Source: Candidatus Fermentibacterota bacterium (GTDB taxonomy: Bacteria > Fermentibacterota > Fermentibacteria > Fermentibacterales > JCC-6). From it: DNA of 44,713 nucleotides. The translations under genes were made by a program, and so were the position numbers. The stretch spans positions 1 through 44,713 of the forward strand of contig WJMA01000031.1 of the NCBI GenBank assembly GCA_014728175.1. The letters are read 5' to 3'. Below, piece by piece: positions 1 through 44,713 of this stretch; position 1 is the stretch's first letter, and each line of letters opens with the position of its first letter. Below the pieces are notes generated by a model, which saw nothing but the letters and a program-made list of their open reading frames with translations, searched no databases and was not told where the DNA came from.

Positions 1-116
1 ATTCTCTGCTCTATCTACTTCATGCCTTATGCCTGAATTTTGCTTTTTTTGTTCTTCTTTCCCCCTTCGCTAGTTCGGCCAATCACCTAGCGCTCTATTA
101 CCACAACAATGATTGT

Positions 117-259
117 GTGGAGTAGACATCATCTAGATAAATGTCTACTCGTCCGCCTTCATTCTCTCGATCTAATTGATATTATGGGATTGTCACTCGA
201 CACCATACTAAACGCATGTATACTAAGTTGCGTAAATGAGTACTTTATGTCTACTCCAC
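117..259. repeat. Short inverted repeats around AGTAGACAT
   Basis: A 13-bp arm at 117-129 (GTGGAGTAGACAT) is repeated in perfect inverted orientation at 247-259. A third, 9-bp copy (ATGTCTACT) at 141-149 faces the first arm across 11 bases, giving a small local palindrome at 121-149. The surrounding 300 bases are AT-rich and have no convincing gene. The block lies just upstream of a decayed tyrosine-recombinase reading frame, so recombinase core or arm sites are one possibility and a repressor operator is another. No function is proven. Confidence 0.5.
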
Positions 260-304
260 TAAGCATGGGAGTGACGGCTCTTGGAAGCGTCCCTTTAGGA
301 GTAT

Positions 305-532
305 GAAAAATCTCTGAGAAATGCAGAACTGGTTTTGGACCATCACGTGAAGTACATGGTCTGGTGGGTGCGGCTCTACCTGTCCCTGGGAAGCCCGGAA
401 TCGGCAGAGTTCGCCACACACCTTGAGGGCAAGGGGAGAGAGGACTGGTAGATCAGGCAGGCACTTGATTCCGTCAAGCTTTACCGGTCCATCTGCGGCG
501 AAGATGAAAGAAAGGATACCTATACTGGTTAG
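305..532 (+). pseudogene. Remnant of tyrosine recombinase (N-terminal core-binding region)
   Basis: Read in the frame that starts at 305, the DNA encodes a stretch like the SAM-like core-binding domain of phage/integron integrases: HHVKYMVWWVRLYLSL, then EFATHLEGKGREDW, then IRQALDSVKLY. This pattern (aromatic-rich first helix, F-x-x-H-L, W-Q-x-x-Q-A-L-x-x-x-x-x-Y) is typical of that family. The frame is broken by TAG at 449-451, exactly where the family usually has Gln, so CAG to TAG is likely, and by another TAG at 530-532. No catalytic R-H-R-Y domain can be traced afterwards. It appears to be a dead gene. The neighbouring transposase remnant suggests both came from one IS91-like element, since some IS91-type elements carry such a recombinase. 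Family assignment is by eye. Confidence 0.5.
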
Positions 533-753
533 AAAGATATCTGCTTTACTGCGAGGAGCATGAACTGCGCGCGCAGGATGACGATTCCTTCCGGGCATTC
601 CTGACGCATCTCGCTCTGAGGAGGAATCCGGCTGGAAGCCCATCCCATAGAGTACGGGAACCAACTCGATAAAGAACGTCTCTGCATCAGACGCCGAGAC
701 TGCCGCGACCCTATCCGAGTCACTCTAGTCACGAACCAGGGTGGCGAAGATAC

Positions 754-1150
754 ATGGAATCGAGACGAATGGATTCAGCAGCGCCGCGGCAAGAAGTAGG
801 ATCATCTCACCCGTTCCCTTCCCTCATGACGGTAGAACCTCCGACGATTCCGTGGCTACCCAGGGTTATCCTGCCGTTAGAGCTCTTCCTTCCCTTCTCA
901 CCGGAGAGGATGACCTTCGTAGAAGACTCGGATACGGTGCTCTACAGGGGTGAGCACTTTCATCTCTGGCTTGGACGGAACTTCGAGGTTACCGACCCCC
1001 TGGAATGAATAGCGCGGATCACCTCGCACATTCCCCGGAAGGGAGCTAGGCAGGTCATCTACTACGGAGCGTACAGTCAGGCCTGGCGGGGCCGAGAACG
1101 ACGTCAGGGCATTCTGCCGAAGAGGCCGGTTCGAACGAAAGCCGGAAATC
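754..1150 (+). pseudogene. Remnant of IS91-family (Y2/HUH) transposase, C-terminal part
   Basis: The frame from 754 encodes FSPERMTFVEDSDTVLYRG, then LGRNFEVTDPLE, then, after a TGA at 1006-1008, IARITSHIPRKGARQVIYYG and AYSQAWRGRE. This run (P-x-x-M-T-F/Y, V-x-Y-R, D-P-L-E-W-I-A, S-H-I-P, R-Y-Y-G-x-Y-S) is the signature of the C-terminal region of IS91/IS801-type transposases. The internal TGA stands where the family has Trp in DPLEW, so it looks like a nonsense mutation. The N-terminal HUH and tyrosine motifs are not present in readable form, and the intervening 533-753 is not interpretable. It is a truncated, dead copy. Confidence 0.6.
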
Positions 1151-1160
1151 CAGTTTCCTA

Positions 1161-1260
1161 TTGGCCCGGAGCCTTCGGATTTCCTTCGACTCGCTTCGCT
1201 CGCTCAGGACAAGCTCACCCTTCGGTCTTCGACCGACGGGTTCTCATCCCACGCTGGGTT
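1161..1260. other. Non-coding spacer with possible dispersed-repeat sequence
   Basis: Between the transposase remnant and tRNA-Ser lies a stretch with short self-complementary words (for example CGACTCGCTTCGCTCGCTC) followed by TTCGGTCTTCGACCGACGG, which can fold as a hairpin (CGGTC...GACCG). It has the look of an intergenic repeat. No second copy is visible in this window and no gene is supported. Confidence 0.25.
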
Positions 1261-1262
1261 CC

Positions 1263-1354
1263 TGGCGGAGGGGGTGGGATTCGAACCCACGGACCCCCCA
1301 AAAGGGGTCAACGGTTTTCGAGACCGCCCCGTTCAACCGCTCCGGCACCCCTCC
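1263..1354 (-). tRNA. tRNA-Ser(CGA)
   Basis: On the minus strand a complete class-II tRNA can be folded: acceptor arm GGAGGGG/CCCCTCC with discriminator G, a D-arm with GCCGGAGCGGTTGAACGG, anticodon stem GCGGT/ACCGT around loop CTCGAAA (anticodon CGA, reading UCG), a long variable arm rich in C and G (GACCCC...GGGGTCC), and the T-arm GTGGGTTCGAATCCCAC. The 3' CCA is encoded (1263-1265). The long variable arm and the anticodon both say serine. The 3' end abuts the mobile-DNA remnants at 1-1260, the usual side for tRNA-targeted integration. The stop codon of the glycosylase gene on the same strand lies inside this tRNA. Confidence 0.95.
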
Positions 1355-2084
1355 GCCGGTCGGGATGGAATATCACCGCCCGGTCAGGCTTCTGCAAGTC
1401 GCTGCCCAGAGGACATTCGTCGCATTGAGGCCTTTTCCCGCAGTACTGCTTGCCGCATGCCACCAGCAGCGCGTGGTACTCGTTGAAAAGGTATGTATCG
1501 GTGGGCAGAGCGTCCATGAATAGCCTTTGGATGCGGTCGTAGTGTTGGTCTGCGCCCATGTTGTGCCTGGCGAGTATCCTGCGGGTATATGCGTCGACCA
1601 CAAAGACCGGCCTTTGCAGAGCGTAAAGCAGGATCGAGTCCGCGGTCTCGGGACCCACCCCCCGAACCGTCAGAAGCTCTTTCCTCAGGGCATCCGTATC
1701 CATCGCCGACAAGCTGTCCGGATCGCCGGTCCATCCTCTGTCCAGGAGATACTTCCCCAGGTTCAGCAGGTATTCCGCTTTCTGCCTGTAGGTGCCGCAG
1801 CCCCTTAGCCGTAGGGCGAGCTCCTCCCGGGGAAGCTTTGTGTACCGCCGGGGATCGATCAGGCCTCTCTCCCTGAGAGACTCGATCACCCGCTCCACGT
1901 TCTCCCACCTGGTGTTCTGGGTAAGCACGCATCCAACGATCACCTCGTCGGGAGTGTCCCCGGGCCACCAGTGCTGGGGCCCGAAGTGACCGTACAGCCT
2001 TTCGAATGACTCGGGGATGGATAATCTTTGCACGTCGGGTAGACCTCCAGAGCTTTCGGCCGACGGGTTCGAAGCATAAGGCAC
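1308..2084 (-). CDS. Endonuclease III-like HhH-GPD DNA glycosylase
   Basis: A 258-residue protein of the endonuclease III-related base-excision family (the clade with GPQxWWPGxTPxEVIVGxVLTQNT near the N terminus). It should remove damaged bases from DNA. The helix-hairpin-helix LLTVRGVGPETADSILLYA is followed by the catalytic aspartate region VFVVDAYTRRIL. Bifunctional Nth has Lys in the hairpin (GVGxKTA), but Glu is present here, which fits a glycosylase without strong lyase activity. The C-terminal iron-sulfur loop is incomplete: three cysteines are spaced C-x5-C-x2-C, but a fourth is missing. The start is GTG at 2082-2084. The last 15 or so codons and the TGA stop lie inside the tRNA-Ser gene, so the original C terminus may have been lost and replaced. 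It is transcribed divergently from the GNAT gene at 2124. Confidence 0.85.
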   Translation of the reverse strand: MPYASNPSAESSGGLPDVQRLSIPESFERLYGHFGPQHWWPGDTPDEVIVGCVLTQNTRWENVERVIESLRERGLIDPRRYTKLPREELALRLRGCGTYRQKAEYLLNLGKYLLDRGWTGDPDSLSAMDTDALRKELLTVRGVGPETADSILLYALQRPVFVVDAYTRRILARHNMGADQHYDRIQRLFMDALPTDTYLFNEYHALLVACGKQYCGKRPQCDECPLGSDLQKPDRAVIFHPDRRRGAGAVERGGLENR

Positions 2085-2123
2085 CGCTCGACGGGAGTCA
2101 CCTCTCCGCGGAAGGCTGAACGG

Positions 2124-5102
2124 ATGTCAGACGTAAGAATGGTTGAGTACGACGACGGCCTGGCTGCCGCCCTGGTAAGGATGTGGAGGGAGAGCGCCGA
2201 GAGCTGGCCTCCGGGATTCCCTTGCGAGAGCAAAACGCCCGACTGGATCAGGCAGAAGCACGAGAATCGGGACTACATCCATACCACCTTGGCCATGACC
2301 GGCGACAGGGTGGTGGGCTACATCAGGACCAAGCAGTACGGGGGGGAGCCGGAGGCTGCGTACGTGGCCTTCGTAAACGTGGTCACGGACATGCAGGGGC
2401 AAGGCATAGGTAAGAAGCTGCTGCTGGACTCCATAGCCAGGGTAACCGAGCAGGGCTACTACCGGCTGGATCTGGACACCTGGCCGGCCAATAAGCTGGC
2501 AGTGCCCCTTTACAAGAAGGCCGGATTCATCTGGGTACCGGAGACCGACGTGCACATGGAGTGCTACGTTCCGGCCCTCCTGCAGCGTCCGGAGTTCATG
2601 GACTTCCTGGGCGGAAAGTTCTGGTACGACTGTCATGTAAGAAACACGGACATCGCGACGGACGAGGAGAGATCGTCCTGCGGGAGAAGAATCTTCACCT
2701 ACGAGTTCGATAACGGCGAAGAGAAGGTTCGCGCGGAGTTCGACCTGGCCGGAAGGCTCCTCTCCGGATGGCGCGGCGCGGGCATAGACGGGGCCGTGGA
2801 ACCCGCGGAGAGAAAGTTCTATTTCGGCAAGCCAGTGGAGCTGACGATCTCCGGAAAGGACCTTCCGGGCAGGATCCCGGTGGAGTCCGACGAGGAGCTG
2901 CGCACCCCCGAGGCGGTGAAGGCAGGGAAGGAACCGATCGTACTCAGGGCGGTTCCGAACGTCCTGGACGTTCCATATGCGAGGCGGGAGAGAGCCCCCC
3001 GGGTCTGGCTGGAGCTGCTCCTGCAAAAACCCCTTCGAATGGGAGTGGGGGTGGCGGCCGACGATCCGGTCGTGCTGAAGAATACCGCCGAAAGGGTTAT
3101 TCCGGGGCAGAAGAAGCTAAGACTCGACCTGAAGCGGCGGCAAGAGGTGAAATCCGCCACGTTGAGCTACCGTTTCGACGAGGGCCCGACCAGCGAGCTT
3201 GCCCTGGATACGTCCCGGGCGACCTTTTTCTCGGCCGAGGTACCTCTTCCCGATCTTTCGCCCGGAGCCCATACCCTGACGGTAAGCGTACGAACCGAAT
3301 CGGCGAGTGGCGGCGCGAGAGAGGTTCTGCTGACCAAAGGGCCCCTGGAACAGCCCCTCGGGTGGAGATCGGCCCGGGTAGCGGTAATGGAGACGGACAG
3401 CCTCAGAGCCGTTCTCTATTCCAGAGGCGGACATCTCCGTATCGGGCCCACCGGCGAACAATGGGCCCATCCACTCTCCGTGGTCAGGCTGACCGCGGGT
3501 CCCCCCTTGTTCGGGGGAGATCTTCCAAAACAGCGATACACGCTGGAGGTCGACGGGGAAGGTATCCACGCCAGCTGCGACTGGCCGTCCCATCCCGGGG
3601 TAGGATTCTCCCAGCACTACAGGCTGGGCCCAGACGACGTGCTGGAAGGTTACGCCGAGGTACACAACCGATCGGAGTCACCGGCCTCCTTCTTCTTCGG
3701 GGCGATCGGGTGGGGCAGGCTTCTTAGGTCGGGCAGCTTCGCCATGCCCATCGAGGAAACCGTGCTACATTCCCAGGTGCACGAGCAGTTGTTTCCGGAT
3801 TTCACGACCGACTTCCCCCGCAGGGTGGACGATCTGCCCCAGCCCTGGCTGGGAAACACCCGGGATAACATCACCTGTCTCGCGACCTTCGACGGCTGGG
3901 AGCGGCTGGACATGGTGTACCCCAGAACCGAGCCGGTCGACCTGGAGCCGGGTGGGACGCTTCGCTCTCCGCTCATCAGGCAGATCACCAGCATCGGCGG
4001 GTTGAAAAGCGTCCTGGGAAGGGCTTCCAACAAGGGTTGGATTGCCGGCCGCCCTCCGGACTCGTTCACCCGCTTTCCGGAGGTCGAGATCCCACCGGTC
4101 TGCCCCACCGGAACGGAGGTGACTCTCCGCAATCCCGCCCGGGGAACCAGGAAAGCCTGCCTCTACGACGGTAAAGAAGCCCTGGCCGAGACCGATCTGA
4201 GTCCGGGTCAATCGCTTTCGGCAAAACTGGAGGTGCCCGGGCAAAGATCGGTCGAGCTGGCCCTCGGAGGAGTGCGGCCAAGGTTTCCCGTCCGCGTAGT
4301 GGAGACCGACGCAAGCGCCGAAGCCTCCGGGAGAAACGGCAACCTGCACCTGGGCAACGACCGCTTCGATGTGCTGATCAACCCCGAAGCCAGGGGACAC
4401 GTTCATAGTCTGAAGGTCGAAGGCAAACAGTGGCTTCATGCCTCGGACCCCGAGCCGTCGACGTTTGCTTACTTCAGCCCCTGGTTCGGGGGAATCGTTC
4501 CATCGGTGTCCCTGGAGGGAAGGTTCATGTCCCCGCTGAGGCTGGAGGACTACGAATGCAGCTCGGGGAAGAAGAAGGTGCGTCTCTGGGGATTCGAGCT
4601 GCCCTCATGGGAGACCTCGTGGACCATCGATGAGGACGAGCGCTGTTCCATCCGTATCACCTGGACGGTAAGTATCTTTCCCGGTCTGCCCCTGATCCGT
4701 ACCGTTCTTCTGGTTACGCCCCTGGCGGGGCACCCGTTCAGAGGGAACACCATGGTGGAGGGATTCTTCAGCCCCGATGGGAACCTGGACTCGATCGAGC
4801 TCAGCTACGGTTCGCCCCGAAAGGTCCATTGCCGGGACAATCCGGGCTGCTGGACGTTCCTGGACGGGCCGGGAAGGCTGACCGGGCCGGCGGGCGGTTT
4901 CGTGGAGGCCTACCCGGAACCGGGAACACTTCTGCTGGCGGAGGACTACTCCTCGATGGGCTGCTTCCTTACGGCGATGGCCCTTCCCGGCCCGACCACC
5001 AGATCGGCCTGCACCTGGCTGGTAGGGCGTCTCCGAAAGGATGGCGGAATAGCCGCGGCCATGAGTGCCTATGAGAAGGCCGTTAGGCCTATTTTCAGAT
5101 GA
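2124..5102 (+). CDS. GNAT acetyltransferase fused to a large beta-rich region
   Basis: A 992-residue protein with no signal peptide. Residues 1 to about 150 form a complete GNAT N-acetyltransferase. The acetyl-CoA loop is VVTDMQGQGIGKKLLLDSI (the Q/R-x-x-G-x-G/A motif), followed by a NKLAVPLYKKAGF motif. The remaining roughly 840 residues are not recognised. They are rich in beta strands and Trp/Gly/Pro turns and contain segments that could be Ig-like (PLPDLSPGAHTLTVSVR) and a sugar-mutarotase/glycoside-hydrolase-like beta-sandwich (FDVLINPEARGHVHSLKVEG, later WFGGIVP). The start ATG has GGAAGG about 10 bases upstream. Such a fusion suggests acetylation coupled to carbohydrate or cell-wall binding, but that is a guess. 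It ends in TGA with no downstream hairpin, so that stop looks normal. Confidence 0.75.
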   Translation: MSDVRMVEYDDGLAAALVRMWRESAESWPPGFPCESKTPDWIRQKHENRDYIHTTLAMTGDRVVGYIRTKQYGGEPEAAYVAFVNVVTDMQGQGIGKKLLLDSIARVTEQGYYRLDLDTWPANKLAVPLYKKAGFIWVPETDVHMECYVPALLQRPEFMDFLGGKFWYDCHVRNTDIATDEERSSCGRRIFTYEFDNGEEKVRAEFDLAGRLLSGWRGAGIDGAVEPAERKFYFGKPVELTISGKDLPGRIPVESDEELRTPEAVKAGKEPIVLRAVPNVLDVPYARRERAPRVWLELLLQKPLRMGVGVAADDPVVLKNTAERVIPGQKKLRLDLKRRQEVKSATLSYRFDEGPTSELALDTSRATFFSAEVPLPDLSPGAHTLTVSVRTESASGGAREVLLTKGPLEQPLGWRSARVAVMETDSLRAVLYSRGGHLRIGPTGEQWAHPLSVVRLTAGPPLFGGDLPKQRYTLEVDGEGIHASCDWPSHPGVGFSQHYRLGPDDVLEGYAEVHNRSESPASFFFGAIGWGRLLRSGSFAMPIEETVLHSQVHEQLFPDFTTDFPRRVDDLPQPWLGNTRDNITCLATFDGWERLDMVYPRTEPVDLEPGGTLRSPLIRQITSIGGLKSVLGRASNKGWIAGRPPDSFTRFPEVEIPPVCPTGTEVTLRNPARGTRKACLYDGKEALAETDLSPGQSLSAKLEVPGQRSVELALGGVRPRFPVRVVETDASAEASGRNGNLHLGNDRFDVLINPEARGHVHSLKVEGKQWLHASDPEPSTFAYFSPWFGGIVPSVSLEGRFMSPLRLEDYECSSGKKKVRLWGFELPSWETSWTIDEDERCSIRITWTVSIFPGLPLIRTVLLVTPLAGHPFRGNTMVEGFFSPDGNLDSIELSYGSPRKVHCRDNPGCWTFLDGPGRLTGPAGGFVEAYPEPGTLLLAEDYSSMGCFLTAMALPGPTTRSACTWLVGRLRKDGGIAAAMSAYEKAVRPIFR

Positions 5103-5216
5103 GCGGGGAATTGCTTTGGGAACGAATCTTCTATAGAATGTTTTAAATCCTGTGGTTCGACGAATATCATAGCAATTGAGTTTGGATTTGCCGGAATTGC
5201 ATAAATGGAGGAAGAT

Positions 5217-6035
5217 TTGAGTAGATTGCATTTGGGTGTGATGCTTCTGTTTGCCATTCTGGCCGCGATCGCCGGCTGCCTGCGTGAGCCTTCCCTGGAG
5301 CCCTTCTCCGAAGCATCCGGGCAGCTGACGGTGCAGACCGGCTACACCCCCGGAGATTACGGGCCCATGGTAGATGCAGGCAAGTACAGTGTATTCGTCC
5401 TGGAGTGGGATCCGGTGGAGAACGCCGATCACTACCGCGTCAAGATGTCTCCCCAACCCATAACGGAGGAGAGCTGGTCGAGTCTTCCGGTGGCAAAGAC
5501 CGTACCCGGCGACGTGGATACGTGCTGGGTATCCCTTCAGCCCGGGATCTACGAGAACACCTGCATCGGCTGCGGATTATGCGAAGACGCCTGCCCCAAC
5601 AACGCGATAGCATTGGTGGACGGCAGAGCAGTAATAGACATCGACAGCTGCCAGGCCTGCGGGCAATGCGCCCTGGTATGTCCCGCTAATGCGGTAAGCG
5701 ACAATCGATTCAACAGGGGGTACTACTTCGGGGTTAGAGCCTACTCGGAGGACGGCACTCCCCGACAGTCCGTGGCCACAGCTCCTCACGCATACCGGAT
5801 GATCTACAAGAACGACTCCGCCAGGTGTGACCGTTGCTGGGATACAAGCGCCGACACCAGCGATTGCTACATGCTCTGTCGGATACCCGAGTGTCCCGTA
5901 GACGCGATATACTGGGATTCCACCTACTTCTACCAGATCGACTACGACAAGTGCATCTACTGCGGTAACTGCTTCAAGAACTGCCGCGAATATGGCGTTC
6001 TTTCCATGGGCGTATGGATAGAGGAGATGGAATAA
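5217..6035 (+). CDS. Lipoprotein with four [4Fe-4S] ferredoxin-type sites inside a fibronectin-III-like domain
   Basis: The start is taken as TTG 5217 because a GGAGG at 5207-5211 lies 5 bases upstream; an in-frame ATG at 5205 overlaps this site. The product has 272 residues: a signal peptide ending in lipobox LAAIAGC (lipid Cys21); a fibronectin-III-like first half (FVLEWDPVENADHYRV, about 60-75, to WVSLQPGIY, about 104-112); two ferredoxin motifs CIGCGLCEDACP (116-127) and CQACGQCALVCP (145-156); the remaining FnIII strand GYYFGVRAYSEDG (168-180); and a second Cys-rich part with CDRCW...C...CRIPECP and CIYCGNCFKNC (204-256). It should be a membrane-anchored, extracytoplasmic iron-sulfur electron carrier. 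It heads the exported ferredoxin cluster. Export of a ferredoxin is unusual; Tat or post-export cluster assembly is not resolved, and no twin-Arg motif is visible. Function in a pathway is unknown. Confidence 0.85.
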   Translation: MSRLHLGVMLLFAILAAIAGCLREPSLEPFSEASGQLTVQTGYTPGDYGPMVDAGKYSVFVLEWDPVENADHYRVKMSPQPITEESWSSLPVAKTVPGDVDTCWVSLQPGIYENTCIGCGLCEDACPNNAIALVDGRAVIDIDSCQACGQCALVCPANAVSDNRFNRGYYFGVRAYSEDGTPRQSVATAPHAYRMIYKNDSARCDRCWDTSADTSDCYMLCRIPECPVDAIYWDSTYFYQIDYDKCIYCGNCFKNCREYGVLSMGVWIEEME

Positions 6036-6144
6036 CCTCCGTTTTGATCTATCGGCATTCTTCGTTTTGGATACGACTACCTTCTTTGCATATTTCGGTG
6101 ATGATCTCCAACAGCAGCCGACCTCTCGAAGGGAGGAGAGAACC

Positions 6145-6636
6145 TTGAGGCCCTTCATCACCGTTTTAGCGGCTCTGATCCTCTGCGGCGTAGCGAACTC
6201 CGAGATGAGCATTGAGTCGGACGGGGAAGATATCGTACTGACCTGGGACGCGGTAGAGGACGAGTACGAGCATCTCCTGATGGCCTTTTCGCCCGACGAG
6301 TACGACGACGATGGATTGGAATGGGGGGCCGCCGTCCTCAAGATGCTTCCGGATGAGGAAACTGCCGAGTTCCCCGTCGAAGCAGTCATCTCCCAGGGAT
6401 ACTACGTTATCCCGTCCACCTGCATCGGTTGCGGGTTATGTGTCGCCGAATGCCCGACCGGGGCGATCTCCCTCTCCGACGGAAAGGTCGTAATCGATCC
6501 GGAAACCTGCATACTCTGCGGCCTGTGCACATCCTCCTGCCCCACCGATGCAATAGTAACCCTTTCTGATAGCGATCATTTCGTGCTGTTCGGGGTGGAC
6601 AACGAAAGCGGAGCCACCGTTCTCGAGGAACTCTAG
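6145..6636 (+). CDS. Exported ferredoxin inserted in a fibronectin-III-like domain
   Basis: The start is TTG 6145, preceded by GGGAGGAG at 6131-6138; upstream in-frame codons look non-coding. The product is 163 residues. An N-terminal signal peptide (MRPFITVLAALILCGVANS) is followed by an FnIII-like opening strand IVLTWDAVEDEYEHLLMAFS (30-49). A two-cluster ferredoxin with CIGCGLCVAECP (93-104) and CILCGLCTSSCP (122-133) follows, and the domain closes with a strand-F-like HFVLFGVDNESG (145-156). The layout copies the first half of the upstream lipoprotein, with the ferredoxin at the same loop position. It is 109 bases after the 5217 gene and only 1 base before the next gene, so co-transcription is likely. 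It is probably a soluble periplasmic or surface electron carrier. Confidence 0.82.
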   Translation: MRPFITVLAALILCGVANSEMSIESDGEDIVLTWDAVEDEYEHLLMAFSPDEYDDDGLEWGAAVLKMLPDEETAEFPVEAVISQGYYVIPSTCIGCGLCVAECPTGAISLSDGKVVIDPETCILCGLCTSSCPTDAIVTLSDSDHFVLFGVDNESGATVLEEL

Positions 6637-6637
6637 A

Positions 6638-6874
6638 ATGACTACGACCCGAAAGGCCCTGCTACTGCTGGCCCTTCTCCTTTTGGTATCGGCGGCGGTG
6701 GCCGGCGTGAAGTACCACATAGAACGAAGCGCTTGCGTCGGCTGCGGCGATTGCTTCCGAATCTGCCCCGTGGATGCAGTGGAGATAAAGGACGGCAAGG
6801 CCTGGATAGATCCGGAGACCTGCATCGACTGCGGTCTTTGCCAGGGAATATGCACCCATGACGCGGTTCGCTAG
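6638..6874 (+). CDS. Small exported 2x[4Fe-4S] ferredoxin
   Basis: A 78-residue protein: a signal peptide of about 22 residues (RKALLLLALLLLVSAAVAG, cleavage probably after AVA) and then almost nothing but a bacterial ferredoxin. Motif one is CVGCGDCFRICPVDAV (33-48). Motif two is CIDCGLCQGICTHDAV (62-77), where the usual Pro after the last Cys is replaced by Thr. All eight cluster cysteines are present. Start ATG follows GAGGAACT in the end of the previous gene, with 1 base between stop and start. It overlaps the next gene by 17 bases, so translation is probably coupled. Expected role: one- or two-electron transfer outside the cytoplasmic membrane. The partner is unknown. Confidence 0.85.
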   Translation: MTTTRKALLLLALLLLVSAAVAGVKYHIERSACVGCGDCFRICPVDAVEIKDGKAWIDPETCIDCGLCQGICTHDAVR

Positions 6875-7094
6875 CGCCTTCCTGCTCCTGCTTTTGCTTT
6901 GCTGCTGCAAGGCGCCGACCGATTCCACCCAGCTGATGGTCGACGGTGACCTCTGCTACGGCTGCGGCAGGTGCGAGGAGGTCTGTCCCTACGGAGCGAT
7001 CGAGGTGGTAGACGGAGACGCGGTGATCGACCCCACCTTGTGCCACCTTTGCTACAGGTGCGTCGAGGAGTGTCCCAAGGGAGCGATCTACTGA
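6858..7094 (+). CDS. Small ferredoxin lipoprotein, 2x[4Fe-4S]
   Basis: A 78-residue protein with a very short hydrophobic signal (FASAFLLLLLLCCCKAP) that ends in a Cys triplet at 15-17, typical of a lipoprotein lipobox. The ferredoxin core follows after a short linker: CYGCGRCEEVCPYGAI (33-48) and CHLCYRCVEECPKGAI (62-77). All eight ligands are present. The start lies inside the preceding ferredoxin gene (17-base overlap), and the TGA stop overlaps the ATG of the beta-barrel gene by one base (TGATG). This tight packing with an outer-membrane candidate suggests these proteins are made together. It may be anchored in the inner or outer membrane. Confidence 0.83.
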   Translation: MTRFASAFLLLLLLCCCKAPTDSTQLMVDGDLCYGCGRCEEVCPYGAIEVVDGDAVIDPTLCHLCYRCVEECPKGAIY

Positions 7095-8299
7095 TGAGGG
7101 CCCTGCTGTTGCTGCCGATCGTGGCCGCCATGGCCGGGGCTACCGTGTTCGAGCAACTGGCGGTAGTAGACTTCCGCTCCGACAGTCTGTCTCCCTCCCC
7201 GGCCAGAACGGAGATCGAATGGTTCGGCCGGGTAGCGGGGGACATGTGGTGGGTCGAGCTGGAGGACAGCTACCTTCTGAGCGATTCGGGAGGTTTGGTT
7301 CCCCGGTGGAACAGAACTGGCAACGACCTTCGTTTCGACGGGGGCGTAAGGCTGGAGACCATAACGGTCAGCCCGGATCTAAGGTGGGTCAGCCGCTCCG
7401 AGAGCGACAGCCTGCTGCTGGGTGAGGCTCCCTCGTCTCTGCTGGAGCAGAAGGGTTACATCCGACCGGGGGGGAGCATCGAGTTGAACCTTCCCGGAGA
7501 GGTTCACCTTTCCGGCTTCGGAAGGACATGGATGCGCGACCTCTCGGATGAGAAGGGCGTGGAAGCCGGGTGGAGCACGGACAGCTTCGGCGGGACTCTT
7601 TCCTGGACATCACCCCTAGGTGTCATCTTAGATGTGGACGGGCTCTCCTACAGCCATACCGCCGACTCACCCGAGCTGGACACCGAATGGAGCAGCCTTC
7701 AGGTAGGTCTGGGAACCAGGCCTCTGTCGCTACCGGCGAGAACCCAGATCATGGCATCGGCCGGCTATCGGTTCAACGACGGCGAGGACTACCTGGGAGA
7801 CCCTCTCTCGAACAGGGTCAACCTCCGCCTGAGAGCGGTTCAGACCCCTCGCCCCACGTTCAGCTACAACGTAACCCTCACCACGTCGTTCGATAACCAC
7901 CACCAAGAGGGCTGGACGCAGGCCACCACCGCCGGCGGGGTGAGAGCCGCGGTGACCTTCGACAGGGGTGCCACCGTACCCTCCAACGTCGTGCTGGGAG
8001 GAATGTACACCGTATCTGCCATCTCCACGGCGCGCTTCGAGTTGTCCTCACGCCTGCACGTCTACCGTGGTTTATCCGTCCTTCTGGACGGTACGTTCAG
8101 GCGCACGCCCACCGATGTCCCCGGAGCCCCCGCCGAGAGGAGGAGCGCCACACTCGGCTCCGGGCTGGAGTACAGGTTGGGCTCGTACGTCCGGGCATGG
8201 GCGCTGATCGAGCACAACCGCACCGAGCTATCGGAGAACGAGGCCTGGGGCAGCATGAGGGGCGGCCTCGAGCTCTACCCCGGAGTGGTTCTGCTCTAG
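7094..8299 (+). CDS. Putative outer-membrane beta-barrel protein
   Basis: The start ATG 7094 overlaps the upstream stop (TGATG). The open frame runs further upstream, but that part lies over the ferredoxin gene. The 401-residue product has a signal peptide (LLLLPIVAAMAGA), then about 380 residues of alternating hydrophobic/polar strands separated by short turns, many ending in aromatic residues (for example PGGSIELNLPGEVHLSGFG, RTQIMASAGYRFNDGEDYLG, TFSYNVTLTTSFDNHHQEG). The last residues are GLELYPGVVLL, resembling a barrel-closing strand although it lacks the usual terminal Phe. No cysteines are seen in the barrel, in contrast to its neighbours. It could host or export the ferredoxins or act as a porin-type conduit; that is inference from gene order only. 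Confidence 0.7.
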   Translation: MRALLLLPIVAAMAGATVFEQLAVVDFRSDSLSPSPARTEIEWFGRVAGDMWWVELEDSYLLSDSGGLVPRWNRTGNDLRFDGGVRLETITVSPDLRWVSRSESDSLLLGEAPSSLLEQKGYIRPGGSIELNLPGEVHLSGFGRTWMRDLSDEKGVEAGWSTDSFGGTLSWTSPLGVILDVDGLSYSHTADSPELDTEWSSLQVGLGTRPLSLPARTQIMASAGYRFNDGEDYLGDPLSNRVNLRLRAVQTPRPTFSYNVTLTTSFDNHHQEGWTQATTAGGVRAAVTFDRGATVPSNVVLGGMYTVSAISTARFELSSRLHVYRGLSVLLDGTFRRTPTDVPGAPAERRSATLGSGLEYRLGSYVRAWALIEHNRTELSENEAWGSMRGGLELYPGVVLL

Positions 8300-8389
8300 A
8301 GCGACCCCCATCGACAAGGACCAGGAACGAACAGGCCGGGTCCCTTTGCGGCTCGGTCGAAGTCTCTTCGCCCGATTGGAGGAAACTCA

Positions 8390-9484
8390 CTGGAAGCGTT
8401 GCTGGAAGGCCTGGGGCTGGGCCTGGCCACCGGAACTGCGTGCCTGGCCAGCTGCGGCCCCATCTACGTCACCTACCTCCTGGGAGAGCAGCGGCGGGGA
8501 TCGGAGTCTCTACGGGTAATACTCCTGCTCAATGCGGGGAGGTTCGTAGCCTACGCGGCCTTCGGGGCGGTGATAGGGGCTCTGGGGGGATTCGTTCCCC
8601 GGTCGGTCCGGGCCCCGGTGGCGTACTCGGGCTACATCCTCTTCTCTATATACATGGTCCTTTCCGTGATACGCGCTCACAAGGCATGCACCGGATGCGA
8701 CATTCCCGGGTTGATGAAGATTACGCGCAGCCCCATGCTTCTGGGAATCCTTACCGGATTCTCCATCTGTCCGGCCTTTCTAATCGCGATCACCGGCGCC
8801 TTCCATTCCAGCGGTGCGGTTAGTGGCATTCTTCTCTTCCTGGGCTTCTTCGCCGGCACCACGGTATACATGCTGCCGTTCTCGATACTGGGGCTTCTTA
8901 CCAAGAAGGAATGGCTCACCAAGGTAGCCAGGATCGCGGGAGTGTTGGTTGCGGTCTACTTCGCGGCCATTGGAATCCGGGGCATCGCCACGCAAGTAGC
9001 CGTGGGTGGTGGCGATCAGATCGTTCAGGGCGAGGGGGAGGCCATCTTCTCGGTGATGGACGCCGATACCATATACGTTCTGAGCTTCCAGGACGATTCG
9101 ACCGACTACGGAGTGGAGTTCTCCAAAGATCTGGACGGGGCCGGTCTGCCCCCTTTGCTTCCCCTGAGCACGGACAGCACGCATTGGCGGGCGGCGGTCG
9201 ACCGCATACCCAAGCTCTCGGCGGTGATCGTCCCCCGATGGGTGGACGAGCGGTCCGGCGTGCCCATCCAACCATGGCAGGACAGCGTGGCCCTCGCGCT
9301 TCGAGACAGGCGCCTGAGGATCTTCGCTCTCGAGTACGAGCCCTACTGCTCCGAGACGCCCCGGATTATCATGTCTTTCCTGGAACGGTACAGCTTCAAG
9401 TGCGATCCGGACTCCGGATTCGTCTTCTACATGGCTAACCCGGAGGATCCCTCGGACTGCGCCACCTGCCCTTTTGTCCAGTAA
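8390..9484 (+). CDS. DsbD/TauE-like membrane protein with periplasmic C-terminal CxxC domain
   Basis: A 364-residue protein. The first about 210 residues hold six or so membrane helices of the DsbD_2/sulfite-exporter type: LGLGLATGTACLASCGPIY, then NAGRFVAYAAFGAVIGALGG, the loop KACTGC, and GFSICPAFLIAI, which carry the paired cysteines that relatives use to move reducing equivalents or metal/sulfur species across the membrane. The last 150 residues are soluble, contain four more cysteines (YCSE, FKCD, CATCP) and end CATCPFVQ. The likely start is a CTG at 8390, in frame and 7 bases after GGAGG (8378-8382); the next start, TTG 8399, is too far from that site. It follows the ferredoxin/barrel genes by 90 bases and probably supplies electrons or cluster precursors to the exported ferredoxins. 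This is inference. Confidence 0.75.
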   Translation: MEALLEGLGLGLATGTACLASCGPIYVTYLLGEQRRGSESLRVILLLNAGRFVAYAAFGAVIGALGGFVPRSVRAPVAYSGYILFSIYMVLSVIRAHKACTGCDIPGLMKITRSPMLLGILTGFSICPAFLIAITGAFHSSGAVSGILLFLGFFAGTTVYMLPFSILGLLTKKEWLTKVARIAGVLVAVYFAAIGIRGIATQVAVGGGDQIVQGEGEAIFSVMDADTIYVLSFQDDSTDYGVEFSKDLDGAGLPPLLPLSTDSTHWRAAVDRIPKLSAVIVPRWVDERSGVPIQPWQDSVALALRDRRLRIFALEYEPYCSETPRIIMSFLERYSFKCDPDSGFVFYMANPEDPSDCATCPFVQ

Positions 9485-9523
9485 GTTGGAAGCGGCGAAG
9501 AATGATCGGAGGTTTTGCCCAAG

Positions 9524-10726
9524 ATGAACGATAAGGTCAGCAGCGGGTACTCCGGCCCGGATGTCAAATCTGACTGCGAAGTCGGCTACACGGCCGGAGA
9601 CTCCGCCTTGAAGGTAGAGATAGAAACCGAGCACGGAACCGATAATGCCCTGGAGAACGCGGTTCTTGCCACGGCCGATAGGCTGGGCGTAGCCCGGGGA
9701 AAAGTGGAGGTGACGGACCGGGGGGCCGAGCCGTTCGTGGTCGCCGCCAGGTTCGAAGCTGCGGCCAGGCGGGTGGTGGGAAGCTTTCCCCCTCCTCCCC
9801 GGCTGGAGGAGTGCCTCGTCGAGGAATCAGACCCCCACCGGCCGAGAAGGTCCAGGTTGTACGTCCCCGGCAACAGACCGCGGTTCTTCCGCAAAGCGTT
9901 GGATGCGGGGGCGGACGCGGTAATACTGGACCTGGAGGATAGCGTATCCCCCTCCAGGAAGGAGGAGGCCAGGGTCCTGGTGTGCCATGCTCTCCGAGCG
10001 CTGGACTTCGGGAATACGGAGATCATGGTCAGGATCAACCAGGGGGCCATGGGACTGGTGGACCTGGAGTGGATAGTACCCCAGCCGGTTCAGCACATTC
10101 TCGTTCCCAAGGTGGAAACCGCAGCCCGGGTTGCGGAGGTTCAACGTACCTGCGCGGACGTCATGGACCGGTCGGGTCGCCGGGAGCGGATATGGCTTAT
10201 GCCGATAGTCGAGAGCCCGTTGGGAGTGCTAAACGCACCGGAGATTGCCCGGGCGGCCGAGGAGATGTGTGCGCTGACCCTGGGACTGCAGGATCTGACC
10301 GCAGAGCTCGGGGTCCGACCCACGTCCGAGGGCATGGAGACCTTCACCGCCCGCAGCATGATCGTTCTGGCGGCCAGGGCGGCGGGGCTGCAACCCATCG
10401 ACACCGTCTACCCGGACGTCAAGAACGAGGAGGGACTGAAGAGGTCCGTGGAGAGAGCCCGGGAGCTGGGTTTCGTGGGGAAAGGATGCATCCATCCCCG
10501 CCAGGTTCCCACGGTCAATCAGGGTTTCCTTCCCGGCGACGAGGAGCTAGAGCGGGCCAAGAAGATAGTTCTGGCCATGGAGGATGCACGATCGCGGGGC
10601 TTGGGAGCGGTGGCCCTGGGCTCGAAAATGATCGACCCTCCCGTGGCCCGTCGGGCGGAGAACCTGGTCCGCAACGCCATCAGGCTGGGTCTGCTGGCCG
10701 AGAGCTGGCAGCAGGACGAAGACTGA
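9524..10726 (+). CDS. Citrate lyase acyl-carrier (CitD)-like/CitE-like fusion, HpcH/HpaI family
   Basis: A 400-residue protein from ATG 9524 (GGAGG 9508-9512, spacing 11; a TTG at 9515 is too close). Residues 1-90 resemble CitD, the citrate lyase acyl carrier (CEVGYTAGDSALKVEIETE, then LGVARGKVEVTDRGAEPFVV), with several Ser that could carry the prosthetic group. From about residue 105 it is a CitE-type TIM barrel: SRLYVPGNRPRFFRKALDAG, the metal-site LDLEDSV, a MVRINQ substrate strand, PKVETA, MPIVESPLGV and GCIHPRQV near the end. It should cleave a citryl- or malyl-type thioester. No CitF alpha subunit or citrate carrier is next to it, so (citra)malyl-CoA lyase-type activity is an alternative. 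It follows the DsbD-like gene by 39 bases and ends before a strong hairpin. Confidence 0.8.
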   Translation: MNDKVSSGYSGPDVKSDCEVGYTAGDSALKVEIETEHGTDNALENAVLATADRLGVARGKVEVTDRGAEPFVVAARFEAAARRVVGSFPPPPRLEECLVEESDPHRPRRSRLYVPGNRPRFFRKALDAGADAVILDLEDSVSPSRKEEARVLVCHALRALDFGNTEIMVRINQGAMGLVDLEWIVPQPVQHILVPKVETAARVAEVQRTCADVMDRSGRRERIWLMPIVESPLGVLNAPEIARAAEEMCALTLGLQDLTAELGVRPTSEGMETFTARSMIVLAARAAGLQPIDTVYPDVKNEEGLKRSVERARELGFVGKGCIHPRQVPTVNQGFLPGDEELERAKKIVLAMEDARSRGLGAVALGSKMIDPPVARRAENLVRNAIRLGLLAESWQQDED

Positions 10727-10735
10727 AAGTAGTGA

Positions 10736-10760
10736 GCCCCGCGTCGCCGCGACGCGGGGC
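10736..10760. terminator. Strong hairpin between convergent genes
   Basis: An 11-bp perfect stem, GCCCCGCGTCG (10736-10746) with CGACGCGGGGC (10750-10760), and a 3-base loop. It sits between the end of the CitD-CitE gene (+) and the symporter gene (-) and can serve both strands. No long T-run follows on either side, so a Rho-independent role is likely but not certain. Confidence 0.7.
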
Positions 10761-10783
10761 CCACTCGGTATACTTCCGAAGCC

Positions 10784-12700
10784 TTAAAGCTCGGCCAGCC
10801 TCTTCCTTTCCTTGGAGCTGGCCAGTATGTCGCCCACAATGGGCAGAAGAATTATCAGAAGCCATCCAAAGACGAACTCCATGCTGCGCAACCCGAAGCT
10901 GCCGTAGGGAACCGCTCTGGCCCTTATCTCGCTGTACAGCATCCACAGGATTCCCATGGGGACGATCCATCTTATGCAGATCTCCCACCACAGCCCCACG
11001 TGGATCGAGGAGTTCTTGTTTATGTACTCCCTCTGCTTGTCGGCACCGATTCCCCATCCCAGGAAGATGGTCTCACCCAGCACCACCAGAGTCAGCCCGA
11101 AGCTGTTCATGAAGTGGTCGGCTATGTCCAGGATGTGCAACCCTGCTCCGGTCAGCATGGGCACCCCCAGCAGGAAGGCCAGGGTTCCCACCGTCAGGTT
11201 GGCACGTTTATGGGACGTCAGCCACTTGTCCTTCACCGAGGCCGTAGCAGCTTCCAGTAGGCTGAACGCCGAGTCGACGGCCAGGGTTAGCAGCATCAGG
11301 AAGAACAGGATCCCGAAAACCCTGGCCCCGGGAAGACCGCTAATTATGTGAGGGTAAGCCACGAAGGCCAGCCCGGGCCCGGACTGAACCACCTCGGACA
11401 CCGGGACCCCCATCCTGCTCGCCTGGTAGCCCAGGGCGCTGAACACCGCCAACCCGCCCAGGAAAGCGGTCATGGCGTCGGCTATTCCTATGATGAAGGC
11501 GTTACCGGCTATATCGGTCTTCTTGGGCAGGAAGCTTCCGTAGGCGATCATGATGGCGAAGCCCACGCTGAGGCTGAAGAACACCTGCGATATGGCCGCC
11601 AGCCAAATCCTGGCATCCATCAGCTTGCTCCAGACCGGGGTCAGGTAGAAGCTGAGGCCGGCCCCCGAGCCGGAAAGAGTCAATCCTCTCACTATGAAGA
11701 CGATAAGCAGAGCCCACGGAATGAGCACGGTGAAGTAAACCACTTTGCCCACGGTCTTTGTGCCATGCCATACGGAGGCCACGATCCATACCCAGGCTAT
11801 CACGAACCCTATGAAGAGGTACCAGTGGAAATCCCCGAGCTTCCACGGCTGGCTGGTAAGGCCCAGGAAGTCGTTGTAGAAGAAGTCGCCGGGGGAACCC
11901 ATGAACGTGCTGGCCTCGTTGACGTTGTTAAAGCCATATAAGTAGCCGTCGTAGGCTACCAGTATGGTGGAGACTTTACGCACGAAGTCACCCTGGCCGG
12001 AGATCGGCGAAACATACTCCTGTCCCACCAGATCGTCGGGTATCCGGTCCAGAATTCTAGGGCCGGCATCACCGATAGGCTTCAGCGCACAGGCACCGTC
12101 TATGCAGGGGGTCCTGAGGAACTCCTCCGCCTCCGTGCGGGTGGGAAAGGCGTAGATATCCCTATGATATCCCACCAAGGAGGTCGCTTCCGGCACCACT
12201 TCGTCTGTGATGCTGTCCACCGGGGAGGTGTAGGTCATGCCTATCAGCTCGTCGGGAACGTCCTTGAGTACCTCCAGGTCCCCCAGCTGGGTCTCGGCGA
12301 TCGCCAATTGGGAGTTGGCGAACTTGCCCGGCTCCTGCTCCCATCCCAGGGTAACCGCCTCGTACGTGTAGTTGACGCACCAGGACATTATTATAGCATA
12401 GTAGCATACAATAATAAAGCCTACGCCTACGGCGAACCATCCGAACCACTCCAGCTTCCTGTTGGTCTTGGCGAAGGCTCCGGGCGCAGCCTGCCTCGTG
12501 CTGTGCCCCAGTTTGAATTCCAGTATTAGTAAGGGTATACCGGCCAGGAAAAGACATGCGAAGTAGGCGACCAGGAACGCTCCTCCCCCGTTGGCGTAGG
12601 TAACGTAGGGAAAGCGCCAGATGTTGCCCAGCCCGATTGCCGACCCGATGGCAGCTAGAATGAACGCGGTCTTGCTGTTCCAGGTTTCTCGCGCAGCCAA
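10784..12700 (-). CDS. Sodium:neurotransmitter-type symporter (SNF/NSS family)
   Basis: A 638-residue membrane transporter that would use the sodium gradient to import an amino acid or amine. The first helix has the family signature SAIGLGNIWRFPYVTYANGGG, which holds the sodium and substrate sites. Helix 3 is VGVGFIIVCYYAIIMSWC. Other helices follow (FFSLSVGFAIMIAYGSFLP around helices 6-7, and AVDSAFSLLEAATA). Between helices 3 and 4 there is an unusually long external loop of about 140 residues. It contains two similar halves (VPDELIGMTYTSPVDSI and IPDDLVGQEYVSPISGQ), so it arose by duplication; most bacterial members lack it. The start is TTG 12700 with AGGAGGGG just upstream; a further upstream in-frame ATG at 12742 gives an unlikely 14-residue extension. 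It ends at the shared hairpin. Confidence 0.85.
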   Translation of the reverse strand: MAARETWNSKTAFILAAIGSAIGLGNIWRFPYVTYANGGGAFLVAYFACLFLAGIPLLILEFKLGHSTRQAAPGAFAKTNRKLEWFGWFAVGVGFIIVCYYAIIMSWCVNYTYEAVTLGWEQEPGKFANSQLAIAETQLGDLEVLKDVPDELIGMTYTSPVDSITDEVVPEATSLVGYHRDIYAFPTRTEAEEFLRTPCIDGACALKPIGDAGPRILDRIPDDLVGQEYVSPISGQGDFVRKVSTILVAYDGYLYGFNNVNEASTFMGSPGDFFYNDFLGLTSQPWKLGDFHWYLFIGFVIAWVWIVASVWHGTKTVGKVVYFTVLIPWALLIVFIVRGLTLSGSGAGLSFYLTPVWSKLMDARIWLAAISQVFFSLSVGFAIMIAYGSFLPKKTDIAGNAFIIGIADAMTAFLGGLAVFSALGYQASRMGVPVSEVVQSGPGLAFVAYPHIISGLPGARVFGILFFLMLLTLAVDSAFSLLEAATASVKDKWLTSHKRANLTVGTLAFLLGVPMLTGAGLHILDIADHFMNSFGLTLVVLGETIFLGWGIGADKQREYINKNSSIHVGLWWEICIRWIVPMGILWMLYSEIRARAVPYGSFGLRSMEFVFGWLLIILLPIVGDILASSKERKRLAEL

Positions 12701-12789
12701 CCGACCCCTCCTACAGCTATGGGTTTCCCAGGATTGTTTCACCGCACATTGTCACCGGGCTTACGATACCGTCAAGCCCGGCTTACTCC

Positions 12790-14454
12790 CTAGCTTTCTT
12801 CCTCCACCTCCTTCTCCTCGATCTCCACCTCTTCCTGCAGCTGGCGGTAGACCCGTCTGGTGGTGATTCTTCTCCATATCCTGGTCCTGGCGAACAGGGA
12901 CAGCAGGGCGCCGTAGAAGCAGAGGTACTTGCAGAAGAACCTTCCCAGATAGATGGAGAGGATTATGGTGATCACCGCTACTATAGTGCTGCCCACCAGG
13001 AAGAAGCTGAAGATGGTATGGAACGGGTCCCAGTTGCAGAACAGGGCCGGCCATTCCATGGTGATCGCCCCGAATCTGGTAAGCAGCAGAACGGTGACCA
13101 GGGCGACGAGTATCACGTACTTCAGGTAGTGCAGGCGTTTCTCTACCGCGGAGGGTATCTTGATCTTCCCCGGAAGACCTATGTAGTGAAGCATGTGCTG
13201 CAGCGCCCCCATTGGGCATACCCAGCTGCAGAAAACCCTTCCGATAAGGGCGCTGCTCACTATGGGCAGGAGGAGGATGGCCACCCCTATCCAGCCCAGG
13301 AAGGCCAATCCCCCGGCGATGAACAGGTACTGGAATGCTCCCAGGGGACAGTAGCACCCCTGAACACCGAAGCCCAGCACCATCAGAGATATCAGATAGA
13401 TGACGAAGTGGGCGTTTCTCCGCTGCTCCATCACCTGCCTGGTGCGACTCTTACGGGCCCGGGCGTCGGCCATCGAGTCCGGCAGCAAGGCCTCCTTCCT
13501 GGATACCGTTCTCCCGGTAAGCCGGTCCCAGACCGTCTGCTCCTCGAAGGCCTTCTTGGTTCGCCTCCTCAGAGTACGGGACACGGCGACCGATACCGGA
13601 AGCAACACGGCCAGCCCTATCAGAACCAACAGTATCCTCCGCTTGCCGCCCGAGGGATTGGCGCAGGTCACCCCAGGACCGGCTCCGTACCAGTGTGGAC
13701 ACAGGGCCAGGGAGTCGGGGCAGGCGGACTGGGGGTCGAGGTATCGGGGGCAGGTGTTGCCGGACTCTACAACGTAGGGGCAGGGCTCAATCGGCACGGA
13801 GTCGGCGGCCACCACGGTTCCCAGAGTATCCGACGTGGGACCGGGATTGTTGCAGTAGCCGTCCTGGTCGGTATCGTCGAAAAGGGCGCAATCGGGGTCA
13901 TCTGCATGGCAGGCTTCGCTGGGGGTGTACCCCAGAGGGCAACAGCCGGCCGGACCGGGACCGCGGCCCTCACGGCGGGGGCTCTCATGGGTAGGGCCGG
14001 TCCGTTGCGGCGGCACCGTCTCGGCCGAATCCGTCCGGGTGCTTTCGGTCGACTTAGTGTCCGACGCCGGCGTAACCACCGGATCTGCGTCGGTTGACTC
14101 GACTGGGGAAGGCTCGTGCTCCTCCGGGACCTCGGGCGGTTCTTCCGGAATAAGCTCTTCCTCCGAAGCAAGGGAAGGGTTGGAAGCCGTTTCCTCGGGT
14201 ACCGGCAACGAATCGACAACCTCGGTTGACGAGGTGTCCGGGGGGAGGCTACTTGCCGATGAGGTATCCGCCTCGGCCGGCGGCTCCGGCTCGACGGACG
14301 GATTGTCGCAAAGCTCGTCGCCGTCCTGGTCGGCGAATAGGGCGCAGGTCGGATTCTCGGCCGTGCAGGCGCTCTCGGGAGGGTAATCCAGAGGGCAACT
14401 CGCCAGGCACAACCCGACGTGTGCTATAAGCAGCAGTACGATAGACCTACGCAT
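12790..14454 (-). CDS. NapH-like membrane iron-sulfur protein with N-terminal Cys-rich repeats
   Basis: A 554-residue protein. It starts with a signal/lipobox (LLLIAHVGLCLASC, Cys20). Cys-rich units follow, CPLDYPPESACTAE...CALF-DQDGDELCDNP and CPLGYTPSEACHAD...CALF-DTDQDGYCNNPG, with D-x-D-x-D-G-type metal-loop residues, separated by a long acidic Ser/Thr/Pro/Glu linker. A third shorter unit is CPRYLDPQSACPDSLALC. After one membrane helix (ILLVLIGLAVLLPVSVAVS) comes a NapH/CcoG-like segment: GCYCPLGAFQYL, the helix-flanking VFCSWVCPMGALQHML and FCKYLCFYGALLSL, each a C-x3-C(P)-type iron-sulfur loop, and several helices. It is likely a quinol-linked electron-transfer membrane protein. Its partner ferredoxin is not fused, and the exported ferredoxins at 5.2-7.1 kb are obvious candidates. 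The tail is acidic (EEVEIEEKEVEEES). Start ATG 14454 lacks a strong ribosome site. Confidence 0.8.
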   Translation of the reverse strand: MRRSIVLLLIAHVGLCLASCPLDYPPESACTAENPTCALFADQDGDELCDNPSVEPEPPAEADTSSASSLPPDTSSTEVVDSLPVPEETASNPSLASEEELIPEEPPEVPEEHEPSPVESTDADPVVTPASDTKSTESTRTDSAETVPPQRTGPTHESPRREGRGPGPAGCCPLGYTPSEACHADDPDCALFDDTDQDGYCNNPGPTSDTLGTVVAADSVPIEPCPYVVESGNTCPRYLDPQSACPDSLALCPHWYGAGPGVTCANPSGGKRRILLVLIGLAVLLPVSVAVSRTLRRRTKKAFEEQTVWDRLTGRTVSRKEALLPDSMADARARKSRTRQVMEQRRNAHFVIYLISLMVLGFGVQGCYCPLGAFQYLFIAGGLAFLGWIGVAILLLPIVSSALIGRVFCSWVCPMGALQHMLHYIGLPGKIKIPSAVEKRLHYLKYVILVALVTVLLLTRFGAITMEWPALFCNWDPFHTIFSFFLVGSTIVAVITIILSIYLGRFFCKYLCFYGALLSLFARTRIWRRITTRRVYRQLQEEVEIEEKEVEEES

Positions 14455-14507
14455 GAAGCTCAAGTATACACCCAGAAGGGTCCTTGCGCAGGGGCTCTAA
14501 TGAAAGA

Positions 14508-14540
14508 AAGGGGTCGGCGGTTGGAAGCCGCCGGCCCCTT
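14508..14540 (-). terminator. Rho-independent terminator for the 14554 gene
   Basis: A 13-bp stem (14508-14520 with 14528-14540, one G-U pair) around a 7-base loop. On the minus strand it is followed by TTTCTTTC. It sits directly after the stop of the secreted selenoprotein candidate, supporting the conclusion that this gene is expressed as one unit that ends here. Confidence 0.75.
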
Positions 14541-14553
14541 ATCGCTTGCTTAT

Positions 14554-15165
14554 CTAGAACTGGGCCTTTATCGAACCGAAGGTGCTTTGGTCCAGCGAGA
14601 GCTCGCCCTCCAGTATCAGATGGGGCACATCCTCGAGAGGTTCGTTCGCCGTACCGGCGCCGTAATCGCCTCTCAGCGCCCTTGTTCCCTCGCCTTTCCA
14701 CTGCCAAGTGTAGAGAGAATACTCACCCGAGGACCACTCGAACTCGAGGAGGAGGTTGTCGGTGTAGTCGTAGTAGTAGGGGGTATCCAGAACTATCTCG
14801 AACCACTCGTCGACACCCACGTTGACCGTAAAGGGATTGGCGCTGTAGACCAACGTCTTGGTGCCGCTTACGAAGTTGTCGTCGAAGTTCATTCCCAACG
14901 AGTCCACGGCGCACAGGCCCATGTATATCTTGAAGTCGTTCAGCAGAGTGTTCGGCTCCCCGGCCGGCCCTCTCTTGAAATGGATCTTGCTTATCGATAT
15001 CGCGTCGTTGATCTCATCGTCTAGCATTACCACCTGGTAGCGCAGTGAGAGGTATCAACCGCCGCAGAATGGATCGCTGGAGATGGTCTGGTCGGAGCCT
15101 ATCTCTATCGTCGCCGACAGCCCCAGGGCCGTGACTACTACGAGGGCGATCATGCCTGTTCTCAT
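14554..15165 (-). CDS. Secreted protein with in-frame TGA (candidate selenoprotein, CxxU)
   Basis: Read from ATG 15165 (GGGAGGAGG upstream) the frame gives a signal peptide (MRTGMIALVVVTALGLSA), then TIEIGSDQTISSDPFCGG, a TGA at 15055-15057, and continues without break for 166 more codons to a normal TAG and a terminator. If TGA is selenocysteine the product is 203 residues with C34-G-G-U37, a CxxU redox motif. The second half (EINDAISISKIHFKRG, FDDNFVSGTKTLVYS, VDEWFEIVLDTPYYYDYTDN, LLLEFEWSSG) is a single beta-sandwich-like domain, and the first half supplies its leading strand, so both parts belong together. Downstream of the TGA, at 19 nt, is AGGT in a hairpin loop, as in bacterial SECIS elements. 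A pseudogene or a sequencing change from TGG is the alternative. Confidence 0.7.
15024..15041 (-). promoter_or_regulatory. SECIS-like hairpin after TGA in 14554 gene
   Basis: On the minus strand the bases after the TGA form GC-TACC-AGGT-GGTA-AT-GC: a 4-bp TACC/GGTA stem with AGGT loop, plus an outer GC/GC pair after a two-base bulge. The AGGT begins exactly 20 nt after the TGA. This is close to the E. coli fdhF SECIS, which also has AGGU in the loop at a similar distance. It lies inside the coding region, encoding Tyr-Gln-Val-Val. Confidence 0.6.
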
Positions 15166-15358
15166 TCTACCTCCTCCCATGGTTCGTGGTAGCTGTGAGA
15201 GGAAAGATCCCCTCGTTGAGGCCGCCGCAGCCCGTACCACGACCGCGGTAAGACCTATTCCTTACCTCGATGGTGATATATAGGCTCTGCTTCCCCGAAT
15301 GCAACCCCTGCGGAAACGAATGTACGATAGAATCGGGCTCCAGCACGGTTCGATTGTC

Positions 15359-15386
15359 TTGACATCACAGGCCCCAGTTAGATATT
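15359..15386 (+). promoter_or_regulatory. Sigma70-type promoter for tRNA-Asp
   Basis: A consensus -35 box TTGACA (15359-15364), a 16-base spacer and GATATT (15381-15386) as -10. It lies about 25 bases before the mature tRNA start, on the right strand, which is the spacing expected for a tRNA leader. Confidence 0.55.
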
Positions 15387-15410
15387 CCTGCCCTGCAATT
15401 CGAGCACGGC

Positions 15411-15488
15411 GGACCGGTAGTTCAATCTGGTCAGAGCACCGGCCTGTCACGCCGGAAGTTGCGGGTTCGAGTCCCGTCCGGTCCGCCA
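15411..15488 (+). tRNA. tRNA-Asp(GTC)
   Basis: Complete cloverleaf: acceptor GGACCGG/CCGGTCC, D-arm TAGTTCAATCTGGTCAGAGC, anticodon stem CCGGC/GCCGG around CTGTCAC (anticodon GTC), T-arm GCGGGTTCGAGTCCCGT, discriminator G, and an encoded CCA (15486-15488). It closely resembles other bacterial tRNA-Asp. It lies 25 bases before the nuclease gene. Confidence 0.95.
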
Positions 15489-15513
15489 TGCAGCCCAACA
15501 GTCGGGAAACAGC

Positions 15514-16404
15514 ATGCTGCAGCCAACTAGCTACGACTATACGCCCATACTGGGCTGGTCCTCCAGTAGATACGACAAGTTCAAATCGTGCAAGCGTCAG
15601 TACTACTACCACTACTACGGCAAGCACGATCCGGAGTATCCCCGGATACGGATCGATCGGCTGAAGAAGCTGACCTCTATACCCCTGGAGATCGGTAGCA
15701 TCACCCACGACGTGATAGTGGCCGTTCTGGAGCGATTGCTCAAGAGCAAGCGAAGGATAGATACGGACCGGTTCGAGGAGTTCGTACGCAGAAAGGCCGA
15801 ACTCGTCTGCCGGTCGGGGGATTTCTTCGAGGTCTACTACGCGGAGAAGGAGCAGGTGCTGAAGGAGGATCTCCTGCCTGCGGTACGGGAATGCCTGCAG
15901 GCCATGTTAAGAAGCGACCGCTTCGAATGGATCAGGGACAGAGCCCTTACCGAAAACAACGAATGGTTGATCGAGCCCCCCGGATACGGCGAGGCGCGTC
16001 TGGAGGGCTACAAGATATACTGCAAGGTCGATTTCCTGTTTCTGGTGAAGGGCAGGGCAACCATTCTGGATTGGAAGACGGGAAAGCGGGACGAGGCGAA
16101 GCACACTTCCCAGCTTCTCGGCTACAGCGTATGGGCGACGAACCAGCTGGGCGTTCCTGCGGACAAGATAGATCCGTTCATCGCCTACCTCCGACCGGAT
16201 TACGAAGAGCTCGGAATACGCCCGACCACCGAAAGACTGCGCGACTTCACGAGAACCATGATCGACCAGACGGAGCAGATGTACCGCTTCTGCTCCAACT
16301 ACGTCGAGAACGTCCCTTTGGAAAAGGAAGCATTCCCGATGATGATGGAGAAATCCGCGTACTGCAGGTATTGTAACTTCAAGGAGCTCTGCGGTAGAGC
16401 ATAA
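15514..16404 (+). CDS. RecB-type PD-(D/E)XK nuclease with Fe-S cluster
   Basis: A 296-residue protein of the PD-(D/E)XK nuclease superfamily, RecB/Cas4/AddB-like. Visible core elements: S-x-x-R/Y-D-x-F-x-x-C (SSRYDKFKSCKRQYYYHYYG, Cys26), the motif-I-like GSITHDVI (His65), catalytic KVDFLF (Asp173) and ILDWKTGK (Asp186, Lys188), then the motif QLLGY (about 200). The C terminus has C-x2-C-x5-C (YCRYCNFKELCGRA), which together with Cys26 can bind a [4Fe-4S] cluster as in AddB and Cas4. The protein is short and has no helicase domain, so it may act alone or with another protein. It follows tRNA-Asp. No CRISPR array or other Cas gene is nearby, so Cas4 identity is not supported. Ribosome site is weak (GGGAAAC). 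Confidence 0.85.
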   Translation: MLQPTSYDYTPILGWSSSRYDKFKSCKRQYYYHYYGKHDPEYPRIRIDRLKKLTSIPLEIGSITHDVIVAVLERLLKSKRRIDTDRFEEFVRRKAELVCRSGDFFEVYYAEKEQVLKEDLLPAVRECLQAMLRSDRFEWIRDRALTENNEWLIEPPGYGEARLEGYKIYCKVDFLFLVKGRATILDWKTGKRDEAKHTSQLLGYSVWATNQLGVPADKIDPFIAYLRPDYEELGIRPTTERLRDFTRTMIDQTEQMYRFCSNYVENVPLEKEAFPMMMEKSAYCRYCNFKELCGRA

Positions 16405-16422
16405 CGTTGGGAAGGACGGATC

Positions 16423-17370
16423 ATGCAATCCTCCAGCTCCGACAGCCAATGCTCGATCGAGCCTGTGATCTATCTGACGGGGGGGGTGGTCGGCTGCCTT
16501 ATCCTGGCAAGCATATATCCCATCATCTTTCTGCCCTTGGCCGCGGTTGTACTCGTTTTGGACATAGTCTATTTCTTCCGCTACATCTCGTGCCGACGTA
16601 GGGAGAAGCAGGCCGATCAACTCACCTCCGACGTGGAGCCCGCTCCGCCGGAGGAACCCGAGGAGGCCGAGCTGCCCCCCGAGGATGCCGAGCCGGAAGC
16701 CACCGAGGACTTGGAGCTGTTCGAGGAGTCCGAGGAGATCGAGACCGGGCCGGTATCGTCCCGCATGGAGATAGGCATCAGCTGCCCCAGATGCGAGAGC
16801 TTCCTTCCCCTGAACGGGCCGGTTCTCAACGTTCACTGCCGAAGCTGCCAGAGCGGCATCGAAATTCCCCAGAGCTACTGGAAGGACATTCTCGGTGACG
16901 CCATGGAGGACGTCCGGGAACTGGAAAAGGGAACCGGAACCAGCAGCCGGATATTCGGCCAGTTCCAAAGCAGCAACGTGTACGCCCGGCTGGACCCCTA
17001 CTGCCTTGAGTGCAAGACCGACTTCGAGGACCCGTGGTCGCTTGCTCCAGGGTCGAGCTACAGCTGCAAGGAATGCGGAGCCGAGTACCCGGTACAGAAC
17101 GCTCCGGAATGGCTGTCCGCAGCGTTTCCTCAAATAATCTACCTGCTTAACGCGGAGCTGGACGGCACGGACGCCGAGGACATGAACAGGGATTCAACCA
17201 ACCCGGTTGTATTCACCTGCCCCCAGTGCGGGGGGGCGCTGAAGGTGACCGGCGAGGACAGGCTGGTCCACTGCAGGTACTGCGACGCCGACGTCTACCT
17301 CCCCGATGATCTGTGGCTGCGCCTTCACCCGGCCAAGAAGAAGGAGCGCTGGTTCGTGGTATACGGCTAA
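16423..17370 (+). CDS. Membrane protein with acidic linker and zinc-ribbon repeats
   Basis: A 315-residue protein I do not recognise. Two membrane helices near the N terminus (YLTGGVVGCLILASIYPII and PLAAVVLVLDIVYFF) are followed by a basic stretch and an acidic, Pro/Glu-rich linker (residues 70-105). The soluble part holds at least three Cys-pair ribbons: CPRCESFLPL...CRSC, CLECKTDFE...CKECG, and CPQCGGALKV...CRYCDA. Each looks like a rubredoxin or zinc-ribbon knuckle. It has no enzyme motif. Start ATG follows GGAAGGA. It lies 18 bases after the nuclease gene and is probably in its transcript. Role unknown: perhaps membrane-tethered sensing or scaffolding. Confidence 0.7.
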   Translation: MQSSSSDSQCSIEPVIYLTGGVVGCLILASIYPIIFLPLAAVVLVLDIVYFFRYISCRRREKQADQLTSDVEPAPPEEPEEAELPPEDAEPEATEDLELFEESEEIETGPVSSRMEIGISCPRCESFLPLNGPVLNVHCRSCQSGIEIPQSYWKDILGDAMEDVRELEKGTGTSSRIFGQFQSSNVYARLDPYCLECKTDFEDPWSLAPGSSYSCKECGAEYPVQNAPEWLSAAFPQIIYLLNAELDGTDAEDMNRDSTNPVVFTCPQCGGALKVTGEDRLVHCRYCDADVYLPDDLWLRLHPAKKKERWFVVYG

Positions 17371-17433
17371 CTCCGGCCGACGGGGGGGCAATGGTACTCC
17401 GTTAAGTCGATCTGACTTTTCGAATCTACCAAT

Positions 17434-17458
17434 AGTTCAAAAGGTTTAGGAACGTCCC
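17434..17458 (-). repeat. 25-bp dispersed repeat, copy 1
   Basis: This 25-base word (minus-strand reading begins GGGACGTTCCTAAACC and ends TTGAACT) occurs a second time, identical, at 41726-41750. Here it overlaps the last codons and TAA stop of the SpoU methyltransferase gene, so the last residues Gly-Arg-Ser and the stop are written by the repeat. It contains a small GTTC/GAAC inverted repeat. It may be the end of a miniature or REP-type element. Confidence 0.7.
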
Positions 17459-18231
17459 CGGAGGGCGTGGAGGAGGATGGAGGCGGAGACGGCGGCGTTC
17501 AGGGACTCCACGCGGTCGGATATGGGTATGCCCACCAGATGGTCCATCCTGCTCCGTACTTCCCGGGAGAGCCCGTGGGACTCCGAGCCTACGAAAAGGA
17601 CCACCTTTTCGCTCTTCTTCGAAGGGGGAGAGTAGTCTCCGGAGACGTCTGCGCCCAGCAGGAGGTAGCTCTCTGCGAGCACTGAGTCTACGGCCTCGGG
17701 GAGATCCAGGCTCTCGCATATCTTCGTAACGGCGACCGTTCCGGCCGAGGCCCGGACCGCCTTCGTGGAGTACGCCGAAGCGCATCCTTTCCCCAGCAGT
17801 ACTCCCCCGCAGCCGAAGGCGGCCGCCGATCTTATGGAGGTGCCCACGTTCCCGGGATCGGATACCCCGTCCAGGACCAGAACCAGCCGGCCCGAACAGG
17901 CTTGCCGGACCGAGGTTCGGGGAATCGGGCATACCGCCGCCAGGCCCTGGCTGGTGGTCGTATCCGAGATCGACGCGAAGACCTCCTCGGGAACGTCGAG
18001 CACGTCCACCCCGGCTTTCGCGGCCCGGGAGGCGACCTTTTCGGCAATCGGAGTAGCCCCTCTGGAGAGAACCAGGTAGTTAGCCGCCGCGTCCGGCGGG
18101 AGGTCGGAGATGAAGCGGGGACCCTCCAGGAGGTATAACCGGTGCTTTTTAACCATTCTGGGCGAGGAAAGGCTTCGGGCCCTCTTGATCCTGGGATTGT
18201 CGGGGCTGGTCACCTCCAGCAGGGGAGGCAA
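17446..18231 (-). CDS. SpoU/TrmH-family RNA 2'-O-methyltransferase
   Basis: A 261-residue SPOUT-fold enzyme that would methylate a ribose 2'-OH in rRNA or tRNA using S-adenosylmethionine. The N-terminal substrate-binding part (SPDNPRIKRARSL, KKHRLYLLEGPRFI) is followed by the three SPOUT motifs: LDGVSDPGNVGTSIRSA (about 120-136, motif 1 with the conserved Asn/Arg), LFVGSESHGLS (about 212, motif 2), and PISDRVESLNAAVSASILL (motif 3, knot). It resembles rRNA methylases of the RlmB/TsnR group, but the specific target is not clear. Start TTG 18231 has GGAGGAA 4 bases upstream; its start is 1 base after the stop of the epimerase gene, so they form an operon. The 3' end is overlapped by a dispersed 25-bp repeat. 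Confidence 0.88.
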   Translation of the reverse strand: MPPLLEVTSPDNPRIKRARSLSSPRMVKKHRLYLLEGPRFISDLPPDAAANYLVLSRGATPIAEKVASRAAKAGVDVLDVPEEVFASISDTTTSQGLAAVCPIPRTSVRQACSGRLVLVLDGVSDPGNVGTSIRSAAAFGCGGVLLGKGCASAYSTKAVRASAGTVAVTKICESLDLPEAVDSVLAESYLLLGADVSGDYSPPSKKSEKVVLFVGSESHGLSREVRSRMDHLVGIPISDRVESLNAAVSASILLHALRGRS

Positions 18232-18232
18232 G

Positions 18233-19219
18233 CTATTCCTCCGACCGCCCGGCCAGGATGCTCTCTATTATCTGGTTTATGCCGGCCTCCGGAACCATTC
18301 CGATAAGCGAGCGCAGCAGGGCGACGTCCGGAACCCGACGTCTCATGTCCTCGAAATCGTCGGGGTAGGCCTCACTGTAGGGGATGAGCTCTATCTCCGA
18401 CTCGCAACCACTTATGGATTTCACTTTGCGGGCCAGCTCCCCGATCGATACCTCCTGGGTGCAGCCTATGTTTATCACCTTGCCCAGGGCGTCGTCGTTG
18501 TCCATCAGGGCCAGGACGCACTCCACGATCTCGTCCACCAGGCTGAAGCACCGGGTTTGCTTGCCGTCCCCGTACACCGTTATGGGCTTACCGGTCAGAG
18601 CCTGGTCGATGAACCGGGGAAGAACCATGCCGTAGCGTCCGGACTGCCTCAGGCCCACGGTGTTGAAAAGCCTGCCTATTATCACCGGCAGATCCTTGTC
18701 CTTCCAGTAGGCCTGGGCCAGGAACTCGTCGATGGCCTTGGAGCAGGCGTAGCTCCATCTGCTTCGCTGCGTGGCCCCCAGAACGATGTCTCCGTCCTCC
18801 CGGAAAGGCACGTCGTTGCTCTTGCCGTAGACTTCGCTGGTGGAGGCTATGAACGTTCGCCGCATCTTCTTGCATGCGGCGTTGAGAACGTTCTCCGTTC
18901 CCTTCACGTTGGCCTCGATAGTCTCCACCGGCCGGCGGATTATATTCTCCACCCCCACCGCGGCGGCCATGTGCAGGATTCTATCACAGAGATCGACGGC
19001 CTCGGAGACCAGCGACGCGTCCAGCACCGAGCCTACGACGTAGCTGAAGTCCGGGTTGTCCGCGCAGACGCTGAGGTTGGAGAGCGATCCGGTGGAAAGG
19101 TCGTCTATCACCAGCACACTATGGCCCCTGCGCAGGAGCGCCTCGCACAGGTGCGAGCCTATGAATCCCGCGCCTCCGGTAACCAGATAATCGTACGGTC
19201 GTATTCTCAGCTCAGTCAT
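18233..19219 (-). CDS. NAD-dependent sugar-nucleotide epimerase/dehydratase
   Basis: A 328-residue extended short-chain dehydrogenase. The NAD-binding motif is VTGGAGFIGSHL (residues 13-24), the first acidic loop is IDDLSTG, and the catalytic set is STSEVYG (Ser/Thr) with YACSKAIDEF (Tyr-x3-Lys). The C-terminal half has the sugar-nucleotide contacts GLRQSGRYGMVLPRFI, TVYGDGKQTRCFSLVDEIV and INIGCTQEVSIGELA typical of GalE/RfbB/UGE relatives. It should interconvert or dehydrate a UDP- or dTDP-sugar for surface polysaccharide. Start ATG 19219 is used; the open frame to 19390 would add 57 improbable residues. It is divergent from the YbjN-like gene and co-transcribed with the methyltransferase. 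Confidence 0.87.
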   Translation of the reverse strand: MTELRIRPYDYLVTGGAGFIGSHLCEALLRRGHSVLVIDDLSTGSLSNLSVCADNPDFSYVVGSVLDASLVSEAVDLCDRILHMAAAVGVENIIRRPVETIEANVKGTENVLNAACKKMRRTFIASTSEVYGKSNDVPFREDGDIVLGATQRSRWSYACSKAIDEFLAQAYWKDKDLPVIIGRLFNTVGLRQSGRYGMVLPRFIDQALTGKPITVYGDGKQTRCFSLVDEIVECVLALMDNDDALGKVINIGCTQEVSIGELARKVKSISGCESEIELIPYSEAYPDDFEDMRRRVPDVALLRSLIGMVPEAGINQIIESILAGRSEE

Positions 19220-19390
19220 GCTAGGTGGGTACAATACACATCGCCGCCGCCACCACCAACTCGCAACGCCTTCCTCCAGGCCGAAGTATGGGGGGTAGCC
19301 GTAAGTGGTACTTTCGTCGGGCGGGGCAAACCCGCATATTCCGATCTTGTATCTGGCTTGCGAGCCATGAGATCCAACCTGGAGGTTCAA

Positions 19391-19864
19391 TTGCGCTATC
19401 TAGCATTGTTGTTGATCGTTGCCGGCTGCGGTCTGGCGGACATTAGCGGTGATGTAGTCGTCGGCTACCTGGACTCCCTGGAGGTCAACTACGACGTCAC
19501 CGAGACCGGCACGGAGTTCATGCTGTACGCCGAGACGGAGTCGGGTGAGCAGTGGCCTTTCATCTACATCCAGGTGGACTCGACGGCCAACGCCTGCTAC
19601 ATAGAGGCCATGACCCCGGCGGTAATCCCCGACTCCGGCCCCGAGAGGAACCAGGCGCTGGAAGCGATCGCGCAGCTCAACTGGGACCACCCGTTCAGCA
19701 AGTTCAACGTCAATCCGGAGACCGGCGAGGTCAGTGTGAGTTACACGTTCAGCACCGAAAGCGGGCTGGGCTTCGACTCCTTCGCTGCGATGGTCTTCGT
19801 TCTAGTAGGTACGGTTCAGGAGAACGCCGAGACCCTATCGGACTGGGTTCCCACCCAGAACTAA
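19391..19864 (+). CDS. YbjN-like domain lipoprotein
   Basis: A 157-residue lipoprotein: signal MRYLALLLIVAGC (lipobox IVAGC) then a domain like YbjN (type III secretion chaperone-like fold): GTEFMLYAETESGEQWPFIY, a middle NQALEAIAQLNWDHPFSKF, and SVSYTFSTESGLGFDSF. YbjN proteins are small regulators or chaperones of unclear function. Start TTG 19391 follows GGAGG (19381-19385) by 5 bases; upstream in-frame ATG at 19367 lacks such a site. It lies 29 bases before the PRPP synthetase gene, which may share its promoter. Confidence 0.7.
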   Translation: MRYLALLLIVAGCGLADISGDVVVGYLDSLEVNYDVTETGTEFMLYAETESGEQWPFIYIQVDSTANACYIEAMTPAVIPDSGPERNQALEAIAQLNWDHPFSKFNVNPETGEVSVSYTFSTESGLGFDSFAAMVFVLVGTVQENAETLSDWVPTQN

Positions 19865-19893
19865 CCGGGACGCACTGGAGGGAGGGGCGAGGA

Positions 19894-20928
19894 ATGTACG
19901 GCAGCATAGCTCTTTGCTGCGGTAGGACATGTAAGGCTCTGGGTGACAGGATAGCAGAAATACTGGGACTGGAGCCGGAGCCTGTCGATTTCATAGAGTT
20001 CTCCAATGGAAACCTGATGATCAACTTTCCCGGCGAGACGGTCAGGGAGAAGGACGTGTTCGTCCTGCAGTCGGGGGAGAGGTCTCTCCTGCAAAAGGAA
20101 GAGAAGCCCTGCAAAATCGTATCCAACGACATAGTAGAGCTCCTGCAGATGATCTACGCCTTGAAGGACAGCGCGGGCAGGATAACCGCCGTCACCCCCT
20201 ACTTTCCCTACGCCCGCAGCGACAAGAAGGACAAACCGCGCATAGCCATCACCGCCAAGATGATGTTCGATTTGCTGGAGTCGGTCCGCGCCGACCGGGT
20301 CCTCACCATGAACCTCCACTGCCCCCAGAGTCAGGGATTCAGCAACATACCCGTCGACCAGCTGATGTCCTTTCCAGTGTTTCTGAAGAAGATAGAGGAG
20401 ATGAGCTACGACAGGATGACCTTCCTGGCCCCCGACTCCGGAAGCATCCTGGACAACGACTTCCTCGCCATGCACACCGCCCGGGCCATCAAGAGGGCCG
20501 GCGGGGTACCGGATATAAGTACCGCCTACGTGAAGAAGGAGAGGGTGGACGACTCGGAGCATCCCGTGGTAAGGACCGTGGAGGGCGTCGAGGACCTGAG
20601 CGGACGTCCGGTGATAATTGGCGACGACGAGATACTCTCCGGCAGGAGCCTTATACTGGCCGCCCAGACCGCGGAGGACAAGGGCGCCGAGGAGATATAC
20701 GCTTTCATAACCCACGGGATTCTTTCCGGGCAGGCGGTAGAGCTGATCCAGAAGAGTTCCATAAGGAAGCTGTACATAACCGATACCGTCGAGTTCGACA
20801 GAGAAAAGGCCGAAAGAATCTCCGGCACCAAGCCGGACAGGATAGAGACCCTGTCCGTGGCCAGCGTTTTCGCCGAGGCCATACTCCGTACCCATGAGGG
20901 AAAGAGCCTGAGCTCTCTATTCCTCTGA
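19894..20928 (+). CDS. Ribose-phosphate pyrophosphokinase (PRPP synthetase)-like
   Basis: A 344-residue protein that would make 5-phosphoribosyl 1-diphosphate from ribose 5-phosphate and ATP for nucleotide and histidine synthesis. The conserved ATP/metal segment appears as TPYFPYARSDKKDKPR (about 105), then NLHCPQSQGF (about 143) and the phosphoribosyl loop IIGDDEILSGRSL (about 247-259), where the usual DD-x3-T-G-G-T has become DDEILSGRS. The N terminus (LCCGRTCKALGDRIAEILG) also differs from the usual G-N-A-N-P-x-L. It is therefore a divergent member (class II/III-like or a paralogue). The ATG is preceded by a very strong GGAGGGAGGGG. Its 3' end overlaps the convergent tadA gene by 12 bases. 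Confidence 0.85.
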   Translation: MYGSIALCCGRTCKALGDRIAEILGLEPEPVDFIEFSNGNLMINFPGETVREKDVFVLQSGERSLLQKEEKPCKIVSNDIVELLQMIYALKDSAGRITAVTPYFPYARSDKKDKPRIAITAKMMFDLLESVRADRVLTMNLHCPQSQGFSNIPVDQLMSFPVFLKKIEEMSYDRMTFLAPDSGSILDNDFLAMHTARAIKRAGGVPDISTAYVKKERVDDSEHPVVRTVEGVEDLSGRPVIIGDDEILSGRSLILAAQTAEDKGAEEIYAFITHGILSGQAVELIQKSSIRKLYITDTVEFDREKAERISGTKPDRIETLSVASVFAEAILRTHEGKSLSSLFL

Positions 20929-21417
20929 TCGTCCCCGGGTACGTCCCGCTTTCCCGCCGTTCTGCCTGGCCCGGCGGAAGAAGGATCTCATAAGCTCGGA
21001 GGATTCCTCCGCCAGAATTCCACCGATTACGTCCGGATAATGGTTCAGCTCGGGAACGCTCAGTACGTCCATCACCGAGCCCAGAGCACCGAAGCGATTG
21101 TCGGGCGCGCCGTAGACTATCTCCGGAACCCTGGCCAGCACCGCCAGCCCGGTGCACATAAGACAGGGCTCCAGGGTGGTGTATAGAGTCGAGCCTTCCA
21201 GCCTCCAGTCCCCCAGGACCGAGGCGGCCCTACAGATCACCAGGTGCTCGGCGTGGGCGGATGGGTCCTTGCTGCGCCCGGTTCTGTTGTGATCCCGGTA
21301 GTAGGAGCCGTCGGGCATTAGAAGCAGGGCCCCTACGGGGACCTCTCCCTCCCCTGCGGCCGCCCGGGCCTCCTCCAGGGCGATGCCCATCCATTTCCCG
21401 TGCTCGCTCGAGCTCAA
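20917..21417 (-). CDS. tadA: tRNA(adenine34) deaminase
   Basis: A 166-residue zinc deaminase that converts A34 to inosine in tRNA-Arg. The catalytic His-Ala-Glu is at residues 55-57 (SAHAEHLVI) and the zinc-binding PCLMC at 84-88 (LYTTLEPCLMCTGLAVLARV), followed by VYGAPDNRFGALGS. These order and spacing match TadA. Length fits the family. Start TTG 21417 lies 7 bases after the stop of the Xaa-Pro peptidase gene; an internal ATG at residue 10 is an alternative start. Ends by overlapping the PRPP synthetase gene tail-to-tail. Confidence 0.88.
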   Translation of the reverse strand: MSSSEHGKWMGIALEEARAAAGEGEVPVGALLLMPDGSYYRDHNRTGRSKDPSAHAEHLVICRAASVLGDWRLEGSTLYTTLEPCLMCTGLAVLARVPEIVYGAPDNRFGALGSVMDVLSVPELNHYPDVIGGILAEESSELMRSFFRRARQNGGKAGRTRGRSEE

Positions 21418-21424
21418 GGCGTGC

Positions 21425-22675
21425 CTACTTCCGCATCAGCCGCTCAATCTCATCGGGGGTCTTGGGTATGTCTACCGACAGTACCTCGTTTTTACGCTCA
21501 CCAACCAGAACGTCGTCCTCTATACGTATTCCCAGGTTCTCGTCGGCCATGTACAGCCCCGGCTCCACCGTGAACACCATACCGGGACGGATCTCCTCGT
21601 ACCTCAGATGCTCGTCGTGGGTGTCCAGTCCCAGGTGGTGGCCGATCCGGTGGTAGTAGACCTGCTCCAGATCTTCCTCTCGCTCTATGAGCCCTTCCCG
21701 GATCAGTCGTTTCGAGTAGCGCTCGTTGACCTCCGCGTTCCATTGCCCGTGCGTCTTACCGGGCCTGAGCAGCTTTATGGCCTCGGCCTGTACGTCGATG
21801 ACCATTTCCACGAGCTTCCTCTGCCTGTCGCTGTACCTGCCGTTAACCGGCACCGTGCGGCTGATGTCAGCATTATATCCGCGGTACCTGGCTCCGAAGT
21901 CGAGCAGCAGGAGCTGTCCGTCCTCCAGCTCGCTGTCGTTGTCGCTATAGTGTAGGCAGGCGGCTCTACCTCCGCCGGCCACTATGGGTTGGAAAGCGGG
22001 CTCCCTCTCCCCGGATTTCGTCCACTCGTACCTCATCTCGGCCTCGAACTCGCACTCGATCATGCCGGGGGTCAGCCTACCCATCGCTCTCTCCAACCCC
22101 CTTCGAGAGAGGTCTATCGCCTTTCGGATTAGGTCCACCTCTCCGTCCTCCTTCAGCATCCGCAGAGCGAACACCTCGTCTGACAACCTGGTCAAGGGAA
22201 GATGAGGGTATCTGGAGGCCAACCGGTGGGCGAACTCCGCCCGGGTGCTGGGCACACCCGACACCCCGGGAAGTGGATAATCCAAGTAGAGCTCATCGAT
22301 CTGCTTTCCTATCAACTTTTTGTCGATAAAGGCCTCCACCTGGTCGTTGTACAGGACCTTCTCAATGCCCGTACTCTCAGCCGCCTTCTCGGGGGTGAGC
22401 TGCTCGCCCACCCACTTGGTGTAATGCTCGTTCGGTCTGTCCACGAACAGAGCCTCCCCCGGATCGTTCGGCGGGGCCTTCCACATAATCAGCCAGACGT
22501 TCTCCGTGGCGATTCCCGTCAGATAAAGAAGGTTCACGTTGGGTACGTACGGGTACCGGCCGTCGGCGCTGCTGCGCTTGTGGCTGGAGGGAGGGAGCAC
22601 GGCTACGAAGGAATCGGGCAACCTCTGCAGCAGCCTTTGTCGCCGTTCATTGTAGGTGAGGGCGTCGAACAGCAT
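21425..22675 (-). CDS. Xaa-Pro aminopeptidase-like M24 metallopeptidase
   Basis: A 416-residue cytosolic peptidase of the pita-bread fold, related to aminopeptidase P, removing an N-terminal residue before proline. The N-terminal creatinase-like domain starts MLFDALTYNERRQRLLQRL. The M24 domain carries both metal-ligand sets: LLLDFGARYRGYNADISRT (two Asp), HRIGHHLGLDTHDE (His), MVFTVEPGLY (Glu) and GIRIEDDVLV (Glu), as expected for two metals. Start ATG 22675 with AAAGGA upstream; the longer open frame to 22918 covers the end of the nitroreductase gene and is not convincing. The gap to the nitroreductase stop is 38 bases, so co-transcription with the upstream genes is likely. Confidence 0.9.
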   Translation of the reverse strand: MLFDALTYNERRQRLLQRLPDSFVAVLPPSSHKRSSADGRYPYVPNVNLLYLTGIATENVWLIMWKAPPNDPGEALFVDRPNEHYTKWVGEQLTPEKAAESTGIEKVLYNDQVEAFIDKKLIGKQIDELYLDYPLPGVSGVPSTRAEFAHRLASRYPHLPLTRLSDEVFALRMLKEDGEVDLIRKAIDLSRRGLERAMGRLTPGMIECEFEAEMRYEWTKSGEREPAFQPIVAGGGRAACLHYSDNDSELEDGQLLLLDFGARYRGYNADISRTVPVNGRYSDRQRKLVEMVIDVQAEAIKLLRPGKTHGQWNAEVNERYSKRLIREGLIEREEDLEQVYYHRIGHHLGLDTHDEHLRYEEIRPGMVFTVEPGLYMADENLGIRIEDDVLVGERKNEVLSVDIPKTPDEIERLMRK

Positions 22676-22713
22676 ATATGGTTCCTTTCCCGACCCGGTG
22701 CCTTCCGGGTCCC

Positions 22714-23277
22714 TTAGTAGATGACCTCGTCCAAAGGCAGCTTGGGCACGTGGTGCCTGGAGCTCTCGTCCCGCCAGTACTCTATGCGTTCCGAGTCGTC
22801 CTCCAGGATGACTTCCTCGGCCGGGTGGCCCAACGCCACCAGCAGAACGGGATGGTATCCTTCCGGAGATCCCACGGCCCCGTGAACCACGTCCTCGTCG
22901 AAGCTCATTATCATGCACGCCCCGATGCCGTGAGCCCCGGCCGCCAGAACCAGGTAGGCGGCGGCTATGCCCACGTCGATCCGGGTGTACTTCTGCTCCT
23001 TCCTGGGAGCTTGGATAACAATGTAGGCCGGTGGCCTCTCACCGGGCCGGGGACCGCTCCAATCCTCGAGGTAGCCCGCCCACCGCACGGCGGGGAAGAT
23101 CTCCCGGCAGAGCTCGCGGTCCTCCACTATCGAGTAGCGGAGCTTTTGGAGGTTGGCGGCACACGGAGCCATCCTGGCTACGTCCACCATCCCCAATAGC
23201 TCGTCGGCGGAGATCTTCCGATCCTGGTGGAAACGCCTGACGGATCTGGTCAGTTGCGCCAACTCAGCGAAGGTCAT
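22714..23277 (-). CDS. Nitroreductase-family flavoprotein
   Basis: A 187-residue FMN-dependent oxidoreductase of the nitroreductase superfamily. The first phosphate/FMN motif is TRSVRRFHQDRKIS (about 9-23), followed by ARMAPCAANLQKLRYSIVED (about 34) and the late VLVALGHPAEEV (about 144-155). The Y-x-R-I-D-V-G-I-A-A-A helix (about 95) is the typical dimer helix. Natural substrate is unknown; related enzymes reduce nitro groups, quinones or dehalogenate. The ATG overlaps the TGA of the upstream lipoprotein (ATGA, 4 bases), and has a GGAGGTGGGA ribosome site, so the two are co-translated. Confidence 0.85.
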   Translation of the reverse strand: MTFAELAQLTRSVRRFHQDRKISADELLGMVDVARMAPCAANLQKLRYSIVEDRELCREIFPAVRWAGYLEDWSGPRPGERPPAYIVIQAPRKEQKYTRIDVGIAAAYLVLAAGAHGIGACMIMSFDEDVVHGAVGSPEGYHPVLLVALGHPAEEVILEDDSERIEYWRDESSRHHVPKLPLDEVIY

Positions 23278-24842
23278 TGAGTTCCCACCTCCAAGGGCTC
23301 CGGTTCACCCGGAGGAGGTGGAGGTGGGAGCGTTCCGGGCTCAACGACCGACTGTGGCTCCAATGCCGCCGGCGGAGATGAGATTTCGGGCATCCCGCTC
23401 TCCTCGGCGCCGGCCTGCAACTGCCGACCTATTGCCAGGAACAGATCGGCCATCGCCAGGAACGGCTCGGAGGATCCGGTGTCCACGGAGGCCTCCACCA
23501 CCATCACCCTGTCCTCGGCCCGGAGCCTCAGCGAGGCCCAGCCCAGCTCCGGAAGATCTCCCAGATCTACACCAGACTGGCTCTGAGCCAGGTCCATGGC
23601 CTTGCTCAGATCAATGGTCAGGTGGCCCGCTCCGTCCCCCGGAGATTCGGCCCCCAGGCTTGCGGACAGGGCGTCGTAGTTCCTCCACCCGGAGACGTCG
23701 GACAGGCTGTAGCCCGTAACGACGTAGAAAACGCCGTAACCCAGGCCTACCTCCACCGTCTGGGTACCACCCTGAATGGGAGCCTCCATCCTGAATGCCG
23801 GCCGGCCCTCGAAGGTGAAGGACTCCACCGACTGCTCCCCACTCATGGACATTATGCCCTGCAATCTGGTCAATATGCCGGATACGGCCTCCTCGTCGGC
23901 GACTCCGATCGCCCCCACCAGTCTGGGAGAAGTAATGTCCTCGGCCATGCCCAGGAAGATGTCGCCGTTGAAGGCGGCCATGAATTCCTCGATCGAGCCG
24001 AAGCCGAGAAAGGCCAGACCCGCGTTTGCGTCCGGGGGCATCCGGTCGCCGGCGATCCGGGCTATCTCCCTGGTGTCGAGAGAAAGCCTGCCCATAGCCA
24101 TCAAATCGTCGGGGAAGCGCATATCGCTCCCGGCCGAGCCGGAGGCCAGAACCGCCGCTCCGAACTGCTCGTAATCCCGTCCGGTCGGAAGGGCGGCGAA
24201 CCTGCCGACCAGCCGTGATCCCTCGGCGGTGACCGAGACGTACACTGCGCCCACGTCCTCTTCCTCGGGCAGCCCGTATAACTCCACCGCCGGCTCTTCG
24301 CCCTCCTGCTCGCCCCTGAGAAGAGCCAGGCTCTCCCCCGAGCCCAGAGACGGACCGTCCAGGGTAGCTCTGAAGTCGGAGAGGTAGCTCTCCTCCTCGG
24401 ACATCGCCAGCAACACGTACTCCTGGTTCCATTGAGACACCCAGAAAGTAGCCTCGGCCTGCGGGACCTTCTCCAGAAGCTCCTCCAGGGGGGCGGGATC
24501 GTCGGTGGGCAGGACCAGGCAGACCAGCTGGGGCTCCTCGTTTTCCATTCGCACCACCAGGGCCAATCTTCCTTCGGCCCTGAGGCCGAGATTTTCCTGC
24601 CAGGAGCTCCATCTCAAGGGCGAGAATCCCAGCACGGACTGCATGGCCGCTACACCGGCGCTTGCCTGGGGAAACGCCTCTTCAATCCTCCCCATCAACT
24701 CGTTCAGCGAAATCTTCTCCGGATCCACCGACGCGTATATGTCGCTTCCCGCCGGAAGCCTAGCCAAAAGCGACTCCGGTGCCTTCCCGCAGCCGAAGAC
24801 CAGCACCAGGGCCGAAACCGCGATCCAAACCAACCTGTTCAT
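23274..24842 (-). CDS. Large lipoprotein, DUF3352-like, function unknown
   Basis: A 522-residue exported lipoprotein. The signal ends in lipobox LVLVFGC. After PESLLARLPAGSDIYASVDP the protein alternates alpha-beta units of the type seen in DUF3352-like lipoproteins (roughly: strand, helix of 30-40 residues, next strand). It has the segment WSSWQENLGLRAEGRLALVV, a middle DITSPRLVGAIGVADEEAV and a late LTIDLSKAMDLAQSQSG. No catalytic motif is seen. The last 45 residues are Pro/Glu-rich (PPPPPPGEPEPLEVGTQ). ATG 24842 has AAGGAG 6 bases upstream. It is co-translated with the nitroreductase gene by ATGA overlap. Function not assigned. Confidence 0.7.
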   Translation of the reverse strand: MNRLVWIAVSALVLVFGCGKAPESLLARLPAGSDIYASVDPEKISLNELMGRIEEAFPQASAGVAAMQSVLGFSPLRWSSWQENLGLRAEGRLALVVRMENEEPQLVCLVLPTDDPAPLEELLEKVPQAEATFWVSQWNQEYVLLAMSEEESYLSDFRATLDGPSLGSGESLALLRGEQEGEEPAVELYGLPEEEDVGAVYVSVTAEGSRLVGRFAALPTGRDYEQFGAAVLASGSAGSDMRFPDDLMAMGRLSLDTREIARIAGDRMPPDANAGLAFLGFGSIEEFMAAFNGDIFLGMAEDITSPRLVGAIGVADEEAVSGILTRLQGIMSMSGEQSVESFTFEGRPAFRMEAPIQGGTQTVEVGLGYGVFYVVTGYSLSDVSGWRNYDALSASLGAESPGDGAGHLTIDLSKAMDLAQSQSGVDLGDLPELGWASLRLRAEDRVMVVEASVDTGSSEPFLAMADLFLAIGRQLQAGAEESGMPEISSPPAALEPQSVVEPGTLPPPPPPGEPEPLEVGTQ

Positions 24843-24944
24843 GGCTACTCCTTACCGTCGCTCCCAAAACGTGTTGCACCATACCGCGAGGCAGTATAAT
24901 TGATCCTGAGAGTCAAGCATACGCCTTGTCCACATGTACAGAAA

Positions 24945-24971
24945 GGGCTCCCGGCCGTCTGCCGGAAGCCC
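24945..24971 (-). terminator. Rho-independent terminator of hsp20 gene
   Basis: An 11-position stem (24945-24955 with 24961-24971, one C-A mismatch) and a 5-base loop. On the minus strand, T-rich TTTCT follows. It lies 20 bases after the hsp20 stop codon. Confidence 0.75.
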
Positions 24972-24990
24972 CTCTGGCACCGGGAAGATG

Positions 24991-25434
24991 CTACTTGATC
25001 TCTATCTTCCTGTGCAGCGCTTTCTCCTCCTTGGGCAGGGTGATCTCGAGGACGCCGTCATTGAACGAAGCCTGAGCGTCATCGGCCTTTACCTCCACGG
25101 GAAGGCTGAAAGACCTGCTGAAGGAACCGTAACGCATCTCTCTGTGATGGTACGACTTCTCCTTATCGGTCTTCTCTTCCCGCTTCTCGCCCTTGATGGT
25201 CAGGACGCCGTTGGCGACCTCGATTTCCACGTCGTCCCTGCTCAAGCCCGGAAGCTCGGTTTTGACCTGTATGCTCTTGTCGCTCTCGGTTATATCAACC
25301 GCAGGTACCCAGTCGAACTGGTTGCCGAACTCCAGGTCTCCGAACAATCCGAGGTTTTTGATGAGCTCGTCTCTCATCATCTCGAACGGGGTTACGTAGC
25401 GATGCCTTTTGCGTCTTACCGGAAGATCCGCCAT
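24991..25434 (-). CDS. Small heat-shock protein, Hsp20/alpha-crystallin
   Basis: A 147-residue holdase chaperone. A short N-terminal arm (RRKRHRYVTPFEMMRDEL) is followed by an alpha-crystallin domain: WVPAVDITESDKSIQVKTEL, then PGLSRDDVEIEVANGVLTIK and EKREE...YHHREMRYGSFSRSF, and the A-x-x-x-D-G-V-L-x-I-x-L-P signature (ASFNDGVLEITLPKEEK). The C-terminal IEI motif binds the neighbour's groove. Ribosome site AAGGAGGT is excellent. No clear CIRCE operator (TTAGCACTC-N9-GAGTGCTAA) could be found in the upstream 120 bases; a poor partial match exists around 25508-25533. Confidence 0.92.
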   Translation of the reverse strand: MADLPVRRKRHRYVTPFEMMRDELIKNLGLFGDLEFGNQFDWVPAVDITESDKSIQVKTELPGLSRDDVEIEVANGVLTIKGEKREEKTDKEKSYHHREMRYGSFSRSFSLPVEVKADDAQASFNDGVLEITLPKEEKALHRKIEIK

Positions 25435-25825
25435 CGTCCATACCTCCTTTCAAATTCCGTTTTTGTCCCATTTCCAGACAACTACCAACTAGTGGAGCAA
25501 AAGCCTTGCCAGCGCATTTCGAAAGACGCTCTGCTAACTCCATTAATAACAATGTTTACGAAATCACTTACTCGGCGGCTGCGAAACTCTCGGGTTTACT
25601 GCGTCATATTTGCGCAGGAGGCGACCCGTTTACCCCCTCCCCGTGAACGGAGCATGTCGGGCCGGACTTGCAGAATGCAAAGTGCCCTGGACGAAAGAGA
25701 GAAGGGTTATTCTATAATATTGGCATAATATTGTTATAAATGGCCACTTCGGCGGGAAAAGGCCTGGAAAGCAAAATGCTTCATATAGTTCCGAGCAGCC
25801 TACATCAATGAGAGGGGGTGCTCTT
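25435..25825. other. 390-base spacer, AT-rich, holds no gene
   Basis: Between hsp20 (-) and the nucleotidyltransferase (+) the DNA is partly AT-rich. A direct repeat ATAATATTG (25714-25722 and 25725-25733), with a TATAAT at 25713-25718, makes a promoter for the downstream gene plausible; no clear -35 box can be named. The minus-strand side must also carry the hsp20 promoter. No coding frame looks real. Confidence 0.4.
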
Positions 25826-26161
25826 TTGGCCACGAAGCTTGAGACGCCGGTCGGAAAACAGATAAGGGGTTATCTAAGCCGACTAAGGAACTCCGGCATC
25901 TCGGTCAGTTTCGCCGTGGTATACGGCTCTGCGATAACCGGGGAGGAAAATGTCTTCAACGACATAGACACGGTTGTAGTGTCTCCCGACTTCGATTCGG
26001 GCAACCGGATGGACAACCTCCAGAGCCTGTGGGAGAACCTGGACGACGCCACCAGCAGAATAGAGCCATACCCGTGCGGCGAGATCGAATGGAGAGAGAA
26101 CAACACCAGCCGCATTCTGAAGATGGCTAGGGAAAAAGGGGTCAAGATCCAGCCGGACTAG
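25826..26161 (+). CDS. Small nucleotidyltransferase-domain protein (MNT-like)
   Basis: A 111-residue protein of the polymerase-beta/nucleotidyltransferase superfamily. The core is FAVVYGSAITGEENVFNDIDTVVVS: the G-S followed, 12 residues later, by D-I-D, which holds metal ions. It looks like the antitoxin-type or stand-alone minimal nucleotidyltransferases that accompany HEPN proteins, but no HEPN gene is adjacent. It ends with REKGVKIQPD. Start TTG 25826 follows GAGAGGGGG by 7 bases; the ATG at 25808 overlaps that site. It probably uses the AT-rich promoter region upstream. Substrate unknown. Confidence 0.75.
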   Translation: MATKLETPVGKQIRGYLSRLRNSGISVSFAVVYGSAITGEENVFNDIDTVVVSPDFDSGNRMDNLQSLWENLDDATSRIEPYPCGEIEWRENNTSRILKMAREKGVKIQPD

Positions 26162-26211
26162 GCCGGTACTTTCTTCCGTAACTCGCCGGGCTCTCCGGGA
26201 ACGGTCTTCCG

Positions 26212-27528
26212 TCAGGAACCCTTCGCGGAAACCCTGACCGAATCGATCAGTACGCAGGGGAACCGCCAGTACCCGTAGGTGTCGTGAACCCTATCCTCCA
26301 CCGCGACCACGTTCTGGAGCATGTCGTAGATGTTTCCGGCCACCATTCCATCCCTTACCCGGCCCTTTATCTCGCCGTTTTCAACGTAGTAGCCCGGATT
26401 CAGGCCTATGGATATGTCGCCGTTGATGATGTTTCCCGAATGCGCTCCCAGAACTCCCAGGACCATGATTCCCCGATCCATGGTAGCCAGCATCTCATCG
26501 AAGTCGGCCTCGCCGGGCTGTATCCTGGGCTGGCAGACCATCGGCCCCGGTGAGTTGGTCACCTCGTCACCGCCCATGAATCCCCCTCGGAAGCCGCTTC
26601 CGGTGGGCTCCTCACCCAAACGGGAGGCGTAGTCCAGGTCGAGCAGGACGTTGCGGAGAACGCCCCTCTCGAATATGGGAAGCCTGCCGGTGGCTACTCC
26701 TTCGTCGTCGAAGACCCTGGCCCCTACGGTTCCCTCCTCCAGCGGGTCGTCGTAGAAGGTCAGTTTCTCCGAGATCACCCTCTCACCTCGACGCCCCAAA
26801 AGCGGAGAGGTACGGTTGTGCATGGTCTTTCCGCTGGCGCCGGCCACCAGCCTCCATACGAAACCGAACATGGAGCCCGGCATCAAAAGCAACTTCATGC
26901 TGCCCGAGGGAGCATCCACCAGTGGTAGCCCCGCCTGGTAGGTCCTAAGCTGTTCGTCCAACGAGCTCTCCGGAACATCCCGGGGCGCCCTGAAGCGGAA
27001 GATCTTGGTAACGGACGTCGCCGTGTTGGGAAAGAGAATCGCACTGGCCAGCGAAACCCTGGACCATACCTGAGAGGCGTCCAGCCCGGCGGAGTTTATG
27101 ATTCGTACACTGTTGGTGGCGTAGGAGGTGTAAACGTTTATCTGGCCCTTCGTCTTGCCCGTCAGGTGGTCCACCACCCCGTTGCTTATCCGGGCCAGAT
27201 CGGTGGGCCCCATGTCACTCACCGAGCCGTCGCAGGCCTCCGGGTCGGGAAAGCTGCCCTGGGGCGGGAAGGAGAAGCCGACCTCGACGTTGCCCTTCAA
27301 CGAGGCCAGGGCATTGGATACCAGCTGCTTCCTGTCCAACAGGTTGCGGGTGAAAGCAGACCCGAGGCGTCCATCCCTTATTATCCTGAGGGCGTATCCG
27401 GACCTAATGGAGGTGGTGCTGTCGGTCACTTTGGAGTTAGTTACGCCAAGCCTGCCCCCGGTGGAATCCGTCCTGTAAATCTCGGCCTCGTCCGCCTCTT
27501 GTAGAGCCGCTCTCAAGAGCTCGTCCAT
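26212..27528 (-). CDS. TldE/PmbA-type metalloprotease subunit
   Basis: A 438-residue member of the TldD/PmbA (U62) family. These proteins form a heterodimer that degrades or matures small peptides; the TldE subunit itself lacks the zinc site. Seen: an N-terminal domain (DEAEIYRTDSTGGRLGV) and the C-terminal propeller-like segments VGARVFDDEGVATGRLPIFERGVL, PGPMVCQPRIQPG and SGNIINGDISIGLNPGYYVE. There is no HExxxH motif, in contrast to its neighbour. Start ATG 27528 lies 1 base after the TldD stop codon with GGAGG upstream. It is therefore the second gene of a tldD-tldE pair. Confidence 0.87.
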   Translation of the reverse strand: MDELLRAALQEADEAEIYRTDSTGGRLGVTNSKVTDSTTSIRSGYALRIIRDGRLGSAFTRNLLDRKQLVSNALASLKGNVEVGFSFPPQGSFPDPEACDGSVSDMGPTDLARISNGVVDHLTGKTKGQINVYTSYATNSVRIINSAGLDASQVWSRVSLASAILFPNTATSVTKIFRFRAPRDVPESSLDEQLRTYQAGLPLVDAPSGSMKLLLMPGSMFGFVWRLVAGASGKTMHNRTSPLLGRRGERVISEKLTFYDDPLEEGTVGARVFDDEGVATGRLPIFERGVLRNVLLDLDYASRLGEEPTGSGFRGGFMGGDEVTNSPGPMVCQPRIQPGEADFDEMLATMDRGIMVLGVLGAHSGNIINGDISIGLNPGYYVENGEIKGRVRDGMVAGNIYDMLQNVVAVEDRVHDTYGYWRFPCVLIDSVRVSAKGS

Positions 27529-27529
27529 G

Positions 27530-28894
27530 CTACACACCTCCCACGATCATGTCGGTGACCAGAATGTGCGGGCCCCCGAGCGCGGACCGGATATTGAGCT
27601 GTCCCTTGCCACAACCGCCCCGTTCGGAAAGCTCCAGCTGGTTGCTTCTGGCCGCAATGCTCTTAAGGGTGGTGAAAAGGTTCCCCATTATGTTGATGTC
27701 CCTTACCATGGCCCCGATCTCACCGCCTTCGACCACGAAGCCGTACTGGGCTCCGAAGGTGAAATTCTCGCCGCTGGTCTGTCCGCCCTTGCCGTCCACC
27801 AGGTACAAGCCGTCGCCGAGCTCGGCGATCAGGTCCGGGAAGGGCTTGTCGCCCGGCTGGATGAATATCGTTCCCATCCTTACGATCGGCGGGTACCTGT
27901 AATCCTCGGCAACCGCATGTCCGGTGGGCTCCTCATCGAACTCCGTGGCCGTCCTGCGGGAATGAAGCCGTCCGGTGAGTACGCCGTCCCTCATCAACAC
28001 CACCTTGCGAACCGGAACTCCCTCATCGTCGTACCTGTAATATCCCAGCTGCCCGGGCAGCGTGGAATCGGCGGCTATGGTCACCTCCTCGGAGCCCAGC
28101 TCCGCCCCCAGAGACATCTTCTCCCGCAGGCTGGGATTGTCCTCGACCAGGTCGGCCTCGCTGAAGTGACCGAACGCCTCGTGGGTGAATACCCCGGTGA
28201 GAAGGGGGCTGAGAACCACGTTGTAGGTTCCTCCCTTTACCGGTTCGGCGTCCAGGAGACGCTCCGCTATTCCCGCCCTTTCATGGAAGTGCTCATCGCG
28301 GTCAACGAGGCGATTGAAGCCGTCGCTTCCACCAATGGCCAGGCGGATGTTCTGGACCAGGTTGCCCTTCTTCGCGATCACCTCGCCTCCGATACCCGTG
28401 GTCAGAAGCTTCTCGTTTATGGCTGAGCCCTCCGAGTTGACGTAGTACTTGTCCCGCATGACTTCCAGGTATCTCAGGTTGGTGGTCTCCACTCGATCCC
28501 GGGAGAGCATCGCGTCGTTGTAGCCCCGGACCAGCGAGATCTTTTCCTCCGGGGGTACCGACTGCGGGTCTCCGTCCAGCTCCGGCTCCACCGAGTCTTC
28601 GACCGGTTCGACCGGATACAGCCCGACAGTCTTGCCGCCCGATCTGACTATGGCGTCGGCACCTTCCGCGGCCAGCTTCAAGCCCTCCGGAACGTCTTCC
28701 GGGCTGGTTACGGTGGCCGAGGCGAATCCGCCGTTCCTCAGCACCCGAACCACGTATCCGTCGGTGGAGCTCTCCACGACGGATTTCAGGTCGGATCCCG
28801 CGAAGACGACGTTAACGTCCTTTCTCAACTCGTAGCGAATATCGGCGAAGTCCGCTTCCGCCTCTCGCAATAGTTCGGCAAGCTTACCCAGCAT
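27530..28894 (-). CDS. tldD: TldD-type zinc metalloprotease
   Basis: A 454-residue catalytic subunit. The zinc motif HEAFGHFSEADLV (H-E-x3-H, about residue 240; TldD of other bacteria has HEAVGHGLEGD) is intact. It also shows the typical GQLGYYRYDDEGVPVRKVVLMRDGVL and the C-terminal GFVVEGGEIGAMVRDINIMG. TldD partners TldE in processing small peptides such as microcins or CcdA, and similar pairs are found in many bacteria. ATG 28894 has GAGGAG upstream. The two genes form an operon. No modified-peptide gene is obvious nearby, so the substrate is unknown. Confidence 0.9.
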   Translation of the reverse strand: MLGKLAELLREAEADFADIRYELRKDVNVVFAGSDLKSVVESSTDGYVVRVLRNGGFASATVTSPEDVPEGLKLAAEGADAIVRSGGKTVGLYPVEPVEDSVEPELDGDPQSVPPEEKISLVRGYNDAMLSRDRVETTNLRYLEVMRDKYYVNSEGSAINEKLLTTGIGGEVIAKKGNLVQNIRLAIGGSDGFNRLVDRDEHFHERAGIAERLLDAEPVKGGTYNVVLSPLLTGVFTHEAFGHFSEADLVEDNPSLREKMSLGAELGSEEVTIAADSTLPGQLGYYRYDDEGVPVRKVVLMRDGVLTGRLHSRRTATEFDEEPTGHAVAEDYRYPPIVRMGTIFIQPGDKPFPDLIAELGDGLYLVDGKGGQTSGENFTFGAQYGFVVEGGEIGAMVRDINIMGNLFTTLKSIAARSNQLELSERGGCGKGQLNIRSALGGPHILVTDMIVGGV

Positions 28895-29003
28895 GGTACG
28901 CTCCTCTATGGAAATCCCATGAACCCGGAATGACAAAGAACGATATTACACATATCCGCTCCCCGATGTCCACACCCGACCCGGAACGGGCGGGGAAACG
29001 AAC

Positions 29004-29032
29004 TTGACATGGTACGGGGAGCGGCTTTGATT
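29004..29032 (+). promoter_or_regulatory. Possible promoter of the papain-family gene
   Basis: A perfect TTGACA (29004-29009), a 17-base spacer and a weak -10 TTGATT (29027-29032). It lies 77 bases before the ATG 29109, on the correct strand. Confidence 0.4.
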
Positions 29033-29108
29033 GATTCGGCCAGGAATCGGATACCAAGTAGTCTCACATCCACCGCGTCCGGCCGTCCGAGCGGGGAAGG
29101 GAGAACCG

Positions 29109-31580
29109 ATGCAGACCGGAACGACCGGGCGCCTATCATTCGTACCATTTTGGGCTCTGTTGGCTTGTGCCACCGCCTTGGCGCAACCGCCTTCCTACTT
29201 CGACCTGCGGGACGTGGAGGGCGAATGCTACGTCACCTCGGTAAAGAACCAGATCGGTGGTACCTGCTGGACCCACGGGGCGATGGCCGCTTTGGAGGGC
29301 AACCTGATGATGACCGGGGAGTGGGAGGCCAACGGGGAGGTGGGAGAGCCCAACCTCGCCGAGTATCACCTCGACTGGTGGAACGGCTTCAACGAGTACA
29401 ACAACGACGACATTGAACCTCCCTACGGGGGTTTGGAGGTACACTACGGCGGCGACTACATGGTAACGTCCGCCTACCTCTCCCGAGCGGAGGGAGCGGT
29501 AAGGGACATCGACGGACAGTCCTACGCCAATCCGCCCGCGCGGTACGAGGAGTCGTACCACATCTATCATCCCCGGATCATCGAATGGCTGACGGCCGGT
29601 GAGTCCCTGGAGAACATAGACGCCGTCAAGGAAAAGATCATGGAAGCCGGTGTAATGGGCACCTGCATGTGCTACAGCAGCAGCTATATAAACAACGATT
29701 ACATCCACTACCAGCCACCCGGCAGCACCGAGGATCCCAATCACGCGGTGGCCATAATCGGCTGGGACGATACGCTGCAGACCCAGGCCGCCCAACCCGG
29801 GGCCTGGATCTGCAAGAACAGCTGGGGCGAGAGCTGGGGAGTGGACGGGTACTTCTGGATCAGCTTCTACGACAAGTGGTGCTGCCAGGAGCCCCGGATG
29901 GGAGCGGTTTCCATGCAGGACGTGGAACTCCTCTCATGGGACACCATTCACTACCACGATTACCACGGCTGGAGAGACACCAAACCTGCTACCACGGAAA
30001 CTTTTAACGCATTTACCGCCTCGGAGGATCAGATGATCGAGGCCGCCAGCTTCTTCGCGGCCGAGGATTCCGTGGATTACGTCCTTACCCTTTACGACAG
30101 GTTCGACGGCACAGAGCTCTCCGGCCAACTGGCTTCGCTGTCCGGCACCTCGGGCATAACCGGACTGCACACGGTCTCGTTTGCAGATCCGGTAATGATC
30201 TCCGCCGGAGACGATTTCTACGTTTATCTGCAGCTCTCCTCCGGCGGCCATCCCTACGATCGAACATCGGACGTACCGGTCCTGCTGGGAGCGAATTACA
30301 GAGTGATAGTCGAGTCCAGCGCCTCCCCGGAGGAGAGTTACTACCAGGAGGGAGGATCCTGGCTGGATTTCTACGACTGGAGCGGCAATCCCTACCCCCA
30401 TACGGGCAACTTCTGCATCAAGGCCATGGCCAACCCCCACGGTCTCAGTGTGTACCCCGGAAGCGGCTTCGAGTCGGAGGGCCCCTGCGGTGGGCCGTTC
30501 GAGCCACAACAGCAGGATTACGAGCTTCTCTACAGGGGAACCGGCTCCGCGTCGTACCAGGTATCGATGAGCTACCAGGTGGACTGGCTCACCCTCACCG
30601 GAGCCACCTCAGGAACGCTTGAACCCTACGTCCCCGCGGAGGTCACGGCCGAGATCAACGCCAACGCGGATACTCTATCCGACGGAGCCTACGTTACCGA
30701 CATCCGATTCGCCTCGGAGGCAGACACCCTGTACAGGCAGGTGGTACTGATAGTGGGCTCACCAACCCTGGTGTACTCATGGCCCCTGAACCAGGACCCG
30801 GGCTGGAGTACCGAGAGGGAATGGGAGTGGGGTCAGCCCCAGGGACAGGGCGGTCAGCACGGCGGCCCCGATCCGACCTCCGGCTACACCGGGACCAACG
30901 TCTACGGCTACAATCTGCAGGGTGACTACCCCAACGGATTGCCCGAGACGCATCTGACCACCTATGCCCTGGACCTCTCCAACTACTACAACACGGTCCT
31001 GGATTTCCAGCGCTGGCTGGGAGTGGAAAGGTCAAGGTACGACCACGCGTCGATCTCCGTGAGTACTGACGGCGAGACCTGGAAAACGGTTTGGGAGAAC
31101 CCGGACCAGGAACTCGCGGATTACGCGTGGGAGCACCAGGTTGTTGACATCTCCGACGTTGCCGACAACCAGCCCGAGGTCTACGTAAGGTGGACCATGG
31201 GACCCACCGATGGCGGATGGACCTACTGCGGATGGAACCTCGACGACGTTGAGATCTGGGCCCAGCCCGCCACCCTGGTCGAGAATCCCGGGCAACCGCT
31301 TGCCCGGCCGATTCTTGACCCGGTTCGTCCCAATCCTTTCTGCTCTACGGCAACCATCGGCTTCGGCCTGCCGCAGAGAGAGCATGTCAGGATAGAGGTC
31401 TACGACGTGTCCGGCCGCATGGTGCGGCTGCTTACGGATCAGGTGCTTCCCCCGGGCGATCATATCGCCACCTGGAACGGCACCGATCGCCAGGGAAGGC
31501 CGGTCGTTACGGGCGTCTACTTCGTCCGGATGACCACCGGCCTGGGAAGCTCTGCCAGGAAGATGGTTCTGGTGAGATAG
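29109..31580 (+). CDS. Secreted papain-family (C1) protease with FlgD-like C-terminal sorting domain
   Basis: An 823-residue secreted cysteine protease. After a signal peptide (FVPFWALLACATALA) the C1 domain starts at PPSYFDLRD. The catalytic set is visible: Cys53 in NQIGGTCWTHGAMAALEG, His212 in NHAVAIIGWDD and Asn237 in WICKNSWGESWG. A lectin-like or papain-C-terminal beta-domain follows (to about 430), then a BACON-like stretch and a MAM/jelly-roll-like segment (LTTYALDLSNYYNTVLDFQR, about 620, to VRWTMGPTDGGW). The final 85 residues are a FlgD-Ig-like type-IX-style tail: VRPNPFCSTATIGFGLP, IEVYDVSGRMVRLL, GVYFVRM...KMVLVR. It is exported and probably surface-attached; substrate unknown. 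Start ATG 29109 has GGAAGGGAG upstream. Confidence 0.9.
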   Translation: MQTGTTGRLSFVPFWALLACATALAQPPSYFDLRDVEGECYVTSVKNQIGGTCWTHGAMAALEGNLMMTGEWEANGEVGEPNLAEYHLDWWNGFNEYNNDDIEPPYGGLEVHYGGDYMVTSAYLSRAEGAVRDIDGQSYANPPARYEESYHIYHPRIIEWLTAGESLENIDAVKEKIMEAGVMGTCMCYSSSYINNDYIHYQPPGSTEDPNHAVAIIGWDDTLQTQAAQPGAWICKNSWGESWGVDGYFWISFYDKWCCQEPRMGAVSMQDVELLSWDTIHYHDYHGWRDTKPATTETFNAFTASEDQMIEAASFFAAEDSVDYVLTLYDRFDGTELSGQLASLSGTSGITGLHTVSFADPVMISAGDDFYVYLQLSSGGHPYDRTSDVPVLLGANYRVIVESSASPEESYYQEGGSWLDFYDWSGNPYPHTGNFCIKAMANPHGLSVYPGSGFESEGPCGGPFEPQQQDYELLYRGTGSASYQVSMSYQVDWLTLTGATSGTLEPYVPAEVTAEINANADTLSDGAYVTDIRFASEADTLYRQVVLIVGSPTLVYSWPLNQDPGWSTEREWEWGQPQGQGGQHGGPDPTSGYTGTNVYGYNLQGDYPNGLPETHLTTYALDLSNYYNTVLDFQRWLGVERSRYDHASISVSTDGETWKTVWENPDQELADYAWEHQVVDISDVADNQPEVYVRWTMGPTDGGWTYCGWNLDDVEIWAQPATLVENPGQPLARPILDPVRPNPFCSTATIGFGLPQREHVRIEVYDVSGRMVRLLTDQVLPPGDHIATWNGTDRQGRPVVTGVYFVRMTTGLGSSARKMVLVR

Positions 31581-31596
31581 GGGAAGATTCTTCCTT

Positions 31597-33846
31597 CTAC
31601 CTCACCAACGCTATTTTGGCCAGCTTGGTGTTCGAGCCGTAAACCACCCGGGCGACGTAAAGGCCCGAGGACGCCGTGCCACCATCGGTGCTGCCGTTCC
31701 AGGTCCACTCCGAGGCTTCGGAGGCACCGATCGTTTTGACGTGCCTTCCGTCTAGGGTGAAGATGTCCACCTCTACGGCTTCTTCGGCGGGTATTCCGCA
31801 CAGGTGGAGCAGTCCTTCGGACGGAAGGTAGGGCTGGGGGTAGAAGCTTATGCCGTCTTCCTGAACGGACTCCTTGGAGGCCACTATCACCCACAATCCC
31901 ACCTGAGAGGAGAAGAATACGGAGTCCCCGCCCGTGGAGGTGGCGGCGAACTCGTTCTCGCTCCGGGCGGATACGATGTAGGGTGAGTTGCTATCATCGA
32001 AGACAGTTACCTCCGAGCCATCGATCACCGTGACGCCGTTGCTTCCCGCACTCCAGACCCTCGACTCTCCATCTACCGTCATGGCCTCCACCGAGCCGGT
32101 TATGCCCTCGACCTGGACGAAGTTTCCCGACCCGTTGAAGCTGCACAAACCGGAGTTGGTTCCCACGTAAATCGTCCCGTCCGAGGTTCGGGCAAAGCAG
32201 TTGACATAGTTAGAGCTAAGACCGTCATCGGTTGTATAGGCCCTTCCCATGGGCTCCCAATAATCGTCGGACTGGTCGGGCGGGGTACCCCCGTGATGGA
32301 AGTATTGGCATCCGCCGTCGTCCTTGAAGGCTATCCAGAGACCGTCGTTCCCCACGGGGTAGACGGTCGCCAGATTCTTGGTGGCCAGCCCGGAGAAGGC
32401 GGGCTCGAAGGTCGTCCAAACCAGCTGGGAGGTATCGGGAGGAACTCCCTCCAGAGCCACCAAACCGCTGGGGTCGGTGCCGGGAGACGACCAGTAAAGC
32501 TCCTGTGGAATCCAGAGTACGTCGCCCTGCCTGGCCAGCATCATAACCTGGTTGTTGAGAAGCGGGCACAGGATCTCGGTAACGGTCGGAGGGGGCGGAG
32601 GCTGAGCCAGGCTGTCCGAAACGAAAGTGATGAGGGTATCGTCCGCGGGGTCAAACGTGCCTCCACCGCCTACCCAGGTCAGCCCCCTATGATAGGCCGC
32701 CGCCCATAGGTCGCCGTTGCCGTCTGGAGCGACGCTGTATGTTCTCAGGTACGTGGGAAGCCCGTCCTCTATGACCCAGGTGGACCAGCCTTCCGGAAAT
32801 CCTCCCAGGGCTCCCAGGTAGTGGGTTCCCAGGTAGAGGTTAGCTCCGTCCTGGTTCATCTGATACACGCTCTTGGATGGCTGCCCTGGGATATCTACGG
32901 AATTCCAGGTGCTGTCCGGTCCTTCCACCACGCCCAGGCCCCGACCCCAGTCCTCTCGCTGGTGCCGGAACGTCCCCAGTCCACACCACAGCCTGTTTTC
33001 CGTCTCCAGAAAAGCGTCCGCGTAGTATGGGCCGACGAAGCAGGAGGGATAATCCGTGCCAAAGCTCGCCCAATTGAATCCGTCGAAAATCTGGACCCCG
33101 TCGGAGGCGGCGAGCAGGCCCCACTGGGAGAAGAGTACGTCGTTCACCTCGGAGTCGCTCAATATCCTCGTCCAGCCGGTACCCACGTAGATGTACACGC
33201 CATCGTAGCAGGCAATCGCGGCAAGGGTGTCGGAGTCGACGGTAATGGAGTAGGGCGAGAGGGTGGAGGTCTCGCCGTGGTGGGTCCAGCTTCCCGGGGA
33301 AAAAGGATTACCGGTCAGGTCCAGGACGAACACTCCCTCGTCGGTAGCGAACCAGAGGTCATCACCGTACCTGGCCAAGTCGTACACGTCCGTGCTGGTG
33401 AAGCCCCCGCCGGTGGAGGACTCGTCCAGGGGGACGAACCATTCCCCGTCCTGCCTGCCCACACCCTCGTCGGTTCCCGCCCAGATGCACCCTTCCTCCT
33501 CGGCCACGCAGTACACTATTCCCGTTCCCGGAAGCCCTTCGAAGCTGGAGTACGTGGTCCAGACCCCATCTGACCTCGCCGCCAACCCTCCCCCTCTGGT
33601 GGCCACCCAAAGGGTTCCATTGGTTGACTCCAAAACGTCCTCCACCTCCAAAGTGGGGAGCTGGTCCGGATAGGACAAAAATTCCAGGAATTCCTCCGAG
33701 TCGGGGTCGAACTTGAACGCACCACCAGAGGTCGCGGCCCAAATCGAGCCGCCGGACTCCCTAAGGCTGGTGACGTGGGTGCAGGAAGTCTGGAGTGACC
33801 ATTCCGGGGTTACCGACAAGAGGGTGCATGCAAGCAGAAAAACCAT
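31597..33846 (-). CDS. Secreted beta-propeller protein with C-terminal FlgD-like domain
   Basis: A 749-residue secreted protein. A short signal (MVFLLACTLLSVTPEWS) precedes many repeats of the sort seen in two-component-system beta-propellers: GGSIWAATSGGAFKFD, GTLWVATRGGGLAARSDG, GCIWAGTDEGVGRQDG, DLWFATDEGVFVLD, TIYVGTNSGLCSFNG and others (I count at least seven such W/V-A/G-T-x-x-G blades). No histidine-kinase or output domain follows, unlike the sensor proteins. The last 80 residues form a FlgD-like tail (GISFYPQPYLPSEG, VDIFTLDGRHVKTI, TWNGSTDGGTASSGLYVARVV). It has TAG as stop. ATG 33846 has GGAAGGTGA upstream. It is tail-to-tail with the protease gene, 16 bases apart. Function: probably ligand binding on the surface. 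Confidence 0.83.
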   Translation of the reverse strand: MVFLLACTLLSVTPEWSLQTSCTHVTSLRESGGSIWAATSGGAFKFDPDSEEFLEFLSYPDQLPTLEVEDVLESTNGTLWVATRGGGLAARSDGVWTTYSSFEGLPGTGIVYCVAEEEGCIWAGTDEGVGRQDGEWFVPLDESSTGGGFTSTDVYDLARYGDDLWFATDEGVFVLDLTGNPFSPGSWTHHGETSTLSPYSITVDSDTLAAIACYDGVYIYVGTGWTRILSDSEVNDVLFSQWGLLAASDGVQIFDGFNWASFGTDYPSCFVGPYYADAFLETENRLWCGLGTFRHQREDWGRGLGVVEGPDSTWNSVDIPGQPSKSVYQMNQDGANLYLGTHYLGALGGFPEGWSTWVIEDGLPTYLRTYSVAPDGNGDLWAAAYHRGLTWVGGGGTFDPADDTLITFVSDSLAQPPPPPTVTEILCPLLNNQVMMLARQGDVLWIPQELYWSSPGTDPSGLVALEGVPPDTSQLVWTTFEPAFSGLATKNLATVYPVGNDGLWIAFKDDGGCQYFHHGGTPPDQSDDYWEPMGRAYTTDDGLSSNYVNCFARTSDGTIYVGTNSGLCSFNGSGNFVQVEGITGSVEAMTVDGESRVWSAGSNGVTVIDGSEVTVFDDSNSPYIVSARSENEFAATSTGGDSVFFSSQVGLWVIVASKESVQEDGISFYPQPYLPSEGLLHLCGIPAEEAVEVDIFTLDGRHVKTIGASEASEWTWNGSTDGGTASSGLYVARVVYGSNTKLAKIALVR

Positions 33847-33909
33847 CTATTTCACCTTCCGCAGAGGATCTTCTTCCGGTATCAGGCCCAAAAGACCCGG
33901 TAGGCGCCT

Positions 33910-33939
33910 GGTTCGCTCTTCGAACCGTTCACAGCGAAC
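33910..33939. other. Two overlapping, mutually exclusive hairpins
   Basis: GGTTCG (33910-33915) pairs with CGAACC (33921-33926), loop CTCTT. The same left arm can instead use GTTCGCT (33911-33917) with AGCGAAC (33933-33939). They lie in the leader of the 31597-33846 gene and after the RsbU-like gene. Alternative structures could switch expression, or this could simply be a mutated terminator. Confidence 0.3.
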
Positions 33940-34064
33940 GGACGTAATTCTACCCCCCGACGGCGTCTGTCGCAACGCTACATCACCTTGTATGCCTATA
34001 GCCCGTCCGGTCACCGGGCGTTCCACATCGAAGCACGGGAAGGCCGGGACACTGCGCAGAAGGC

Positions 34065-36569
34065 CTATTCCTTCGTCCGCAGAGCGACCAGTGTGAAGTC
34101 GTCCTTGAATTCCTCGCGTTCGGTGAAGCGGACCACGTCCTCCTCGATAGCCGACAGGATTGCGGCCAGGTCCCGGTCCGCGTTGGCCCGCAGCACGTCG
34201 ATCAGCCTCTGCTCACCGAACTCCCTCTCCCGCTCGTCCATGGCCTCGGTAACCCCATCGGTGTAGAGCAGGACGATATCCCCCGTACCCAAAGGTACAC
34301 AGCCCTCTTCGTACTCGACGCTGTCGGTTACCCCCAGCAGCAACCCACCGGTCTCCAACCTTGATATGGAGCCTTCGGCCTTCAGCATGATCGGCGGGTT
34401 GTGGCCCGCGTTCACGTAGCTGAGCTCACGGCTTCGGGGATCGAACGAAGCCACGAAAAGGGTAATGAACATGTCCTGAGGAGTGTTGTCGTAGACCAGG
34501 GAGTTTATGCGGGTGATGGAGTCCGACAGATTCACCCCTATCTCCTGGGTGGTCCGCAGCGAGGCCTGGAGATTGGCCATCAAAAGGGCCGGACCCATAC
34601 CTTTCCCCGAGACGTCCCCTATGGCCACCACCGTTCTCCCATCCTTCATGGGGAGCACATCGAAGTAGTCGCCGGCCACGTCAAGGCAGAACCGGATATA
34701 CGACTGCAGCTCCAGTCCGGGAGTGGGCGGGGTCTCGCTGGGAAGAAGCCCTTCCTGGATGGAACGGGCAACGTCCAGCTGCTGCTGCAGTTTCTGCTTC
34801 TCCAGTCTGTCCTCCAACAGGTTCAGGTTCTCCGCCACCACCGCTATCTGAACGGACAGGGAATGAAGTAAGTCGAGCTCCTCCGGCGAGTAGTCCTCCC
34901 CGTTTCGCTTGCTGCCCAGAGCCAGGAATCCGATCAGGTCGTTTTTCATTCTAAGGGGCAGAATCAGGGCGCTGCCGGTTCTCCGAAGCCATTCCCGCTG
35001 TTCCGCGCTTATGCTGACCCTGTCGCTTACCAGCAGCTCATCGGCGAGCAGGGGGTGCCCTCCCTTGGCCATCCTGGTTACTATCTCGTCATCGTTCCGG
35101 AACGGCGTGGGCTCTTCGCCTTCCAGCAGGTAATAATTTCCGTCGGGGGGTCTCAGAACGGGGAATATCTCCTCCGTGCCCAGGCCGTCCTCCAGCTTTT
35201 CTTCCAGCTCCTGCCAGAAAGCCTCCGGGTCGGCGCTGGCCACGTTGGTCTCCAGGAAGTCATGCAGGAGCGACCTCATGCGGGCCTTCTCCGGGTAGAA
35301 TCTATCCTCCAGAAGATTTCTGATCCTCCGCTGTCCCGGCACGAATCCCAGGGCCAGAACCAGACCCACCACCAGAGTGGGAGTCCTGCTCTGGACCCCC
35401 AGGCCCTCCAGGACCAGTTGCGCAAAGGCGTAAATCAGGCCGAACATAGCGGCCAGAAGAAACAGGTTTACCAGGAAGAACCTGGTTCCCCTCCTGAACT
35501 TGGCTTCTATCTCCAGCAACCTGTAACGCCTGATCGCGTAGGCCAGAGATACCGGTATCAGCAGGGTTACCAGGAAGAGCACGTTGAAGACGTAGAACCT
35601 GGTAAGGAACGACATGTCGAAATAGATATCAGGGTAAACCAAATTAAGGGCCACCGAAACCACGGTAAGAATCACTCCGGGGCCTGCGCCGATAAGCACC
35701 AGCCTGGTTTGTCTTTCCTCCAGAAAGCTCCGGGCCCGATGATGGTTATATATCAGTAGCACGAAACCGGTTACGTAGAGCAGGATTGGATACAGGAAAT
35801 CCAACGCGTCGGCGGTTCTTCCAGTGAATGTCAGGTTCCTGGTCACCAAGAATCCCAGCAGCCCAACCAGGGCTACGCTTACCGGCAGCTTGAAACGGGC
35901 GTAGAACGGACTCGGCCTGGGGAATCTCAGATTGAGCAGGAGCCAGGCCAGAGGGGCCAGATGCTTGAACTGGGATACGATAACCAGCAGAACCCGGGGC
36001 ATCTGGAACAAAGCGTAGGTCTCGGCCAGAGTCAGGTTCAAGGCAATCTGGGATGCGAAGCCCAGACAGAACAGCGCCAATATCCAGATGGTTACCGACC
36101 TGGGTCTGCTGAAGGTCGATACCAGGGCTATCCCCACGAAGGCCAGGACTATTAGAACCCTCAGCCCGGCCATGATCAGGACCTGGACCGCCATGGCCGT
36201 GGGAATGGATCGGGTCACCACCATGGTGCGGTGCTCGGTGCTGTCGGTGGCAAAAGCTATGGGAACCTCGGTTCCCGGGTCGGTCTCGGTGCTGAACACG
36301 TCGAAGTAATTGGATTTTGTTGCGGCCATTCCATCTACGGTCTTCAGGGTATCGCCGGGGCTGGGTATGGGCGGCCCGGGGAAGTCATTCGGATCTATCT
36401 CGGTGAACACTCCGGGCTGGTCATCGAAGAGATGGAGCAGGCTCCACATGTCGCCCATGCGGGCGAAGGTCCACGTCTTGCCGAGCTCCCAGAACAGAAC
36501 GACGAGCAGGAGCAGCGAGAATAGAACGCACAGAACGCTGCAGATCACGGACCAGACCGGCCTGTTCAT
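34065..36569 (-). CDS. RsbU-type serine phosphatase with membrane sensor region
   Basis: An 834-residue membrane protein. An N-terminal helix precedes a 100-residue outer segment that reads like a PDZ peptide-binding loop (PIPSPGDTLKTVDGMAATK). Seven or eight membrane helices follow (from VQVLIMAGLRVLIVLAF to about residue 390). A GAF-like domain (about 430-575, ALILPLRMKNDLIGFLALGSK) and a coiled coil (LLEDRLEKQKLQQQLDVARSIQEGLLP) lead to a SpoIIE/PP2C domain: GDYFDVLPMKDGRTVVAIGDVSGKGMGPALLMA, NAGHNPPIML, GDIVLLYTDGVTEA, DDFTLVALR, with the metal Asp residues intact. It would dephosphorylate an anti-sigma-factor antagonist or similar target in response to the external or lipid signal. The STAS/anti-sigma partners are not in the window. 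ATG has GGGGGAAG. Confidence 0.88.
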   Translation of the reverse strand: MNRPVWSVICSVLCVLFSLLLLVVLFWELGKTWTFARMGDMWSLLHLFDDQPGVFTEIDPNDFPGPPIPSPGDTLKTVDGMAATKSNYFDVFSTETDPGTEVPIAFATDSTEHRTMVVTRSIPTAMAVQVLIMAGLRVLIVLAFVGIALVSTFSRPRSVTIWILALFCLGFASQIALNLTLAETYALFQMPRVLLVIVSQFKHLAPLAWLLLNLRFPRPSPFYARFKLPVSVALVGLLGFLVTRNLTFTGRTADALDFLYPILLYVTGFVLLIYNHHRARSFLEERQTRLVLIGAGPGVILTVVSVALNLVYPDIYFDMSFLTRFYVFNVLFLVTLLIPVSLAYAIRRYRLLEIEAKFRRGTRFFLVNLFLLAAMFGLIYAFAQLVLEGLGVQSRTPTLVVGLVLALGFVPGQRRIRNLLEDRFYPEKARMRSLLHDFLETNVASADPEAFWQELEEKLEDGLGTEEIFPVLRPPDGNYYLLEGEEPTPFRNDDEIVTRMAKGGHPLLADELLVSDRVSISAEQREWLRRTGSALILPLRMKNDLIGFLALGSKRNGEDYSPEELDLLHSLSVQIAVVAENLNLLEDRLEKQKLQQQLDVARSIQEGLLPSETPPTPGLELQSYIRFCLDVAGDYFDVLPMKDGRTVVAIGDVSGKGMGPALLMANLQASLRTTQEIGVNLSDSITRINSLVYDNTPQDMFITLFVASFDPRSRELSYVNAGHNPPIMLKAEGSISRLETGGLLLGVTDSVEYEEGCVPLGTGDIVLLYTDGVTEAMDEREREFGEQRLIDVLRANADRDLAAILSAIEEDVVRFTEREEFKDDFTLVALRTKE

Positions 36570-36703
36570 GGCTTCCCCCGAGCGAGATCCCCTACCGGGC
36601 TAGAATAGCACGATCGTCCATATATAGGTAGACGAGTCTGTAGCGGGGATGGTAACATCTCTGCCGAGCCGCCGCGGGGAGCGTGGACGAAGGCCGGAGG
36701 CCG

Positions 36704-38047
36704 CTAGATGTACCCCAGATCCTCCAGCATCTGCTTGTTCTCGTCGCTCACTACGGGGTCGGGGCGGCATTGCGGTGGAGTGGCCTTGTAGTACATCACC
36801 GCCTCCGCCAGCACGGAATCTGGCTCCAATGCTTCCGTTTCCGATGGATCCCGATCCAGCCTGTACATGTACATACTGTCGGCGAGAACGTCCCAGATCA
36901 CCTTGCGGGCCCCTATCATTACCGCGGCCATGTCTCTGGGCTCCAGAGTCTGAAGGCCCTTCTTGTCCAGGGTGTACCTGTCAGGGCTTACCGCTCCGGC
37001 CGGGACCGCGCGTTCGGTGAGGTCCAAGCTGTCCAACATGTTGGAGCCTTCGACGTTGTCCGGGGTCTGGTAACCGAGTAACCCGGTTACGGTGGGGAAG
37101 ATGTCGTACAACCCCACAACAGTGGAATCAACCACTCCGGAGGGAACGCCGGGGCCGGACACTATCATGGGTACGTGCAAGAGCTCCTGGTAAAGCGTAT
37201 GCCCATGGCCCCAACCTTCGTGTTCCAGGAACTCCTCGCCGTGGTCCGATGTCAGGAAGATCACCGTATTCTCGTCCAGGTCCAGCCTTCGCATCTCGGA
37301 GAACAGGAAGGCCAGCTGGTCGTCCACCCATCGGATCTCGCCGTCGTAAAGGCCTACGAAGCGGTCGAGCTGATCCCGATTCCGCAGAATGCCCTCGGAA
37401 GTGACGTCCCACCATACCACGCTGTCCGGGCCCACTCCCTGGTTGGTGAAGAGGGTGTCGTACGGCTGCGGGGGCGCATAGGGAGCATGTACGTCGTAGA
37501 GATGTATCACCATGAAGAACGGTCTCGGATTGCCTATGTTGTCCTCCAGGTACTTGGCCACCTTCTCTATGGTTATCCCCGCCCGCCCGTTGCCGTTCTG
37601 GTGCCAGTCGAAATGGTCGAAGTCTATGTCAAACCCATAATTACCGTTGAGGTACCACACGTTGGTGAATGCTATATTCCGGTATCCCTCATCGTGCAGT
37701 ACGGTAGCTATGGTGGGAAGGGAGGGATCGACCATGTGCATGGCGTCGTCGTACCAGCTGGTCTTGTGGGCCGCCGCGGACAGGCCGGTCCACATGGTGG
37801 CGTGCGAAGGCAGCGTCCAGGGGGACTGGGCCTGGCAGCGCTCCCATCTGACGCCCGCAGCCGCCAGGCTGTCGATGGCGGGCGAAGTGTCTCTGTGATA
37901 ACCGTAACACCCCAGATGGTCGGGCCTCAAGGTGTCTATGCTTATAAGCAGGATGTTGGTCCCGCTGGGCCCGCCACCGGGCAGCCTGCAACCCAATAAG
38001 CCGATCATCAGAACCAATAGAAGCGAGAAGAAAGCGAACCTAAGCAA
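36704..38047 (-). CDS. Sulfatase-fold lipoprotein with Thr nucleophile (probable phosphohydrolase/transferase)
   Basis: A 447-residue lipoprotein (signal MLRFAFFSLLLVLMIGLLGC, Cys20) of the alkaline-phosphatase/sulfatase superfamily. Metal-ligand motifs: NILLISIDTLRPDHLGCYGY (Asp38) and TSDHGEEFLEHEGWGHGHTL. The nucleophile segment is SPWTLPSHATMWTG, with T78-L-P-S-H. Sulfatases proper need Cys or Ser at that place (C/S-x-P-x-R) to make formylglycine; Thr is used by phosphate-handling relatives. It is thus more likely a phosphodiesterase or phosphotransferase than a sulfatase, though this is not proven. Start TTG 38047 lies behind GGGAGGG. The last 60 residues cover MYMYRLDRDPSETEALEP, a typical family ending. 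Confidence 0.8.
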   Translation of the reverse strand: MLRFAFFSLLLVLMIGLLGCRLPGGGPSGTNILLISIDTLRPDHLGCYGYHRDTSPAIDSLAAAGVRWERCQAQSPWTLPSHATMWTGLSAAAHKTSWYDDAMHMVDPSLPTIATVLHDEGYRNIAFTNVWYLNGNYGFDIDFDHFDWHQNGNGRAGITIEKVAKYLEDNIGNPRPFFMVIHLYDVHAPYAPPQPYDTLFTNQGVGPDSVVWWDVTSEGILRNRDQLDRFVGLYDGEIRWVDDQLAFLFSEMRRLDLDENTVIFLTSDHGEEFLEHEGWGHGHTLYQELLHVPMIVSGPGVPSGVVDSTVVGLYDIFPTVTGLLGYQTPDNVEGSNMLDSLDLTERAVPAGAVSPDRYTLDKKGLQTLEPRDMAAVMIGARKVIWDVLADSMYMYRLDRDPSETEALEPDSVLAEAVMYYKATPPQCRPDPVVSDENKQMLEDLGYI

Positions 38048-38165
38048 CGAACCCTCCCTCTTGGTTAGCCCCGGGAAGAGCACTACGAACCGGAAACTTC
38101 AACCGGAAATTGATAACCCACCTACCGAGACCGTGACAATCCCGTCCCTGGGGATGGATCGCCGT

Positions 38166-39374
38166 TCAGTCCAGAAGCACCACCTTCTCCGAGTCCCAAC
38201 CGATGGAGGTGGCGAACCTGAGAACGTAGACCCCCCGGGGAAGATCGGAGACATCCTCCCTAACGGTGCATCCATCCCGGGGAACCATCCCCTCGAAGAC
38301 CCTCCTGACCTCTCGGCCGGCAAGAGACAGAAGGCTGGCCGTACCTCTCACCGGTCGAGCGGCGTTGAGAGAAGCTTCCAAGACCTCGCCGCACGGTGAG
38401 CCGCTTATCGCGACGTCTAGTTCTCCAGCAGGGTCATTCTCTTCTATACCGGTGGGGGTGGCGAGATAGACGAACACCCTTCCATACACCTCCCCGATTA
38501 TCAGGTCGGTGTAACCGTCTCCGTTCCAGTCGGAGGCGCACAGGGTGGCATAGACGCGGGTCAACGTGCCGGTGTCGGTCTGTAGCGCAACCGCCTCGGC
38601 GAAAAGCGGGTCGCCGCTGGTTCCCACGTTTTCGCAGTAGAGGATGCTCGATTCCCTCTCCCCGTAAACCAGGTCCTTCCTGCCATCCTGGTTGAGGTCG
38701 ACCATCCTGGGGGTGGTCCTGTCCTCGGCCACCAGCATCCCGTCGACCCTCACAGGTTGGTATTGATCGAAGACCGGATCGCCGGGAGAGCCCTGGTTGA
38801 GATACAGAACCATGCTGCCGTAGGCAGACGTGTGCTCGTATATGCCTATTATCAGATCCAGCAGGCCGTCGTCATCGTAGTCGGCCGCGTCCGGCGCGGA
38901 CGAGTCGCCGACGTCGATCGGGCCGCCCTCGGCCTGGATGTCCTCCCTCTCGGTCAGGCTGTCCGCGGTTATTCTCTGGAAGTAATTCACGTGCCCCACC
39001 CAGTCGCCGACTATCAGGTCATCCAGCCCGTCCTCGTTCCAATCCACAACCTGTGGATTGTTGGCACCGGTGGCTCAATCGCTGGGAACGGACAAGTCAC
39101 TTCCGTCGGCCTGCAGGTAGCTGAAATCGGTGAACTCGGGGCTCCCCGGAGACCCGCTGTTGAGGTAAAGCCTTATCTTGCCTTCCTCTTCCTGGCCCAC
39201 CAGGAGATCGTCCAGGCCATCGCCGTCCCAGTCGGAGAAGTAGGGAGACGCCACCGAGCCCACGTCTATGACCTCCCCTCCAGCGGTTACGACTCGGCCG
39301 CTATCGAAAGTCGGAGCCTCCGCCAGAAGCCCGAGGGGGAAAAGCAACGCAAAAATCGTCAGTGCCGTCTTCAT
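38166..39374 (-). CDS. Secreted FG-GAP/VCBS repeat protein with in-frame TGA (candidate selenoprotein)
   Basis: From ATG 39374 (GGGAG at the right distance) the frame gives a signal peptide (MKTALTIFALLFPLGLLA), a first FG-GAP/VCBS unit FSDWDGDGLDDLLVGQEEEG, then DGSDLSVPSD, a TGA at 39075-39077, and runs on for 302 codons with four more units: VVDWNEDGLDDLIVGDW, AADYDDDGLLDLIIGIY, MVDLNQDGRKDLVYG, ASDWNGDGYTDLIIGE. It ends in a FlgD-like tail (LNAARPVRGTASLLSLAG, GVYVLRFATS, KVVLLD). Product 402 residues with Sec at 100. The TGA falls in the linker before blade 2, in sequence family position often occupied by Cys (inference). The repeat spacing is preserved across it. After the TGA an 8-bp hairpin with AGGTT loop is present. 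A pseudogene is the alternative. Confidence 0.68.
39040..39060 (-). promoter_or_regulatory. SECIS-like hairpin after TGA in 38166 gene
   Basis: On the minus strand: CAATCCAC-AGGTT-GTGGATTG, an 8-bp perfect stem with a 5-base loop. The loop's AGGT starts 23 nt after the TGA. It lies in coding sequence (Asn-Pro-Gln-Val-Val-Asp). Best of the three candidates by stem length. Confidence 0.65.
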
Positions 39375-39494
39375 TTTTCTCCCATTCATTTTCGATCATT
39401 CCATACGATACCGCTATATATTCGAATAACAGCCGGCGGGCATGGCGGTTCCGAATAGGACCAATTATGAGAACGAAGGCGAGGGAGGCATGTT

Positions 39495-40598
39495 TTGTTC
39501 GCTGAAGTGGACCTCAGAGCGCTGGCCGAGATGTCCTCGACCGACAGGGCCTTCCTCTCGGTGTACCTGTCCGAGCCCCGATCCATCGGTTCGCTGCCCG
39601 CCAGGCTGCGCAGACTCAGAAAGGCCCTGACCTCCGGAAACGGCGACGACGAGCGGGAGCACCTAGATCAAAACCTGTCCATGCTCCGGCAGTACCTGGA
39701 GGACCGCAGCCCCGATACTCCCTGCTGCCTTTTCGTCTGCTGGGCCCTGGACTATCTCAGGCACATTCCCCTCACCGCTCCGGTCAGCGATTCCGTGCAC
39801 ATAGATAGAGGTCCGTACATCCGCCCCCTGGCCGAGCTGCAGGACGAGTACGAGAACGTGGCCGTCGTCCTCGCCGACAACAGCAGAGCCAGAGTGTACA
39901 TGGTCAGCTCCGCGGTCGCCGAAGAGGGCCAGACCTTGCGCGGCAACGTCAAGAACCATGTTCGCAAGGGCGGATGGTCGCAGCAACGTTACGAGCGCAG
40001 GCGCGACAAGCAGCTGCACGACTATGCCAAGAGGATAGTAGAGGTCCTGGAGCAATTGAGCCGAGAGGAGAGCTTCCGCCGCATCGTCCTGGCGGGGGGC
40101 AGGGAGATAATGCGAGAGGTGCATGACGCACTCCCCCAAAGGCTGCAGCACATGGTTGCCGAGGATCCCATGGATCTGCACAGGGACGAATCGTCCATAA
40201 ACTCGGATCTGATGGAAGTCTTCGAGGAGCAGGAGAGAGCCTCCGAGAGGGACCTCTGGTCCAGAATCCGCGAGGAGTACCTGCGGGGAGGCCTGGGCGT
40301 GGTGGGAATGGGCGACGTCCTGGCAGCGGCCAAGATCGGCCAAGTCGAGACAGTGGTGGTGGAAAGGAGCTACAATCCCGAAGGCACCAGGTGCCGCGAC
40401 TGCGACGCTCTTCATCCTCAAATGCTACAGAAGTGCCCCGAATGCGGATCGAACTCGATTTGCGAGGTAGGCCTGATCAACGAGCTGGTACGCCTCCTGG
40501 AAACCACCAGCGCCAGTATCGATTTCGTCGACCCCATAGAGACGCTGACCGAATCCGGCCGAATAGCGGCTCTCCTCAGGTATAGGATACGCACTTAG
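39495..40598 (+). CDS. eRF1/Vms1-like release-factor family protein (baeRF-type)
   Basis: A 367-residue protein with the three-domain layout of aRF1/eRF1-like proteins, found in bacteria as baeRF families. The N-terminal domain (STDRAFLSVYLSEPRS) leads to a central domain whose loop reads KGGWSQQRYERRR (Gly159-Gly160-Trp-Ser-Gln163). It resembles the GGQ/GGSQ catalytic loop by which eRF1 and Vms1 release peptidyl-tRNA, so Gln163 may act likewise. The C-terminal half includes GVVGMGDVLAAAKIGQVETV (eRF1 domain 3 helix/strand) and a zinc ribbon CRDCD...KCPECGS. It may rescue stalled ribosomes. The start TTG 39495 follows GAGGGAGG by 6 bases. Confidence 0.8.
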   Translation: MFAEVDLRALAEMSSTDRAFLSVYLSEPRSIGSLPARLRRLRKALTSGNGDDEREHLDQNLSMLRQYLEDRSPDTPCCLFVCWALDYLRHIPLTAPVSDSVHIDRGPYIRPLAELQDEYENVAVVLADNSRARVYMVSSAVAEEGQTLRGNVKNHVRKGGWSQQRYERRRDKQLHDYAKRIVEVLEQLSREESFRRIVLAGGREIMREVHDALPQRLQHMVAEDPMDLHRDESSINSDLMEVFEEQERASERDLWSRIREEYLRGGLGVVGMGDVLAAAKIGQVETVVVERSYNPEGTRCRDCDALHPQMLQKCPECGSNSICEVGLINELVRLLETTSASIDFVDPIETLTESGRIAALLRYRIRT

Positions 40599-40611
40599 AC
40601 CGACCTCTCCC

Positions 40612-40640
40612 TTGCTGTTGAGGGAATCTCGTATCATTAT
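40612..40640 (+). promoter_or_regulatory. Possible promoter of the 40689 gene
   Basis: TTGCTG (40612-40617), 17 bases, CATTAT (40635-40640): a reasonable sigma70 match that lies 48 bases before the ATG. Confidence 0.35.
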
Positions 40641-40688
40641 CCTCCCGATTGGTAGGATTTTCTAAATCTTTCAGGAGGAGGAACCCAA

Positions 40689-41726
40689 ATGAGAGCTCTA
40701 TTTCTGGTCTTCCTGTTTCTGGCGGCATGCGTCTGTACGGCCGACCCGGTCGTCGACAGAACCCTTACCGCCCCCGACGGAGACATCACCGGCCTGGGCT
40801 ACTACTCGGGAAGCCTGTACGCGCTCGACGGCACCTCGGAGTACGTCTACCGCCTGGATCCGGAGACCGGAGACGTCCAGAACTCCTGGGAATGCACCCA
40901 GACCTCCAGCAGGGTCACCACCGGCCTGACCGTGACCAGCGGCTACGTCTACGTGGCCGCCGCCAGCTCCTCCAGCCAAACCGATCCCTATTGCTACCGG
41001 TATAACACGTCCGGATCTTACGTAGGGAACTTCGACCTGGACTGTTGAGGCAGCGACCTCGACCAGCAGGTGACTGGTCTCGGCAGCACTTCCAGCTACG
41101 TATACGGTCTCGGCGTCGACGCTCAGAGCGATAAGAAAACGGTCGAGAAGTACAGCATATCCGGCTACCTCCAGTCCGGACCATACCTCTTCGAGTACAT
41201 AGAGGTGAACCCCTTCTACGACATGGCGTTCGAAGGAGGAGATTCTTACGGCGACATCTGGATGGCCTGCGATGACGCCACCTCGCCCATAAAGGCCTTC
41301 GATACGAATGGCGCCCTGACCTACGCCATATACGACACGGTCATCCCGGCGGCCCACGGCCTGTGCTTCGAGAGCGACAGGTACGTCTGGGCCAGCAACA
41401 CCTACGACGACGAGATCTACAGGATAGACCTGGAGCCGGTGGGCGTGGGCGGAAGTGCGAGCTCACCCGTCGAAGGGGCCGTGCTTCTTACGGCCAGCAT
41501 GAATCCTTTCGAGGCCTCCGTCGTACTCAGCGCAACTGGAATCGAAACGGGTAGACTCGAGATATTCGATCTAGCGGGTAGAGAGGTTATCAGCGAACCC
41601 TTCCGGGGCAGTTTCACATGGGACGGCCGAAGCGCCGACGGCTCGCCGGTCGATGTCGGACCCTACGTGGCCCGGCTGACATACGGTTCCGGGCGCTCGG
41701 TTACCACCAAGCTCCTAAAACTCTAG
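40689..41726 (+). CDS. Secreted beta-propeller protein with in-frame TGA (candidate selenoprotein, Cys-Sec)
   Basis: From ATG 40689 (AGGAGGAGG upstream) a signal peptide (MRALFLVFLFLAACVCTA) leads to propeller-like repeats (TGLGYYSGSLYALDGTS, VYRLDPETGDVQNSWE, VTSGYVYVAAASSS), then YVGNFDLDC, a TGA at 41046-41048, and the frame goes on for 225 codons with more of the same repeats (GLGSTSSYVYGLGVDAQSD, SYGDIWMACDDATS, LCFESDRYVWASNTYDDEIY) and a FlgD-like tail (SMNPFEASVVLSATG, IFDLAGREVI, KLLKL). As a selenoprotein it has 345 residues with Cys119-Sec120. A hairpin with AGGT in its loop starts 12 nt after the TGA. Normal TAG stop is immediately followed by the 25-bp repeat. A pseudogene or sequencing error remains possible. 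Confidence 0.7.
41061..41079 (+). promoter_or_regulatory. SECIS-like hairpin after TGA in 40689 gene
   Basis: GACCAG-CAGGTGA-CTGGTC: a 6-bp perfect stem with a 7-base loop containing AGGT (41068-41071). The stem begins 13 nt after the TGA and AGGT 20 nt after it. This matches the E. coli fdhF SECIS in position and loop sequence. Confidence 0.65.
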
Positions 41727-41750
41727 GGACGTTCCTAAACCTTTTGAACT
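41726..41750 (+). repeat. 25-bp dispersed repeat, copy 2
   Basis: Identical 25 bases to those at 17434-17458, starting at the last base of the TAG stop of the 40689 gene and reading GGGACGTTCC first. The flanks differ. That two unrelated genes have this word exactly at their 3' ends suggests a mobile or terminator-like element. Confidence 0.7.
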
Positions 41751-42076
41751 TTTCAATAAATGCTGGTCCATCTATCCCGGGTGAGTCATCATATAGTGCA
41801 ATTGGATGGTAACAGAGCTTCGAATTCTCCCTAGGTCTACGGGCTGCGAACAAAGGTATCTTTCCACGTGGATTCCAGATGTCGCAGCGTGCCGAAAGGG
41901 TGGCTGGCCATCTTGAGTGACTTTCGAACCGGCGTGGTTGCGAAAACCCATAGTCATGAAAAATGAGCAGTCAAAACCCCAGCAACCCAGCGGGTAAACG
42001 CTTCAAAATGCCGTTACATCCTCGCTTCAACTAGCACCGTCAGACGAAGGAGTTATTCCAGCTGCAACTTGGTCCT
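41751..42076. other. Spacer of 326 bases, no gene supported
   Basis: Non-coding between the 25-bp repeat and the Fic gene. It has short open frames on both strands, including a minus-strand 61-codon one (41772-41957), but none shows recognisable protein features or a good ribosome site. Possibly debris from the insertion that carried the repeat. Confidence 0.35.
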
Positions 42077-43252
42077 TTAGACGCTGGTGTCGGCAAAGAG
42101 GTTGACATAGTCCAGGTACATGAACCGCCGATTCCTCGATTGTCCGGTGAACTCGAATAGGATGCCCATATCGGCCAATCGTGCAACAAGGTTGTTGGCG
42201 GCGGGATACGATGTTCCGGTGATCTTTCGAACATCCTTTACCGAGACGATCGGCGAGCTGTAGAGACTTTCCAATACACGATGGCCATTCCCTGCCGCAC
42301 GGCCCAGTCCCTCCATGATGGACCTTCGATGCTCTTCGCGGAGAGCCAGGATACGCCTTGCCGTATCCGTTGCCTGTGTGCTGACCTGGGCTACTCCCTG
42401 CAAGAAGAAACCAAGCCATTCTTCCCAGGCTCCCGAATCCCGGATCGACTGTAGCCGATCGTAGTATTCCTGTCGATGCTCCTTCAGATAATGGGAAAGA
42501 TACAGCACGGGTTTCTGTAGAACTCCCTGCTCGCAGAGCAGGAAAGTGATCATCAATCGGCCAACCCGCCCGTTCCCATCCAGGAAGGGGTGTATTGATT
42601 CGAACTGCGCATGGGCCAGACCTACCTTCACCAGCAAAGGCAAGTCTCTCTCACCATGGATGAACTCTTCCAAATCCCCAAGGCATTGGTTCACTGCACC
42701 GGGTGGAGGAGGAACGAATACTGCATCTTTCAAGGTACAGCCTCCGGGGCCTAACCAGTTCTGACTGGTGCGCAACTGCCCCGGGGTAAGATCTGATCCA
42801 CGCACGCCTTGCAGAAGTCTCTCGTGGATCTCGCGGATCAGCCGAATGGAAACGGGAAGGGCCTCCAACCTATCGAGACCGTAATACATGGCATCCACAT
42901 AATTGATGACTTCCCTTACATCGCTGGGATGGTCCGATCGGAGTATCTTTGCTTCCGCCTTCAGAACATCCTGGAGAGAACTCTGCGTGCCTTCGATCTG
43001 GCTGGAGAGAACTGCTTCCTTGCGCACGTACATGTACATGAAGAGCTCTGGATTGGGCAATGTCTGAATGGAACCATCCAGCCGGCCCAGTGCGAGATCG
43101 GCGCGGGACAGCCGGTCCTGCAATTCTCCTTCAATATTGATGGGGGGATCCGGCGGAAGAGGAGCGGGCATGAATGCCCTGTAGCCGGCGGATTGCCTTA
43201 CATAGCGACCTGCCCGGTTTCTCTGCGATCGCTCTTCCCGCTTGTCATCCAT
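42077..43252 (-). CDS. Fic-family AMP-transferase
   Basis: A 391-residue Fic protein that would AMPylate (or otherwise modify) a target protein at a Ser, Thr or Tyr. The N-terminal inhibitory helix is VLSSQIEGTQSS (Ser83 to Glu87 and Gly88: S-x-x-x-E-G), giving a class-II, self-inhibited type. The Fic core is HPFLDGNGRVGR (His221 catalytic). A C-terminal winged-helix-like domain (VSVKDVRKITGTSYPAANNLV) resembles transcription-factor types, as in SoFic-like proteins. The start ATG has GGGAGGG upstream. GC content is lower than its left neighbours, hinting at transfer. No antitoxin gene is adjacent. Confidence 0.9.
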   Translation of the reverse strand: MDDKREERSQRNRAGRYVRQSAGYRAFMPAPLPPDPPINIEGELQDRLSRADLALGRLDGSIQTLPNPELFMYMYVRKEAVLSSQIEGTQSSLQDVLKAEAKILRSDHPSDVREVINYVDAMYYGLDRLEALPVSIRLIREIHERLLQGVRGSDLTPGQLRTSQNWLGPGGCTLKDAVFVPPPPGAVNQCLGDLEEFIHGERDLPLLVKVGLAHAQFESIHPFLDGNGRVGRLMITFLLCEQGVLQKPVLYLSHYLKEHRQEYYDRLQSIRDSGAWEEWLGFFLQGVAQVSTQATDTARRILALREEHRRSIMEGLGRAAGNGHRVLESLYSSPIVSVKDVRKITGTSYPAANNLVARLADMGILFEFTGQSRNRRFMYLDYVNLFADTSV

Positions 43253-43418
43253 TGAACCCTCCCTTTAACATGGATGTTACGTAAGCCCACGCTAAAGCTT
43301 GACTTTAATATAGGGCCGGGACGCTTCTATATGCAAGTGAAGGTTTATTATGGCATATCGCTGGTTATGAAAAGCACTACCATATAATATGGCCATACTA
43401 GATTCGCTTCTCATTTGG

Positions 43419-44713
43419 TTACCTCCCCAAGATTCTCAAGACGACAAATGGAATGCTATCGGTGGTCCCATGTTGCGTTCTCCCAGGATTGCTCAATAGG
43501 TAGTACCCATTTGGAGAAGTCTCGGTAATAAGCGGTTCTACTGTTGGCGTCTTACTCAGGTGTATCAGCTTGTCTGCTATGAATACTCGTAATTCTAACT
43601 CGGAGTTAGAAGTACGTGCTAGTCTCATTGTCGAGACAGTGGTTACGGATTCTCCTGCAGAGCAGCTAACCTGTGTGATATCGGAGGAGTCCCGCTCTCT
43701 TGCGGTCTCTTGATAAGCGGATACGGTTCCTTCTTCAAGGTCAATTACGCGACCCTTTGCCCTCCCGCCAACAGAGATGAGGTTGCCATCCGGGCTGAAG
43801 TTGAAGAGGCTAGTTGTCAGATCTGTGCCGGTGTGCTCGGTCACATGCACTACCCGTCCATCTAAGCAATTCACGATTGCGCAGCGATAAGGCGGATCAA
43901 TCAACGTACAGGCTGCGTAATGGCCATTGGGCGACACTTGCGGCGACGTGATCATCTCAAACTCGACCTCTGAGGGAATCCTCTTCAACACATTGCCGTA
44001 ACGGTCCCATACTTCTACATGACTCGCTTGCTCTCTAGATGTACTGTGCCGGAAGAAAACAAGCACATTACCATCAGCGCTTAACGAGCCCTGGAACACA
44101 CCTACAGAGTCAAAACGAACCTCTTCAAAGGAGCCATCAGGATAAAGAAGGCACGCATAGAGCTGCTGTGCGCTGATTGGATACTCGTCCATTCTTCCCG
44201 TTATGATCAAACCAATACTGGCATCCCTTGAAAGGGATATTCCTTGGACTGCAACCTGTATATCACCGATTCTGCGGCCAAACGAGTTCATGAGGTAACC
44301 AATGTCCAGTGTACATTGATCACTTGGATTTGGTCTGACCATATCCTCAGGAACATTCCAACCAACCGGGTCTACGATCATGTGCTCGCGCCAGTAGAAC
44401 TCACCGGGAAAGATGCCATCCGCATCAACATGTACGGGACTTCCTTCAGTATCGTAGAAGACATGCAGGTTCTGGGAGATGGCCGCCCGGACGCGCCGGT
44501 CCAGCCAGTAACGGTCTTCCCAGGGAATGCTGGCGTCCTTCAGCGTCTCTTCCAGCCAGGGCATTGGATAGGTTTCCGGCAGAGCTGACTCCAGCTCTTC
44601 TATGGTTTCAGCGCGGAAGAGTTCTACGACCTCGAACTCTTCATATACGGTAAGCGGAGGTATGGAGTCATCAGACTCCGGAATGTACTCGCTCTCCCAG
44701 GCCCTCTCCCTCA
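43419..44713 (-). CDS. Partial gene, beta-propeller-like protein of unknown function
   Basis: The frame is open from its TAA stop at 43419-43421 up to the window edge (430 visible residues, 5' end missing). ATG 44564 is one start candidate, but the coding signal clearly continues beyond it (VYEEFEVVELFRAETIEELE, ESALPETYPMPW). The part after about residue 130 looks like WD40/NHL-like blades: DASIGLIITGRMDEYP, SADGNVLVFFRHS, SPNGHYAACTLIDP, SPDGNLISVGGRAKG, SPNGYYLLSNPG. I do not recognise it. It is lower in GC than the main block. Its right end, and thus any signal peptide, is outside the window. Confidence 0.65.
   Translation of the reverse strand, partial: RERAWESEYIPESDDSIPPLTVYEEFEVVELFRAETIEELESALPETYPMPWLEETLKDASIPWEDRYWLDRRVRAAISQNLHVFYDTEGSPVHVDADGIFPGEFYWREHMIVDPVGWNVPEDMVRPNPSDQCTLDIGYLMNSFGRRIGDIQVAVQGISLSRDASIGLIITGRMDEYPISAQQLYACLLYPDGSFEEVRFDSVGVFQGSLSADGNVLVFFRHSTSREQASHVEVWDRYGNVLKRIPSEVEFEMITSPQVSPNGHYAACTLIDPPYRCAIVNCLDGRVVHVTEHTGTDLTTSLFNFSPDGNLISVGGRAKGRVIDLEEGTVSAYQETARERDSSDITQVSCSAGESVTTVSTMRLARTSNSELELRVFIADKLIHLSKTPTVEPLITETSPNGYYLLSNPGRTQHGTTDSIPFVVLRILGR

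Follow-up and report, generated by a model that had tools for sequence, protein, structure and literature searches.

Among the selenoproteins characterised so far, thioredoxin-like folds prevail (PMC13188914). Those that come closest to the protein described here, the SelW-like, AhpD-like and thioredoxin-like selenoproteins with a Cys-x-x-Sec motif (CxxU), show exchange of Sec for Cys and carry the SECIS element directly after the UGA (PMC13188914), as does the family of this locus; the catalogued CxxU thiol oxidoreductases, however, mostly have thioredoxin-like or other known folds with Pfam or NCBIfam models, whereas the present family is a secreted β-sandwich for which there is no model. 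A CxxU selenoprotein listed at the cell envelope, the TonB-dependent receptor of the FCYXU motif type (NF049945), shares an FCxxU-like motif with the protein of the window (the whole stretch of 44,713 nucleotides analysed here); as far as its catalogue entry tells, though, NF049945 is a receptor family, and the window protein has no NCBIfam match. Searches of Pfam and NCBIfam (June 2026) return nothing for this protein up to E 10, and no such family is contained in the 2026 catalogue of 119 prokaryotic selenoprotein families (PMC13188914). The CxxU proteins are an undescribed family of secreted, non-thioredoxin selenoproteins, occurring in the uncultured phylum Fermentibacteria and one other lineage, and add a secreted all-β family to the mostly thioredoxin-like known set. 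The initial annotation had supposed that a redox-active surface of this type was undescribed, the redox activity itself being inferred; no literature linking Fermentibacteria with selenoproteins was found, subscription papers and preprints being thinly covered, and an earlier description is not fully excluded.

The gene and its landmarks are the following:

14554..15165, minus strand: coding sequence of the secreted CxxU selenoprotein (203 residues with TGA read as Sec); full-length homologues across the order
15112..15165, minus strand: signal peptide, residues 1-18 (MRTGMIALVVVTALGLSA), without lipobox Cys; from the sequence and a low-confidence, unstructured segment of the model
15064..15066, minus strand: TGC codon of Cys34, the resolving-Cys position of CxxU; at least 90% conserved (alignment A1)
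15055..15057, minus strand: UGA codon for Sec, residue 37; of 136 distinct sequences, family or related, 95 have TGA aligned here and 7 have Cys

Translated on the minus strand from 15165 to 14554, the gene reads MRTGMIALVVVTALGLSATIEIGSDQTISSDPFCGG(stop)YLSLRYQ...IKAQF(stop), with the TGA of codon 37 as its sole in-frame stop and TAG as its terminator; a good ribosome-binding site lies within gggaggaggtaga, upstream of the ATG. With TGA37 as Sec, the motif becomes Cys34-Gly-Gly-Sec37. The N-terminus is a hydrophobic export signal, with PFCGG-U shortly after it, and the N-termini of the family are secretory, without a lipobox; secretion of the protein is inferred. Six surrounding ORFs of the window terminate in TGA and the gene itself encodes Trp by TGG at four codons; TGA is thus a normal stop here. 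Downstream of the TGA, nearly all close pairs of homologues show purifying selection, with dN/dS of about 0.1-0.3 (0.4 in one near-identical pair); as the TGA column is moreover kept in homologues phylum-wide, the in-frame TGA is not a product of chance. Recoding of TGA as Trp or Gly is ruled out by the nearby TGA stops, the single TGA per gene, and the Cys substitutes. We predict with near certainty that residue 37 is selenocysteine, in the absence of an experiment showing Sec insertion. Since the UGA lies near the N-terminus, automatic annotation likely cuts or truncates such genes, and the secreted selenoproteomes of uncultured phyla may consequently be missing from databases.

The family is present in 40 of the 42 genomes of the window's order (its own genome counted), in up to nine copies each, which mostly have exactly one internal TGA; this aligns as a single column (CGSU, CGTU, CASU, CGGU, CADU, CGDU and others). 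Where Fermentibacteria members are complete at the site, the column holds Sec in 52, Cys in 7, Trp in none, and any other residue in none. The forms without TGA read CGDC, CASC and CADC, the CxxC that had been anticipated for them, and Trp does not occur at the TGA position in any homologue of the family. The Sec sequences (85 in all) comprise 64 with CxxU, 16 with CU, in which Cys directly precedes Sec, and 5 with neither (GIGU, SSDU, LSGU); a selenenylsulfide with the Cys of CxxU or CU is thus not universal. The GIGU members (L087, L089, L090) carry a Cys seven positions upstream of Sec (GCAPIGIGU), which may serve as a substitute partner. Near the Sec, only Pro32, Arg42, and Gln44 are conserved.

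Behind the UGA of the window gene lies the following element:

15012..15050, minus strand: bacterial hairpin of SECIS type, with the core UACC-AGGU-GGUA spanning 15039-15028 and the loop 19 nt downstream of the UGA

It meets the bSECIS constraints of PMC13188914 and has a minimum free energy of about -11 kcal/mol (-11.2 to -11.5; -7.1 in a stricter sub-window), but taken alone it is unexceptional (z -0.94) and contains one C.A mismatch. The folding values for L012, L021, L026 and L125, whose input sequences begin elsewhere than at the UGA, are left out of account. Support for a SECIS comes, as far as sequence comparison can provide it, from the family and not from the window element alone. The family hairpin has the form GCGCUACC-AGGU-GGUAGUGC or a variant of it, with the loop 19-22 nt after the UGA; in Fermentibacteria, all 50 of 50 elements have the loop AG(G/U)N and form pairs 1-6, the C.A of the window being the sole exception in 300 cells. 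Over 40 distinct rows, all but one of the 240 stem cells (239) are paired, compared with a mean of 228 and a maximum of 233 in shuffles, none of which (0 of 500) scores as high; compensatory changes are seen in 7 rows at pair 2 (C-G to U-A) and in 3 rows at pair 4 (U-A to C-G). When the stem is displaced, pairing falls to 20-61%, except at a shift of -3, where the repeated GGU keeps it at 92%. Of the 85 Sec members, 82% form a stem of at least 6 perfect base pairs; among the 29 non-Sec relatives the share is 7%, and among codon shuffles 12%. The bSECIS constraints are passed by 80/85 Sec members and 7/29 non-Sec relatives; in the Cys homologues, the hairpin is lost.

The window's genome encodes a tRNA-Sec (74 bits, anticodon UCA), SelB, SelA adjoining SelB, and SelD, whose gene (G000:C60:19920-20840, L122) lies near that of tRNA-Sec on the same contig and has itself one in-frame TGA, making SelD an independent second selenoprotein of this genome. 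More broadly, of the 33 good-quality genomes tested, 32 have selA, and the exception (G394) also lacks the family. Linkage to selA, suspected in one genome (G004), is interrupted by an ORF lying in between on the opposite strand. The complete set of Sec genes and the conserved hairpin give the predicted Sec decoding independent support, and together with the aligned TGA/Cys column they uphold the initial annotation in its reading of TGA 15055-15057 as Sec within Cys34-Gly-Gly-Sec37.

AlphaFold2, run with 34 family sequences and with Sec modelled as Cys, predicts a nearly all-β protein (pLDDT 91, pTM 0.84). The junction is modelled with high confidence (pLDDT ~96 for the block of residues 31-40), and the fused sequence packs as a single β-sandwich, as the initial annotation had asked of it; its further proposal, that DPFCGG and YLSLRYQ join into one strand, fails, for Cys34 and Sec37 sit in the loop between strands 27-29 and 41-47 of the model. 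Foldseek searches of the PDB return distant jelly rolls, namely PHR domains and the carbohydrate-binding modules (CBMs) of carbohydrate esterases (3no8, 3gbw, 7tok), which share the jelly-roll β-sandwich at a probability of ~1, but with TM-scores of only about 0.4-0.5 (query-normalised, 0.36-0.45) and 10-12% identity. No thioredoxin fold is among the Foldseek matches listed, and the all-β model does not meet the criterion for one, in agreement with the early view of a small secreted domain outside that fold. We know of no redox motif in PHR or esterase CBM domains.

The family extends beyond the window's order. A pattern scan of an 84,980-species collection, made with alignment A3 as A2 is too diverse, gave confirmed matches only in Candidatus Fermentibacteria, Aegiribacteria, Sabulitectum, and Hyd24-12; that the family is confined to one phylum is nevertheless ruled out by HMM search, which matches a second lineage that the A3 patterns do not recover. 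In ~340 genomes outside the order, the profile search found one further Sec member, in genome G161, whose phylum-level lineage has the family in 11 of 14 genomes, in as many as 28 copies each. This lineage contains 43 distinct Sec members, besides about 10 paralogues lacking both Cys and Sec, and possibly has one of the larger prokaryotic selenoproteomes. Its tandem arrays (L175, L178, L183, and others) mix CxxU and CU (RGCU, YGCU) paralogues with others that lack the site (PWRGMG, YYGGGG). Other phyla have remoter relatives (L126-L154), non-Sec β-sandwich surface domains ('IGTGT..YP..YYNYS.SQxIYLxSEIG') that are homologous to the CxxU family along most of their length (best E 2.4e-19); unlike the small CxxU protein, they are parts of large surface proteins of up to several thousand residues, and have aromatic residues in place of CxxU (PLDRYYNYS..Q), with no Cys or Sec. 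The initial annotation would have taken homologues with another residue at the TGA position and no Cys34 as refutation; such sequences are absent within Fermentibacteria, but do occur among these distant relatives and in a few second-lineage paralogues, where they mark gain or loss of the motif. Masking the motif before tree building places the two Sec groups side by side and the Cys forms inside Sec clades (about 3 changes); in the second lineage, the site has disappeared about twice. From this topology, Sec was probably gained a single time inside the β-sandwich family, with replacement by Cys and loss following later. A single domain family would thus show Sec gained, multiplied, exchanged, and lost.

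In the window, the CxxU gene heads a cluster with two further genes:

12790..14454, minus strand: partner gene, with a signal peptide, three extracytoplasmic CPLGxxPxxAC-x6-C-x11-C repeats, and a NosR/NapH-like polyferredoxin membrane domain (Fer4_5)
10784..12742, minus strand: third cluster gene, an SNF-family Na+-coupled (amino acid-type) symporter (PF00209, E 1e-122)

The partner follows the CxxU gene directly on the same strand, and the CxxU orthologue heads the pair. Its Fer4_5 match is above the Pfam cut-off, and it has in common with the NosR/NapH/MauN polyferredoxins a membrane domain with CxxxCP-type cysteines; it differs from them in its three N-terminal extracytoplasmic four-Cys repeats and in scores that are far under the NCBIfam cut-offs (NapH, 32.5 bits vs 213; NosR, 50 vs 1000). 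A PDB sequence search with the partner gave no match. The repeats, with the consensus CPLGxxPxxACx6CALFxDxDGDxxCDNPG occurring three times, could bind [4Fe-4S] clusters or Ca2+, or form disulfides; of the 19 core cysteines, 17 are invariant in 13 homologues, and each of the 12 repeat and 7 membrane-domain cysteines is kept in at least 11 of the 13. A CxxU gene adjoins the polyferredoxin in 32 of the 38 order genomes that have one, or in 32 of 34, spread over three families, when four cut by contig ends are left out as uninformative; the two informative exceptions (G001:C26 about 126 kb and G009:C182; L216, L218) have no CxxU gene beside the polyferredoxin. The window's gene order, CxxU-polyferredoxin-SNF symporter, recurs in seven further genomes from the same family. 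Most CxxU paralogues do not lie beside a polyferredoxin, but are solitary or in tandem.

We consider that the locus as a whole is best explained by a secreted Sec redox protein fed via the polyferredoxin, and regard this as rather probable, with neither the redox chemistry nor Sec insertion supported by experiment. UGA37 would be decoded by the cell's own SelA, SelB, SelD, and tRNA-Sec with the help of the downstream hairpin, a step for which the sequence support is strong; the exported β-sandwich would then, according to the model, present Cys34-x-x-Sec37 on an inter-strand loop. That the domain is redox-active is inferred from the conservation of CxxU/CxxC and the exchange of Sec for Cys: the pair most likely alternates between a selenenylsulfide and the thiol/selenolate state, which would make the protein an extracytoplasmic thiol-disulfide oxidoreductase or an electron carrier. 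In the window's clade, electrons would probably pass from a cytoplasmic ferredoxin to the polyferredoxin, over its 12 extracytoplasmic cysteines, and on to the CxxU pair, a route inferred from gene linkage that we give about an even chance; the final acceptor is speculative, polysulfide, cystine or another extracellular disulfide or sulfur compound being conceivable, and the neighbouring Na+ symporter might import a product. The wider proposition, that a surface β-sandwich became a selenium-dependent redox module and multiplied into an extracellular selenol electron-transfer system, charged by polyferredoxin in the window's clade and there reducing extracellular sulfur compounds, remains tentative, and we would sooner doubt than assert it.

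Several other readings accept a real secreted selenoprotein. The CxxU or CU site might serve to sequester or detoxify soft metals or metalloids (Hg, Cu, As, Se species) by binding them, without electron cycling, as some known CU/CxxU selenoproteins indeed bind metals (MbdU, mercuric transport proteins; PMC13188914) and the vicinal variants RGCU and YGCU would suit them; but the replacement by CxxC and the polyferredoxin linkage point to electron transfer, and no metal-resistance genes are found among the recurrent neighbours, so that we think this unlikely. Somewhat less likely still is a peroxidase-like or disulfide-repair site that shields the cell surface from oxidants; Sec resists over-oxidation and the exposed copies are many, but no peroxidase-type active-site residues are evident beside the Sec, where conservation is limited to the three residues given above, and antioxidant genes are likewise missing from the recurrent neighbours. 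Fermentibacteria, described as strictly anaerobic fermenters (PMC5763382), would fit such a shield.

The Foldseek neighbours, the occurrence of the other-phyla relatives as repeats within large surface proteins, and the degradation of cellulose by Fermentibacteria (PMC10116835) would also be compatible with a CBM- or PHR-like jelly roll in a structural or binding role, in which a Cys-Sec selenenylsulfide stabilises or cross-links without catalysis; we hold this to be improbable, as Sec, costly and seldom retained for a structural role, is present in ~95 distinct members, and as the polyferredoxin linkage also speaks against it. Finally, a lone in-frame stop in one assembly would look just the same in a pseudogene, after a sequencing error, or with TGA recoded for another amino acid. 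That homologues from dozens of independent assemblies have this TGA at the aligned position refutes a pseudogene or error, and selection persists after it, while neighbouring genes stop at TGA and Cys is the sole substitute in the phylum; this explanation can for practical purposes be dismissed.

For the favoured secreted Sec redox protein, electron supply by the polyferredoxin can hold for one clade at most, since most paralogues are unlinked to it; in that clade, the linked polyferredoxin makes the export of electrons to surface selenols by fermentative anaerobes a testable proposition. A DsbD_2/CcdA-type membrane protein, encoded 5 kb away in the window (8399-9484, plus strand), is another possible route for transmembrane reducing power.
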